From assembly GCA_903884185.1 (NCBI GenBank), contig CAISDV010000163.1, positions 1 to 50,447 of the forward strand: 50,447 nucleotides of DNA, written 5' to 3'. The notes under the pieces are model-generated. The model saw only the letters and a program-made list of their open reading frames with translations, did not search any database and was not told where the DNA came from. Position numbers and translations under genes: made by a program. Of the stretch, positions 1 through 50,447 are shown piece after piece (the first letter of the stretch is position 1; every line of letters begins with the position of its first letter). Source of the DNA: an uncultured Chitinophagaceae bacterium. Lineage in GTDB: Bacteria > Bacteroidota > Bacteroidia > Chitinophagales > Chitinophagaceae.

Positions 1-150
1 AAATATCTCTCCGTATTTTTCTTTGAGAATATCTTTTAAAGAAATTTCCTTGCCCATCCTGTCGGGGATGCTGAGTAAGCCCGAAGGTTTTTTGATGGCA
101 ATAAACTGGTCGTTTTCAAAGATGATATCAATGCCTTTCATTTGCTGCAT
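1..150 (-). CDS. RluA-family pseudouridine synthase, N-terminal fragment (cut by window edge)
   Basis: The minus strand is open from an ATG at 150 (or a second in-frame ATG at 141) to the window edge. It encodes an N-terminus containing IIFENDQFIAIKKPSGLLS, followed by IPDR. This is the typical opening of RluA/RluD-type 23S rRNA or tRNA uridine isomerases, where a bound or wasteful 'kiss of death' style phrase (VVNKPSG or AIKKPSG) precedes the catalytic domain. Only about 50 residues are visible and the catalytic HRLD motif lies outside the window, so substrate position cannot be assigned. The start overlaps the end of the upstream rluB gene by 14-23 bp, which implies co-transcription of two pseudouridine synthases of different families. 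The family call is fairly secure; the exact paralogue is unknown. Confidence 0.72.
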   Translation of the reverse strand, partial: MQQMKGIDIIFENDQFIAIKKPSGLLSIPDRMGKEISLKDILKEKYGEIF

Positions 151-1216
151 TTTTCTTTTTCACAAAAGACTGGTTCATGAACTTTAATAAACGAACTTCT
201 TTTTCCTGCAGCATACGCCACCTGCCGCGGTCAACATTTTTCTTGGTGAGGTTGGCAAACATCACACGGTCAAGCCCGCGTACATCATATCCCAGCGATT
301 CAAATATGCGCCGCACAATACGGTTGCGCCCGCTGTGTATCTCAATACCAACAATACTTTTGTCTTTGTCATCGGCGTAAGCCAAACTATCTGCCTGCAC
401 AAAACCATCTTCGAGTGTAATACCCGTGAGTATCGCTTCAAAGTCTTTTTTAGCAACTGGCTTGTCGAGCTTTACTTCATACACTTTCTTGATTTCATAA
501 GAAGGGTGAGTAAGTTTCTGCGCCAGTTCGCCATCATTCGTTAATAACAAAACGCCTGTTGTATTTCTGTCGAGCCTGCCCACAGGATACACGCGTTCTT
601 TGGTAGCGCCTTTCACGAGATCCAAAATTGTTTTTCTTCCTTCGGGATCTTTGGCTGTAGTGATATAATCTTTGGGTTTGTTCACCAGTATGTACACAAG
701 ATTTTTTTGTGCAAACAAACGCTTGCCTTTCATCTTCACATCTTCATTTCCATTTACACGAAATGCGGGATCATAAATAATATCTCCATTCACGGTAATA
801 AAACCCTGCTTCACTATCTCCGCTGCTTCCCTGCGGCCGCATATACCTGAATGAGCCACGAATTTATTCAAGGGCATGGGTGTACCGGGGGCGTTGGGTG
901 TTTCGGGATGGGGGATGTGGGATACGGGATTCGGGATTCGGGATGGGGGATTTGAGATACGGGATTTGGGATGTGAGATAGGAGATGCAGTACCCTTGCT
1001 TTTTGGCCTGGAAGCAGCACCTGGCTTTCCCTTATTTACTTCATACTTATTTACATCACTCACTATCCCCTGCTTCTTCTCCCATTTCTGCTGCCTCATG
1101 GCCTCGCCTGCTGCCCTTGCTTCTGCTTTGTACTTGCGTTTTTCCTGGCGAATGGCTTCTTTTTTCTTAGCGCCTTTTGGTTCTTTGTTGATGAACTTTT
1201 CAAATGGTTTACTCAT
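128..1216 (-). CDS. rluB: 23S rRNA pseudouridine synthase, RluB/RsuA family, with long basic N-terminal extension
   Basis: This enzyme isomerises a specific uridine in rRNA to pseudouridine. The 362-aa product has three parts. Residues 1 to about 75 are Lys/Arg/Ala-rich. Residues about 80-107 are a Ser/Pro/Ile heptapeptide repeat. An S4 RNA-binding domain begins near 114 (MPLNKFVAHSGICGRREA) and is followed by the catalytic domain with GRLDRNTTGVLLLTNDG, whose Asp is the nucleophile position. The family usually starts close to the S4 domain, so the first ~110 residues are an extension. The longest open frame would use TTG at 1240; I chose ATG at 1216. A TAGTTTTG box lies about 33 nt upstream. 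The repeat in the extension is an in-frame 7-nt DNA array described separately. Family assignment is strong; RluB rather than RluE/RluF is inferred from the GRLDxxTxG region and S4 architecture. Confidence 0.88.
   Translation of the reverse strand: MSKPFEKFINKEPKGAKKKEAIRQEKRKYKAEARAAGEAMRQQKWEKKQGIVSDVNKYEVNKGKPGAASRPKSKGTASPISHPKSRISNPPSRIPNPVSHIPHPETPNAPGTPMPLNKFVAHSGICGRREAAEIVKQGFITVNGDIIYDPAFRVNGNEDVKMKGKRLFAQKNLVYILVNKPKDYITTAKDPEGRKTILDLVKGATKERVYPVGRLDRNTTGVLLLTNDGELAQKLTHPSYEIKKVYEVKLDKPVAKKDFEAILTGITLEDGFVQADSLAYADDKDKSIVGIEIHSGRNRIVRRIFESLGYDVRGLDRVMFANLTKKNVDRGRWRMLQEKEVRLLKFMNQSFVKKKNAANERH
896..984. repeat. Degenerate 7-nt tandem array (GRGATNN) inside rluB
   Basis: On the plus strand about twelve consecutive 7-nt units carry an invariant GAT. 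Most have the form GGGATNN or GAGATNN, for example gggatac, gggattc, gggattc, gggatgg, gagatac, gggatgt, gagatag. The array lies wholly inside the rluB reading frame. Because 21 nt equals three units and seven codons, the encoded peptide is a heptad repeat of the pattern I-(S/P)-x-P-x-S-(R/H). A related short tract sits just after mnmE at 35442-35477. Confidence 0.85.
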
Positions 1217-1248
1217 ATTTTCTGATTTGCTGTTTTCCAACAGGTGAG

Positions 1249-1256
1249 CAAAACTA
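1249..1256 (-). promoter_or_regulatory. Candidate -7 box (TAGTTTTG) for rluB
   Basis: The minus strand reads TAGTTTTG, an exact match to the Bacteroidota -7 consensus TAnnTTTG, 32 nt before the chosen ATG. No convincing -33 TTTG was found at 19-21 nt spacing. It lies directly after the terminator hairpin of the preceding gene, which is a sensible place for a new promoter. Confidence 0.4.
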
Positions 1257-1261
1257 ATCTA

Positions 1262-1294
1262 TAAAAAATAAACCCCTTCCCGTGAGGGAAAGGG
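1262..1294 (-). terminator. Intrinsic terminator of the Spy-like gene
   Basis: The minus strand carries CCCTTTCCC-TCAC-GGGAAGGGG followed by TTTATTTTTTA. This is a 9-bp stem with a 4-nt loop and a U-rich tail, placed about 20 nt after the stop of the gene ending at 1316. Confidence 0.75.
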
Positions 1295-1315
1295 CTATTA
1301 TTTAAGTGGAATAAA

Positions 1316-2143
1316 TTAAGCTGTTTTTGGAACCTGCCCACCCTGCGGGCGCATACCACGGAAACTCGGGAAACCACCTCGTCCGCCACCGCCTCTTTGC
1401 ATATTGTTCTTCATTTTGGCTTTCTGATCATCTGTAAGTACAGAACCAATAACATTTTTTTGCTTTCCTGCAAGTTCTTTTAGCTGTTCTGCTTTTTGCT
1501 GCGGTAATAAAGCATCATTCTCGCGTATGGCTTTCATCTTATCACGAAAATCTTTTTCATTTGCTTTGATCTTCGATACCTGGTCATCGCTCAAACCCAG
1601 TGTCAGCTTCATTCTTTCCAATCTTGCCACACTGTTTACCCGGGCATTTATTTCAGCTCTCTTTTTCTGGTCTTCCATTTGTTTCTTCTGCTCAGGAGTA
1701 TAAATAGCTTCCATTTTTGTTTTGCGTTCTTTTTGAAATGCGGCCATTTGTGATTTATATGCACCCATGGTAAGGGCATCATTTTTTTGGAGCGTTTGTA
1801 ATTGCTTGCGGTAATTTTCGTTGATCGTTTTCGCCTGCTCCTGTTGTGCCTGGCTGAGTCTGGGCCTCTGCATCATTCCGCGTACCATATCCCTGCCTTG
1901 CATCATTCTGCCACCTCTTTGTTGATTCATCCTGCCACCACGTTGCCCATTTCCAGCAAATGGTTGAAATCCTCTTTGCCCACCGGGACGCTGTGGCATA
2001 AATTTATGAAACGCAGTATCCTTTCCCTGTGGGCGCTGCGGCTGAAATCGCTTCATAGCTGCAGTATCCCTGCGTATCGTTTGGGCATTTACAAAACATG
2101 TCCATAAAAGGACAGTCGTTGCTAATAACAGTATCTTTTTCAT
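1316..2143 (-). CDS. Exported Spy/CpxP-like protein rich in Gln, Lys and Arg-Gly
   Basis: This is a 275-aa protein with a clear signal peptide (MKKILLLATTVLLWTCFVNAQ). The mature N-terminus (about 25-95) is Arg/Gly/Pro-rich with RGGRMNQQRGGRMMQGRD. A helical, highly charged region (about 100-250) follows, in which segments such as LSQAQQEQAKTINENYRKQL and LTLGLSDDQVSKIKANEKDF resemble the LTxxQ repeats of Spy/CpxP periplasmic chaperones. The C-terminus is RGGGGRGGFPSFRGMRPQGG. The likely location is the periplasm. Spy-like proteins bind unfolded or metal-stressed envelope proteins; that role is inferred from weak motif similarity. The open frame extends to 2176, but the ATG at 2143 sits directly before the signal peptide. 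The gene is monocistronic, with its own terminator. Its C-terminal FRGMRP motif is also found in the receptor ending at 49068. Confidence 0.65.
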   Translation of the reverse strand: MKKILLLATTVLLWTCFVNAQTIRRDTAAMKRFQPQRPQGKDTAFHKFMPQRPGGQRGFQPFAGNGQRGGRMNQQRGGRMMQGRDMVRGMMQRPRLSQAQQEQAKTINENYRKQLQTLQKNDALTMGAYKSQMAAFQKERKTKMEAIYTPEQKKQMEDQKKRAEINARVNSVARLERMKLTLGLSDDQVSKIKANEKDFRDKMKAIRENDALLPQQKAEQLKELAGKQKNVIGSVLTDDQKAKMKNNMQRGGGGRGGFPSFRGMRPQGGQVPKTA

Positions 2144-2267
2144 TTTCAATTGAGTTGATTCGGGTGTCTGACTCACGAAGACCTTCGGAGTTTAAAAGGC
2201 ATTAGATTTTGATTAAAAAATCTGGCTTTTTTAGGTAAAACGAAAGATATGTCGGTGAGCGCAGCCG

Positions 2268-3314
2268 TTAATGGCCCTTCTTATTAGCCAGTTGCCCGCA
2301 GGCTGCATCAATATCCTTTCCACGGCTCCGGCGCAGCCTTGCATTTACCCTGTTCTTTTCAAGAAAGCTCATGAAGTTCTGGGTATCTTCTTCATCAGGT
2401 TTCGTGAATCTAAATTCTTCAATTGGATTGTATTCAATGATGTTCACCAGGTCAGCAGGAACCTGCCGGTAGATCTTCACCAGTTCTTCTGCATCTTTTT
2501 GCGAGTCGTTGAAATTTTTAAAGAGAATATATTCAAACGTGATCTCGTTGCCCGTTTGTTTATAGAAATGATTCAGTGCTTCTATCAGCGCTTTAATATT
2601 ATTGCTTTCATTGATGGGCATGATCTCATTTCGTTTCTGATCATTCGCAGCATGAAGAGAAAGCGCCAGTTTAAATTTCACCTGGTCATCTCCCAACTGC
2701 CTGATCTGCTTTGCCACACCTGCCGTAGAAACCGTGATACGCCTGGCGCTCATGAATAAACCATCTACCGCTGTGATCCGCTCAATAGCCTTCATCACAT
2801 TACTGTAATTAAGTAATGGTTCACCCATTCCCATAAAAACAATATTGCTCAGTTTCTTCTCGTATTTTTTTTCTGACTCCTGGTTGATCATCGCCACCTG
2901 GTCGTAGATTTCATCGTAGGTCAAATTTCTTTTCCTGTCCATATAACCCGTTGCACAGAATTTGCAACTCAAACTGCAACCGATCTGCGAACTAACACAA
3001 GCCGTTTTTCTTTCTTCTGTGGGAATAAGAACGCCTTCTATAAAATGCCCGTCAAATGTTTTGAAACGCGTCTTCATAGTACCATCTTCACTGGTCTGCA
3101 CTTCATTAATGGTCAATGCAGGTAAAGAAAATTCACCCGCCAGTTTATTACGCAGGTCTTTGCTCAGGTTGGTCATATCATCAAAACTCCCTGCATGTTT
3201 TTGCCAAAGCCATTCATGCACCTGTTTTACACGGAACTTTTTTTCATTGATTCGTTCAAAATAATCTTCTAACTGTTCAAGAGAGAGATGACGGATATTC
3301 GGTAACGTCGACAT
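2268..3314 (-). CDS. rlmN: Dual-specificity 23S rRNA A2503 / tRNA A37 C2-methyltransferase RlmN
   Basis: RlmN is a radical-SAM enzyme that methylates C2 of A2503 in 23S rRNA and of A37 in some tRNAs. The 348-aa protein has the normal family length. The [4Fe-4S] binding motif CSLSCKFC gives Cys113, Cys117 and Cys120. The conserved methyl-carrying/resolving cysteine is in DIDAACGQL (Cys339), equivalent to Cys355 of the E. coli enzyme. The phrases MGMGEPLLNY and ALSLHA are also family signatures. The start at 3314 is supported by an exact TATCTTTG box only 4 nt upstream, which suggests a leaderless or nearly leaderless mRNA. The gene faces away from the thiolase across a repeat-filled 260-bp spacer. 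Confidence 0.95.
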   Translation of the reverse strand: MSTLPNIRHLSLEQLEDYFERINEKKFRVKQVHEWLWQKHAGSFDDMTNLSKDLRNKLAGEFSLPALTINEVQTSEDGTMKTRFKTFDGHFIEGVLIPTEERKTACVSSQIGCSLSCKFCATGYMDRKRNLTYDEIYDQVAMINQESEKKYEKKLSNIVFMGMGEPLLNYSNVMKAIERITAVDGLFMSARRITVSTAGVAKQIRQLGDDQVKFKLALSLHAANDQKRNEIMPINESNNIKALIEALNHFYKQTGNEITFEYILFKNFNDSQKDAEELVKIYRQVPADLVNIIEYNPIEEFRFTKPDEEDTQNFMSFLEKNRVNARLRRSRGKDIDAACGQLANKKGH

Positions 3315-3318
3315 CCTG

Positions 3319-3326
3319 CAAAGATA
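3319..3326 (-). promoter_or_regulatory. Candidate -7 box (TATCTTTG) abutting the rlmN start
   Basis: TATCTTTG on the minus strand matches TAnnTTTG exactly and is separated from the rlmN ATG by only CAGG. Transcription would begin at or a few nt before the ATG. A TTTG lies 14 nt upstream, shorter than the usual 19-21 nt spacing. Confidence 0.4.
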
Positions 3327-3330
3327 ACCA

Positions 3331-3530
3331 TTGTTTCACGCAAAGACGCAAAGGAGCAATCCCGATGCATCGGGAGCCAAGGTATCCTAAGATTTTTTCT
3401 GTGTTTCTGCGGCTACTAATAACAACAATTTGAACAGTCCTACTATTTCTTAAAATTTCTTTGCGTCTTTGCTCCTTTGTCCGCTAATCGGCGGATGAAA
3501 CACTTGCTCCCGAAACTTCGGGATTTGCGT
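3331..3530. repeat. Composite intergenic repeat: inverted period-8 arrays plus CCCG palindromes
   Basis: This is the space between rlmN and the thiolase. The left part reads cacgcaaagacgcaaagg, which is 8-nt units of type GCAAAGNN. The right part (about 3462-3482) carries the complementary units ctttgcgt, ctttgctc and ctttgtcc. Between and beside them are three small palindromes: CCCGATGCATCGGG (3361-3374), CCGCTAATCGGCGG (3481-3494) and CCCGAAACTTCGGG (3509-3522). A further copy of the motif gcgtgaaac ends the region. Nothing in it looks coding. Confidence 0.75.
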
Positions 3531-3571
3531 GAAACTTGCGTTCTTTGCAATCGAATTGTAAAACACAGATC

Positions 3572-4765
3572 ATGAAAACCTGTTATATCATTGATGCAGT
3601 GCGCACACCCATTGGGCGGTATGGCGGAAAGCTGAGTACACTGCGGCCTGATGACCTGCTGGCATCGATGATCTCATCACTCATAAAAAGAAATCCATCT
3701 GTTGATGTGAATATGATCGAAGATGTGATTGCAGGCGCTGCCAACCAGGCGGGAGAAGATAATCGTAATGTGGCACGGATGGCGGCGTTGCTCGCGGGAT
3801 TGCCGGTAAGCGTAGGAGGTAATACTGTGAACAGGCTTTGTGCCAGTAGTTTGCAGGCGGTGATGGATGCGTCGAGGGCAATTGCCTGCGGCGATGGGAT
3901 GCTCTACATTGCAGGTGGCGTAGAAAGTATGACAAGAGCCCCTTTTGTTATTGCAAAGAGTGATGGAGCCTGGAGCAGGAAAACAGAAACATTCGATACA
4001 ACCATCGGCTGGCGGTTCACCAATAAAAAATTGTCAGAAATGTATCATCCTTTTTCCATGGGTGAAACAGCAGAGAACGTAGCAAAGCAATGGAATGTGT
4101 CGAGAGAAGAGCAAGACAGGTTCGCAGTATCATCACAGGAAAAATATTTTGCAGCGCTTGCTGCAGGAAAATGGAAGGACGAGATCATCCCTGTTGATAT
4201 AACAGAAAATAAAGAAGCAACTATTTTTTCCCAGGACGAACATCCACGCGAAACATCATTCGAAAAATTATCCGGATTAAAACCGGCATTCACAAAAGAT
4301 GGAACTGTTACTGCAGGAAATTCATCAGGCATTAATGACGGTTCTTCTGCATTATTACTTGCCAGTGAGGAAGCGGTAAAATTATTTGGATTGAAACCTT
4401 TGGCAAGAGTGGTAAGTATGGGTATAGCAGGAGTGGACCCTTCCATCATGGGTATTGGCCCCGTACCCGCCTCAACAAAAACATTGCAGCGCGCAGGATT
4501 AAAAACAAATGATATTGGTTTGGTTGAATTGAATGAAGCATTCGCCTCGCAAAGTATTGCCTGCATCCGCGATCTGCAATTAGATATTTCAAAAGTGAAT
4601 GTAAATGGAGGAGCTATTGCTATCGGTCATCCACTCGGTTGTAGCGGTGCAAGAATATCCACTACATTATTGCACGAGATGAAAAGGCAAAAAATAAAAT
4701 ATGGATTGGCGACGATGTGCGTTGGTGTTGGACAAGGCGCCGCAATGATCTATGAAGGGTTGTAG
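3572..4765 (+). CDS. Acetyl-CoA acyltransferase (thiolase), 3-oxoadipyl-CoA thiolase-like
   Basis: Thiolases cleave 3-oxoacyl-CoA with CoA to give acetyl- or succinyl-CoA plus a shortened acyl-CoA, or run in reverse. The 397-aa product has all three catalytic residues: acylated Cys90 in NRLCASS, His353 in GHPLGCSG and Cys383 in MCVGVGQGA. The phrase GAANQAGEDNRNVARMA is typical of the PcaF/PaaJ branch (3-oxoadipyl-CoA thiolase). No other beta-ketoadipate or phenylacetate genes are present here, so the substrate is left open. I chose ATG at 3572, directly before the conserved CYIIDAVRTPIG; the open frame could begin at 3536 with a non-conserved extension. The gene stands alone on the plus strand and converges on the lipoprotein at 4769 with a 3-bp gap. 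Confidence 0.88.
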   Translation: MKTCYIIDAVRTPIGRYGGKLSTLRPDDLLASMISSLIKRNPSVDVNMIEDVIAGAANQAGEDNRNVARMAALLAGLPVSVGGNTVNRLCASSLQAVMDASRAIACGDGMLYIAGGVESMTRAPFVIAKSDGAWSRKTETFDTTIGWRFTNKKLSEMYHPFSMGETAENVAKQWNVSREEQDRFAVSSQEKYFAALAAGKWKDEIIPVDITENKEATIFSQDEHPRETSFEKLSGLKPAFTKDGTVTAGNSSGINDGSSALLLASEEAVKLFGLKPLARVVSMGIAGVDPSIMGIGPVPASTKTLQRAGLKTNDIGLVELNEAFASQSIACIRDLQLDISKVNVNGGAIAIGHPLGCSGARISTTLLHEMKRQKIKYGLATMCVGVGQGAAMIYEGL

Positions 4766-4768
4766 AAT

Positions 4769-5167
4769 TTATTTATAATACGTCTCATCCAAATAAAATA
4801 ATCCATCCCCTTTTTTCCAGTACCAGAATTTTCCTTTGTACACACAATATTCTCCCTTGAGGCTTTTGGTGGCCAATTTTTCAGGCACATACAATATGCG
4901 CGGTGGCAACATTTTATAACGGTTCACCAGGTTTGCTTTTTCAAGAGGTGTAAATGTTCTTGCGAGACCGGCATAACTCACTTGTATAGGTAAATTTTCT
5001 TTGGGAGTGATCACGCGGCCCAATCCATCAATCACGATCATTGGGTTATCAGCGCTTACTGTATTAGATTCTGGGCTTTTTTTAAAGGAAGAACTTGGGT
5101 GCGATTTTTTACTGCAAGCCGCCAGTATGAATACCGCTATGGCAAAGAGTAGTAGCCTGAATTTCAT
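4769..5167 (-). CDS. Small predicted lipoprotein of unknown function
   Basis: This is a 132-aa protein with a type II signal peptide ending in a lipobox (FILAACSKK), so it should be lipid-anchored in the envelope. After a Ser/Lys-rich linker comes a compact region with MIVIDGLGRVITPKENLP and, near the end, YCVYKGKFWYWKKGDGLFYL, rich in Tyr and Trp. I do not recognise a named family. GTG at 5182 is an alternative start, but ATG at 5167 gives the cleaner signal peptide. It lies 43 bp downstream of hisS on the same strand and may be a read-through partner, without obvious functional link. Confidence 0.7.
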   Translation of the reverse strand: MKFRLLLFAIAVFILAACSKKSHPSSSFKKSPESNTVSADNPMIVIDGLGRVITPKENLPIQVSYAGLARTFTPLEKANLVNRYKMLPPRILYVPEKLATKSLKGEYCVYKGKFWYWKKGDGLFYLDETYYK

Positions 5168-5210
5168 ATGCACTTTTAGCACTAATATCGAATACTATGC
5201 CAAAAAAGGG

Positions 5211-6572
5211 CTATGAAGTAAAGTGAAGATCGATCAATGCTTTTTGTGTGTGGGATGATTGTTCATTTTTTGACAGGTTCTTTACCAGGCAATTGCCTTC
5301 TTCCAATTCTTTGCTGCCAATGATTACTGCAAATGCAATATTTTTCTTCTCCGCATATTTGAATTGCTTATCAAACTTTGCCTGCTCATGATATATTTCG
5401 CAACGCACACCTTTCTGCCTCAGTTGCTGCATCAAACCAAAAGCAACTCTGCTCTCTGCTTCGCCTAAATTAAAAAACAACACTTGCGCTCCTTTCTGAA
5501 CATCAGTTGGAAACAGTTTTAATTCTTCCATCACATCATATATCCTGTCAACCCCAAATGAAATACCCACACCCGGAATATTCGGAACATCAAAAGTTCC
5601 TGTGAGATCATCATAACGCCCGCCGCCGCCAATGCTGCCCATTTGTACATTCTTTGCTTTTACTTCAAAGATGGCGCCGGTATAATAATTAAGCCCTCTT
5701 GCTAATGTGAAATCAATTGAAAGTTTTGGATGGAAACTGAGAATGTATTCCAATTCTTCAATTCCCTTTTTTGCAATTTCATTATTAGCGGTCAAAGATT
5801 TTATTTGTGCCAGTTTATTTTCATTCGTTCCGTTGATACTCAAATATTTTTCGATCAGTCCAACCTGCGATTCATTCAATCCTCTTTGTGCCAGTTCTTC
5901 TTTTACTTTTTCCAACCCAATCTTGTCCAGCTTGTCAATTGCAACTGTGATATCTGTCAATTGTTTTTCAGAATTCGAACCAACTAACTCAGCCAATGCC
6001 GCTAATAATTTCCTGCTATTGATCTTTATTTCTACTTCAATTCCCAATTGTTCAAAAACAGAAGCATAAATATTGGCGAGCTCCACTTCATTCAATAAAG
6101 AATAACTTCCTACCACATCTGCATCACATTGATAGAATTCACGGTAGCGCCCACGCTGAGGCCTGTCTGCCCGCCACACCGGTTGTATTTGATAACGCTT
6201 AAAAGGCATCGACAACCTGCCATGATTCATAGCCACATATCTCGCAAAAGGAATAGTGAGGTCATAACGCAGGGCACGTTCTGTAATGCCTTTTGTATTT
6301 TTCCCTTCCAATACTTTTTCAAAATCTTCTTTTGCCTGTTGCTGTTTGGCTGGATTATCGAGGCCGTTATTTAAAATTTTAAAAATGAGTTTATCACCTT
6401 CATCGCCATACTTGCCCATTAAAGTGTCCAGGTTCTCCATGGCAGGTGTTTCCAAAGGTTCAAAGCCATACAATTCAAATACATTTTTAATGGTATTGAA
6501 TATATGGCCGCGCTTGCGGACAATATCCGGATCAAAATCCCTGGTGCCTTGCGGCAATGATGGTTTAGCCAT
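5211..6572 (-). CDS. hisS: Histidyl-tRNA synthetase
   Basis: HisRS charges tRNA-His with histidine in the cytoplasm. The 453-aa protein carries class II motifs: motif 2 within RGRYREFYQCDAD (about residue 140), the histidine-specific signatures ARGLNYYTGAIFEV (about 290) and GSIGGGGRYDDLTG, and motif 3 GISFGVDRIYDVM. A C-terminal anticodon-binding domain follows, with VLFFNLGEAESRVAFGLMQQ. The N-terminus LPQGTRDFDP is the usual start, supporting ATG at 6572. The start overlaps the stop of the tyrosine phosphatase by 8 bp, so the two are probably one transcript from the promoter near 7040. Confidence 0.96.
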   Translation of the reverse strand: MAKPSLPQGTRDFDPDIVRKRGHIFNTIKNVFELYGFEPLETPAMENLDTLMGKYGDEGDKLIFKILNNGLDNPAKQQQAKEDFEKVLEGKNTKGITERALRYDLTIPFARYVAMNHGRLSMPFKRYQIQPVWRADRPQRGRYREFYQCDADVVGSYSLLNEVELANIYASVFEQLGIEVEIKINSRKLLAALAELVGSNSEKQLTDITVAIDKLDKIGLEKVKEELAQRGLNESQVGLIEKYLSINGTNENKLAQIKSLTANNEIAKKGIEELEYILSFHPKLSIDFTLARGLNYYTGAIFEVKAKNVQMGSIGGGGRYDDLTGTFDVPNIPGVGISFGVDRIYDVMEELKLFPTDVQKGAQVLFFNLGEAESRVAFGLMQQLRQKGVRCEIYHEQAKFDKQFKYAEKKNIAFAVIIGSKELEEGNCLVKNLSKNEQSSHTQKALIDLHFTS

Positions 6573-7032
6573 GTTGGGTTGAATATTTTTTTATGACCGC
6601 TGCACAAACTTTATCCAGCATATCAAATACAAGGTGAAAATCTTTTTCAGTCCCATACCACGGATCGGGTACATTCATGTTTTGCCCTGGGTATTGTTCA
6701 TTCATGAGCAGCGCCGTTTTTTTCTCATCCCAAAGTTTCCCGCTTATTCTTTTCACTTCATTATAATTATCCGAATCCATCACATAGATCTTGTCGAACC
6801 GCAGCATATCCTCAGCCAGGAACTGCCTGCACTTTTGCAAAGAGATATCAATGCCATTCAGTTTTGCCACTTTCTGCGATGAATGATGTGGTGCTTCTCC
6901 AGTATGATAATTACCTGTGCCCGCACTGTCAACTTTCCAATCCAGCCCTGCTCCTTTCACTTTCTGTTGTAAAATACCCTCTGCCAAAGGGCTCCGGCAA
7001 ATATTGCCCAGGCAGACCATTAGGATGTTCAT
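6565..7032 (-). CDS. Low-molecular-weight protein tyrosine phosphatase
   Basis: The 155-aa protein has the complete LMW-PTP active site. The P-loop CLGNICRS (CX5R: nucleophile Cys7, Arg13) is at the extreme N-terminus, and the general-acid motif DPWY (Asp123) is in its usual C-terminal place. It hydrolyses phosphotyrosine, or acts on arginine phosphate in some bacteria; the substrate here is unknown. The frame is open upstream to 7119, but that stretch is a translated 7-nt repeat array. Homologues start at the hydrophobic strand before the P-loop, so ATG at 7032 is preferred. A TATCTTTG box lies 5 nt before this ATG. It overlaps hisS and diverges from the TonB gene at 7205. Confidence 0.93.
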   Translation of the reverse strand: MNILMVCLGNICRSPLAEGILQQKVKGAGLDWKVDSAGTGNYHTGEAPHHSSQKVAKLNGIDISLQKCRQFLAEDMLRFDKIYVMDSDNYNEVKRISGKLWDEKKTALLMNEQYPGQNMNVPDPWYGTEKDFHLVFDMLDKVCAAVIKKYSTQHG

Positions 7033-7037
7033 TATGT

Positions 7038-7045
7038 CAAAGATA
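7038..7045 (-). promoter_or_regulatory. Candidate -7 box (TATCTTTG) abutting the phosphatase start
   Basis: TATCTTTG on the minus strand is followed by 5 nt (acata) and the phosphatase ATG. This is the same box and nearly the same spacing as at rlmN. The inverted heptamer array starts directly upstream, where a -33 element would be expected. Confidence 0.4.
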
Positions 7046-7128
7046 AGATGTATGTACGATGTTAGATGTGGGATGTTAGATGTGATGGGACACATCGTAC
7101 ACCGTACATCTAACATCAAACATTATGG
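7046..7128. repeat. Inverted degenerate heptamer array (NNGATGT / ACATCNN), divergent spacer
   Basis: The left half has units aagatgt, acgatgt, tagatgt, gggatgt, tagatgt on the plus strand. After a short centre, the right half carries complementary units (acacatcgt, gtacatcta, acatcaa, acatt). The arms share blocks such as gatgttagatgt and gtacgatgt in inverted order and can fold as an imperfect hairpin. The element lies between the divergent phosphatase and TonB genes. Confidence 0.82.
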
Positions 7129-7204
7129 AAATTATCCAACCCCGCATCTCATTAATGAACAGACCTGTTCTTTGACTTCATTCATCACAACCAAAACATT
7201 TTGT

Positions 7205-8017
7205 ATGAAACCTGAAATCATTCTTCAGAGTGATGTCCTCGACATTGTCTTTGAAAATAAGAACAAAGCTTACGGCGCCTATGAATTGCGCAGGCATTAT
7301 AATGGCCGCCTTATACGGGCTATTATCATTACCCTTTCTGTCTTTCTCATTTTTGCAGTATTACAAGGCTGGAAAATACCGCACAGGGTGGGAACTGTTG
7401 AAGTATTGCGGTTAGATACGATGAAACTCATCGAGGTAGACATTCATAAGGAAATTGTACCGCCGAAGCAACTCGAAGTGCAGCAGCCAAAAGCTCTGGC
7501 TGCAGACAATGGTACACCTCCGAAGATAGTTCCTGATGTATTGGTCACAAAGCCAATAGCCACCGTCGAGTCGCTCGAAAACAAAATCATCACCAATCAT
7601 ACTAATGAAGGTGCGCCAGTTGGCATAAGCGAAAATATCACCCTTCAGCCAAGTGGTTCCGGAGCACCGGCAGCAACTGGTGTTGAAGAATTAGAACCTA
7701 CCGGCCCTATAGAAAGACCCGACCTAATGCCCGAATTTCCCGGTGGTACAGCCGCATTGCTCAAATTCATGCAGCGCAACCTTAAAGAACCCGACGACCT
7801 GGAGCAGGGCCAGAAACTGCTCGTGATATCAAGATTTGTGGTAGACAGCTCAGGGAATATTGTTGATATAGGCATCATCCGGAATGGCCGGAAAGACCTG
7901 GACGAAGAGGTTATGCGCGTGGTAAAGAAAATGCCCAAATGGAAACCAGGCATGCAACACGGGCACCATGTGCCGGTTTACTTCAGGCTGCCCGTCACTT
8001 TTGTATCGGCAGAATAG
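7205..8017 (+). CDS. TonB-family energy transducer (first copy)
   Basis: TonB links the inner-membrane ExbB/ExbD motor to outer-membrane receptors. The 270-aa product starts with the cytoplasmic segment LDIVFENKNKAYGAYELR that is typical of Bacteroidota TonB proteins and is also present in the second TonB at 32902. One membrane helix follows (about 39-57, IIITLSVFLIFAVLQGW). Next is a Pro/Val-rich periplasmic spacer. The C-terminal TonB_C domain starts near 180 with MPEFPGGTAALLKFMQRNL and contains VVDSSGNIVDIGIIRNG and PKWKPGMQHG. The open frame extends upstream through the heptamer array; ATG at 7205 directly precedes the conserved segment. It heads a four-gene unit without its own ExbB/ExbD; those lie 23 kb away. 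Confidence 0.9.
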   Translation: MKPEIILQSDVLDIVFENKNKAYGAYELRRHYNGRLIRAIIITLSVFLIFAVLQGWKIPHRVGTVEVLRLDTMKLIEVDIHKEIVPPKQLEVQQPKALAADNGTPPKIVPDVLVTKPIATVESLENKIITNHTNEGAPVGISENITLQPSGSGAPAATGVEELEPTGPIERPDLMPEFPGGTAALLKFMQRNLKEPDDLEQGQKLLVISRFVVDSSGNIVDIGIIRNGRKDLDEEVMRVVKKMPKWKPGMQHGHHVPVYFRLPVTFVSAE

Positions 8018-8062
8018 AATAATTCTCTAAATTGCCCATCCCTCATTTGAAATAATTGTTAA

Positions 8063-8308
8063 ATGGAAAGAGATTTTAAACAAACAGAGAGGAAAAGATT
8101 TAATTTGATGCGGAGGTCGAAAGACTTTACCATGGCAGGGCTTATTTTAGCAATGGCTGTGATCATGTTATGGGGCGATAAATTGGGCAACGACAGGTTG
8201 AGGGATTTTATCCTGGAAAAAGATCCAATGATGCGTTATTTATTTGGCAGTTTGTGTCTTATATACGGTAGTTTCAGGTTGTACAGGGGAATAAAGATGG
8301 ATACATGA
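8063..8308 (+). CDS. Small two-helix membrane protein of unknown function
   Basis: This is an 81-aa protein with a basic N-terminus (RDFKQTERKRFNLMRRSKD), a first hydrophobic helix around 24-41 (TMAGLILAMAVIMLWG) and a second around 58-74 (MRYLFGSLCLIYGSFRLY). I do not recognise a named family. Its stop overlaps the start of the phosphate-binding-like lipoprotein by 4 bp (ATGA), and it follows tonB by 45 bp, so it belongs to the same operon. It may assist the envelope function of its neighbours; nothing in the sequence shows how. Confidence 0.75.
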   Translation: MERDFKQTERKRFNLMRRSKDFTMAGLILAMAVIMLWGDKLGNDRLRDFILEKDPMMRYLFGSLCLIYGSFRLYRGIKMDT

Positions 8309-9231
8309 GAACTGAAAGATCAATTGGATGGATTTGTTTGTTTGTGTTATGGGCAGCCATTGCATCCTGTGGACATAAGCCACCGGAAAAAAAATCACTG
8401 CCAGATACCACGCCAAAACATGGAACTATATATATTAGCGTGGATGAAAGTTTCAGGCCGGTCATAGAGGAAGAGATCAAAGTCTATGAATCCTCATTTC
8501 CTGAAACACATATCATTGCTTCTTATAAATCCGAATCCAATTGCTGGAGAGACCTGCAGGGCGACAGTAACAGTATGGTTATTGTGGCCCGCCCCCCTAC
8601 AAAAGAGGAGGTATCGTTCTTTGAGAATAAATTATCTTTCCACCCGTATTACGATATACTGGCGTATGATGCAGTGGCGGCCATTGTGAATATTCATTCA
8701 GCCGACAGTGTTTTTACGCTGGCTAAATTGAAAGATATTCTGAGTGGTAAGAACAATACTACCGCGCTGATGGATGGAAATAATTCAACCAGCACGGTTC
8801 GTTACCTGCAGGACAGTATATTGCATGGCGGAAAATTTGGAAAAAATGTAGTGGCTACCCAGGGTGATGACTCAGTGATAAATATTATTTCCAATTCGCC
8901 TGGAGCCATTGGATTTGTGGGATTGAGTTGGGTAGGAAATTCAGACGACCCTAAGCAACTGGCTAACCTGGAAAAAATACGCCTGGCATTGGTAGAATGT
9001 GTTACATGTGAAGAGAAAGGATATTTTGCGAAACCTTCACAGGCAACTTTAACCTATGGACAGTATCCTCTGGCAAGGCCTTTGTATTGTATTGTAAAGG
9101 ATAATGCATCCGGGCTGGGCGCAGGTTTTATGGCCTTCATGGGTTTGGAAAGAGGGCAACTGATTTTTAGGAGATCTTACCTGGTACCAGGCAAGATCAA
9201 TTTTTTAAGACGAAATGTTATTCCAGGATAA
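8305..9231 (+). CDS. PstS-like substrate-binding lipoprotein
   Basis: This 308-aa protein has a type II signal peptide with lipobox AAIASCGHK (Cys near 23). The body resembles periplasmic phosphate-binding proteins of the PstS/PBP-like type: IYISVDESFRPVIEEEIKVY near the start, SMVIVARPPTKEEVSFF, VNIHSADSVFTLAKLKDILSG, a Ser/Thr-rich binding loop NNSTSTVRYLQDSIL, and NSPGAIGFVGLSWVG. No PstC, PstA or PstB transporter genes are nearby. It is instead sandwiched in a TonB/TPR unit, so a role in sensing or presenting a ligand is as likely as transport. The ATGA overlap with the preceding gene implies translational coupling. Ligand identity is not established. Confidence 0.8.
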   Translation: MRTERSIGWICLFVLWAAIASCGHKPPEKKSLPDTTPKHGTIYISVDESFRPVIEEEIKVYESSFPETHIIASYKSESNCWRDLQGDSNSMVIVARPPTKEEVSFFENKLSFHPYYDILAYDAVAAIVNIHSADSVFTLAKLKDILSGKNNTTALMDGNNSTSTVRYLQDSILHGGKFGKNVVATQGDDSVINIISNSPGAIGFVGLSWVGNSDDPKQLANLEKIRLALVECVTCEEKGYFAKPSQATLTYGQYPLARPLYCIVKDNASGLGAGFMAFMGLERGQLIFRRSYLVPGKINFLRRNVIPG

Positions 9232-9259
9232 GGATCACATAATCAACTATAAAAAAAAC

Positions 9260-11011
9260 ATGATGAAGAAGACCGTTTCTTTTTTTGTGACAGTTTTGAT
9301 GACTGTAAATTTTCTGATGGCACAAAGCCTGGCAGAAGGTATTAAAGACCTTGATTACGAAAAGAATAAGAGCGCAATGGATGTTTTGCAGAAAACATTC
9401 AATGCAAATCCGAAAGACCCGCAGGCCATTTATTGGCTTGGACAGGCAATGATCGCAAATGGAAATGTAAAAGGCGCAAAAGACCTTTACCAGAAATCAT
9501 TGGCCGATGGTGTGAATGATCCATGGATTTGGGTAGGACAAGGCCATACTGATATTTTATTAGGTGGAGATATCAATGCAGCCAAACAAAAATTTGAGCA
9601 GGCTATCACAGCAACTACAGAAACAAGAGGCAAGAACAAAGGCAAGCCAGCCGTAGGTATTTTAAATGCTATCGGCCGCGCAAATGCAATAGGGCATGAT
9701 GCTTCAGGCAGCAGCGCCAAACTGGGCGACCCGGTTTATGGTATTGATAAATTGAAACAAGCGGCTACTATAGACCCGCTTACAACTAATCCCGATATTT
9801 TCATCAACATGGGTATCCTTTACCTGAAAACTGGTGGAGAGCAAGGTGGCGAAGCCGTAAAAGCATACCAGGAAGCAATTCAGCACGATCCAAAAAATGC
9901 CCGTGCCATGTACCGCATCGGGCTGATATATAAAAGCCAGAACAACCTTGAATCATTGACCAAATATTTTGGTGATGCCATTGCGGCAGACCCAACCTTT
10001 GCACCTGCATATCTTGCATTGTTTGATTACTATTCTTTAAAGGATGTGAACAGGGCGAAAGAATATATCGACAACTTTTTAAAGTATGCCGATAAAGACC
10101 CTGCTAATGATGTGTACTATGCTGATTATTTATTCAGGGCAGGTAAATACAATGAATCACTGGCTAAAGTAAAAGAGATAGACGCTGCTGCAGGCGCTGC
10201 CAATGTTCCTCAGTTGAATATTTTGTATGCCTATAACTACAATAAACTGGGAGATTCTGTTCAGGCAAAATCGTATGCAGAGAAATTTTTTGCAACAGCA
10301 CCACCGGAACTCATCAAACCAGAAAATTATGATATAGCCATTGATATCTTCTCTAAATTCCCTGGAAGCGAAGCACAAACGGCCAGCTATATACAAAAAG
10401 CAATTGATAATGATACTTCCAGGATAAACAAAGGGAACTTAATGGACCGGGCCGGTGCTATGTACGCCAAATCAAAAGACTATGCCAACCAGATGATATG
10501 GATGCAGAAAAAAATAGACCTGAATGGCGGAAGAATGGGCGAGTATGATTATTTCCAAATGACGAGCACGGCATTAAATATGAAGGATTATACTAAGACA
10601 ATAGACCTGGCGAAAAAATATATGGCTGCATTTCCCGACAAACCACAGCCATATTCGATCTTTAGAAGAGCTTCAGTTTTAAGCGATCCCGATACCAGCG
10701 GGCCTGTTATTGCAAACCTGATCTACCTCGATTCACTCTATTATATCCAGGGGATCGAGAAACGCCGAAGCGATATTTTCAAGAACCTATACTACATGAT
10801 CAACTATTATGTATACAAGACAAAAGAGCTGGACAAAGCGCTTGATGTAGCCAATAAGATGCTGGAGCTATATCCGGCACCAGGTGGCGAAGAAAATACG
10901 TACGCTTCCGGCGCAAAAGGCCAGATAGAAACCGGGATCGAGAAACTGAAACATCCGCCGGCCCCGGCCCGGCAGGGAAGCAAGTCATCGGGTGGCAATC
11001 CTCCCAAATAA
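9260..11011 (+). CDS. Exported tetratricopeptide-repeat protein
   Basis: This is a 583-aa protein with a signal peptide (KKTVSFFVTVLMTVNFLMAQ) followed by TPR-type helix pairs: AIYWLGQAMIANGNVKGAKD, KAYQEAIQHDPKNARAMYRI, GLIYKSQNNLESLTKYFGDA, DKALDVANKMLELYPAPGG. TPR arrays mediate protein-protein contacts; the location should be periplasmic or outer-membrane-facing. The start could be ATG 9260 or 9263, both before the signal peptide; the open frame from 9215 overlaps the previous gene and adds a non-signal segment. It is the last gene of the tonB/PstS-like unit and is followed by an intrinsic terminator. Confidence 0.85.
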   Translation: MMKKTVSFFVTVLMTVNFLMAQSLAEGIKDLDYEKNKSAMDVLQKTFNANPKDPQAIYWLGQAMIANGNVKGAKDLYQKSLADGVNDPWIWVGQGHTDILLGGDINAAKQKFEQAITATTETRGKNKGKPAVGILNAIGRANAIGHDASGSSAKLGDPVYGIDKLKQAATIDPLTTNPDIFINMGILYLKTGGEQGGEAVKAYQEAIQHDPKNARAMYRIGLIYKSQNNLESLTKYFGDAIAADPTFAPAYLALFDYYSLKDVNRAKEYIDNFLKYADKDPANDVYYADYLFRAGKYNESLAKVKEIDAAAGAANVPQLNILYAYNYNKLGDSVQAKSYAEKFFATAPPELIKPENYDIAIDIFSKFPGSEAQTASYIQKAIDNDTSRINKGNLMDRAGAMYAKSKDYANQMIWMQKKIDLNGGRMGEYDYFQMTSTALNMKDYTKTIDLAKKYMAAFPDKPQPYSIFRRASVLSDPDTSGPVIANLIYLDSLYYIQGIEKRRSDIFKNLYYMINYYVYKTKELDKALDVANKMLELYPAPGGEENTYASGAKGQIETGIEKLKHPPAPARQGSKSSGGNPPK

Positions 11012-11021
11012 AATAATAAAT

Positions 11022-11050
11022 TAAACTCCTCCTTCGCGGGGAGTTTTTCT
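11022..11050 (+). terminator. Intrinsic terminator after the TPR gene
   Basis: AAACTCC-TCCTTCGCG-GGGAGTTTTT forms a stem of about 6-7 bp followed by T-rich sequence (TTTTTCTTTTATTT). It separates the tonB/TPR unit from the nuo operon. Confidence 0.7.
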
Positions 11051-11081
11051 TTTATTTATATGCCTTACAGGCTTATTTTTG
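11051..11081 (+). promoter_or_regulatory. Candidate promoter of the nuo operon
   Basis: TTTA at 11051-11054 and TATTTTTG at 11074-11081 are 19 nt apart. This matches the Bacteroidota layout TTTG-N19-TAnnTTTG with one mismatch in the -33 element. It lies just after the terminator and gives a leader of roughly 12-15 nt before the nuoA ATG at 11100. Confidence 0.5.
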
Positions 11082-11099
11082 CTGCTTATTGTACCACTT

Positions 11100-11498
11100 A
11101 TGAACGGGTTGTCCCTTTTTTTAGATGTAAATGAAAGTGCCGCTGTTGATTATTTCCCCATCGCTGTTCAATTGATCTTCGCCGTTGGCTTTGTTGTTAC
11201 CATGATCGCCGTCTCTGCCTGGGCAGGCCCCAAACGCAAAACAAGTGATAAATTAGAAACATTTACAAGCGGTATTGCTACCCATGGAGATGCCAGGCAA
11301 CCTATGGCCGTTAAATATTTTCTAGTTGCCATTTTATTTGTACTCTTTGATGTGGAAGTGATATTCTTCTATCCATATGCTGTTAATTTCAGGGCATTGG
11401 GATGGGATGGTTTTTATGCTGTATTGATGTTTGTTGCTTTTTTTCTTGCAGGATTTATTTATATCATTAAGAAAGGCGCACTGGATTGGGAAGGTTAA
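11100..11498 (+). CDS. nuoA: NADH:quinone oxidoreductase subunit A
   Basis: NuoA is a small membrane subunit of complex I near the quinone site. The 132-aa product has three predicted membrane helices: about 20-42 (IAVQLIFAVGFVVTMIAVSAW), 74-96 and 100-122. Between the first two is the characteristic loop ending in VKYFLVAILFVLFDVEVIFF, whose Asp/Glu pair is conserved in the family. The open frame could begin at TTG 11079, but that codon overlaps the predicted -7 box, so ATG 11100 is preferred. It is first of the nuo operon, 15 bp before nuoB. Confidence 0.93.
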   Translation: MNGLSLFLDVNESAAVDYFPIAVQLIFAVGFVVTMIAVSAWAGPKRKTSDKLETFTSGIATHGDARQPMAVKYFLVAILFVLFDVEVIFFYPYAVNFRALGWDGFYAVLMFVAFFLAGFIYIIKKGALDWEG

Positions 11499-11513
11499 AT
11501 TAAATAATTGATT

Positions 11514-12104
11514 ATGTCACGCCCCGTTAGATTTAATATTTACCAGAAAGAAGCAGACGCAAAAACTGCTGTCAGCATGACGGAAGCGCCCGAAGGTTAT
11601 ACAGGCGACGGCTTCTTTACAACTAAATTGAGTGATGTGGTAGGGTTGGCGCGTAAGAATTCTATCTGGCCCTTACCCTTTGCTACCTCCTGTTGCGGCA
11701 TAGAATTTATGGCAACCATGGGATCACATTATGACCTTGCAAGATTTGGAAGTGAACGCGTAGGTTTTTCGCCACGTCAATGTGATTTGCTAATGGTGAT
11801 GGGGACCATCGCTAAAAAAATGGCGCCAGTTCTACGCCAGGTATACCTCCAGATGGCAGAGCCACGCTGGGTTCTAAGCATGGGAGCCTGCGCATCAAGT
11901 GGCGGCATCTTTGATACTTACAGCGTTTTACAGGGTATTGATCAGATTATCCCAGTTGATATATATATACCCGGTTGCCCTCCAAGACCCGAAGCAGTAT
12001 TGGATGGTTTTATGCGGATACAGGAACTCGTTGGACAAGAAAGCATCCGCAGAAGAAACAGTGAGCAATACAAAGGATTGCTGGAGAGTTACGGCATACA
12101 ATAA
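11514..12104 (+). CDS. nuoB: NADH:quinone oxidoreductase subunit B
   Basis: NuoB carries the terminal [4Fe-4S] cluster N2 that passes electrons to quinone. The 196-aa protein shows the cluster ligands in PFATSCCGIEFMA, SMGACASSGG and IPGCPPRPEA, that is the tandem Cys pair plus two single Cys. The N-terminal 40 residues are a non-conserved extension. ATG 11514 is used in preference to TTG 11508. It is cytoplasmic, on the peripheral arm. Confidence 0.96.
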   Translation: MSRPVRFNIYQKEADAKTAVSMTEAPEGYTGDGFFTTKLSDVVGLARKNSIWPLPFATSCCGIEFMATMGSHYDLARFGSERVGFSPRQCDLLMVMGTIAKKMAPVLRQVYLQMAEPRWVLSMGACASSGGIFDTYSVLQGIDQIIPVDIYIPGCPPRPEAVLDGFMRIQELVGQESIRRRNSEQYKGLLESYGIQ

Positions 12105-12129
12105 TAATTTGTTGTTTGGAATTTTATAA

Positions 12130-12660
12130 ATGCAGAATGAAATGTCATTGACCAACGAAAGGATCAAACAGCGTTTGCAGGAAAAATTCGGAGAGGCCGT
12201 TTCCGGTTTCGAAGAACAATATGGCATGCTCAGTTTTGAAGTACCCAATGAAATGAATTTAAAAACATTGCAGTTCCTTTATGATGATGAGGAATTGAAA
12301 TTTCGTTTTCTTACCGACCTCTGTGCAGTAAATTACCCCGAACAGGAAGGCAGGGAGCTGGCAGTTGTTTATCACCTTCATAATCTCACTGATAACACCC
12401 GCATCCGTTTTAAAATATTTACAGATATCAAAAAACCGGATGTTTTTACGGCTGTTAAATTATTCTCCTCCGCCAACTGGATGGAAAGAGAAACCTATGA
12501 TTTTTTTGGAGTGAATTTCGTGGGGCATCCCAATCTCAAGCGCATTCTGAATGTGGATGAGATGGATTATTTCCCACTGAGAAAAGAATACCCGTTGGAA
12601 GAACGCACCAGAACAGATAAAGATGATGCCATGTTTGGCCGCGGGGGAACCATGAATTAA
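12130..12660 (+). CDS. nuoC: NADH:quinone oxidoreductase subunit C
   Basis: NuoC is the 30-kDa peripheral-arm subunit that packs against NuoD. The 176-aa protein contains the family signature ERETYDFFGVNFVGHPNLKR followed by PLRKEYPLEE. The length is normal for a stand-alone NuoC; it is not fused to NuoD as in enterobacteria. The gene lies 25 bp after nuoB and 20 bp before nuoD. Confidence 0.95.
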   Translation: MQNEMSLTNERIKQRLQEKFGEAVSGFEEQYGMLSFEVPNEMNLKTLQFLYDDEELKFRFLTDLCAVNYPEQEGRELAVVYHLHNLTDNTRIRFKIFTDIKKPDVFTAVKLFSSANWMERETYDFFGVNFVGHPNLKRILNVDEMDYFPLRKEYPLEERTRTDKDDAMFGRGGTMN

Positions 12661-12680
12661 TAAAATCCGGAACACAGAAT

Positions 12681-13910
12681 ATGCAGGAACACCAGCATCA
12701 TATTAAGTTACCAGAAGGCTCCATAGAAAAGCAGACCACTACGCTGAACCTTGGGCCTACACATCCTGCCACGCACGGTGTGTTTCAGAATATCCTGGAG
12801 CTGGATGGAGAACGCATTGTATCTGCCGAACAAACCGTTGGATATATTCATCGTGCGTTTGAAAAACTCGCAGAACGCAGGCCTTTATATCAAATTACAA
12901 CTCTTACTGACCGTTTGAATTATTGCAGCAGTCCTATTAATAATATGGGCTGGCACATGACCTGCGAAAAATTGCTGAAGATTGAAACGCCAAAGCGAGT
13001 AGATTATTTGCGCATCATCATCATGGAATTGGCGCGTATCTCTGATCACCTGATCTGTAACTCGATAGTTGGGGTTGATAGCGGTGCTTATACAGGTTTC
13101 CTTTATGTAATGCAATACCGCGAACTGATCTATGAGATATATGAAGAGATCTGCGGTTCACGCCTTACAACAAATATTGGAAGGATCGGTGGGTTTGAAA
13201 GAAATTTTAATGCAGTTGCTTTTGAGAAGTTGGAAAAATTCCTGCGCGAATATCCCAAAGTGCTGAAAGAATTTGATAACCTGTTTGTCCGCAACAGGAT
13301 ATTTATGGATCGCTTGCAGGGAACAGGCGCCATCAGTGCAGAGAGGGCGTTGAACTATGGGTTCACCGGGCCAAACCTTCGTGCATCAGGAGTGGATTAT
13401 GATGTTCGTGTACACAATCCTTATTGCAGTTATGGTGATTTTGATTTTATTATTCCTGTAGGAAAGACCGGGGATAATTATGATAAATTTTTAGTGCGTG
13501 ATGAAGAAATGTGGCAGAGCCTGAGCATAATTGAACAGGCGTACAGGAAAGTGCAGGACTTCAAAGGAGCCGATGCAGAAGTATTTCATGCCGATGTTCC
13601 TGAATATTACCTGCCCGAGAAAAAAGACGTGTACACTAAGATGGAAGCGCTGATTTGGCATTTCAAGATCATCATGGGCGAAACAGATATTCCAAAAGGT
13701 GAAGTATATTTCAGCGTGGAAGGGGCTAATGGTGAACTTGGTTTTTATCTGATCAGTGATGGCGGAAGAACCCCTTACCGTTTGCATTTCCGCAGGCCTT
13801 GTTTTGTTTATTACCAGGCTTACGAAGAGGTTACCAAAGGTTCTATGCTCAGCGATGCTATTATTACCATGAGCAGTATGAACCTGATAGCAGGGGAGAT
13901 GGATGCGTAG
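12681..13910 (+). CDS. nuoD: NADH:quinone oxidoreductase subunit D
   Basis: NuoD is the 49-kDa subunit that forms the quinone pocket with NuoB. The 409-aa protein has NLGPTHPATHGV near the start, DRLNYCSSPINNMGWHM, NIGRIGGFERN, the invariant SVEGANGELGFYLISDGG, and a C-terminus ending in MNLIAGEMDA (family ends D-P-V-M-G-E-V-D-R or similar). A His-rich 10-residue N-terminus precedes the conserved part. Confidence 0.96.
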   Translation: MQEHQHHIKLPEGSIEKQTTTLNLGPTHPATHGVFQNILELDGERIVSAEQTVGYIHRAFEKLAERRPLYQITTLTDRLNYCSSPINNMGWHMTCEKLLKIETPKRVDYLRIIIMELARISDHLICNSIVGVDSGAYTGFLYVMQYRELIYEIYEEICGSRLTTNIGRIGGFERNFNAVAFEKLEKFLREYPKVLKEFDNLFVRNRIFMDRLQGTGAISAERALNYGFTGPNLRASGVDYDVRVHNPYCSYGDFDFIIPVGKTGDNYDKFLVRDEEMWQSLSIIEQAYRKVQDFKGADAEVFHADVPEYYLPEKKDVYTKMEALIWHFKIIMGETDIPKGEVYFSVEGANGELGFYLISDGGRTPYRLHFRRPCFVYYQAYEEVTKGSMLSDAIITMSSMNLIAGEMDA

Positions 13911-13951
13911 TTGATGAATAATTATTGAGAAGTATTTTTTGAATAAATGTT

Positions 13952-14452
13952 ATGATCAAATTTTCTGAAGAAAAACTGGCGGAAGTAAATAAGATAGTGG
14001 CACGCTATCCCGCAGGAAAACAAAAAAGCGCACTGCTGCCGGTACTACACCTCGCACAGGAAACTTTTGGCGGATGGCTGAGCGCAGAAACAATGGATTA
14101 TGTGGCCACTCTTTTACAGATACAGCCCGTTGAAGTATATGAGGTAGCTACTTTCTACAGCATGTATAATCTGAAACCGGTTGGAAAATATATGTTCGAG
14201 GTTTGCCATACCGGCCCCTGCATGATCAATGGTAGCGATGAGATCATTCAATATATAAAATCGAAATTGAATATTGGAGCGGGAGAAACAACTGCAGATG
14301 GATTGTTCTCATTAAAGACAGTTGAATGTTTAGGCGCCTGCGGTTATGCGCCAATGATGCAGCTAGGAAAGAATTACCGGGAACATTTGACAAAAGAAAA
14401 AGTGGATGCTATTATTGATGAGTGCAGAAAAAATGCAGCAACAAATAATTAA
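13952..14452 (+). CDS. nuoE: NADH:quinone oxidoreductase subunit E
   Basis: NuoE is the 24-kDa thioredoxin-fold subunit with [2Fe-2S] cluster N1a in the NADH-oxidising module. The 166-aa protein has the four ligands Cys85 and Cys90 (CHTGPC) and Cys126 and Cys130 (CLGAC). ATFYSMYNLKPVGKY is a family phrase. Its stop is only 2 bp before the next gene, which is not a nuo gene, so transcription and perhaps translation are coupled to the two inserted genes. Confidence 0.95.
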   Translation: MIKFSEEKLAEVNKIVARYPAGKQKSALLPVLHLAQETFGGWLSAETMDYVATLLQIQPVEVYEVATFYSMYNLKPVGKYMFEVCHTGPCMINGSDEIIQYIKSKLNIGAGETTADGLFSLKTVECLGACGYAPMMQLGKNYREHLTKEKVDAIIDECRKNAATNN

Positions 14453-14454
14453 CC

Positions 14455-14898
14455 ATGATAAAACGCAACCTGATATTCATTCTTGTTTCCTGCTGGGCAT
14501 TTCATGCAACAGCACAAACAGGCCGCGAAAAAGAAGTAATGGATAAAATGGAAAATCTGAACAATGCCATTTTTGTAAATAAAGACAGTGTAGCGCTGGC
14601 AGGCATGCTCGACGAGAAGCTGAGCTACGCTCATTCAGACGGACATATCGAGAATAAAGCAGAGATGATAAAAAATGCGGTGCACAACCTCACTACTTAC
14701 CGTAATGTGGGTATGGAAAAAACAAGCGTTGTATTTTTTAATAACACAGCTATTGCCAGGCAACAACTGAATGCGCTTCAAACAGATAATACAGGAAAAG
14801 AATCTCCATTGCATTTAGGAATATTACAGGTTTGGATACAAGAAGGCAAACAATGGAAATTAGTTGCAAGGGAGAGTGTAAAACTGGCAGTGAATTAA
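14455..14898 (+). CDS. Exported NTF2-like (DUF4440-type) protein inserted in the nuo operon
   Basis: This 147-aa protein has a signal peptide (MIKRNLIFILVSCWAFHATAQ). The body has the look of the SnoaL/NTF2 fold: MDKMENLNNAIFVNKDSVAL, LDEKLSYAHSDGHIENKAEM, then alternating strands ending with GILQVWIQEGKQWKLVARES. DUF4440-type proteins are small alpha+beta cone proteins of mostly unknown function, some with ligand-binding pockets. Being exported, it cannot be part of the cytoplasmic arm of complex I. It begins 2 bp after nuoE and ends 10 bp before the protease-like gene; all three are on one strand within the operon. Confidence 0.78.
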   Translation: MIKRNLIFILVSCWAFHATAQTGREKEVMDKMENLNNAIFVNKDSVALAGMLDEKLSYAHSDGHIENKAEMIKNAVHNLTTYRNVGMEKTSVVFFNNTAIARQQLNALQTDNTGKESPLHLGILQVWIQEGKQWKLVARESVKLAVN

Positions 14899-14908
14899 TA
14901 AATATTTT

Positions 14909-15280
14909 ATGGGTATTACAAATGCAATATTGAGAGTGAGGGAACATCGTAAATCAGAAAATTTTGCAGATGTTGAGTTTATGGTTGATAGCGGTGCAGT
15001 ATACAGTTTAGTGCCGGGTAAAATTCTTGATGAATTAGGGATAGAGCCATATAAAGAAATGAGTTTTTCACTCGCCGATGGAACAACAGTTAAAAGGAGG
15101 ATCAGCTCAGCTTATTTTGAATTTGAAGGAGAAGGTGGTCCGGCACCGGTAGTATATGGAGAGGAAGGCGACACTCCATTACTTGGTGCAACAACATTGG
15201 AATCTATTGGTTTGATATTAAATCCGTTTACGAGAACATTACATCCAATGAGGATGTTAATGGCCGGGTTAAAAAAATAA
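14909..15280 (+). CDS. Small clan-AA (retropepsin-like) aspartic protease inserted in the nuo operon
   Basis: This is a 123-aa soluble protein without signal peptide. It carries the aspartic-protease flap/active-site motif VDSGAVYSLVP (D-S-G, Asp27) and, in the second half, the hydrophobic-hydrophobic-Gly motif PLLGATTLESIGL (about 86-98). Both are expected in a single-lobed retropepsin-like fold that must dimerise to be active. LADGTTVKRR and the C-terminal NPFTRTLHPMRMLMAGL are further family-type phrases. Such small proteases occur in varied bacteria and archaea with unknown substrates. It sits between the DUF4440-like gene and nuoF with 10-bp gaps. Whether it acts on complex I assembly is pure inference from position. 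Confidence 0.8.
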   Translation: MGITNAILRVREHRKSENFADVEFMVDSGAVYSLVPGKILDELGIEPYKEMSFSLADGTTVKRRISSAYFEFEGEGGPAPVVYGEEGDTPLLGATTLESIGLILNPFTRTLHPMRMLMAGLKK

Positions 15281-15290
15281 CGGGGCAGGT

Positions 15291-16643
15291 ATGAGTAAAA
15301 AATTATTATTAGAAAAAGCACATGTTGAAGGTATCCGTGGCTACGATGTGTATCGCCGTGAAGGCGGTTATCGCAGTGTGGAAAAGGCTTTGAAAGAAAT
15401 GAACCCTGCTGCGGTTGTAGAGGAAGTAAAGAAAAGCGGATTGCGTGGCCGCGGTGGCGCCGGTTTTCCATGCGGAATGAAATGGAGTTTCCTTGCAAAA
15501 GTAGAAGGTGTTCCAGCACATCTTGTTTGCAATGCAGATGAAAGCGAACCCGGTACTTTTAAAGACAGGTACCTGATGGAATTTCTTCCGCATCTTTTAA
15601 TTGAGGGATTGATCGTTTCTTCATTCGCGCTCAATAGCCATGATACTTATATATATATCCGCGGCGAATATGCCTGGATCATAGACATACTCGAAACAGC
15701 TATCGAAGAAGCAAAAGCAAATGGCTGGCTTGGAAAAAATATTTTAGGAAGCGGCTTTGAATGTAATATCCATGTACATCGTGGCGCCGGCGCTTATATC
15801 TGCGGCGAAGAAACTGCATTGCTTGAATCGCTTGAAGGTAAACGTGGCAACCCACGAATCAAACCTCCTTTCCCTGCGGTAAAAGGTGCCTGGGACAGGC
15901 CAACAGTTGTCAATAATGTCGAAACGATAACAGCAGTAGTTCCTATTATTAATATGGGTGGAGATGAATATGCAAAGATCGGTGTAGGTAAATCAACAGG
16001 AACAAAACTCATCTCAGCTTGTGGCAATATCAACAAGCCCGGGGTATATGAAATGGATATGACCATCACCGTTGAAGAATTTATTTACAGCGATGAATAT
16101 TGTGGCGGAATCCCCAACGGGAAAAAATTAAAGGCCTGCATTCCCGGAGGCTCATCAGTTCCCATCCTTCCTGCTAATTTATTATTGAAGACAGCCAAAG
16201 GCGAACCAAGACTGATGAACTATGAAAGTTTATCTGATGGTGGTTTTATATCAGGCAGTATGATGGGTTCAGGTGGCTTTATTGTGTTGGATGAAGACCA
16301 GTGCGTTGTTCGGCATACTTATACTCTGGCACGTTTCTATCGCCATGAAAGTTGCGGACAGTGTTCTCCCTGCCGTGAAGGAACCGGCTGGATGGAAAAA
16401 ATATTAAAGAACATTGAAGACGGAAAAGGTAAGATAAGCGATATAGATCTTTTGTGGGATATTCAGCGCAGGATAGAGGGAAATACGATTTGTCCGCTCG
16501 GTGATGCAGCAGCATGGCCCGTTGCAGCAGCGATCAGGCATTTCAGGGATGAGTTTGAATGGCATGTGCTGAATCCTGAAGAAGCAAAAGTTAGGAATTA
16601 TGGATTGGCACATTATGCCGATCCTATTCATGTAGCAGTTTGA
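15291..16643 (+). CDS. nuoF: NADH:quinone oxidoreductase subunit F
   Basis: NuoF binds NADH and FMN and holds cluster N3. The 450-aa protein shows the nucleotide-binding Gly-rich loop LRGRGGAGFPCGMKW, FMN-site phrases NADESEPGTFKDRYLM and GAYICGEETALLESLEGKRG, and the [4Fe-4S] ligands in ESCGQCSPCREGTGWM plus the later NTICPLGDAAAW. Its length and motif order are those of full-length NuoF. It follows the two inserted genes by 10 bp. Confidence 0.97.
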   Translation: MSKKLLLEKAHVEGIRGYDVYRREGGYRSVEKALKEMNPAAVVEEVKKSGLRGRGGAGFPCGMKWSFLAKVEGVPAHLVCNADESEPGTFKDRYLMEFLPHLLIEGLIVSSFALNSHDTYIYIRGEYAWIIDILETAIEEAKANGWLGKNILGSGFECNIHVHRGAGAYICGEETALLESLEGKRGNPRIKPPFPAVKGAWDRPTVVNNVETITAVVPIINMGGDEYAKIGVGKSTGTKLISACGNINKPGVYEMDMTITVEEFIYSDEYCGGIPNGKKLKACIPGGSSVPILPANLLLKTAKGEPRLMNYESLSDGGFISGSMMGSGGFIVLDEDQCVVRHTYTLARFYRHESCGQCSPCREGTGWMEKILKNIEDGKGKISDIDLLWDIQRRIEGNTICPLGDAAAWPVAAAIRHFRDEFEWHVLNPEEAKVRNYGLAHYADPIHVAV

Positions 16644-16668
16644 TAATACGGATGACAAATAAAATATA

Positions 16669-17775
16669 ATGGCTGAACAACAATTGTTTAAAGTAACCAT
16701 CGACAACATCACCGTGGAAGTGCCGGCCGGGACAACCATCCTGAATGCTGCGCGCAAGATCGGTGGCGAAGTGGCGCCGCCCGCGATGTGTTATTATAGC
16801 AAGCTGAAAGACAGTGGTGGCAAATGCCGTACATGTTTAGTGGAAGTGAGCAAGGGTTCTGAAAAAGATCCGCGCCCCATGCCTAAGTTGGTGGCGTCTT
16901 GTCGCACGACTGTTATGGACGGAATGGAAGTGAAAAATATCACCAGTGAAAAAGCATTGGATGCACGTAAGGGCGTAGTAGAATTTTTATTGATCAACCA
17001 TCCGCTGGATTGCCCTATCTGCGATCAGGCCGGAGAATGCGACCTGCAGAATCTGAGCTATGAACATGGCAATGAAGGCACCCGTTATGAATTCCAGCGT
17101 AGAACATTTGAGAAACATAGCCTCGGCCCATATATTCAACTGCATATGACGCGTTGCATACTCTGTTTTCGTTGTGTGTACACTGCCGACCAGCTCACCA
17201 ATAAAAGAGAACATGGTATTTTAGACAGGGGCGACCATTCTGAGATCGCCACTTATATTGAGAAGAGTTTAGAAAATGATTTTATCGGGAACGTGATAGA
17301 TGTTTGCCCGGTAGGCGCTTTGACCGATCGTACATTCCGTTTCAAGAATCGTGTATGGTTTACCAAACCGGTTGATGCGCATAGAGATTGTCCAACCTGT
17401 TCAGGAAGAGCACAATTATGGATGAGAGGAGATGAAGTATTCCGTGTAACAGCACGCAAAGATGAATGGGGTGAAGTGATGGATACTCCCGATGGAAAAC
17501 CCGGATGGATCTGTAATACCTGCCGCTTCGAAAAGAAAAATACAAGCGACTGGGTGATAGAAGGGCCAACAAAAGTGGATCGTCATTCAGTAATATCACA
17601 AGGGCATTATATTGGAATGAAAGTTCCCAATGAAACATTCCAACCATTAATGAAAGGGCGTGAACCTAAATTAATGATGGATATTCATGATGTGAGTGAA
17701 GTGAATAAAACAAATATCGACCTGAGCCTGATAGAAGGCCCGGCAACAAGTGAAACATTTTCTCCTGACGCTTAA
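16669..17775 (+). CDS. nuoG: NADH:quinone oxidoreductase subunit G, short form
   Basis: NuoG carries the iron-sulfur chain from NuoF towards NuoI/NuoB. The 368-aa protein has the [2Fe-2S] site PPAMCYYSKLKDSGGKCRTC, the cluster motif NHPLDCPICDQAGECDLQN, then RCILCFRCVY with IDVCPVGALTD, and a further four-Cys set, CPTC and CNTC (about 243-285). The large molybdopterin-oxidoreductase-like C-terminal domain of the ~900-aa E. coli protein is absent. To my knowledge short NuoG proteins are usual in Bacteroidota, so this is a lineage feature and not a truncation; no stop or frameshift scar is visible. Confidence 0.92.
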   Translation: MAEQQLFKVTIDNITVEVPAGTTILNAARKIGGEVAPPAMCYYSKLKDSGGKCRTCLVEVSKGSEKDPRPMPKLVASCRTTVMDGMEVKNITSEKALDARKGVVEFLLINHPLDCPICDQAGECDLQNLSYEHGNEGTRYEFQRRTFEKHSLGPYIQLHMTRCILCFRCVYTADQLTNKREHGILDRGDHSEIATYIEKSLENDFIGNVIDVCPVGALTDRTFRFKNRVWFTKPVDAHRDCPTCSGRAQLWMRGDEVFRVTARKDEWGEVMDTPDGKPGWICNTCRFEKKNTSDWVIEGPTKVDRHSVISQGHYIGMKVPNETFQPLMKGREPKLMMDIHDVSEVNKTNIDLSLIEGPATSETFSPDA

Positions 17776-17816
17776 AAGTGAAAGGGTAAAATATATTGAT
17801 TCATTAAATAAAGATG

Positions 17817-17830
17817 TCCGCCGTGGCGGA
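17817..17830. repeat. Short palindrome just before nuoH
   Basis: TCCGCC-GT-GGCGGA is a perfect 6-bp inverted repeat ending 8 bp before the nuoH start, inside the 63-bp nuoG-nuoH gap. In the mRNA it would form a hairpin over the usual ribosome-binding region of nuoH. Confidence 0.6.
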
Positions 17831-17838
17831 GACGATGT

Positions 17839-18891
17839 ATGACAATACTTGCATTTGATTGGATCTTATTGCTCGAAAAATTTATCCTGATCGTCGTAGT
17901 GATCTTCGGTAGCCTGGGTATTGCATTATACAGCACATTCGCTGAACGCAAGGTGGCAGGCATATTGCAGGACAGGCCCGGGCCTAATCGTGCAGGGCCA
18001 TTTGGTTTATTTCAACCATTTGCAGATGGGTTAAAACTCATCATGAAAGAAGAGATCATCCCTACTAATTCCAGCAAATTCCTTTTTGTACTTGGGCCTA
18101 TCCTTGCCATGACAGCTGCATTAATGACATCGGCGGTGATACCATGGGGAAGCAAAGTGCATCTATTTGGAAGGGATATTAGTTTACAGATCGCTGATGT
18201 GAACATTGGCATCTTATACATTTTTGGTGTAGTGAGTATGGGTGTATATGGCATCATGATTGGTGGTTGGGCATCTAATAATAAATTCTCGTTGATGGCG
18301 GCATTGCGTGGCGCATCACAAGCCATCAGCTATGAACTGGCTATGGGCTTGAGTTTGATCGCATTGCTCATGCTCACAGGAAGCCTCAGCCTTAAAACAA
18401 TTGTTGAACAGCAAATGGCACCGGGGCATTGGTGGAACATCGTTTATCAGCCCGTTGGGTTTTTAATATTTATCATCTGCGCATTTGCAGAATGTAACCG
18501 TACGCCATTTGATCTTCCCGAAGCAGAGAATGAACTGAACTTTGGTTACCACCAGGAATACTCATCCATGAAACTCGGCTTCTATCTTTTTTCGGAATAC
18601 GTGAATATGTTTATCAGCAGCGTGGTGATGGCTTGCTTGTTCTTTGGCGGATATGATATTCCTTTTGTGAACGAGGCAGCCTTATCACCCAACACTGCAG
18701 CCACGCTAGGCGTACTGGCTTTACTGATCAAGTCGTTTATTTTCATTTTTATATTTATGTGGGTGAGATGGACCATCCCAAGATTCAGGTACGACCAGTT
18801 AATGAATTTAGGATGGAAAACATTGGTGCCGCTGGCATTGATCAATATGCTCGTGACAGGTGCAGTAATATTATGGAGAATGGGCGCATAA
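17839..18891 (+). CDS. nuoH: NADH:quinone oxidoreductase subunit H
   Basis: NuoH links the peripheral arm to the proton-pumping arm and lines the quinone tunnel. The 350-aa polytopic protein has about eight membrane helices. Conserved loops are ERKVAGILQDRPGPNRAGP with GLFQPFADGLK, and NRTPFDLPEAENELNFGY, which carries the acidic residues of the quinone/proton loop. The length is normal. Gaps are 63 bp to nuoG and 80 bp to nuoI. Confidence 0.96.
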   Translation: MTILAFDWILLLEKFILIVVVIFGSLGIALYSTFAERKVAGILQDRPGPNRAGPFGLFQPFADGLKLIMKEEIIPTNSSKFLFVLGPILAMTAALMTSAVIPWGSKVHLFGRDISLQIADVNIGILYIFGVVSMGVYGIMIGGWASNNKFSLMAALRGASQAISYELAMGLSLIALLMLTGSLSLKTIVEQQMAPGHWWNIVYQPVGFLIFIICAFAECNRTPFDLPEAENELNFGYHQEYSSMKLGFYLFSEYVNMFISSVVMACLFFGGYDIPFVNEAALSPNTAATLGVLALLIKSFIFIFIFMWVRWTIPRFRYDQLMNLGWKTLVPLALINMLVTGAVILWRMGA

Positions 18892-18971
18892 AATGAGGAA
18901 CAGATAAACTTGGTATCAATTGGCATTAAAAATATTTTTGCGACAGTTAAAATTTCTTTGAGGAATACAGT

Positions 18972-19505
18972 ATGCAGGCATTAACTACAAGAGCAAAGCA
19001 GGTTCAACGTAAACCACTCAGCTGGGTGGAAAGGATATACCTGTGGAATATCTTCAAAGGCATGCTGATCACCTTCAGCCATATCTTTAAAAAACAGCCT
19101 ACCATTCATTACCCCGAACAGAAAAGAACATTCAGCCCTGTCTTCCGCGGATTGCACGTATTGAACAGGGATGAGGAAGGCCGCGAACGTTGTACAGCCT
19201 GCGGGCTTTGTGCTGTAGCTTGCCCGGCTGAAGCCATTACCATGGAAGCGGCAGAGCGGATGCAGGGAGAAGAACATTTATACCGCGAAGAAAAGTATGC
19301 AGCAAAATACGAGATCAATATGCTGCGCTGTATCTTTTGTGGTTTGTGTGAAGAAGCTTGTCCAAAGGATGCCATTTATTTGAGTGAAACTTTCACTCCC
19401 TCAGATTTTACAAGAGAGAGTTTTATTTATGGAAAAGAAAACCTTCTGATACCCGATCCTGTAAAACAGCCTGAAGCATTTGCAAAGGCAAGAGGATTGA
19501 ATTAA
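18972..19505 (+). CDS. nuoI: NADH:quinone oxidoreductase subunit I
   Basis: NuoI is the 8Fe ferredoxin-type subunit carrying clusters N6a and N6b. The 177-aa protein has two classical motifs: CTACGLCAVACP near residue 73 and CIFCGLCEEACP near residue 118. An amphipathic N-terminal segment (LSWVERIYLWNIFKGMLITF) contacts the membrane. Confidence 0.96.
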   Translation: MQALTTRAKQVQRKPLSWVERIYLWNIFKGMLITFSHIFKKQPTIHYPEQKRTFSPVFRGLHVLNRDEEGRERCTACGLCAVACPAEAITMEAAERMQGEEHLYREEKYAAKYEINMLRCIFCGLCEEACPKDAIYLSETFTPSDFTRESFIYGKENLLIPDPVKQPEAFAKARGLN

Positions 19506-19528
19506 GAGGAGATTACCAAATTGAAAGG

Positions 19529-20032
19529 ATGAACATAACACAAATATTATTCTGGATTTTAAGCGGTGCTGCTGTAATAAGCGCCATCATGGTAGTGGTG
19601 AGCAGGAATCCTATACACAGCATATTGTGGCTGATAGTAGTGTTTTTCTGTATCTCGGGCCACTATATTTTATTGAATGCGCAATTCCTTGCCATCGTTA
19701 ACCTGATCGTGTATGCAGGAGCCATTATGGTTCTGTTCCTCTTTGTGATCATGCTAATGAATCCCAACAAAACAAATGCGCAGCAAAAAAGTCTGTGGAA
19801 GAAACTGGTTGGTGTGATCGCCGGTGGATGTTTTTTACTTACATGGATACCATTAATAAAGCAAGCGCCGGAGATACATAATAAAGTGGCGCTTTTAAAA
19901 GATGGAAATATTGGGCTGATAGGTAACCTCGGAAAAGTATTGTTCAGTGATTATCTCGTGCCTTTTGAAATTACCAGTGTCTTGTTTTTAAGTGCGATGG
20001 TAGGAGCTGTAGTAATTGGAAAGAAAGAATAA
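19529..20032 (+). CDS. nuoJ: NADH:quinone oxidoreductase subunit J
   Basis: NuoJ is a membrane-arm subunit with about five helices. The 167-aa product has the family segment LNAQFLAIVNLIVYAGAIMV followed by LFLFVIMLMN, in helix 3, which carries the pi-bulge in known structures. Spacing to nuoK is 18 bp. Confidence 0.94.
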   Translation: MNITQILFWILSGAAVISAIMVVVSRNPIHSILWLIVVFFCISGHYILLNAQFLAIVNLIVYAGAIMVLFLFVIMLMNPNKTNAQQKSLWKKLVGVIAGGCFLLTWIPLIKQAPEIHNKVALLKDGNIGLIGNLGKVLFSDYLVPFEITSVLFLSAMVGAVVIGKKE

Positions 20033-20050
20033 CAATTGAAACCTTTATAA

Positions 20051-20386
20051 ATGCCGATCGAATATTATATTTTTTTATCACTGGCCCTGTTTAGCATAGG
20101 TATCGTGGGTGTACTCACCCGCCGCAATGCCATTGTTGTTTTTATGTGTATTGAGCTCATGCTAAATGCCGTGAATCTCTTGCTGGTGGCATTTTCAAAA
20201 ATGTATTATGCGATGGCTGTGGTAAATAATAGTGCAACTACTTTTGGAACAGACGGGCAGTTGTTTGTATTCTTCATCATGGTAGTGGCTGCCGCAGAAG
20301 TAAGTGTGGGATTGGCAATCATTGTTATGATGTACAGGAATACGCATTCGGTAGATATTAATTTTTTAAACAGGTTGAAGAACTGA
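20051..20386 (+). CDS. nuoK: NADH:quinone oxidoreductase subunit K
   Basis: NuoK is a three-helix membrane subunit related to MrpC. The 111-aa product contains [20 protein letters not shown], with the functional Glu of helix 2, and [19 protein letters not shown] with the second conserved Glu. The stop is 1 bp before the nuoL start. Confidence 0.95.
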
Positions 20387-20387
20387 T

Positions 20388-22310
20388 ATGAGTGAAACGT
20401 TTGTAAAAATATTGCTCGGCTTTATTGTACTGTGGCCTTTTGCGGGATTCGTACTCAATGGATTGGGTTGGCATGGCAATAGTAAAAAAGCCATTGCGCG
20501 CTATGCATGTTATATGGTGCTTTCTTCTTTTGTTGCCAGCGTAGTTATATTCTTTGCAATAAAATCACATGGGGCTTATACCGTCACTTACTTTAATTTT
20601 CTTGACACAGGCTCATTAAAAATTTCCTTCTCATTTCAGGCCGACCAGCTATCATCATTATTCCTGTTAATTATTACAGGCGTAGGTTTTTTGATACATG
20701 TCTATTCCGCCGCATACATGCATGAAGAAGAACCCAAACATTATGCACGGTATTTTGCCTATCTCAATCTCTTTATTTTCTTCATGCTGTTGCTGGTGCT
20801 TGGCGCCAACTATGTGATCATGTTCTTTGGATGGGAAGGAGTAGGGCTTTGCTCTTATTTACTCATCGGCTACTGGTTTAAGAACAATGAATATAATTAT
20901 GCAGCAAGGAAAGCCTTTATCATGAACCGTATTGGCGATCTCGGTTTCCTGTTGGGTATTTTCTGGCTGATATCAAAACTGGCTACTGTTGATTATGCAA
21001 CAGTGTTTGCACAGGCACAATCGCTTAGCAATTTTGATGTAACCATGATCACGTTACTGTTTTTTGTCGGCGCCATGGGTAAAAGCGCACAGATACCTTT
21101 ATATACCTGGTTACCCGATGCTATGGCAGGCCCCACGCCCGTATCCGCACTGATACATGCAGCAACCATGGTAACAGCGGGTATCTACATGATCGCGCGC
21201 AGTAATGTATTATATAGTATGAGCGAAGTGACGATGAACATTGTGGCCATCGTTGGATTGGTGACAGCTTTATTTGCAGCCACCATCGCTCTCAAACAAA
21301 ATGATATTAAAAAAGTACTGGCCTACTCAACAGTGAGCCAGTTGGGTTATATGTTCCTTGGCCTGGGCGTAGGTGCTTATACAGGCGCAGTGTTTCATGT
21401 AATGACACATGCATTCTTCAAAGCATTATTATTCCTTGCAGCAGGATCTGTTATCCATGCCATGCATCATGAACAGGATATCAGAAAAATGGGTGGATTA
21501 AAAAAATATCTCCCCATCACACATATCACTTTTCTCTTAGGATGTTTGGCCATTGCAGGCATACCACCATTCAGCGGTTTCTTTTCAAAAGATGAGATAC
21601 TAGCAGCTGCTTATGCAAAGAACCCATTGTATTGGGGACTGGGTGTTGCAGGCGCTGCTATGACGGCTTTCTATATGTTCCGCTTGTATGCCACTACTTT
21701 TCTTGGCTCGTTCAGGGGCACACACGACCAGGAACATCATCTCAAAGAAAGCCCTTCAGCCATGACCATTCCATTGATCATATTGGCATTGTTAAGTGTA
21801 CTTGGTGGCTTCCTTGGAATACCTGAAGTGTTTGCGCATGATTCACATCTCCTAAAAACTTTCTTGTCGCCGGTAATTGCAACAGGTGCAGGCGAACATT
21901 TGGAACATGGAACTGAATATATGCTGATGGGCATCTCTGTTGCCATTGCTGCCCTGGCTGTCATCTTTGCAATCAGTAAGTATAAGAAAACTCCTGAACT
22001 GGGCGAGCCTGCAGGGTTTGGGAAAATATTATCCAATAAATGGTATATAGACGAGTTGTATGATACTGTTATAGTTAAACCATTGAATGTATTGGCCGGA
22101 TTTCTGAAAAATATTATAGAGAAAAGTGGTATCGACGGATTAGTGAATGGTGTGGGCAGGCTGGTAAATTATTCGTCAAGGCAGTTGCGGTTATTGCAAA
22201 GCGGGCAAACAGGAAGCTATATCCTGTTCATGGTCCTGGCAATGATCGTGATCATTTTTTTGTGGATCGACGACCATTTTATTTATAAATTCATTAGTGG
22301 ACTTTTTTAA
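20388..22310 (+). CDS. nuoL: NADH:quinone oxidoreductase subunit L
   Basis: NuoL is the distal antiporter-like proton-pumping subunit. The 640-aa protein has about 15-16 helices. Key segments are MFFGWEGVGLCSYLLIGYW (Glu of helix 5), TWLPDAMAGPTPVSALIHAA (helix 7 broken region) and VMTHAFFKALLFLAAGS near residue 340 (Lys of helix 8). The C-terminal lateral-helix region is followed by a final anchor (YILFMVLAMIVIIFLWI). Confidence 0.96.
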   Translation: MSETFVKILLGFIVLWPFAGFVLNGLGWHGNSKKAIARYACYMVLSSFVASVVIFFAIKSHGAYTVTYFNFLDTGSLKISFSFQADQLSSLFLLIITGVGFLIHVYSAAYMHEEEPKHYARYFAYLNLFIFFMLLLVLGANYVIMFFGWEGVGLCSYLLIGYWFKNNEYNYAARKAFIMNRIGDLGFLLGIFWLISKLATVDYATVFAQAQSLSNFDVTMITLLFFVGAMGKSAQIPLYTWLPDAMAGPTPVSALIHAATMVTAGIYMIARSNVLYSMSEVTMNIVAIVGLVTALFAATIALKQNDIKKVLAYSTVSQLGYMFLGLGVGAYTGAVFHVMTHAFFKALLFLAAGSVIHAMHHEQDIRKMGGLKKYLPITHITFLLGCLAIAGIPPFSGFFSKDEILAAAYAKNPLYWGLGVAGAAMTAFYMFRLYATTFLGSFRGTHDQEHHLKESPSAMTIPLIILALLSVLGGFLGIPEVFAHDSHLLKTFLSPVIATGAGEHLEHGTEYMLMGISVAIAALAVIFAISKYKKTPELGEPAGFGKILSNKWYIDELYDTVIVKPLNVLAGFLKNIIEKSGIDGLVNGVGRLVNYSSRQLRLLQSGQTGSYILFMVLAMIVIIFLWIDDHFIYKFISGLF

Positions 22311-22332
22311 AGTGCAGCAGTAAACAATAAAC

Positions 22333-23769
22333 ATGATCGCAGTTTTACTCATATTGATCCCGGTGTTGGGTGGTTTGATCTCCCTCTTTTTAAAAGAAGC
22401 TGGAACTGCCAGGAGCTGGGCATTATTATCTTCTGTGGTAACTTTTGCAGTAGCATTGAGTGGCATTTTTATCTATGACCATCTCAACGAACTTTCTTTT
22501 AATGCTGAATGGGTCACTTCTTTAGGAAGCAACTTCTCCCTTTCAATGGATGGGATGGGAAAAATATTGTGCCTGCTTACTACATTCTCTTTCCCTGTTG
22601 TATTTGCCGCAACGTATAAAAATAATTACCGTCAGCCGGGGAGTTTTTATGGATTGATGTTGCTGATGCAGGCGGGATTAACGGGTGTGTTTCTCGCAAC
22701 AGACGGATTGCTGTTTTATTTCTTTTGGGAACTGGCATTGATCCCTGCTTATTTTTTATGTTCAATTTGGGGAGGAGAAAAAAGGATCGCTGTTACATTC
22801 AAATTTTTCATTTACACATTTATAGGTTCTGTATTAATGCTGGCAGGCATACTCTATCTCTATTTTCAAACACCCGGGCATACTTTTTCTTTGCAGTCCT
22901 GGTACCATTTAAACCTTCCTGCCAATTCACAGAATGTTCTTTTCTGGCTCTTCTTTATTGCCTTCGCCATAAAAATGCCGGTGTTCCCTTTTCATACCTG
23001 GCAGCCCGATACATATGAGCAGGCGCCTACCGGAGTAACCATGATATTGAGTGGGGTGATGGTCAAGATGGGAATTTTTGCAGTGATACGCTGGCTGGTT
23101 CCTGTTTTTCCACTGGCAACTGCGCATTTTGCAAATGTGGTCATCACACTATCTGTGATAGGAATGATCTATGCTTCCCTGCTCGCGATCAGGCAGGATG
23201 ATATCAAACGATTGGTGGCATATTCTTCCATAGCGCATATTGGATTGATGTGTGCAGCTATTTTCACTCAAAACAAGATAGGTCTCGAAGGCGTGATCAT
23301 ACAAATGTTTAATCATGGTATCAATGTAATAGGCCTCTGGATAGTGGCAGATACCATCGAAAAACAATTGGGCACCCGGAAGTTCAGTGAACTGGGCGGG
23401 TTGGCACAAAAAGCGCCGGTACTCGCCGTTTTGTTTATGGTGATGGCGCTGGCAAATATTGCTTTGCCACTGACCAATTCTTTTGTAGGGGAATTCTTAA
23501 TGTTCAATGGATTGTTCCAATACAATGTATGGATCGCAGGTATTGCAGGATTGAGTATCATCCTCGCTGCTGTATATACACTGAACATGATGCAGAAAAT
23601 ATTTTATGGAGATACAGTGGCAGCAACCGTGCATGCGCAGGAAACAAGTAAAAATGTGCAATGGGTGCTGGCGATACTGGTGATATTGGTGATAGCGCTG
23701 GGAATATATCCTCAGCCAATGATCAACCTGGTGAAGGATACTGTGAATGCGGTTTTGCCAAACCTATAA
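22333..23769 (+). CDS. nuoM: NADH:quinone oxidoreductase subunit M
   Basis: NuoM is the middle antiporter-like subunit. The 478-aa protein shows FYFFWELALIPAYFLCSIWG near residue 127 with the conserved Glu, FHTWQPDTYEQAPTGVTMIL, and HGINVIGLWIVADTIEKQLG. Its stop codon lies inside a strong hairpin (23761-23791) that separates it from nuoN. Confidence 0.95.
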   Translation: MIAVLLILIPVLGGLISLFLKEAGTARSWALLSSVVTFAVALSGIFIYDHLNELSFNAEWVTSLGSNFSLSMDGMGKILCLLTTFSFPVVFAATYKNNYRQPGSFYGLMLLMQAGLTGVFLATDGLLFYFFWELALIPAYFLCSIWGGEKRIAVTFKFFIYTFIGSVLMLAGILYLYFQTPGHTFSLQSWYHLNLPANSQNVLFWLFFIAFAIKMPVFPFHTWQPDTYEQAPTGVTMILSGVMVKMGIFAVIRWLVPVFPLATAHFANVVITLSVIGMIYASLLAIRQDDIKRLVAYSSIAHIGLMCAAIFTQNKIGLEGVIIQMFNHGINVIGLWIVADTIEKQLGTRKFSELGGLAQKAPVLAVLFMVMALANIALPLTNSFVGEFLMFNGLFQYNVWIAGIAGLSIILAAVYTLNMMQKIFYGDTVAATVHAQETSKNVQWVLAILVILVIALGIYPQPMINLVKDTVNAVLPNL

Positions 23770-23791
23770 GGTTTTAGAAACTTTATAGGTT
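23761..23791. repeat. Hairpin over the nuoM stop codon
   Basis: AACCTATAAGGTTT-TAGA-AACTTTATAGGTT folds as a stem of about 13-14 bp with one G-T pair and a short loop. It includes the last two sense codons and the TAA of nuoM and ends 14 bp before nuoN. It is followed by TTTAAAAAAAATTATT and lacks a pure T-run, so it is a poor terminator; it could slow, process or protect the transcript. Confidence 0.7.
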
Positions 23792-23805
23792 TAAAAAAAA
23801 TTATT

Positions 23806-25194
23806 ATGAACGCGATCATACTTTCAGCAATTGCAGGTGTAGTGATGATGTTTAGCGGCATCTTCAGCAAGAACAAACATGCATTGACCAATACGGCCAT
23901 TGCCGGGTTGCTGATCCTGCTGATTGGAAATATCCTGGACACATATCACGTATATACTATTACGGTTAATACGCATGATATGCTGCACTTCGACAAGTTT
24001 GGTGCATCCTTCAACAGCATTGCCATCGGTGCCACATTATTATATGTATTATTAAGTGGAAGGGATATTGAAAAAGTAGGCGTGAACGTGGCTGAATACT
24101 ATGCGCTTGTATTTTTTGCGCTTTGTGGTATCAGTTTATTATCTTCTTTTAATTCACTGCTGATATTATTCCTTGGTGTAGAGATCATGTCCATCCCGTT
24201 ATACATCCTTACAGGTGCCGATAAAAAGAATTTAAAAGGCAATGAAGCTTCGTTGAAATATTTTCTCATGGGTGCCTTCTCAACCGGCATCATGCTCATG
24301 GGTATTGCTTTATTATATGGCGCTACCGGAAACTTTGAGATCAATCCTTCACAATCCTTGATCAATGTGCCTCTTACACATGGTATATTGGGGCCACTGG
24401 GTTTGCTGTTCATCTTTATTTCTTTATCCTTTAAAGTGTCTGCTGCACCTTTTCATTTCTGGACACCTGATGTATATGATGGCGCGCCAAGTGTGTTCAC
24501 TTCTTTTATGGCAACTATTATTAAGTCGGCAGGATTTATAGCATTTATCCGTTTATTTTCTTCCCGCTCAGAAGACCTCGAAGTATCATGGCAGGTGATC
24601 CTTCCACTTGTTATCGTGGCTACTTTGCTGATCGGTAATATTACAGCTGTATTTCAGCAGAGTGTAAAAAGAATGCTGGCTTATTCAAGCATTGCTCAGG
24701 CAGGGTTTATGCTCTTTGCTTTATATGGGTCCAATGACCTGGCACGTGAGGGTATCATTCTCTATGCCACTGCTTACAGCCTTGCTACCATTGGCATATT
24801 TGCCATACTCATCAGGATGAAGGACTACACTTTTGATGGTTACAATGGGCTTGCAAAAAAACAACCTTTACTGGCTTTTGTAAATACGGTTTTCTTATTG
24901 TCGCTGGCCGGTATCCCACTCACCGCCGGGTTCTTTGCAAAATATTATATGCTGGCATCTGCAATAAAAGAAGGAGGGCATTCTGCTTTGTGGCTCGTGA
25001 TAGTTGCCTTGCTTTTTGCGGCTGTGAGTGTGTACTATTATTTCCGCGTCATCCAGGCAATGTATTTTAAAGATGGCGAAGCCGAGATGTCAGAAACAAA
25101 CAAGGGGTTCAGAATATTATTGGTGATCATCGCGTGTATTATTATCCTAATTGGTATCTATCCTTCGCTGCTGCTTGACAGACTCTATTTCTAA
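23806..25194 (+). CDS. nuoN: NADH:quinone oxidoreductase subunit N
   Basis: NuoN is the antiporter-like subunit next to NuoK. The 462-aa protein has about 14 helices; family phrases are FLGVEIMSIPLYILTG (Glu), FHFWTPDVYDGAPSVFTSFM, VKRMLAYSSIAQAGFMLF and SLAGIPLTAGFFAKYYML. It is the last gene of the operon. Directly after the stop lies an inverted heptamer array in place of a classical terminator. Confidence 0.95.
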   Translation: MNAIILSAIAGVVMMFSGIFSKNKHALTNTAIAGLLILLIGNILDTYHVYTITVNTHDMLHFDKFGASFNSIAIGATLLYVLLSGRDIEKVGVNVAEYYALVFFALCGISLLSSFNSLLILFLGVEIMSIPLYILTGADKKNLKGNEASLKYFLMGAFSTGIMLMGIALLYGATGNFEINPSQSLINVPLTHGILGPLGLLFIFISLSFKVSAAPFHFWTPDVYDGAPSVFTSFMATIIKSAGFIAFIRLFSSRSEDLEVSWQVILPLVIVATLLIGNITAVFQQSVKRMLAYSSIAQAGFMLFALYGSNDLAREGIILYATAYSLATIGIFAILIRMKDYTFDGYNGLAKKQPLLAFVNTVFLLSLAGIPLTAGFFAKYYMLASAIKEGGHSALWLVIVALLFAAVSVYYYFRVIQAMYFKDGEAEMSETNKGFRILLVIIACIIILIGIYPSLLLDRLYF

Positions 25195-25300
25195 TATGTA
25201 CGATGTGCAACTATGTTAGATGTCAGATGTGGGATGTGCGATGTGTTGATTCCGTACCCACATCTAACATCGTACATCTGACATCTTACATATCTACCTC
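25195..25300. repeat. Inverted degenerate heptamer array after nuoN
   Basis: The left array, in steps of seven, is gttagat, gtcagat, gtgggat, gtgcgat, gtgttga. After ttccgta the right array is cccacat, ctaacat, cgtacat, ctgacat, cttacat. The complement of the right array uses the same units (NNGATGT with NN = ta, ca, ac, gg, aa). Both ends read atatgta/tacatat. The two arms can fold into a long imperfect hairpin of about 45 nt per arm. Confidence 0.85.
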
Positions 25301-25371
25301 CTCTCATCATATATCCCCGGCCATAAACTCATGAATCCTTAACTTTATTCCCTAGGAGAAACATCCTTATC

Positions 25372-26640
25372 ATGACAACTCTCGACTCTTTCTTACTGGC
25401 TTTCCGTATCGTGCGCGGTAATAAACTACGTACCGGTATCACCGTTACCATCATTGCATTTGGTATCATGGCGCTGATCGGTATCATTACAGCCACACAG
25501 GCGATGAACCAAAGCCTGAAAGAAAGTTTTTCTTCCATGGGAGCCAACGCCTTCAGCATACGCTATAAAGAATCTACTATTCGTTTTGGAGGAAGGAGAA
25601 ATGTTACACTTACGCAGAGAGGTAAAAAAGAAAAAGTATCCAACCTCGATAAATTTATCAGGAGGGAAGACGCTGAATTCTTCAAAGCCAATTTCAAATT
25701 TCCTTCATGGGTATCTATTTACCTGCGTGGCCCCAATAACCAGGAATGCCATTATGAGGACAAGAAAACCAATCCCGTTGTATCTGTCATGGGTGGTGAT
25801 GAAAATTATGTATTGGTAAATGGATTGAATATAGACCTTGGCAGGAACCTCAACAACCTGGATGTACAAAGTGGAAGGAACGTTTGCCTGGTAGGAAGTA
25901 ATGTGGCAGCAAAACTCTTTGGCAGCCATCCCGAAAAATGCATCGACAAGATCATCCGCCTTGGCAGCATCCCGTACCGCGTGATCGGTTTACTGAAAAC
26001 GAAAGGCTCAAGCGGCTTGTCGCGCCAGGATGATGTGATCATCACGCCTTATAATAATTGCAGGCGCTTGTATAATAGTTCCAGCTCTTATTTCGTAGGA
26101 GTGATGGTGGAAAATGTATCTGAACTGGATGCTGCTGTTGGCGAAGCAGAATCAGTTTTCAGGGCAGTAAGAAAATTGCAGCCAATTGATGCGGATAATT
26201 TTGCCATTGAAAAAAGTGACAAGTTTGCGGAACTGTTCATTTCCTTTTTGAGTGGTATCACTGGTTCTGCAGCAGTGATCGGTATGATCACATTGATTGG
26301 CGCAGCAATAGGATTGATGAATATTATGCTGGTGGCAGTAAATGAAAGAACAAAAGAAGTAGGGCTCATTAAAGCCATTGGTGGAAAAAGTAAAAATGTA
26401 CGCCAGCAATTCCTTTTTGAAAGCGTGATCATCAGCCTCATGGGCGCGATCATCGGAATTATTTTGGGTATTACACTTGGAAATATTTTTGCTTCTTTTC
26501 TCTCCACAGGTTTTGTAGTGCCCTGGTTCTGGGTCATCATAGGGATTGTGATATGTACTATTGTGGGATTAGCTGCAGGTATCTATCCTGCTATGAAAGC
26601 CGCCAAACTCAATCCTATCGTGGCATTGCGGTATGAGTAA
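25372..26640 (+). CDS. MacB-like / FtsX-type ABC transporter permease
   Basis: This 422-aa protein has the MacB architecture. An N-terminal membrane helix (about 20-42, TGITVTIIAFGIMALIGII) is followed by a large periplasmic domain (MacB_PCD, about 45-290) and a C-terminal FtsX domain with three helices starting near 300 (GSAAVIGMITLIGAAIGLMN). It also has the typical VNERTKEVGLIKAIGGKSKN coupling loop. Such permeases work with a cytoplasmic ATPase in mechanotransmission-type export or envelope functions; no ATPase is encoded within this window next to it. A purine-rich aggagaaac lies about 10 nt before the ATG. It is flanked on both sides by inverted heptamer arrays. Confidence 0.9.
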   Translation: MTTLDSFLLAFRIVRGNKLRTGITVTIIAFGIMALIGIITATQAMNQSLKESFSSMGANAFSIRYKESTIRFGGRRNVTLTQRGKKEKVSNLDKFIRREDAEFFKANFKFPSWVSIYLRGPNNQECHYEDKKTNPVVSVMGGDENYVLVNGLNIDLGRNLNNLDVQSGRNVCLVGSNVAAKLFGSHPEKCIDKIIRLGSIPYRVIGLLKTKGSSGLSRQDDVIITPYNNCRRLYNSSSSYFVGVMVENVSELDAAVGEAESVFRAVRKLQPIDADNFAIEKSDKFAELFISFLSGITGSAAVIGMITLIGAAIGLMNIMLVAVNERTKEVGLIKAIGGKSKNVRQQFLFESVIISLMGAIIGIILGITLGNIFASFLSTGFVVPWFWVIIGIVICTIVGLAAGIYPAMKAAKLNPIVALRYE

Positions 26641-26757
26641 ATTATAAGTTATGAGCTATAAATTATGAGTGATGTTACATCCTGAATATTTATAAATTCT
26701 TTGAAGCACATTCGCCCGATAACTTATAACCTATAACTCATAATTCATAACTCCTAC
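26638..26757. repeat. Inverted A/T-rich heptamer array between convergent genes
   Basis: The left part in steps of seven is attataa, gttatga, gctataa, attatga; the right part (26729-26755) is aacttat, aacctat, aactcat, aattcat, aactcct. Right units are reverse complements of the left type (NNTATRA). Between them is about 65 bp of unrelated sequence. It fills the gap between the convergent permease and CarboxypepD_reg-like genes and could act as a bidirectional hairpin. Confidence 0.78.
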
Positions 26758-26758
26758 C

Positions 26759-27490
26759 TCAATCCCTTCTCTTAAAAAACAACTTCAATTTATCATTGAT
26801 ATAATACACCAGGTCCTCATCCGACCTATGTTTACGCAGCCAGTCGTAGCTGGGGCGGTATGTTTGCATGAATAGCATGAGTGAGTCGCTGCTGAATGTA
26901 GTATACCCACCTGTCATAACGGGTGTAAACCTGTAATTGATATATTCTTCCTGTTCCATTTGGTCAAGCATGCTGATGGATCTTCTTTTTCTTTTTTCCC
27001 TGTTATAAAAATGATCCAGGTTAATGCCCAACCCCGCGCCTGAATTGGCCAAAGAAAAAACAGGCTGAACATGATCGCTCACCGTACCAAAAAAATTCTT
27101 TCTTCTTTCCATACTGTCTAACTGGTAGCGTGAAAATTTTGTCTTTGCAGTAACGGTAACATCATTCAATTGGTGGGTGATGGGATTTATAAAAAAAACA
27201 GCTGCTTCATCGTTGATGATCTTTAGGGTAATACGTATCGTATCAAAATAATATCCCACAGAAGCAAAAGAGAGAAGGTCTGATTCTTTTAGTGGAATTT
27301 TAAAAAAACCATTTTTGTTAGACATCACAGTTTTATTGGTAAGAAGATTGGTAACACTTGCAAAAGCAATGGGGCTTTGCGTAACACTATCTCTTACCTG
27401 GCCGGTGAACAAAGGCTTATCCTGTGCAATAACAGAACCGGCCATAAAAATAAAAACGAGTAACAATATATTCTTTACAAAAGGTTTCAT
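26759..27490 (-). CDS. Exported protein with CarboxypepD_reg-like domain
   Basis: This 243-aa protein has a signal peptide (KNILLLVFIFMAGSVIAQ). Residues about 27-110 match the CarboxypepD_reg-like beta-sandwich seen at the start of many Bacteroidota outer-membrane proteins: FTGQVRDSVTQSPIAFASV, NKNGFFKIPL, LLSFASVGYYFDTIRI. The remainder (about 115-243) is charged and not recognised. There is no beta-barrel, so it is not a TonB-dependent receptor. A near-match box TACCTTCG lies 4 nt before the ATG. The function is unknown; it is probably envelope-located. Confidence 0.75.
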   Translation of the reverse strand: MKPFVKNILLLVFIFMAGSVIAQDKPLFTGQVRDSVTQSPIAFASVTNLLTNKTVMSNKNGFFKIPLKESDLLSFASVGYYFDTIRITLKIINDEAAVFFINPITHQLNDVTVTAKTKFSRYQLDSMERRKNFFGTVSDHVQPVFSLANSGAGLGINLDHFYNREKRKRRSISMLDQMEQEEYINYRFTPVMTGGYTTFSSDSLMLFMQTYRPSYDWLRKHRSDEDLVYYINDKLKLFFKRRD

Positions 27491-27594
27491 TTGCCGAAGG
27501 TAAGAGTGCTGTGTTTATATATATGCGTTGCAGCACGAATTAACAGAAAAGAATTACAGTAGAGTCGGGGAGACGGAGAGGTTCGCAGAGCAAT

Positions 27595-27626
27595 AAAAAA
27601 CCCGGTGAATATTCACCGGGTTTTTT
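27595..27626 (-). terminator. Strong bidirectional terminator after the metalloprotease gene
   Basis: AAAAAA-CCCGGTGAATATTCACCGGG-TTTTTT is a perfect 20-bp palindrome bounded by A and T runs, 20 nt after the stop of the minus-strand metalloprotease gene. It would terminate transcription in either direction. Confidence 0.9.
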
Positions 27627-27645
27627 ATTATAGAATTGAATTGTT

Positions 27646-30204
27646 TTAATCTTTCTTTTTCTCCAATGCCGTCTTGATCCTGTCAGATACATCCTGCAGA
27701 TGGTACTTGCTCATCTTATCGGTTGTACCAGGGATAGCTGCATTGATCTCTGACCTTAATGAAGCAAGCACTGCTTTCACTTCAGAGTAAACGTCTGTGC
27801 TACTCAAGTCAACAGCTCCAAATCCACCACCACCACGGCCGCCACCGGCTGGTGCTGCGGCTGCTGCCGGAGAAGCAGGAGGATCAATGATATTGATCAG
27901 GTCTTCCACAAAATCTTTTTGCAGGCGACGGCGATAGCTATCAATGGTCTTCTTGGAAGACAGTTCGCTGAAGATGCCATTCTTTACATCTGTCAGCATT
28001 TCATCCATTGAATAAGTATTAGCTGATCCATAACGCTCAGAAGCATTTACCAAACGGTTCAGGCGCTGGCCACCCAAGAGACTGGCGAGTACGCTTACCT
28101 GTGTATTAGTAACAGATTCTGCATTGCCCGGGTTGCTAAACTTATTAAGAATGTCTTTATCAATCAGCCAGGTTGGGGTCTGGAACAACTGAGTATTTAA
28201 AAAATTCACAGCATCTTTCTGCATCGCTTTTGGCGTTGGTTCATATACATTGCCTTGTTCTTCTACGCTCTTGAAAGTTTCCTGTACACCACCTATATTC
28301 TTTAATACGTGCCCCATGTAACGGCCGAACTGCCCTGTTACCTGTGCATACATATCAGATAAATTTTCGTACCTGTCTCCCTCTTCTTTTGTCCATTCAG
28401 GTAATTTAGGAAGGATGCGTTTCAGGTTTTTAATTCCATATTCACTTGCCTTAACAGCGTTATCGCTAAGATCTTCTGTTTGTGCACGTGGATCTGTATT
28501 GCCACCTTCGCCACCAAACCACAAACGTGGGTTAGCGCCTAAACGGTCAACGATCCATTTGTTATTGATCTTCTTGTCTTCTTCTTCATTTTTAGCACCT
28601 ACATACCTGTAACCCCATTCAATGGCCCATTTATCGTAATCACCAATGCGCGGGAATAAACCGGCTTCAGAAATATTATCTTCAGGCTGGGCTACATAGT
28701 TAAAACGGGCGTAGTCCATAATAGAAGCTGTGTGGCCATTTGCTTCCACCCATGCTTTATCACGCAGTTTTTCAACCGGAGTCTTGCTGCTGCTTCCCAT
28801 GTTATGGCGAAGTCCAAGTGTATGGCCTATTTCATGTGAAGAAACAAAACGGATCAGGTTGCCCATCAGCTCTTCATCAAATTTCATTTTCCTTGCTTTA
28901 GGGTCAACTGCTGCTGTTTGTACCATATACCAGTCGTGTACCAGTTTCATTACATTATGGTACCAGCCAACATGGCTTTCTAAAATTTCACCGCTGCGTG
29001 GGTCATTTACATTAGGCCCGTATGCATTTTCAACATCAGAAGCAAAATAGCGGATCACAGAAAAACGTGCATCTTCCAGGCTCATGGTTGTATCGCCTTC
29101 TGGCCATTCTTTTGCAACGATCGCATTTCTGAATCCTGCTTTTTCAAAAGCTTTCTGCCAGTCATTCACACCTGCGATCAAATATTTCCTCCATTGTTTT
29201 GGAGTGGCAGGGTCTATATAATAAACAATTTGTTTCTGTGGTTCAACCAGTTCACCCCTCATATATTTTGCCATGTCTTCGGGCTTTGGTTCCAGCTTGT
29301 AACGAACGGCAAAGGTTTGAGGTTCTACTTTCTGCTGCTCATCGCTATACTTTGTATAACGGTCAGCAAAGAATCCAACGCGAGGGTCAAAGAAACGGCG
29401 TTGCATAGGTGTTTTAGACAATAATAAAAGAGAAGTATTCATTTCCAGTGTTACTGCGCCTGCTTCATCAGCAGCGGGTAAAGCGCCACCACCTCTTCCC
29501 GGAGTGGGTGCAGCAGCAGGGCCGGCGGCTCCTCCTGCAGAAAATGTTTTTAATGTCCTTATTTCTGTATTGATAGGATACGTGTGTATGCTTTCTATAT
29601 AAGACCTGTCCGCGGCCAAAGCAGTGAAATTAAAAGCACGTTTTCTTGCAGGGCTCAGGCTTACTACCTGGTTATCTCCTTTGAAGAAATCCGTTACGTC
29701 AATAACTGTGCTCGTAGAATCTTTGCCATATGCTGCAATTGGAAAAGCAGCAGTGATAGGATTAACGTATGAATTGGTAACAGCTTTGTAGATATCATTG
29801 GTAGTGTCTGCAACGCTGATAAGAGTAACAACGCGTAAGAAGATGTTGCTGCTTGGGCCTCTTTCAAATTCCAATGTTACCTGGTTAACGATCTCACCGC
29901 CATAAGCGCCACCGCCGCCTGCCACTTTGCTAAAGCGGGTTACAGCAAGGATCTCACGCCCTAAAAGGGAATCAGGAATATCAAAGTAGAATTTGTCATC
30001 CACTTTGTGTACAGTAAATAAGCCCACTTTGGTAATGGCTTTATCTGTGATCACATCTTTAAAAGGCTTGGGTGCTACCCTGGCCGCATTGCCTCCAAAC
30101 GGGTTGGCACCACCGGCGTTGCCTGGGGCTCCACCTGCGGGTCTTTGGGCAGTAGCGGCGAACCCGCCTGCCAGCATGATACATGCAAGTAATAAATGCT
30201 TCAT
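27646..30204 (-). CDS. Zinc-dependent metalloprotease (DUF5117/DUF4953 type)
   Basis: This 852-aa exported protein has a signal peptide (LLLACIMLAGGFAATAQ) and a Gly/Ala/Pro-rich linker. N-terminal beta-rich regions of the DUF5117/DUF5118 type include DKFYFDIPDSLLGREILAVT. A metzincin-like catalytic domain carries SSHEIGHTLGLRHNMGSS near residue 455: two zinc His in HExxH, the catalytic Glu, and a third His in GLRHN. A C-terminal helical region has a second low-complexity insert rich in Gly and Ala near residue 795. Members of this family are common in Bacteroidota and probably degrade proteins in the periplasm or outside the cell; the substrate is unknown. It has its own terminator and a 480-bp upstream spacer. 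A TATCTTCA sequence near 30237 may be a -7 box. Confidence 0.9.
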   Translation of the reverse strand: MKHLLLACIMLAGGFAATAQRPAGGAPGNAGGANPFGGNAARVAPKPFKDVITDKAITKVGLFTVHKVDDKFYFDIPDSLLGREILAVTRFSKVAGGGGAYGGEIVNQVTLEFERGPSSNIFLRVVTLISVADTTNDIYKAVTNSYVNPITAAFPIAAYGKDSTSTVIDVTDFFKGDNQVVSLSPARKRAFNFTALAADRSYIESIHTYPINTEIRTLKTFSAGGAAGPAAAPTPGRGGGALPAADEAGAVTLEMNTSLLLLSKTPMQRRFFDPRVGFFADRYTKYSDEQQKVEPQTFAVRYKLEPKPEDMAKYMRGELVEPQKQIVYYIDPATPKQWRKYLIAGVNDWQKAFEKAGFRNAIVAKEWPEGDTTMSLEDARFSVIRYFASDVENAYGPNVNDPRSGEILESHVGWYHNVMKLVHDWYMVQTAAVDPKARKMKFDEELMGNLIRFVSSHEIGHTLGLRHNMGSSSKTPVEKLRDKAWVEANGHTASIMDYARFNYVAQPEDNISEAGLFPRIGDYDKWAIEWGYRYVGAKNEEEDKKINNKWIVDRLGANPRLWFGGEGGNTDPRAQTEDLSDNAVKASEYGIKNLKRILPKLPEWTKEEGDRYENLSDMYAQVTGQFGRYMGHVLKNIGGVQETFKSVEEQGNVYEPTPKAMQKDAVNFLNTQLFQTPTWLIDKDILNKFSNPGNAESVTNTQVSVLASLLGGQRLNRLVNASERYGSANTYSMDEMLTDVKNGIFSELSSKKTIDSYRRRLQKDFVEDLINIIDPPASPAAAAAPAGGGRGGGGFGAVDLSSTDVYSEVKAVLASLRSEINAAIPGTTDKMSKYHLQDVSDRIKTALEKKKD

Positions 30205-30685
30205 ATGCTAATTAGTTTTTTAAAGTGAAGGGTTGAAGATAGGTATCCTGTAAATAAAAAAACATTTTTGTGGCCGATTCTTTGATGGATGGCTGAATTG
30301 GGGCAATTAAGCGGTAGAAATCCCGATGAATTTTAAAAATCATGGGCTTTGGATGGGAAATGCCTGTAACTTTCCACTCTAGTCCCTGTCTCTAGTCCCC
30401 GTCTCTGACGGGGATTCCATGATCTCCGTCTTGACGGGGATTACAAACAAGATTTTATACGGGGATTTGAAACAAGGTTTATTCAGGACTTTAATAATCG
30501 TAACAATTTTTCATCAATTGATTAAAACTTATTTGGCACTTTCAATAAAATACTTAATTTGTAATCTCTTTTTTAATTTTTTTTCGAAATCTTATATTTT
30601 TCAAAACATTTTTCAGTAGAATTGCGAATACAAAACTTTATATAACAAACAACTGTAATTTCTAAAACTAAAAACCAATCGAATC
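30205..30685. other. Divergent intergenic region between the metalloprotease and exbB
   Basis: There is no gene in these 480 bp. It holds two CCCCG-type palindromes at 30396-30440 (listed separately) and a strongly A/T-rich stretch from about 30500 to 30670 that should contain the exbB promoter. I could not choose a single convincing TAnnTTTG box there; TATATTTTT at about 30592 is the closest. Confidence 0.6.
30396..30440. repeat. Paired CCCCG palindromes
   Basis: TCCCCGTC-TCT-GACGGGGA (30396-30414) is a perfect 8-bp inverted repeat. A second, imperfect copy follows at once (CTCCGTC-TT-GACGGGG, about 30424-30439). A third half-copy, tacggggat, lies at about 30458. They are related in form to CCCCGA-CTCTG-TCGGGG before mnmE. 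Confidence 0.75.
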
Positions 30686-31549
30686 ATGGCCGACATCAAA
30701 CCAACCGCCACATCAGCTGCAAAAGCAACTACATCTGTGCAACCAAAGAAAAGCAGCAATTCCATTTCATGGATGGCGCCACTTGCTTGTATTATTATAG
30801 GGTACCTTTTCTGGCGCTTTGTTATTGGCAGCCCCGATAATTTCAAAGGCGGCAAAGAAAATGGGGGCTTCTGGCCTGACCGCGACATTCCAGTAGGTGG
30901 CATGGCGCGTATGTACCTGGGTGGTATCCTTGTACCGATCCTGATCGGTTTGTTCCTGACCGTAGTAACTTTTGTTATTGAAAGGTTCCTTACCGTTGGC
31001 AAAGCTGCCGGTACTGCCAGCATTCCTGAATTTATCCGCAAAGTGCAATTTCACCTTGCTAATAAAGACCTGGACAAAGCATTGGCAGAATGCGACAAAC
31101 AAAAAGGAAGTGTGGGCAATGTAATGAAAGCAGGCCTGCGCAAATACAAAGAAATGATCTCTAATACTGAACTGGCAACAGAACAGAAAGTATTGAATAT
31201 CCAAAAGGAAGTAGAAGAAGCTACCGCTCTTGAGCTGCCTATGCTGGAAAAGAACCTAGTATTCTTATCTACTATCGCTTCAGTGGCAACCCTGATGGGA
31301 TTGTTAGGTACGGTATTAGGTATGATACGTTCGTTCTCTGCCCTTGGTGATGCAGGTGGTACAGAAGCAACAGCTAAATTATCACAAGGTATCTCTGAGG
31401 CATTGTATAATACGGCACTTGGTATTGGTACTTCGGCTGTCGCTATCATCATGTATAATGTGTTCACTACACGTATAGATGGTATTACCTATGGTATTGA
31501 CGAATCAGGTTTTACCCTAACACAAAGCTTTGCTGCCAACTATAAATAA
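30686..31549 (+). CDS. exbB: MotA/TolQ/ExbB proton channel protein
   Basis: ExbB forms the inner-membrane pentamer of the Ton motor. The 287-aa protein has an N-terminal Ala/Thr/Lys-rich cytoplasmic tail, a first helix around 28-48 (SWMAPLACIIIGYLFW), a second around 80-103 (GGILVPILIGLFLTVVTFVI), a long cytoplasmic helical region, and two helices in the conserved C-terminal block. That block has NLVFLSTIASVATLMGLLGT with VLGMIRSF, and GISEALYNTALGIGTSAVAI. It heads the exbB-exbD-exbD-tonB operon. An extra N-terminal helix compared with E. coli ExbB is common in this phylum. Confidence 0.9.
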   Translation: MADIKPTATSAAKATTSVQPKKSSNSISWMAPLACIIIGYLFWRFVIGSPDNFKGGKENGGFWPDRDIPVGGMARMYLGGILVPILIGLFLTVVTFVIERFLTVGKAAGTASIPEFIRKVQFHLANKDLDKALAECDKQKGSVGNVMKAGLRKYKEMISNTELATEQKVLNIQKEVEEATALELPMLEKNLVFLSTIASVATLMGLLGTVLGMIRSFSALGDAGGTEATAKLSQGISEALYNTALGIGTSAVAIIMYNVFTTRIDGITYGIDESGFTLTQSFAANYK

Positions 31550-31614
31550 GCACCGCTTATTTATGGAAAGCGCTATGTTTTGAATCTTATCATGTGAACA
31601 TTAAATAATTAACA

Positions 31615-32256
31615 ATGGCAAGACCCAAGATACCCAGGAAGAGCACGGCCATCGATATGACGGCAATGTGTGATGTGGCCTTCCTTTTGTTGTCTTTCTT
31701 TATCCTCACCGCCAAATTCAAACCAGCGGAAGCGATACAGGTAACCACACCCAGTTCGGTTGCCGCCAAAAGCGCCCCGGATAAGGATATAGCACTTATT
31801 ACTATGGACAAGGACGGAAAAGTGTTCCTTTCTATGGACAATGAACAGAAGAAAGGATTTATAGCCGATGAGCTGAACAATACCAAAAGCCTTGGCATAG
31901 ACAAGCAGGCTTTTGTAAAAGCTAATTTTATTGGATCCTCCTTTAGCCAGCTTGCTTCTTTCCTGAAAATACCCGAAGACAGCCGCAAGGGCAATGTTTT
32001 GGTGGGAATTCCAACCCAGGACAGTGCACATAATGAATTGACAGAATGGATCCGTATCATCGTTGCTGCTTACCAGGGACAGAAACTGAATATCCTGTTA
32101 AAAGGCGACAACTTTGCAAAATATCCTTCTTTTAAAGGGGTGGTAACAGCCTTAAAAAAGAATGATCAGCTAAAATTTCAGATGATCACCAATCCGCAAG
32201 CTGTGCCAATTGGCTCGGAATTATGGAAGGATAAAACAAATAATGGGGCAAAGTAA
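31615..32256 (+). CDS. exbD: ExbD/TolR-family protein (first of two)
   Basis: ExbD supplies the proton-carrying Asp within the ExbB ring. The 213-aa protein has a short basic cytoplasmic start, then one membrane helix with DMTAMCDVAFLLLSFFIL (Asp20 is the conserved channel residue), and a periplasmic domain that is longer than the usual ~140-aa ExbD. It is 65 bp after exbB and 42 bp before the second exbD. Two ExbD paralogues in tandem may form a heterodimer in the pore. Confidence 0.88.
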   Translation: MARPKIPRKSTAIDMTAMCDVAFLLLSFFILTAKFKPAEAIQVTTPSSVAAKSAPDKDIALITMDKDGKVFLSMDNEQKKGFIADELNNTKSLGIDKQAFVKANFIGSSFSQLASFLKIPEDSRKGNVLVGIPTQDSAHNELTEWIRIIVAAYQGQKLNILLKGDNFAKYPSFKGVVTALKKNDQLKFQMITNPQAVPIGSELWKDKTNNGAK

Positions 32257-32298
32257 GACAAGGAACCTCAATTGATCACAAAGAAAAAAAAGTAAACA

Positions 32299-32853
32299 AT
32301 GGCTGAATTAGATACATCGGGCGGGGGCCATAAAAAGGGCCCGGGCGTCAAGAAAAGCAAAAAACTGTCTACCCGTGTGGATCTTACTCCCATGGTGGAC
32401 CTCGGTTTTCTGCTGATCACGTTCTTCATTTTTACCACTACGTTAAGCCAGCCTACCGCTCTTCACCTGAATCTTCCCAAAGATGTAGATAAACCGGAAG
32501 ACCAGAATAAGGCAAAGCAATCTGGTGTTATTACCATTCTTTTGGGTAAGGATCATAACGTGTTCTATTATGAAGGGCTGATCGAAAATAATGCAGATGC
32601 ACAGGCCAAGTTCAAATCGTCCAATTTTAAAGAGATCCGCGGAGTGATCGCAGATAAAAAACACCGTGTAACCAAAGAGGAAGATTTTGTAGTGGTGATA
32701 AAGCCCACCGACGAGTCTACCTATAGTGATGTGGTGAAAATCCTGGATGAGATGTTAATAGCCAATGCAAAAAGATATGCGCTGGTAGATATATCTACTA
32801 CAGAAGATCAGTTGGTAAAAGCAACAGAAGCTGCTTCACCCGCTGGAAAATAA
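32299..32853 (+). CDS. exbD: ExbD/TolR-family protein (second of two)
   Basis: This 184-aa protein has a Gly/Lys-rich N-terminus, then TRVDLTPMVDLGFLLITFF. Asp34 is the conserved membrane Asp, and PMVDLGFLLI is the canonical ExbD signature. The periplasmic domain contains LHLNLPKDVDKPED and ends in an Ala/Ser-rich tail. It is more canonical than the preceding paralogue. It is followed by tonB after 48 bp. Confidence 0.9.
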   Translation: MAELDTSGGGHKKGPGVKKSKKLSTRVDLTPMVDLGFLLITFFIFTTTLSQPTALHLNLPKDVDKPEDQNKAKQSGVITILLGKDHNVFYYEGLIENNADAQAKFKSSNFKEIRGVIADKKHRVTKEEDFVVVIKPTDESTYSDVVKILDEMLIANAKRYALVDISTTEDQLVKATEAASPAGK

Positions 32854-32901
32854 AATATGGAATCTTCCATTATTTGAATCTTATTAATAAATGCACGCAC
32901 A

Positions 32902-33720
32902 ATGGACATAAATAAAATCTTAACCGCCGATATCCTGGATATCATTTTCGAAGGGCGCAACAAGGAGTATGGGGCTTACGAACTTCGTAAGACCTATAAT
33001 AAGCGTATCACCTACGCACTGATTCTTACTGTTTCGATCTGCCTGTTGCTGCTTCTCGGTTCTATCCTCGCAAATACTATTGGCAAGAACAATAACAAAT
33101 TGCTGGTGAACGATGCTTCCCTGGAAAATTACAAGGAGCCCCCTCCACCAGAGCCACCGCCACCGCCTCCACCAAAACAGGAGCCGCCAAAAGTGGAAAT
33201 TACCAAGTTTACTCCGCCCAAGATCGTGAAGGATGAGGAAGTAAAAGAACCGCCTCCTGAACAGGAAAAACTGGAAGAAACCAAGATTGGTACTATTAAC
33301 CAGGAAGGTACAAAGGACGAAGGCATTGTTGCACCACCCGTTGAAAAAGGTACCGGTGTAGTAGAAGCCCCTAAGGTGGAAGAAGATTATGATAAAGTGT
33401 TTACAGTGGTACAGATACCTGCGGAGTTCCCGGGTGGATTACCGGCCTGGACAAAATACTTACAACGTAACCTGAACAGTGATATACCCGTTCAGAACGG
33501 TGCACCTGCAGGAAAATATACGGTAGTGGTATCCTTTATCGTTGACAAGACAGGGAAGATCAGTGATGTGCAGGCAGAGAATGATATGGGGTATGGAACT
33601 AAAGATGAAGCAGTGAGGGTAATTAAAAGAGGCCCGGATTGGAAACCAGCCGTGCAGAATGGTAGAAATGTTACCTACCGTGCAAGGCAGCAGGTTACTT
33701 TCGTGGTGTCTGAAGATTAA
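32902..33720 (+). CDS. tonB: TonB-family energy transducer (second copy)
   Basis: This 272-aa protein has the N-terminal cytoplasmic segment LDIIFEGRNKEYGAYELRK, nearly the same as in the TonB at 7205. A membrane helix follows around 37-58 (ILTVSICLLLLLGSILANTI). A strongly Pro-rich periplasmic spacer (EPPPPEPPPPPPPKQEPPK) spans the envelope. The C-terminal TonB_C domain has IPAEFPGGLPAWTKYLQRNL, VVSFIVDKTGKISDVQAEND and PDWKPAVQNGRNV. It is last of the exbB operon and is followed by a clear terminator. Confidence 0.94.
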   Translation: MDINKILTADILDIIFEGRNKEYGAYELRKTYNKRITYALILTVSICLLLLLGSILANTIGKNNNKLLVNDASLENYKEPPPPEPPPPPPPKQEPPKVEITKFTPPKIVKDEEVKEPPPEQEKLEETKIGTINQEGTKDEGIVAPPVEKGTGVVEAPKVEEDYDKVFTVVQIPAEFPGGLPAWTKYLQRNLNSDIPVQNGAPAGKYTVVVSFIVDKTGKISDVQAENDMGYGTKDEAVRVIKRGPDWKPAVQNGRNVTYRARQQVTFVVSED

Positions 33721-33742
33721 TAGAATCTCTTTCTTAATATTG

Positions 33743-33770
33743 AAAGCCCTCTCATTTGAGAGGGCTTTTT
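33743..33770 (+). terminator. Intrinsic terminator of the exbB-exbD-exbD-tonB operon
   Basis: AAAGCCCTCTC-ATTT-GAGAGGGCTTTTT is a perfect 10-11-bp stem with a 4-nt loop and T-run, 23 nt after the tonB stop. Confidence 0.92.
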
Positions 33771-33774
33771 CGTT

Positions 33775-34027
33775 GGTTACTAGTTACTCCCGCCTGCTTC
33801 GCATTCGGGCAGGGGTTGCCGGTTACTATTCGGTATATGATAAACGATTAGAATCTGAATATAAGCAGGGCATTCCTTTGCGCCCTTGCCCCTTTGCCCG
33901 TCCGAATGGCATAGCCGGGCGGGCGTGAAACACGGGATTAGGCTTATTTTCGTATCGTCCCCGACTCTGTCGGGGTGAGACTCTGTCGGGGACGCAATGG
34001 CTGAGACTCTGTCGGGGATGCAATGGC
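33775..34027. repeat. Palindrome-rich spacer with direct repeats reaching into the mnmE start
   Basis: The first part (33793-33930) has imperfect palindromes with CCTGC/GCAGG and GCCCG/CGGGC arms. From 33959 there is CCCCGA-CTCTG-TCGGGG. Two consecutive 26-bp copies of tgagactctgtcggggaYgc + aatggc follow (33976-34001 and 34002-34027, one mismatch). The second copy supplies the first in-frame ATG of the mnmE frame (34023), which is why I prefer the next ATG. Confidence 0.8.
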
Positions 34028-34046
34028 TGAATTCCAAATAATTAAT

Positions 34047-35444
34047 ATGGCAGGAAAACTAAGTGGATGGGACGATACAATTGTTGCACTGGCTACAGCC
34101 CAGGGCATCAGCGCTATTGGCGTGATCAGGCTAAGCGGTGCCAAAGCAATAGAGATCATTGATGAAATGTTTCCTTCTAAAAATTTACAACAACAAGCTT
34201 CGCACACCATACATGTTGGTTTATTAAAAGATGGAAATGAATTGCTGGATGAAGTAGTTGTTTCAATATTCCGTTCTCCCAAATCATACACCGGTGAAAA
34301 TATTGCAGAGATCAGTTGCCATGGTTCTCCTTTTATACAGGAAAAGATCATCCGCGCCATTACTGCCAAAGGATGCCGTATGGCAAAGCCAGGTGAATTT
34401 ACGCAGCGGGCATTTTTAAATGGGAAGCTGGACCTGGCGCAGGCTGAAGCAGTGGCCGACCTGATAGCCAGTAATACTGAAGCAGGAAAAGATACTGCCT
34501 TAAAAAATATACGTGGCGGATTCTCGCTAGCGATGCAGCAATTGAGGGAGCAACTTATTGGCTTTTCTGCTTTGATAGAACTGGAGCTAGATTTCTCGCA
34601 GGAAGATGTAGCATTCGCCGACAGGAAACAACTGAATCAACTCATCGCTACCCTGCGCAGCAATACTGAAAAATTATTAAGTTCGTTTGCATTGGGCAAT
34701 GTAATAAAGAATGGTGTACAGGTGGCCATCATAGGAAGCCCCAATGCAGGAAAATCTACACTACTCAATACATTACTGAATGAAGACCGCGCTATTGTAA
34801 GCGATATAGCTGGTACCACCCGCGATACCATAGAAGAGATATTAAATATTGACGGGATCTTATTTAGATTAATAGATACTGCGGGCATACGTGAACACAC
34901 ACACGATACCATAGAAAAAATGGGAGTGGAGAAAAGCCTGGAGAAAATGCGGATGGCTAATCTTGTGGTGTATTTATTTGATGTGAATGAAATGAGTGTG
35001 GAAGAATTGCAAACCATTGTCACCAATTTAAATAAGCAGGAGATCAGTTATTTGTTAGTAGGGAATAAAATAGACCATAATAAAACTGACGCTGCAAAAT
35101 TCTCTTCACCTCGGTTCGTGTCCTCACGAACCGACATTATTTTTATATCTGCAAAAGAGAACCTTCATATTGCACAATTAAAAAAGCAATTATCCGCTCT
35201 TGCCATTGGCGGTGAGCTTAATACCGAAGCCACTATTGTTACCAATGCCCGGCACTATGATGCGCTGAAAAAATTAGCCGAGGCATTAAATGATACACAA
35301 AAGGGACTTGATGAAAACCTTACCGGTGACCTTCTGGCGCTGGATATCCGCCGTTGCCTGCATTACCTTGGAGAGATCACCGGCGAGATCACGAATGAGG
35401 ACCAGTTGGATATGATATTTAGTAAGTTTTGTATAGGGAAATAG
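34047..35444 (+). CDS. mnmE: tRNA uridine-5-carboxymethylaminomethyl synthesis GTPase MnmE
   Basis: MnmE acts with MnmG to modify U34 in certain tRNAs. The 465-aa protein has an N-terminal tetrahydrofolate-binding domain opening with DDTIVALATAQGISAIGVIR, a helical domain, and an inserted G domain. The G domain has GSPNAGKST (G1, about 230), GTTRDTIEE (G2), DTAG (G3, about 276), NKID (G4, about 340) and SAKE (G5). The C-terminus ends FCIGK with the essential Cys. The frame is open from ATG 34023, but that codon lies in a direct repeat; ATG 34047 gives a normal-length N-terminus. A perfect 10-bp palindrome (35111-35134) lies in frame between G4 and G5. Confidence 0.95.
   Translation: MAGKLSGWDDTIVALATAQGISAIGVIRLSGAKAIEIIDEMFPSKNLQQQASHTIHVGLLKDGNELLDEVVVSIFRSPKSYTGENIAEISCHGSPFIQEKIIRAITAKGCRMAKPGEFTQRAFLNGKLDLAQAEAVADLIASNTEAGKDTALKNIRGGFSLAMQQLREQLIGFSALIELELDFSQEDVAFADRKQLNQLIATLRSNTEKLLSSFALGNVIKNGVQVAIIGSPNAGKSTLLNTLLNEDRAIVSDIAGTTRDTIEEILNIDGILFRLIDTAGIREHTHDTIEKMGVEKSLEKMRMANLVVYLFDVNEMSVEELQTIVTNLNKQEISYLLVGNKIDHNKTDAAKFSSPRFVSSRTDIIFISAKENLHIAQLKKQLSALAIGGELNTEATIVTNARHYDALKKLAEALNDTQKGLDENLTGDLLALDIRRCLHYLGEITGEITNEDQLDMIFSKFCIGK
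35111..35134. repeat. Perfect inverted repeat inside the mnmE G domain
   Basis: TCGGTTCGTG-TCCT-CACGAACCGA has 10-bp arms and a 4-nt loop. It is read in frame as roughly SPRFVSSRTD, in the loop between NKID and SAKE, where length variation should be tolerated. Confidence 0.85.
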
Positions 35445-35477
35445 GATAGGGGATATGAGATGCGGGATTCGAGATAG
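35442..35477. repeat. Short GRGATNN heptamer tract after mnmE
   Basis: From the mnmE stop the sequence runs aggatag, gggatat, gagatgc, gggattc, gagatag in steps of seven. This is the same unit type as the array inside rluB, here in non-coding DNA and with no inverted partner nearby. Confidence 0.7.
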
Positions 35478-35504
35478 ATCTTTCAAAAAAATTGGAAGGT
35501 ATTT

Positions 35505-35666
35505 TCAGGACGAGTCAAACGTCAAAACCGTAATCAACTGATCTCTGCGGTCGGATATAGCGCCTTGGGCAACCAACTCATCAGCTATACCATCACCAAT
35601 GCCACTATTTCCTCCGGTAAAAACCACAACTTGTTTTCGTTGTTTTTCAACTTTTTTTGATTTATG
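35505..35666 (-). pseudogene. N-terminal fragment of a short-chain dehydrogenase/reductase
   Basis: The minus strand encodes a Rossmann-fold start, VVVFTGGNSGIGDGIADEL, with the cofactor-binding TGxxxGIG motif. It is preceded by a Lys/Gln-rich lead without any ATG (stop at 35667-35669). After about 20 further codons the frame loses resemblance to the family and ends at a stop (35505-35507). It is in the same orientation as, and downstream of, a C-terminal SDR fragment at 35746-36299, so the two halves are in permuted order. It is too short to be functional. Confidence 0.65.
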
Positions 35667-35745
35667 TTAATTGATAATTTGAGAGGCATAGTCCTGTCAG
35701 GTTCACTCGCGGTTATTAGTGGAATCACATAAGATATTTTCAAGC

Positions 35746-36299
35746 CTATTTTATAAAACGGTGAATTGCTCTATCGGCGTTATCTTGAAATGAAGTATTT
35801 TTCAAATCAGTATAAAAAGTGCTCTGGTCAACCACGTCCCCTGATAACTTACCCTCTTTACTTGCATAAAAAACGCCACTTTTAAATCGCTCATCCGAAA
35901 TTCCATCTACAAAGCGTTTTGCACCTACTTCCAACTTATGTACCATTCCTCCCATCAATGGAAATACAACAGGCATCATAAAATACTTCAACATAAATTT
36001 CATTGCCGGGGGAAGATTATTTGGTGCCAGAGTTCCCTTTGTGTTCCCGGGACTCATAACAACAAATTTGAGGTCGGGATATTTTCTTGCCATTGATAAG
36101 GTCCACATAGTTGCTGCATATTTTACATATCCGTATGCTTGAGTCACATCGAACTTATCACCAAAATATGATCCATCAAGAACAGCAGCAAATTCATCTA
36201 CAGAAGAAGTTTTCATTGCCACGGGTTTCATACCGAGTGCTTTTACTCCGGGTACAGCTTCCGCACTTACTGATAGTACTGTTTTTCTTAACTTATCAT
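35746..36299 (-). pseudogene. Middle-to-C-terminal fragment of a short-chain dehydrogenase/reductase
   Basis: The encoded stretch starts at KLRKTVLSVSAEAVPG. It has the SDR active-site pair in AYGYVKYAATMW (YxxxK), then KFVVMSPGNTKGTLAPNN and a C-terminal region ending ADRAIHRFIK. The cofactor-binding N-terminal half is missing. The frame happens to remain open upstream to 36516, but that part is an out-of-frame reading of the propeller gene. The SDR-like part begins exactly where the propeller frame stops (36296-36298), which marks a rearrangement junction. It is probably untranslated or non-functional. Confidence 0.68.
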
Positions 36300-37879
36300 G
36301 GTTTTCCTTTTTTATCTTCCAGAATAGTGAAGACCGTATTATTGGGAAGCCCTTGTGCGGTGGTATAATTGGTAAAGCTGGTTCCATTAAATTTACTAAC
36401 GCCACCACCTGAAGTACCAAACCAAAGAGCCCCGGCTTTGTCTTTTGCAATACTAAACACCAGGTTATTGGCAAGTCCCTGTGAGATAGTGTAATTGATA
36501 AAACTTTTACCATCATACTTACTTACCCCGCTTCCACCTGTGGCAAACCAGAGTGCCCCTGTATTGTCTTCCAAAATACTATACACAGAGCTGTTTGCAA
36601 GGCCTTGCGATATTGGATAATTGGTAAAACTTTTTCCTTCGTATTTACTTACTCCACCTCCAAAACTGCCAAACCAGAGATTGCCGGTTTTGTCTTCGGT
36701 AATAGTTCTTACATTATTATTAGCAAGCCCCTGTGCTGTTGTATAATTAGTAAACCCCTTACCATCGTATTTGCTTACCCCGCCACCGCTTGTTCCAAAC
36801 CATAGATTATCTGAATGGTCTTCGGTAATATTCCAAACAATATTATTTGCCAACCCTTGTGCTATTGTGTAAGCAGTAAAAATTTTCCCATCGTATTTAG
36901 TTACCCCACCTCCGTTGGTTCCAAACCAAATATTACCCGCTTTATCTACTGTAACACTTCTTATGGCATTATTGGGTGCAATGGTATAATTAGTAAATAT
37001 TTTCCCGTCATATTTGCTGATGCCGTTATTGGTGCCCAGCCATATATTACCTGATTTGTCTTCTGCAATACATCTTACTGCATTCTCGGCAAGCCCCCGC
37101 GAAGTATTGATATTGGTAAATATTTTTCCATCGTATTTACTTACGCCGCCGCCATTTGTGCCAAACCAGAGATTGCCTGATCTGTCTTCTGCAATACAAT
37201 AAACAACATTATTGGCAAGGCCGTTAGCAGTGGTATAATTGGTAAAACTTCTGCCATCGTATTTACTTATTCCATTTCCATCAGTACCAAACCAGAGATT
37301 GCCTGTTTTATCTTCATGAATACTCCATATAACATTATTGGCAAGCCCATGGGCAGTGGTATAATTTGTAAATGTTTTACCATCATACTTGCTTACACCT
37401 CCGCCATTTGTTCCAAACCAGATGTTGCCTGTCTTGTCTTTGTAGCTGCAATAAATGCCATCAAGCGCAAGCCCGTTGTTAGTAGTGTAAGTAGTAAAGA
37501 ACCCGGTGCCCTGGGCATCTTCAGCAATTGGTAAATGAGTAAGCGGGTCTGTAAATGAATGTATGATAGGAGGGGTGAGCGCTATTGTTTTGGGGCCACT
37601 GCCTGTTTGAACAATATAGCTGCCACCCGATCCTGTTGGAACGGGAACAGGTTTAGGCGAGGGCTCTAAAAATATTTCTTTTGGTTTGGCGGTATCCGCA
37701 AGTGCAGAAAGAAAAGTAGTATGCGGTTTAGTTAGGGAATCCTGTTTTGTTTCTTTACTGTTGGATGACGGGTTGCTTTGGTTGCAGGCAGGTAAAATTA
37801 TGAATAGAGTAATAATGAATACGGGCTGAATAAAAAGTGTGACAAGAATTATTTTTTTTATTTGATGGATCATATTCAT
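36296..37879 (-). CDS. Two-component-regulator propeller lipoprotein, C-terminally truncated
   Basis: This 527-aa protein has a long hydrophobic signal ending in a lipobox (FIILPACNQ). A Ser/Pro/Lys-rich linker follows, then about ten repeats of ~42 aa with the core G(N/A)xWFGTxGGGVSKYDGK and FTNYTTAxGLANN. These are Reg_prop beta-propeller units found in the sensor part of hybrid histidine kinases of Bacteroidota. The protein ends in mid-repeat (TVFTILEDKKGKP) with no YYY domain, kinase or HTH, and is followed at once by an SDR fragment. So it is likely a remnant of a longer gene, though it could still make a surface or periplasmic propeller. Starts at 37879 and 37873 are both possible. Confidence 0.78.
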   Translation of the reverse strand: MNMIHQIKKIILVTLFIQPVFIITLFIILPACNQSNPSSNSKETKQDSLTKPHTTFLSALADTAKPKEIFLEPSPKPVPVPTGSGGSYIVQTGSGPKTIALTPPIIHSFTDPLTHLPIAEDAQGTGFFTTYTTNNGLALDGIYCSYKDKTGNIWFGTNGGGVSKYDGKTFTNYTTAHGLANNVIWSIHEDKTGNLWFGTDGNGISKYDGRSFTNYTTANGLANNVVYCIAEDRSGNLWFGTNGGGVSKYDGKIFTNINTSRGLAENAVRCIAEDKSGNIWLGTNNGISKYDGKIFTNYTIAPNNAIRSVTVDKAGNIWFGTNGGGVTKYDGKIFTAYTIAQGLANNIVWNITEDHSDNLWFGTSGGGVSKYDGKGFTNYTTAQGLANNNVRTITEDKTGNLWFGSFGGGVSKYEGKSFTNYPISQGLANSSVYSILEDNTGALWFATGGSGVSKYDGKSFINYTISQGLANNLVFSIAKDKAGALWFGTSGGGVSKFNGTSFTNYTTAQGLPNNTVFTILEDKKGKP

Positions 37880-38188
37880 AGAGTAGCAATTAGTTAACAG
37901 CATGATAGCTGCAGGTTGCATGTTCGGGTATGTGTAAGCAGATGATAATGAAAGATAAATAAAACTTTCTTTATTATCACAGTCATTCGTTTCTTTGGTA
38001 TCTGCCGGATGATGTAAGAAGCATCTTGTTTTTTACTATTTTGAATGTGCTGAAAAAAAAAATCGAAAAAACTAGGTTACTAAATAATTTTAGTATATTG
38101 CTAGTGAAAAGGGCTGGCCATGTGACTGCCTCCTTGAGGTTATTACAGAAACCGGCTAATTTTTTACTAACCCATTCAATAATCAGTT

Positions 38189-38326
38189 ATGGCAAAAGCA
38201 AAAAAAGCTGCCAAGAAAAAAGCAGCTCCAAAAAAGAAGGTAGCCAAGAAAAAAGCGGCACCTAAAAAGAAAGTAGCTAAGAAAAAAGCGGCCCCTAAAA
38301 AGAAGAAGGCCGCAAAAAAAAAGTAG
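38189..38326 (+). CDS. Histone H1-like basic protein, 45 aa
   Basis: This very small open frame (ATG 38189 to TAG 38324-38326) encodes an Ala/Lys/Pro-only type protein: MAKAKKAAKKKAAPKKK, then two further copies of the 11-residue unit VAKKKAAPKKK, and an end KAAKKK. More than half the residues are Lys. This resembles the C-terminal tails of histone H1 and the Hc1-type nucleoid proteins known in chlamydiae and several Bacteroidota. It should bind DNA or RNA non-specifically. The intact frame, a terminator hairpin about 85 nt downstream and perfect codon periodicity of the repeats support a real gene. A longer overlapping frame from 38026 is in another phase and not credible. Confidence 0.75.
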   Translation: MAKAKKAAKKKAAPKKKVAKKKAAPKKKVAKKKAAPKKKKAAKKK

Positions 38327-38410
38327 GTAAGATGGGTGGGGTTGCCAACCAGGGATAACCTAATCTTAGTGCAGCCACAACCAATCTGAAATGACTTTTT
38401 TAAAAATACC

Positions 38411-38436
38411 AGCGAGTAGCAATACTCGCTTTTTTA
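38411..38436 (+). terminator. Intrinsic terminator after the histone-like gene
   Basis: AGCGAGTA-GCAA-TACTCGCTTTTTT forms an 8-bp stem with GCAA tetraloop and T-run. On the minus strand the run of A before the stem is followed by less T-rich sequence, so it suits the plus-strand gene best. Confidence 0.85.
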
Positions 38437-38466
38437 TTTTCAGGAACTGATGCTGGTAAAACAGGC

Positions 38467-39666
38467 TTACTTTTTTTTCTTCTTTAAAGCAGCTATGTCT
38501 TTTCGCAAAGTATGTATATCAACTCCGGCAGGTGTTTTCTCATTCTTAATAAAATCGTCGCTGAAAACTGCATAAGATTCTTCGCAATAGGTTTCCCAAA
38601 ACTCCCAGGTCATTGTTTTTTCTTTCCCCCAGGTAATAACTCTGAGTCCTTTTTTATTGTAACCAATGATCATAACAGCATGACCACCCCATGAGCTGCG
38701 TTTGCCTTTGCCGGTAGCGCCTTCTGGTGGCACCTCCCATATATGTTGTTTTTTTGATGATAAAGGAAGCCCAAGCCCAATAAAGCAACCCCCAAACAGG
38801 AAAACACTTTGCTTTACATGGAGATGGTGTTTGTCTTCCAGAGATGCAAATGCAAATATCTTGTGCCCGGCAATGTTTTTTTTACGCCAGTATTTCAATA
38901 CATCAAGGGAATAGGCGCCGTCATCATTTTTTTTAGTTACAGGATTATACCCGGTAAGTGCAGAATAAGCTTTCAGGATGGATTTGGTCTTACACGAGGG
39001 GTTATGTATCAGTTGTAACAGTTCACTTTTTTTATCGCATTTGAATAGCCCGATACCTGTTGTAATCCATAGGGAGCTATCACCTGACTCAATAAATCCA
39101 CCGGCATTATAAGTATTCCGGCCTGGCTGACTATTTTGAGCATGGGGTACGAAGAATGGCTTATAATCACCGGAAGTCACAGTATACATTACAACACCCC
39201 AATTGTGGATAGCAAGCCAGATATTTCCGCAATGATCTTTGTATATCCGGTCTATCATTTTTCCTGCAAAGGCATATTTATTTCCGATAGCATATTTTTT
39301 CAGCGTCCTGGTCGCAGTATTGTAACAAAAGAAGGTACCTGTCCTGGATCCAATCCATATTTCTTTTTTATTAATGGATATGGCAGATATATACCTGCTC
39401 AAAGTGATAGTGTCCTGGTGAATATCCTTGAATTGCTTAAAATTATATCCATCAAACCTGACAAGACCCCTATCCGTTCCTATCCATATAAAACCATTAT
39501 CGTCTTGTATCATACCTGATACTGCACTTGCGTAGAAGCCATTTTTTTCTGTATAAATGGTAGAAGTGTAGATACTTTCATTTTGGGAATACGATGGCAA
39601 AAGCCAGCAAAACAATATAGTCATACTCAGGCCAAGTGATTTATATATAAAATACCTTTTAAGCAA
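38467..39666 (-). CDS. Chimeric protein: propeller N-terminus fused to a C1-type cysteine protease C-terminus
   Basis: This 399-aa protein has a signal peptide (about 1-28, ending PSYSQ). Residues 30 to about 220 are Reg_prop-like propeller units: DDNGFIWIGTDRGLVRFDGY, KEIWIGSRTG, GDSSLWITTGIGLFKCD. From about 228 the sequence changes to that of a papain-like family: AYSALTGYNP, DVLKYWRKKNIAGHKI, and SWGGHAVMIIGYN with the His329 expected of the catalytic dyad, then WGKEKTMTWEFWETYCEESY. The N-terminal half of such a protease, with its catalytic Cys, is missing, so peptidase activity is unlikely. The product ends in LKKKKK. The best start is TTG 39666, because ATG 39624 would remove the charged part of the signal peptide. 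It is most likely a recombination product. Confidence 0.7.
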   Translation of the reverse strand: MLKRYFIYKSLGLSMTILFCWLLPSYSQNESIYTSTIYTEKNGFYASAVSGMIQDDNGFIWIGTDRGLVRFDGYNFKQFKDIHQDTITLSRYISAISINKKEIWIGSRTGTFFCYNTATRTLKKYAIGNKYAFAGKMIDRIYKDHCGNIWLAIHNWGVVMYTVTSGDYKPFFVPHAQNSQPGRNTYNAGGFIESGDSSLWITTGIGLFKCDKKSELLQLIHNPSCKTKSILKAYSALTGYNPVTKKNDDGAYSLDVLKYWRKKNIAGHKIFAFASLEDKHHLHVKQSVFLFGGCFIGLGLPLSSKKQHIWEVPPEGATGKGKRSSWGGHAVMIIGYNKKGLRVITWGKEKTMTWEFWETYCEESYAVFSDDFIKNEKTPAGVDIHTLRKDIAALKKKKK

Positions 39667-40082
39667 TCGTCAGCTTTTAATTTTAGTGCTTTAACTGGTT
39701 TTTGAGAAAAAAGGATATCGGATAATTACCGGTTTAATTAAATCTGGGAAAGTGAACTTTTTACCATCCTTTACTTAAAGTATGACCCTGTTAATAAATA
39801 AAGCCAACCTGGATATTTGACAAGGTAAAAAAAGATCGTCAATTACTTCTCGAAAAAATATTCTACTGTTGTTTACATCTATGCTCAGGGTATCTCCTTT
39901 TAATTCATAGGGCTGATGGTTACCTTGAATCTGGCACAGTCATTAGAAACGGTTATCCAGTAATTATCAGTATGAAACTGACCATTGCATATTTTAGTCC
40001 GCCATAAACCAGCATTAACAGGCAAATAAAATATGTGCCTATGATCTCTAACCACTCTAATGATAATCTCATTTTATTTTTT
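39667..40082. other. Gene-poor stretch with a frameshifted remnant
   Basis: The stretch between the chimera and the cupin gene has no intact gene. Its right part holds the pseudogene described at 39900-40072. The left part (39667-39899) is A/T-rich, with several short open stretches on the minus strand but no start codon or recognisable product. Confidence 0.5.
39900..40072 (-). pseudogene. Frameshifted remnant of a small membrane protein (possibly DoxX-like)
   Basis: From ATG 40072 the minus strand encodes LEWLEIIGTYFICLLMLVYG, then GLKYA, a membrane helix, and stops after 39 residues at 39953. A second frame over the same DNA continues with NGQFHTDNYWITVSNDC, then ARFKVTISPMN, and stops at 39900. 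Joining the frames by one base near 39998 would give KYANGQFHTDNYW, which reads like a natural protein. I infer a single-base frameshift in a small membrane protein. The family is only guessed. Confidence 0.3.
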
Positions 40083-40502
40083 TTATGCCTTTTTTCCTTT
40101 TTGTACAGATTCGAAGGCATTATCGTCAAATTGTAAAGAATCACTGTCAATGATCAGCAACTTTGCATTTTGGAATGATTCTACCTGGTGTGGATTATGG
40201 ATGTTTTTCTGTACTATTAAAGAAGCACCGGTTTTGATGGCCTTTTGCCTGCCATCTTTAAAACGAATAACACATTCGCCCTCCATACAATGGATAATAT
40301 GCGCTGCACTGCACCAATGATCGGCTGTATAGCCTGCCGAGTATATAATCATGCGCACGCGCAAACCAAAAATGGAGTAGGTCTTTGAAGTTAAATTTCC
40401 GGTAAGACCCCGCTCATTTTTTTCAGTGATCTTTTCCCAGTCCACCTGGTGGGTAAGGTCGTTAATGAGTTTTCGGATAAAATTATTATCATGCATATGC
40501 AT
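40083..40502 (-). CDS. Cupin-fold protein with DHWC motif
   Basis: This 139-aa cytoplasmic protein has a single cupin barrel. The central region reads YTADHWCSAAHIIHCMEGE, with a metal-type His cluster resembling the DHCW-motif cupin family, here with the order D-H-W-C. It continues CVIRFKDGRQKAIKTGASLI and NPHQVESFQNAKLLIIDSD. Such cupins are often small regulators or enzymes with unknown substrate. It starts at ATG 40502 or 40496. A TAATTTTG box lies 16 nt upstream. It is divergent from the methyltransferase gene. Confidence 0.8.
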   Translation of the reverse strand: MHMHDNNFIRKLINDLTHQVDWEKITEKNERGLTGNLTSKTYSIFGLRVRMIIYSAGYTADHWCSAAHIIHCMEGECVIRFKDGRQKAIKTGASLIVQKNIHNPHQVESFQNAKLLIIDSDSLQFDDNAFESVQKGKKA

Positions 40503-40517
40503 CTTATTTTTTAATAG

Positions 40518-40525
40518 CAAAATTA
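40518..40525 (-). promoter_or_regulatory. Candidate -7 box (TAATTTTG) for the cupin gene
   Basis: This is an exact TAnnTTTG match on the minus strand, 15 nt before the ATG at 40502. No clear -33 element was seen. Confidence 0.4.
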
Positions 40526-40542
40526 CTTGATAAGACGGGGGG

Positions 40543-40550
40543 TAGTTTTG
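40543..40550 (+). promoter_or_regulatory. Candidate -7 box (TAGTTTTG) facing the methyltransferase operon
   Basis: This is an exact TAnnTTTG match on the plus strand, lying back-to-back with the cupin box. It is about 180 nt before the methyltransferase ATG; TATATTTA at about 40679 is a closer but weaker alternative. Confidence 0.3.
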
Positions 40551-40731
40551 AAAAAGTTGGTATGAAATTGAACTAATTCAATTTTTGCAAAAATAATTGA
40601 GCAGGTCGCCGGGGGGAGCTAATTATAAGTGAGATATGTGTATCTGATTGCAAAAAAAAGGCCTATTTGGAAGATGCTTATATTTACTATGTTACTTAAG
40701 CCAAATTTCAAAACGAATTAACATACTTAAT

Positions 40732-41538
40732 ATGGAAACAAATCATGCCATTTTCAGTGGAAGTGTTCCCGCTAATTACGACCGGTTCATGGGCCCTTTT
40801 TTGTTTGAGCCGTATGCACTTGACATCTGTTCGCGCATTAAGACCGACGGGCTCACAAAAGTCCTGGAAACCGCTTGTGGAACGGGACGTGTAACAAAGC
40901 ATCTCAGAGAAACCCTCCCGGGCGCGGTGGAATTCATTGCCACTGATCTTAACCCGGGAATGATTGAGATCGCAAAGCAGGTAACAAATGATAAGAATAC
41001 CAGGTTTGAGCCCGCCGATGCACAAGAACTCCCTTACGCGGATAATAGCTTTGAGTTAGTTGTTTGCCAGTTTGGTTTTATGTTCGTACCGGATAAACCA
41101 AAAGCTTTCGCTGAGGCATACCGTGTATTAAAACCCGGTGGCTGCTTGCTCTTCAATACATGGGACAAGATTGAAAATAACCTTATCTTATCGATAGCAA
41201 AAAATATAACAGACGATTTTTTCAGCGATAACCCACCTTCATTTTTCAAAGTGCCGTTTAGCATGCACGATACAGATGAATTAAGCAGGCTGGTTTCTGA
41301 TGCAGGTTTCAGCAGTCATAAAATTTCATTGGTTACGTGCAAGGGAGTCAGTGAAACTGCCATGGCCGCAACAAAAGGTATGATCACGGGCAGCCCTATT
41401 TATAAGGAGATCATTGATAAGGATCCAAATGCCATTGAAGAAATTCTTATAAGGACAGAAGCAGCTATTGTGAAACTTTGCGGCGATCATCCTGCAACAT
41501 GCGACTTGAACGCTTTTGTTACTGAGGCATGGAAATAA
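40732..41538 (+). CDS. Class I SAM-dependent methyltransferase
   Basis: This 268-aa protein has a Methyltransf_11/25-type fold: motif I VLETACGTGRVTKHL (about 45-60), the acidic SAM-ribose position in FIATDLNPGMIEIAK, then FEPADAQELPYADNSFELVV (motif II/III) and RVLKPGGCLLFNTWD. The first residues, SGSVPANYDRFMGPFLFEPY, are typical of small-molecule methyltransferases of the ubiquinone/menaquinone type. The substrate is not deducible. ATG 40732 was preferred over 40648 because the upstream part is not conserved-looking. It starts a run of plus-strand genes. Confidence 0.85.
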   Translation: METNHAIFSGSVPANYDRFMGPFLFEPYALDICSRIKTDGLTKVLETACGTGRVTKHLRETLPGAVEFIATDLNPGMIEIAKQVTNDKNTRFEPADAQELPYADNSFELVVCQFGFMFVPDKPKAFAEAYRVLKPGGCLLFNTWDKIENNLILSIAKNITDDFFSDNPPSFFKVPFSMHDTDELSRLVSDAGFSSHKISLVTCKGVSETAMAATKGMITGSPIYKEIIDKDPNAIEEILIRTEAAIVKLCGDHPATCDLNAFVTEAWK

Positions 41539-41566
41539 AATAGTTTAACAGAACACGAAACCCTTA

Positions 41567-42742
41567 ATGAAAAGCAAGAAGTGGATATTGCCTGTTATAG
41601 TGATATCACAATTCTGCTGTACCTCAACCTGGTTTGCCGGCAATGCTGTGATAAAGGAGTTGGTAATTGATTTTCATTTGACAGAAACTGCGCTTGCTAA
41701 TCTCACTTCTGCCGTTCAGTTTGGATTTATTTCCGGCACCCTGATCTATGCACTTTTAACTATTGCGGACAGGTTTTCACCATCGTTCGTTTTTTTTATC
41801 AGCGCCCTTGCTGCAGCATTTTCAAATCTTTCTGTCCTTATAGAAGGGCAGGGGATCAACAGCCTTTTGTTACTAAGATTTCTTACAGGATTTTTCCTGG
41901 CTGGTATTTACCCGGTAGGGATGAAGATCGCTGCTGATCATTACGAGAAAGGATTGGGAAAAGCATTGGGTTTTCTTGTTGGGGCACTTGTGATAGGAAC
42001 TTCATTCCCTCATTTACTTCGAAGCATTGTATCCAACATGCCATGGAAAATTGTTTTGATCTGCACGTCTGTACTTTGTCCGCTGGGTGGGTCATTAATG
42101 TTACTGCTTGTGCCAAACGGGCCATTCAGAAAGAAGAGTGCAAAATTTGATGCTACGGCTTTATTTAAAGTTTTCAGGGATCAAAAATTCCGGTCTGCTT
42201 CATTTGGATATTTTGGCCACATGTGGGAGTTGTATACTTTCTGGGCCTTTGTGCCTTTCATTCTTACCAACTGGCAAAAAATGAACCCTGGAAATGAGCT
42301 CAACATTCCCGCACTTTCTTTTCTGATCATAGCAGCTGGCGGATTGGCTTGTGCGATCAGTGGCTGGTTCTCTCAAAAATTGGGAGCTAAAAAAATGGCA
42401 GGAAGTTTTCTGTTCTTGTCAGCTTCCTGCTGCCTCATCTCGCCATTCATATTTTCTGTTTCTTCCATTGGCGTTTTACTTGGATTTATGATCTTTTGGG
42501 GTATGGTAGTGATAGCAGATTCTCCTTTGTTCTCTACATTGGTAGCACAGAATGCCCCTGCAGAATCGAAAGGTACGGCTCTTACGATCGTTAACTGTAT
42601 TGGATTTGGCATTACCATTATCAGCATTCAATTGATCAACCTTTTACTTCCATCCATCAACACACAATACATTTTTATGCTCTTAGCTATCGGGCCGGTA
42701 TTAGGGCTTTTAGCGCTTTTCAATCGCCCCAAAAACAAATAA
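41567..42742 (+). CDS. MFS transporter
   Basis: This 391-aa protein has 12 predicted helices and the major-facilitator arrangement. Helix 4/5 carries LLLRFLTGFFLAGIYPVGMK, a short cytoplasmic loop follows with DHYEKGLGKALGFLVGALVI, and the second half starts near 205 after a basic central loop (FRKKSAKFDATALFKVFRD). It resembles CynX/NimT-type members. The substrate is unknown. It lies 28 bp after the methyltransferase and is probably co-transcribed. Confidence 0.85.
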   Translation: MKSKKWILPVIVISQFCCTSTWFAGNAVIKELVIDFHLTETALANLTSAVQFGFISGTLIYALLTIADRFSPSFVFFISALAAAFSNLSVLIEGQGINSLLLLRFLTGFFLAGIYPVGMKIAADHYEKGLGKALGFLVGALVIGTSFPHLLRSIVSNMPWKIVLICTSVLCPLGGSLMLLLVPNGPFRKKSAKFDATALFKVFRDQKFRSASFGYFGHMWELYTFWAFVPFILTNWQKMNPGNELNIPALSFLIIAAGGLACAISGWFSQKLGAKKMAGSFLFLSASCCLISPFIFSVSSIGVLLGFMIFWGMVVIADSPLFSTLVAQNAPAESKGTALTIVNCIGFGITIISIQLINLLLPSINTQYIFMLLAIGPVLGLLALFNRPKNK

Positions 42743-42813
42743 GGCATATATAAGAGCAATAGCTGAAAAATTAAGCATGTACATTTATACTCAAATTATT
42801 TAAAACTTAATTT

Positions 42814-43284
42814 ATGAACACTTCAGTTAACGAAAACCCCAAACCGAAGACATTGGCTGAATTGAAAAGCCTTCGTGAGTCTTACATGAAATCATTAGAT
42901 CAAAGCAAAAAACATATCCCCGGTCTTAACAGGCTGGCTATTTGGATCACAGAACATGTGGGAAGCATGAAATTTTTTATGATCATTTTTACATGGACGG
43001 CTTGCTGGTTAGGCTGGAATATTTTTGGGCCGAAAGAATTGCGTTTTGATCCATACCCTGCTTTTGTATTATGGCTGTTTATTTCGAATATGATACAGCT
43101 ATTCCTGATGCCATTGATCATGATCGGCCAGAATCTTCAATCGGCGCATTCAGATTTTCGTGCTGAAACAGACCTTAAGATCAATAGCCTTGCCGCGATG
43201 GAAAATGAAACGATCTTACTTCACCTGGAACACCAGAATAAAGTAATGCTCGAGATATTAAAACGGTTGGATGAGAAGGGATAA
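42814..43284 (+). CDS. DUF1003 membrane protein
   Basis: This 156-aa protein has the DUF1003 core: HVGSMKFFMIIFTWTACWLG with a first helix, the loop FDPYPAFVLWLFISNM, a second helix with IQLFLMPLIMIGQN, then a coiled-coil C-terminus with NSLAAMENETILLHLEHQNK. DUF1003 proteins are small two-helix inner-membrane proteins of unknown function, common across bacteria. Confidence 0.88.
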   Translation: MNTSVNENPKPKTLAELKSLRESYMKSLDQSKKHIPGLNRLAIWITEHVGSMKFFMIIFTWTACWLGWNIFGPKELRFDPYPAFVLWLFISNMIQLFLMPLIMIGQNLQSAHSDFRAETDLKINSLAAMENETILLHLEHQNKVMLEILKRLDEKG

Positions 43285-43389
43285 AACGTTTCATAATTTT
43301 AGCTGTAGTTGTTAATTAAGTTTTACTTAACAGGCAATACCACTCATTTCATTTCAGCTATTATTATTTTGTGTGCGTTAACTGCTGCC

Positions 43390-44739
43390 ATGAAGAAAAA
43401 AGTATCCTTTCTGTCGTTAATAGCCTGTTCATATCCTAACTTTCTCAAAAAACTTATTGCCAGGTATTTTGTCATTACGTTGTTATTTTTCCTGCCATTA
43501 GCCTCTTTTTCACAAGATACCATCAGTAAAAAATTGCGCGTATTTGTTGATTGCAGCAATGCCAATTGCGACATGAATTATATTAAAACAGAGGTCAATT
43601 TTGTTGATTATACGGTAGATCATACAGCTTCTGATGTTCATATCCTGATCACACAATTAAGCAACGGGGGCGGGGCCAGCCAGTACCAATTAATATTTTT
43701 CGGGTATGGAAAATTTAGCCACCTCACAGATACGTTACATTACAGTACAAAACCCAATGGTACCGATTTTGAGAACAGGGATCTGTTAATAAAGCACCTG
43801 CAGTTTGGATTGGTGCCTTTCATGACAAAAAACGGATCACTCGACAAGTATATGATCCAGCTTAAACAAAGCGAATCAGAAAACCAGGCCGCAACATCTT
43901 CAACCAAAGACCCTTGGAATTATTGGGTGTATCGTGCAGGCATGAATGGCAACCTTAACTCAGACAATGTTTACAAAGGGTTTCAATACAATGGGAATCT
44001 ATCTGCAACGCGCATCACAGATAAAATAAAACTGACCTTCAACTTAAATTTCGGAAAGACCAGGAATTCCTTTGCATTGCAGGACTCACTTGGCAATGAA
44101 ACGGAAGTAGTAGTGAAAAATGAAAACTACGATTTCTATCACCAGGTAGTCAAGAGTATTTCGGAACATTGGTCTGTAGGGTACGACCTGGATGTATCGC
44201 GGAGCACGTTTACCAATTACAGTTTTCGGACAGTCTTTAAGCCGGCAATAGAATATGATGTTTTCCCTTATAAATCAGTGAACAATAAATTATTCACTAT
44301 TAAATATGGGATAGATGTTACCGATAACAATTATATTGATACTACTGTATATAATAAGATGAGGGAAACGCGTATTGGGCAACAATTGGATGTTACCCTT
44401 TCCTTAAACCAGAAATGGGGCACTACAAACCTCTCTGCCGGCTACCATAGTTATTTCGGCAATATGAATTTGTTTAATGTTAGTATGGGTGGAGGTGTTA
44501 ATGTGCGGGTCACTGGCGGACTTTCGTTTAATGTCTTTGTTTTTGGAAGCATTCTCCGCGACCAGATATACCTGCCTAAAGGACAAGCTACAGACCAGGA
44601 TATTTTAACACGACAACGGCAGCTGGCCACCAATTATACTTATACTACTTTCTTTGGGCTTTCTTACCGGTTTGGTTCTAAGGTGAACAATTTCGTCAAC
44701 CCCAGGTTTAATGGAACTAATATGAATTTCTCTTTCTAA
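43390..44739 (+). CDS. Putative outer-membrane beta-barrel protein
   Basis: This 449-aa protein has an unusually long N-terminus ending in a hydrophobic segment and a likely signal cleavage (FVITLLFFLPLASFSQ, about residues 26-41). A small soluble domain follows (LRVFVDCSNANCDMNYIKTE, SDVHILITQLSNGGG). From about 190 there are repeated amphipathic strands: KLTFNLNFGKTRNSF, HWSVGYDLDVSRSTF, GTTNLSAGYHSYFGN, and a terminal aromatic residue (NMNFSF). That is the pattern of a beta-barrel inserted by the BAM complex. No named family was recognised with confidence. The next gene begins 6 bp after the stop. Confidence 0.65.
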   Translation: MKKKVSFLSLIACSYPNFLKKLIARYFVITLLFFLPLASFSQDTISKKLRVFVDCSNANCDMNYIKTEVNFVDYTVDHTASDVHILITQLSNGGGASQYQLIFFGYGKFSHLTDTLHYSTKPNGTDFENRDLLIKHLQFGLVPFMTKNGSLDKYMIQLKQSESENQAATSSTKDPWNYWVYRAGMNGNLNSDNVYKGFQYNGNLSATRITDKIKLTFNLNFGKTRNSFALQDSLGNETEVVVKNENYDFYHQVVKSISEHWSVGYDLDVSRSTFTNYSFRTVFKPAIEYDVFPYKSVNNKLFTIKYGIDVTDNNYIDTTVYNKMRETRIGQQLDVTLSLNQKWGTTNLSAGYHSYFGNMNLFNVSMGGGVNVRVTGGLSFNVFVFGSILRDQIYLPKGQATDQDILTRQRQLATNYTYTTFFGLSYRFGSKVNNFVNPRFNGTNMNFSF

Positions 44740-44745
44740 GTCTTG

Positions 44746-45615
44746 ATGAGTGATCCATATTTTAAAAAAGAGATAACTTTAAGCGGTCTCCATAACCCTT
44801 CATTTAAAACTACTGCTTTGAAAAAAAAATATTTCTCCCAGGTTATTATTGCGATGATATGCCTTTTTACTACTGTTGTTGCAGGAGCGAATCCATCTGC
44901 TCCCGGCAAAAAACAGTTCTTCCAGTTTAAAGTGTATCATGTAAAAAGCAATGAACAGGTTAAACAGGTAGATCAATTTTTAAAGGCCGCTTATTTGCCG
45001 GCACTGCACCGCGCGGGCTTACAAAATATTGGTGTTTTAAAACCTATTGCAAACGATACGGCTGCCATGAAAGCCATTTATGTATTTATCCCTTTTACTT
45101 CTGCCAATGAATGGGCCGGGCTAAATGAACGCCTGAAAAAAGATGCAGTTTACCAGTCGGCCGCTAAAGATTTTATTGTTGCAGCATCAGATCATCCTCC
45201 TTATGAAAGGCTGGAATCTATTTTGATGGAAGCATTTGCAGGACAGGAACAGGTAATGGCTCCGGCTTCACAAAATGCAGAGAGGGTATTTGAATTGAGG
45301 AGTTATGAAAGTCCTACCGAAGAATTGCACAGGAAAAAAACAGGCATGTTTGAAACTGGCGGTGAGATCAGCATTTTTGACCGCCTTGGTTTTCATCCTG
45401 TATTTTATGCAAGAGTGATTTCCGGTACCCGCATGCCTAACCTGATGTACATGCCTGTGTTTGATAATATGCATGTGAAGGATTCATTATGGGACAAATT
45501 CCGCAATGATCCCAAGTGGAAAGAAATGTCAACGGCTCCTGAAAATGAGAACAAGGTCTCTGTATCACATATCGACAGTATTGTGATGCATTCTACCGAG
45601 TATTCGGATTTTTAA
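44746..45615 (+). CDS. NIPSNAP-family protein, exported
   Basis: This 289-aa protein has an N-terminal hydrophobic segment (VIIAMICLFTTVVAGANPS, about 36-53), likely a signal peptide after a long lead. Two ferredoxin-like NIPSNAP units follow: FQFKVYHVKSNEQVKQVDQF with YVFIPFTSANEWAGLNERL, then VFELRSYESPTEELHRKK with FHPVFYARVISGTRMPNLMY. NIPSNAP proteins are of unclear function. ATG 44746 is used in place of TTG 44743. It lies between the barrel-like gene and ridA. Confidence 0.82.
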   Translation: MSDPYFKKEITLSGLHNPSFKTTALKKKYFSQVIIAMICLFTTVVAGANPSAPGKKQFFQFKVYHVKSNEQVKQVDQFLKAAYLPALHRAGLQNIGVLKPIANDTAAMKAIYVFIPFTSANEWAGLNERLKKDAVYQSAAKDFIVAASDHPPYERLESILMEAFAGQEQVMAPASQNAERVFELRSYESPTEELHRKKTGMFETGGEISIFDRLGFHPVFYARVISGTRMPNLMYMPVFDNMHVKDSLWDKFRNDPKWKEMSTAPENENKVSVSHIDSIVMHSTEYSDF

Positions 45616-45641
45616 ATTACCTCAACTTTAATAAAGCTTAG

Positions 45642-46019
45642 ATGAAAAATAATTTCAATACCCAGAAAGTTGCCAGGATGTCAACCTTCTTCCCACAGGC
45701 AGTGATCACAGATAAATTTATTTTTCTTTCGGGTACTGCTGGCATTGACCCGGTTAGCGGGCAGGTTGCGAGTGACAGTTTTGAAGACCAGGCGAGGCAG
45801 GCTTTCGCTAATATTAAAACGATATTGGAAGAGGCTGGCAGCGGGCTGGATAAAATTATAAAGACCACTATTTTTATGGTCACTGGCAATGACTTCAGTA
45901 TCATCAATAAAGTATATGGTGAATTTTTCCCGGAGAATGCACCGGCAAGAAGCACTCCACAAGTGATGCCTTTTCCCGCGGGAATACTTATTTCTGTTGA
46001 ATGTATTGCCCTTGTTTAA
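45642..46019 (+). CDS. RidA-family protein (reactive enamine/imine deaminase-like)
   Basis: RidA hydrolyses reactive 2-aminoacrylate-type imines. The 125-aa protein has the YjgF/YER057c/UK114 fold signatures FLSGTAGIDPVSGQVASDSF, FANIKTILEEAGSGLDKIIK and a C-terminal ARSTPQVMPFPAGILISVEC. The catalytic Arg (ARSTPQV) is present. The last residues of the family, often IEAIA, are IALV here. It is 26 bp after the NIPSNAP gene. Confidence 0.88.
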   Translation: MKNNFNTQKVARMSTFFPQAVITDKFIFLSGTAGIDPVSGQVASDSFEDQARQAFANIKTILEEAGSGLDKIIKTTIFMVTGNDFSIINKVYGEFFPENAPARSTPQVMPFPAGILISVECIALV

Positions 46020-46221
46020 ACAACCAGGAAGGCCTTTTATACTTATTAATTTATCTCAACTTTTCATGTTGATGGGGGGTCTCAGAGTCTGCCCTGGATG
46101 AGCGTTCACCCTGTAACTTTCCACTTACACCTATTTAGCCACGATCCTACCGATTTTCCTGCGGAGGAATATGCTTGTCAATTTATATTTAACATAGAAC
46201 TCACCCCCTAATATAACTTTT
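46020..46221. other. Intergenic region before the receptor gene
   Basis: Nothing coding was seen in this 202-bp gap. TATATTTA at about 46181 is a possible -7 box for the receptor gene. No strong terminator hairpin follows ridA. Confidence 0.4.
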
Positions 46222-49068
46222 ATGAAGGTATTTTTTACATGCTTGCTTTTGCTTTCTATATCTGTATGTGCAACTGCACAAACCAGCGGTACTTTAAAAG
46301 GGAAAATAATTGATACTGTTGGCAAACAATCATTGAAAGGAGCTACCGTTACTATATTGAACCCGGTAGATTCAACACTGGAACTTTTTGGGGCGACAAA
46401 AGACGACGGTACATTTGAATTGAAAGGAATTTCCTTCGGAAGTTATTTAGTGAGTATTTCTTTCCTTGGATATGAAACAGTTTACAAACGCCTGGCAGTT
46501 TCTAAAGTGGTTGCGGACGCCAACTTTGGAAATATTTACCTGAAGACAAAAGCCAACGACCTTACTCCTGTTACCGTAACACAATCACCTATCAGGATAT
46601 TACACGATACCATTGAATATAATGCAAGCAGTTTTAAAACAAAACCGAATGCAGTTGTAGAAGACCTTCTCAAAAAATTGCCTGGTGTGGATGTAGATAA
46701 AAACGGTGGCATCAAAGCCCAGGGCGAAACGGTGCAACGCGTATTGGTAGACAATAAACGTTTTTTTGGGGATGATCCAAAAATGGCGACAAAGAACCTG
46801 CCGCCTGATATAGTAGATAAGATTCAAATATTTGATGACCTCAGCGATCAAAGTAAGTTCACCGGTTTTGATGATGGCAATCGTGTCAAAACAATTAATA
46901 TCACTACTAAAAAAGATAAACGGAAAGGATATTTTGGCAAAGCTGTAGCAGGAGTTGGAACAGCCGAGACATATGATGAGAATTTCAATATTCACCGGCT
47001 GAATGGTAACTCGCAGATCTCTTTGGTGGGACAAGGCAATGATATCAACAAGCAAAACTTTACGGCACAGGATTTCCTTGGTGGCGGTGGCGGCGCCAGG
47101 GGGGGTGGTGGCGGTGGTGGTGGAAGAGGCGGCGGTGGCGGCGGATCTACTGGAAGTGGTATTACAACCACATGGGCTGCAGGATTAAACTACCGCGATA
47201 CATGGGGAAAGAACGCTGATATCTCAGGAAGTTATTTCTATAACAACCAGCATACAGTTACAGACCAGCAAAGCCTTACGCAAAACCTGATAACTGCTGA
47301 TTCATCTACGTATAATAATTCAGGCTCGTCGTCTGTAAAGAATATTAATAATCACAGGCTCAATTTTAACCTGGAGCAGAAATTCGACAGCATGAATTCA
47401 TTGGTATTCCGTCCCGGTGTAAGTTTCCAGGGCTCTGAACCATTTTCTTCTTCTTCAACTATAACTACTGGTGGCCAATCGGGCAAATTCATTAATAATT
47501 CTATAAGCAGTGGTAATGGTGTCAGCAGCGGTTATAATATTACGGGAAGTAATCTTCAGCTCAGGCATAAATTCAATAAAAAATTCAGGACGCTTTCTGT
47601 TGACCTGAACATTACCGCCAATTCTAATAATGGCGATGGGCATAATTATTCTGTTAATAAATACACTTACCCTTTCGCTAAGACTGATACGCTTGACCAG
47701 TATTATAATAATCCTTCTAATTCTTTTACTATTAGTCCAACGGTCTCCTATACCGAACCCCTGGGAAAGAACCAGATACTTGAAGTGAATTACAACTTCT
47801 CGCATCTTCAAAGTGTTTCGAATAATAATACCTATGAGTATAATAGTGCAACAAAAGCGTACACCATATTCGACAGCCTGTTCAGTAATTCATATAAACA
47901 TACTTCCACGTCTAACAGGGCAACGTTGAATTACCGTTTGCAAAATGCGAAGTTTAATTTCAGCGTAGGTACAGGTGTACAATTCTCTGACCAGGTAAGT
48001 ATCAATACCACTAAGAATGTTACTGTGGTGCATGATTATACCAATCTTACGCCTACTGCCAACTTCCAATATAATTTCACGAAATCAAAGAACATCCGTA
48101 TCAATTATACAGGCAGAACTGGCCAGCCAAGTATTGCACAATTGCAGCCAATTACCACTACCAGTGATTCTATCAATTTTCAGAAAGGTAACCCTGACCT
48201 GCATCCACAGTTTACACATAGCCTGAGGATATTGTACCAATCATTTGATCCGGTATCACAACGCGTATTCTTTGTAACTGTTAATGCCAGCGCTATTGTT
48301 AATGATATCCAGAGCTCTGTAGTACAACAACCAAATGGTGGAAAATTAACTACCAATGTGAACCTGGATGGAACGTATAATTTATCAGGTTATATTAATT
48401 ACGGCTTTGCATTACGTAATCCTAAATCGAACCTGAATTTTACCACTAATATTAATTACGGGCAATCGCAAACATTGATCAATGGTCAAAGCGATTTTAC
48501 CCGCCAGACCACTTTGGGAGAAACAGTCAAGTGGACCACCAACCTGAAGAATAATTTTGACATGAATTTCAATTCTACAACCACTTACTATATTATACGC
48601 AATAGTTTGCAGCCAACGCAGAATTCAGATTATTATACGCAGACTTTAGGTGCTGAAGTAACTTATTATACCAACAATGGCTGGATACTGGCTGCCGATT
48701 TTGATTATACCTACAGTGGCAATCATGCAGCGGGGTACAATACCAGCGTGCCTTTATTGAACCCTTCATTTGCCAAACAATTCCTGAAAGATAAAGCCGG
48801 TGAATTACGCCTCACCGTCTTTGATGCGCTGAACCAGAACCAGAGTGTTACGCGCTCAGTTACTGGTAATACCATACAGGATACCAGGACAAATGTACTT
48901 ACACGCTATGCGATGCTGACCTTTACTTATAACCTGCGCCAGTTTGCAGGCAAGCAACAAAGGATGCCTTCTCCTTTCCGTGGTATGCGGCCTCCGGGTG
49001 GAGCAGGTGGCGGACAGCGTGGTGGTGGTGGCGGTGGAATGGGCGGCGGCGGACGTGGCAGAGGTTAG
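46222..49068 (+). CDS. TonB-dependent-receptor-like outer-membrane protein with CarboxypepD_reg domain and Gly-rich insert
   Basis: This 948-aa protein has a signal peptide (KVFFTCLLLLSISVCATAQ) and a CarboxypepD_reg-like domain (about 25-105: TLKGKIIDTVGKQSLKGATV, YLVSISFLGYETVY). A plug-like region follows, with VVEDLLKKLPGVDVDKNGGI, VLVDNKRFFGDDPKMATKNL and DDGNRVKTINITTKKDKRKG. It then has a Gly/Arg-only insert (about 288-313) and a large beta-barrel of the OMP_b-brl_3 type that runs to residue ~915. The C-terminus is again Gly/Arg-rich, after PFRGMRPPGG. It probably binds a ligand at the cell surface and may import it using the Ton system. There is no SusD partner, so it is not a typical glycan-uptake pair. 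Confidence 0.88.
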   Translation: MKVFFTCLLLLSISVCATAQTSGTLKGKIIDTVGKQSLKGATVTILNPVDSTLELFGATKDDGTFELKGISFGSYLVSISFLGYETVYKRLAVSKVVADANFGNIYLKTKANDLTPVTVTQSPIRILHDTIEYNASSFKTKPNAVVEDLLKKLPGVDVDKNGGIKAQGETVQRVLVDNKRFFGDDPKMATKNLPPDIVDKIQIFDDLSDQSKFTGFDDGNRVKTINITTKKDKRKGYFGKAVAGVGTAETYDENFNIHRLNGNSQISLVGQGNDINKQNFTAQDFLGGGGGARGGGGGGGGRGGGGGGSTGSGITTTWAAGLNYRDTWGKNADISGSYFYNNQHTVTDQQSLTQNLITADSSTYNNSGSSSVKNINNHRLNFNLEQKFDSMNSLVFRPGVSFQGSEPFSSSSTITTGGQSGKFINNSISSGNGVSSGYNITGSNLQLRHKFNKKFRTLSVDLNITANSNNGDGHNYSVNKYTYPFAKTDTLDQYYNNPSNSFTISPTVSYTEPLGKNQILEVNYNFSHLQSVSNNNTYEYNSATKAYTIFDSLFSNSYKHTSTSNRATLNYRLQNAKFNFSVGTGVQFSDQVSINTTKNVTVVHDYTNLTPTANFQYNFTKSKNIRINYTGRTGQPSIAQLQPITTTSDSINFQKGNPDLHPQFTHSLRILYQSFDPVSQRVFFVTVNASAIVNDIQSSVVQQPNGGKLTTNVNLDGTYNLSGYINYGFALRNPKSNLNFTTNINYGQSQTLINGQSDFTRQTTLGETVKWTTNLKNNFDMNFNSTTTYYIIRNSLQPTQNSDYYTQTLGAEVTYYTNNGWILAADFDYTYSGNHAAGYNTSVPLLNPSFAKQFLKDKAGELRLTVFDALNQNQSVTRSVTGNTIQDTRTNVLTRYAMLTFTYNLRQFAGKQQRMPSPFRGMRPPGGAGGGQRGGGGGGMGGGGRGRG
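47083..47160 (+). repeat. GGY-type low-complexity tract inside the receptor gene
   Basis: About 75 bp consist of ggtggcggtggcggc-type triplets, interrupted by agg and aga, encoding a run of Gly with three Arg at the plug-to-barrel boundary. A second such tract is at the 3' end of the gene (about 49000-49062). Confidence 0.8.
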
Positions 49069-49080
49069 TCTATCAATATC

Positions 49081-50235
49081 CTAATCTTTCCAATACTTGA
49101 ATTCTTTATTCGTAAAGATGGATTTCGGTATCATCGCATGTACACCTAACGTTTGGTCAACTACCTGTGTTACTTCAAAATCAACACCCGTACTTGCAAT
49201 TGATAAGGCTTCATTGAATGTAAAGCCTAATTCCTCTTTGATAAAAGTAACTGCTTCAAGCGCGGCATTCTTCATGGCCTTATCAAGATCCGGATCTAAA
49301 CCAATGGCAATAAAATGAGTGGGCGTTTCTGCACGAACGTGTTTAATATGTTTGTCTTTATGAACAATAAACTTTGCAGTTAAAGTAAGCGATGCTTCAA
49401 TGGCTACCCCGCTGATCTCACCGGTTCCCTGGGCAGCATGGCAATCACCCGTTGTAAAAAGTGCACCCTTCACCGAAACTGGTAAATAAAGTGTAGTGCC
49501 TTTTACCATATGTTTCAGGTCGAGGTTGCCCCCATAAAATGCAGGTGGAATAGAACTCACCCTTCCTGATTCTGCAGGAGGTGAAACTGCCATCACACCC
49601 ATAAAAGGCCGCATGGGTATTTCAATACCTTCTTTAAAAGAAGCTGTATGTTTTTTCTTATTATACCTGTACACAAAACTTTCAGCTACAGTAACTGCAT
49701 CGGGAAGATCGCCACCTTTAGGCCATACACTATTTACACCATAATCACTACGCACTGCAATATCCATCATGCGCACTTCCAGCATATCACCGGGTTCAGC
49801 TCCTTCAATATAGATAGGGCCGGTTAACATATGCCCGCGGATACCTGATGGCTCGGGCTTTACATTTTTCATAATATCAATGATATCTTTTGCCTGCTCA
49901 TCTAGTGGTAAATTGTTTGTCTTGAAAAATGCTTCCGGATCGCGGCGGTTGATGCCTGTTGTATTGATGGTTTGTATCTCAACAACATCACCATCCTTCA
50001 CTTTTGCTACAGGTGGCACATCAGCCCCATAATAACCATAGACCATGTTTTCAGGAATACTTCTCACAAGATGATCTGTCTTGATGGGCGCATCTTCAGT
50101 TTTATTTTTTTTAGTATCATCATCAATACCAACAAAACTGCTTAATGTAAATGCAGCCAGTCCGCCTTTGGCAGTGTTCATTAAAAAATTTCTTCTTGAC
50201 CTGTTTCCTGGACGATTTGAATGGTTGTGCTTCAT
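49081..50235 (-). CDS. Tat-exported acetamidase/formamidase family protein
   Basis: This 384-aa protein has a twin-arginine signal (NRSRRNFLMNTAKGGLAAFT). The body fits the FmdA_AmdA family, which hydrolyses short amides to ammonia and carboxylate: GRPFMG-like and acid-rich phrases such as IEGAEPGDMLEVRMMDI, MRPFMGVMAVSPP, YGGNLDLKHMVKGTTLYLPV and LFTTGDCHAAQGTGEISGVA. These are conserved metal/active-site regions. The length is near the usual 310-410. Tat export implies folding or cofactor loading before export. The gene converges on the receptor gene with a 12-bp gap and no visible terminator. Confidence 0.9.
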   Translation of the reverse strand: MKHNHSNRPGNRSRRNFLMNTAKGGLAAFTLSSFVGIDDDTKKNKTEDAPIKTDHLVRSIPENMVYGYYGADVPPVAKVKDGDVVEIQTINTTGINRRDPEAFFKTNNLPLDEQAKDIIDIMKNVKPEPSGIRGHMLTGPIYIEGAEPGDMLEVRMMDIAVRSDYGVNSVWPKGGDLPDAVTVAESFVYRYNKKKHTASFKEGIEIPMRPFMGVMAVSPPAESGRVSSIPPAFYGGNLDLKHMVKGTTLYLPVSVKGALFTTGDCHAAQGTGEISGVAIEASLTLTAKFIVHKDKHIKHVRAETPTHFIAIGLDPDLDKAMKNAALEAVTFIKEELGFTFNEALSIASTGVDFEVTQVVDQTLGVHAMIPKSIFTNKEFKYWKD

Positions 50236-50447
50236 ATTTAATACGGGTTTATATGCGGGGGATGGAATAAATATATTAAATTATGGGCAGCAAACCTGCG
50301 AAAGATTGGCACCTATCTTCTGGATAATTCCTAATTTGTGATGCAACCGCATAAATAATCATTTATGTAAATCGTCAGCATAAAGTGGACAAAATATAGT
50401 CTAAATTAGTAGAGTGTTTCCATCATTAATCATTAAACCAAAAATGA
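50236..50447. other. Intergenic region at the right edge
   Basis: No complete gene is present here. The last bases contain an ATG (50444-50446) on the plus strand that could start a gene beyond the window, preceded by A-rich sequence. The stretch should contain the promoter of the amidase gene; no exact TAnnTTTG box was found on the minus strand. Confidence 0.4.

Follow-up and report, generated by a model that had tools for sequence, protein, structure and literature searches.

A heptamer array in the reading frame of rluB

How does a DNA repeat with a period of seven nucleotides come to be translated within an RNA pseudouridine synthase? The question is raised by the window, i.e., the whole 50,447-nucleotide stretch of DNA from an uncultured Chitinophagaceae bacterium analysed here, which belongs to a draft genome of 2.95 Mb in 188 contigs. 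A preliminary description, made from the sequence alone, had reported about twelve heptamers in the frame of rluB and proposed that a genomic repeat had been captured by, or had expanded within, a gene at a permissive linker. The following features of the locus are relevant:

128..1216, minus strand: coding sequence of an rluB-type RNA pseudouridine synthase, 362 aa (ATG at 1216, stop at 128–130; Pfam domains)
887..1063, minus strand: predicted disordered linker containing the array, about residues 52–110 (AlphaFold2 model, 17 sequences)
907..990, plus strand: heptamer array, 12 units of GATNNNN with the core GATNNGR (in-register reading of the sequence)

The repeat proved to be of the kind described, with twelve units in strict register at 907–990, although its end is at about 990 and not 984, and the core is best written as GATNNGR. 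On the plus strand, units 1–6 read GATGGGG, GATGTGG, GATACGG, GATTCGG, GATTCGG, GATGGGG, and units 7–12 read GATTTGA, GATACGG, GATTTGG, GATGTGA, GATAGGA, GATGCAG, whereas the sense (minus) strand of rluB spells the unit as ATCCCGN. The array encodes residues 76–104 of 362, and the heptad peptide pattern, ISHPKSRISNPPSRIPNPVSHIPHP, agrees with that originally reported. In 100 dinucleotide shuffles of the window, the expectation for runs of five GATNNNN units was 0.00, as compared with nine overlapping matches observed, eight of them in the rluB array. Variation is found mainly at unit positions 4–5, as in arrays outside genes; the four departures from GATNNGG are divided equally between codon positions 1 and 3 (two each), a comparison of low power with 12 units.

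The open frame spanning the array runs from 128 to 1240 on the minus strand, and the start was placed at the ATG at 1216, with the N-terminus MSKPFEKF being common to relatives. Pfam analysis revealed an S4 domain at residues 114–160 and an RNA pseudouridylate synthase domain at 175–306. The gene is presumably rluB, a name adopted from the preliminary description, which the Pfam assignment fits. Since the AlphaFold2 model of the product (17 sequences) has a mean pLDDT of 65 and a pTM of 0.37, only its local confidence was used. The model predicts a helix at residues 16–48, a stretch mostly below pLDDT 50 and devoid of secondary structure at residues 52–110 (ten-residue means of about 36–43), and a folded part thereafter. 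The linker that contains the array is flanked on one side by a basic helix and on the other by the S4 domain, both of which are conserved.

The RluB linker in relatives

In total, 61 rluB loci were fetched and 58 were parsed (all but L056, L060 and L171). After 12 loci from outside the family (L159–L170) and two duplicates (L141, L146) had been dropped, 44 Chitinophagaceae loci were counted, the window's included. All 44 RluB proteins have an N-terminal extension of some kind, the length and composition of which vary freely. Period-7 arrays are present in 9 of the 44 extensions, as compared with 0.1 genes expected from codon shuffles. None was found in 31.5 kb of rluB catalytic DNA, and the rluB flanks harbor eight in 156 kb.

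The alignment across relatives, proposed in the preliminary description, demonstrated that the arrays differ between lineages, even within a genus. The heptamer is ATCCCGN in the window, GTCAAAA in G016, GAACGAG in G023, GGTCAGC in G028, GAGTCAG together with ACCAGCA in G012, and ACTCCRA-like in G027; heptamers of other kinds occur at L144 and L147, which are mutually close relatives, and at L148. In genus g29, in which the catalytic parts are 84–90% identical, G028 and G261 carry related arrays, G301 has a different one (AGGTTGC), and G145 has none. Genus g24 has an rluB array in G023 and none in G142, while one of five genomes of g11 and none of the four g25 genomes having the gene carry an array. 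The turnover at rluB is lineage-specific, and arrays have repeatedly landed or grown in the RluB linker, which is predicted to be disordered.

The heptapeptide of the window's RluB was not seen in the other 43 proteins, including those of the nearest genera compared (G024 and G010, with 71% and 70% RluB protein identity, respectively); the comparison set consists of genera other than the window's own, and the gain of the window's array is thus undatable. These data bear on the possibility that the heptapeptide was selected for protein function, e.g., as a proline-rich spacer defining the distance spanned between basic tail and S4 domain. Its position between the conserved basic helix and S4, the maintained frame, and the presence of an N-terminal extension in every RluB would suit such a role, but the peptide is confined to one of the 44 proteins, the extension is free in length and composition, and the same heptapeptide is also found in unrelated enzymes of the window's genome, which makes this explanation highly improbable. 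Conservation at the peptide level is ruled out by the absence in relatives and by the turnover within g29. Accordingly, the pattern named in the preliminary description as contradicting a DNA-level repeat, i.e., a conserved peptide with the 7-nt period erased, was not observed, since relatives do not conserve the peptide.

The units of the G000 and G016 rluB arrays, as well as GAGTCRG in G012 and G027, are present elsewhere in their own genomes. The strict three-unit patterns of the G023 and G028 rluB arrays match their genomes only at rluB itself, and three consecutive ACTCCRA units (the G027 rluB type) had no match in six genomes. The uniqueness of the G023 and G028 patterns leans towards local birth there rather than derivation from a dispersed pool. 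Each in-gene array might have been born in place, two heptamers adjacent by chance in a permissive loop having been expanded by polymerase slippage, with no movement and with a polymerase favouring seven, as proposed earlier in the literature; the different heptamers within g29 would also fit such an origin.

Period-7 repeats across the window and its genome

Three further heptamer features were identified in the window:

7051..7127, no strand assigned: convergent GATGTNN array pair (7051–7086 G-rich, 7089–7127 C-rich)
25209..25295, no strand assigned: convergent GATGTNN array pair (25209–25249 G-rich, 25256–25295 C-rich)
35445..35479, plus strand: second GATNNGR-family array, 5 units, non-coding, beginning on the base after the stop of the mnmE ORF

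The last of these had been noticed in the preliminary description as non-coding DNA of the same unit type and is indeed present: ORF 34023–35444, which we take from its sequence to be mnmE, ends in TAG, and the array starts at the very next base. The first convergent pair lies at the 5′ sides of two ORFs, one on the minus strand (presumably phosphatase-like, judging by its translation) and one on the plus strand (presumably TonB-like), and the second pair is located between two plus-strand genes. Longer repeats also occur in the window: the ORF at 36296–37921 contains repeats of 126 bp, corresponding to 42 aa in the protein (NGLANNVVYCIAEDRSGNLWFGT type), and we assume its product to be propeller-like, while tandem 33-bp repeats (GCCAAGAAAAAAGCGGCACCTAAAAAGAAGGTA) at 38201–38327 would encode a lysine/alanine-rich tail.

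In the 2.95-Mb genome, at least five GATNNNN units in a row gave 363 overlapping matches, corresponding to 59 array starts by a rule that undercounts, and the reversed pattern gave none by either measure. The period-7 scan of the genome proposed in the preliminary description was performed in a pattern-free manner on 459 kb (the complete contigs C89, C90 and C122 plus a 40-kb part of C171), and period 7 was found to dominate the tandem repeats: 21 arrays were detected at lag 7, as compared with 0–6 at lags 5, 6, 8, 9, 10, 11 and 13. These contigs were picked for length, but their arrays were already known from the list of array starts, so that the selection was not blind; arrays were called where at least 20 of 28 positions matched at lag 7, outside low-complexity stretches, a threshold set after looser first looks. 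With a stricter threshold, 400 kb of the same DNA contained 12 lag-7 arrays versus none after shuffling in 30-base blocks. Tandem 7-bp units in at least two copies are thus dispersed over many sites on both strands.

The arrays of the window's genome fall into the families GATNNGR, GATGTNN (with GATTTNN), GTTRCYR and GTTATRR. Based on homology, 12 of 109 arrays in 747 kb were assigned to genes by hand, and the other 97 were not, so the arrays are mostly intergenic; this in-gene share is a biased rate, since 237 kb of the 747 kb were selected because arrays were present. By codon statistics alone, 7 of the 109 pass as in-gene. GATNNGR is the most abundant family and accounts for 10 of the 12 in-gene arrays (10/62 versus 2/47 in the other families; Fisher p, 0.065), and 67% of frames are open across its arrays, as compared with 43, 37 and 4% in the three remaining main families. 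The evidence that genes are enriched in the stop-free family is only suggestive. In-gene GATNNGR units differ from the other units of the family at position 6 (p, 0.003) and position 7 (p, 0.016), with no clear difference at position 5 (p, 0.051) or 4 (p, 0.30), and are thus not plain copies of the rest.

Adjacent arrays (at most 250 bp apart; n = 49 in four genomes) are arranged asymmetrically: in 35 pairs a G-rich array is followed by a C-rich one and in a single pair the order is opposite, the remainder being G-rich/G-rich (4), C-rich/C-rich (4) or unclassed (5). As regards G-quadruplex formation, many heptamer units have no GGG tract.

Two further ideas on the arrays were rejected. The first is that they lie in broken genes. 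Forty-three arrays lie between two same-strand coding ORFs, and 15 flank pairs (16 of the 43 arrays) were checked by family searches; nine pairs matched families on both sides, in all nine cases different genes, while six (L071, L084, L108, L079, L101 and L104) did not give matches for both sides. The second is that a palindrome, CCTGCCTGCCGG[CT]AGGCAGG, forms a common array core: it has eight copies in four genome samples, two of which are no more than 60 bp away from an array, and one further copy, in the rluB linker of G261, came to light because the peptide there was inspected. Palindromes of this kind were observed in or beside arrays in bioA of the window's genome (L089:1026) and at an array of G028 (L188:1596), and a third lies in or beside the heptamers of the G261 rluB linker (L253:2248; peptide LPAGRQ).

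In-frame arrays inside other enzymes

Reading frames across the arrays revealed array-encoded peptides in the middle of the conserved enzymes PurM, BioA, TrpE, BirA, TsaD and QueE. In addition, arrays were found between the two halves of MutL, near the end of a heptosyltransferase (seen without alignment), in RibF, the gene of which is cut by a contig end, and in the linker of a PdhC-like 2-oxoacid dehydrogenase E2 protein, where the array is of the GTTRCYR family. Together with rluB, eleven genes carry frame-keeping arrays. In the case of Era (L090) and of a class I tRNA synthetase (L121), the array may precede the true start and was not counted as an insert, and an array near the signal peptide of GldD (L133) was left out as ambiguous. 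The synthetase at L121:2447–4999, which we take to be ValS, has the sequence DPASPIPHPD at residue 248 of its 851-aa ORF, resembling a further GATNNGR piece.

Six proteins were aligned with two to five orthologs each from five other genera, net lengths being counted between conserved anchors:

PurM: net insert of about 30 aa versus 4 orthologs
BioA: net insert of 31 aa versus 3 orthologs
TrpE: net insert of 12 aa versus 4 orthologs
TsaD: net insert of exactly 7 aa in the comparison with 4 of 4 orthologs
QueE: net insert of about 48 aa versus 5 orthologs
BirA: net insert of about 15 aa versus 2 orthologs

These are in-frame inserts that the aligned relatives lack, and all six are joined to conserved sequence at both sides. 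The seven extra residues of TsaD correspond to exactly three units. The inserts of RluB, TsaD, TrpE, PurM and BirA are one-directional heptamer arrays, and that of QueE combines a GATNNGR array with a subsequent, reversed array from a second family. Homologs of solved structure are also without the inserts of BioA, QueE and TsaD: in BioA the match is broken at 143/177, in QueE it starts again at 138, and in TsaD there is a 7-residue gap. The Pfam profiles of RibF, TrpE, TsaD and BioA extend across the arrays. With respect to NCBIfam cut-offs, PurM, TrpE, QueE and RibF score below, and BioA, MutL, BirA and TsaD above; judging by the intact frames in core genes, the array-bearing proteins probably still work. 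For the RluB linker, with its genome-wide dispersed unit and non-conserved peptide, the preliminary picture of capture or expansion of a genomic repeat is supported. It was too narrow, as arrays also occupy the folded domains of six or more other enzymes.

The insert sites vary in length among other relatives too. Read by eye, QueE of G024 has CGTCAAC CGTCAAC CGTTAAC CGTCATC at the same loop, PurM of G013 has GATTCAC GATTGAC GATTGAC, and the additional residues at the site in TrpE of G015 show no period. The relatives thus lack the array of the window's genome, not any array. Different heptamers at the same loops of QueE and PurM would again suit birth in place, as would the slippage cited for heptamers by Rehm et al. 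(PMC4692102) and MacGregor (PMC4679880). However, eight unrelated genes (purM, bioA, trpE, birA, tsaD, queE, rluB and mutL) and many intergenic sites share the one GATNNGR family, which is not expected from independent births, and both families of the queE insert are found elsewhere in the genome. Since one unit family is common to eight genes, it is improbable that the arrays of the window's genome stem from de novo birth alone, and local birth of every in-gene array appears possible but rather unlikely.

The draft state of the assembly raises the question of whether the in-gene arrays are artefacts. Contigs C39, C64, C84 and C179 begin in an array, as repeats do in short-read assemblies, and the ribF case runs off a contig end. 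Against this, the frame is kept in eleven genes, the six aligned inserts are continuous with conserved sequence on either side, and the pattern recurs in other genera, including G027, the genome of which (about 4.7 Mb) is assembled in about 10 contigs. The two-sided alignments and this recurrence speak against assembly error being the only cause, and we regard an artefact as extremely improbable.

Arrays in other genera

Period 7 with other units was also observed in G021 (51 arrays in 400 kb), G027 (10 in 220 kb) and G028 (10 in 200 kb). In the G027 sample, 6 of the 10 arrays were scored in genes, including an Lhr-like helicase with three arrays at two sites (the first being a convergent pair), PyrD with opposed arrays, and an MsbA-like transporter; the LpxB array, although scored in-gene, may not be a true insertion. 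Two of the ten G028 arrays are in genes (IspG and LeuS), and none of the 51 arrays in the 400 kb of G021 (L222–L241) was scored inside a gene. Many of the G021 arrays are arranged in long convergent G-rich/C-rich pairs, 21 in number, and several unit families are represented. The leuS ORF of G028 (L188:13034–16333; 1100 aa) has a match to DUF559 (endonuclease-like) at residues 336–444 (63 bits; cut-off, 218), its best LeuS stretch being residues 407–1100, so this leucyl-tRNA synthetase possibly contains an endonuclease-type domain.

In a scan of the family (G000–G316), 149 of 294 genomes, the window's own included, match the forward pattern; the reversed pattern is no clean null for this count, since many genomes match it too, itself a period-7 signal. 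The array load is uneven among relatives: G223 has 1443 overlapping matches and its congeners G074 and G159 have 0, while G303 has 634 versus 1 to 56 in its congeners.

Comparison with known repeat systems

In the cited papers, bacterial heptamer repeats are presented chiefly as intergenic and without a known role (PMC4692102, PMC4679880). G-rich heptamers of the types GGGNATC and GGGGA(C/T)T have been described in Xanthomonas and Nostoc (Rehm et al. 2015, PMC4692102); in two xanthomonads, 89 and 93% of them are intergenic, and 11 and 7% are intragenic, with at least partial ORF overlap. The arrays studied here share with them a 7-base unit with fixed and variable positions, dispersal on both strands, a mostly intergenic location, placement within 50 bp of stop codons, and convergent pairs (70 and 75 cases in the xanthomonads; 35 of 49 adjacent arrays here), and differ in phylum and unit sequences. 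The TAACTGA heptamers of Beggiatoaceae, cyanobacteria and a few Bacteroidetes (MacGregor 2015, PMC4679880) likewise form arrays, some of them in ORFs, and mobility was considered by MacGregor. Unlike the present arrays, they have stops in all three frames in the forward orientation, and the in-ORF cases are mainly at protein ends, with the exception of a beta-prime-like protein, whereas those described here lie inside folded domains. Slippage is cited for the abundance of heptamers in both papers (PMC4692102, PMC4679880).

The in-frame presence of a dispersed DNA repeat in unrelated genes, adding peptide, is known from Rickettsia palindromic elements (RPEs; PMC10969869, PMC2635572). In-frame insertion in unrelated conserved genes was found here as well (six ortholog alignments and three solved-homolog matches), but not a palindromic element of about 150 bp with a conserved peptide: RPEs form families of about that length, while the present unit is of 7 bp, array length is variable, lineages differ in the sequence of the unit, and most of the inserts examined run in one direction, opposed arrays within genes being found in queE of the window's genome and in pyrD and the helicase gene of G027. 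The tandem repeats of Borgs (PMC9879509) are similar in that they evolve fast and form disordered regions in ORFs; however, Borgs are archaeal extrachromosomal elements with perfect amino-acid repeats, whereas a 7-nt unit is not codon-sized. The present case combines the build of the heptamers of Rehm et al. and MacGregor with the behaviour of RPEs. Among the matches listed from an incomplete library of papers, none reported heptamer arrays within conserved enzymes of Bacteroidota.

Origin and maintenance of the arrays

Taken together, the rluB array is probably a copy of a lineage-specific, genome-wide heptamer family acting at the DNA level, tolerated arrays persisting where they are stop-free and a multiple of three in length. 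Arrays would be copied or born by DNA-level processes across the genome, at numerous and predominantly intergenic sites, frequently in the order G-rich then C-rich, and some would land in genes. Seven and three having no common factor, a uniform array encodes, on either strand, a single heptapeptide whichever frame is read, and units that contain a stop would tend to close the frame. Stop-free arrays with a net length divisible by three, in a loop or linker tolerant of length changes, may be kept as translated, near-neutral passengers, and later unit changes within genes would presumably be confined to steps of three units (21 nt). Filtering after insertion would thus operate on frame, stops and tolerance, with the RluB linker as a frequent site of survivors.

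A less expected alternative is that an unrecognised process with a built-in 7-nt register, such as a copying enzyme or a mode of repair or replication, perhaps acting on G-rich/C-rich hairpins, writes the arrays and thereby supplies new protein loops. In Chitinophagaceae, the period of seven is kept while the unit turns over between and within genera and new sites, including enzyme interiors, are reached, which fits such a process; we nevertheless consider it unlikely.

Implications

If the inserts are real in vivo, heptamer arrays would not only occupy intergenic DNA but also supply new peptide loops to core enzymes across a large environmental family, and a protein-invading repeat would stand beside the Rickettsia elements, its signature being a 7-nt DNA period in a 3-nt code. 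The affected proteins, PurM, BioA, TsaD, BirA, QueE, PyrD and IspG, would provide natural insertion maps of tolerant loops, and the family may offer a tractable system for studying how heptamer arrays arise and spread.
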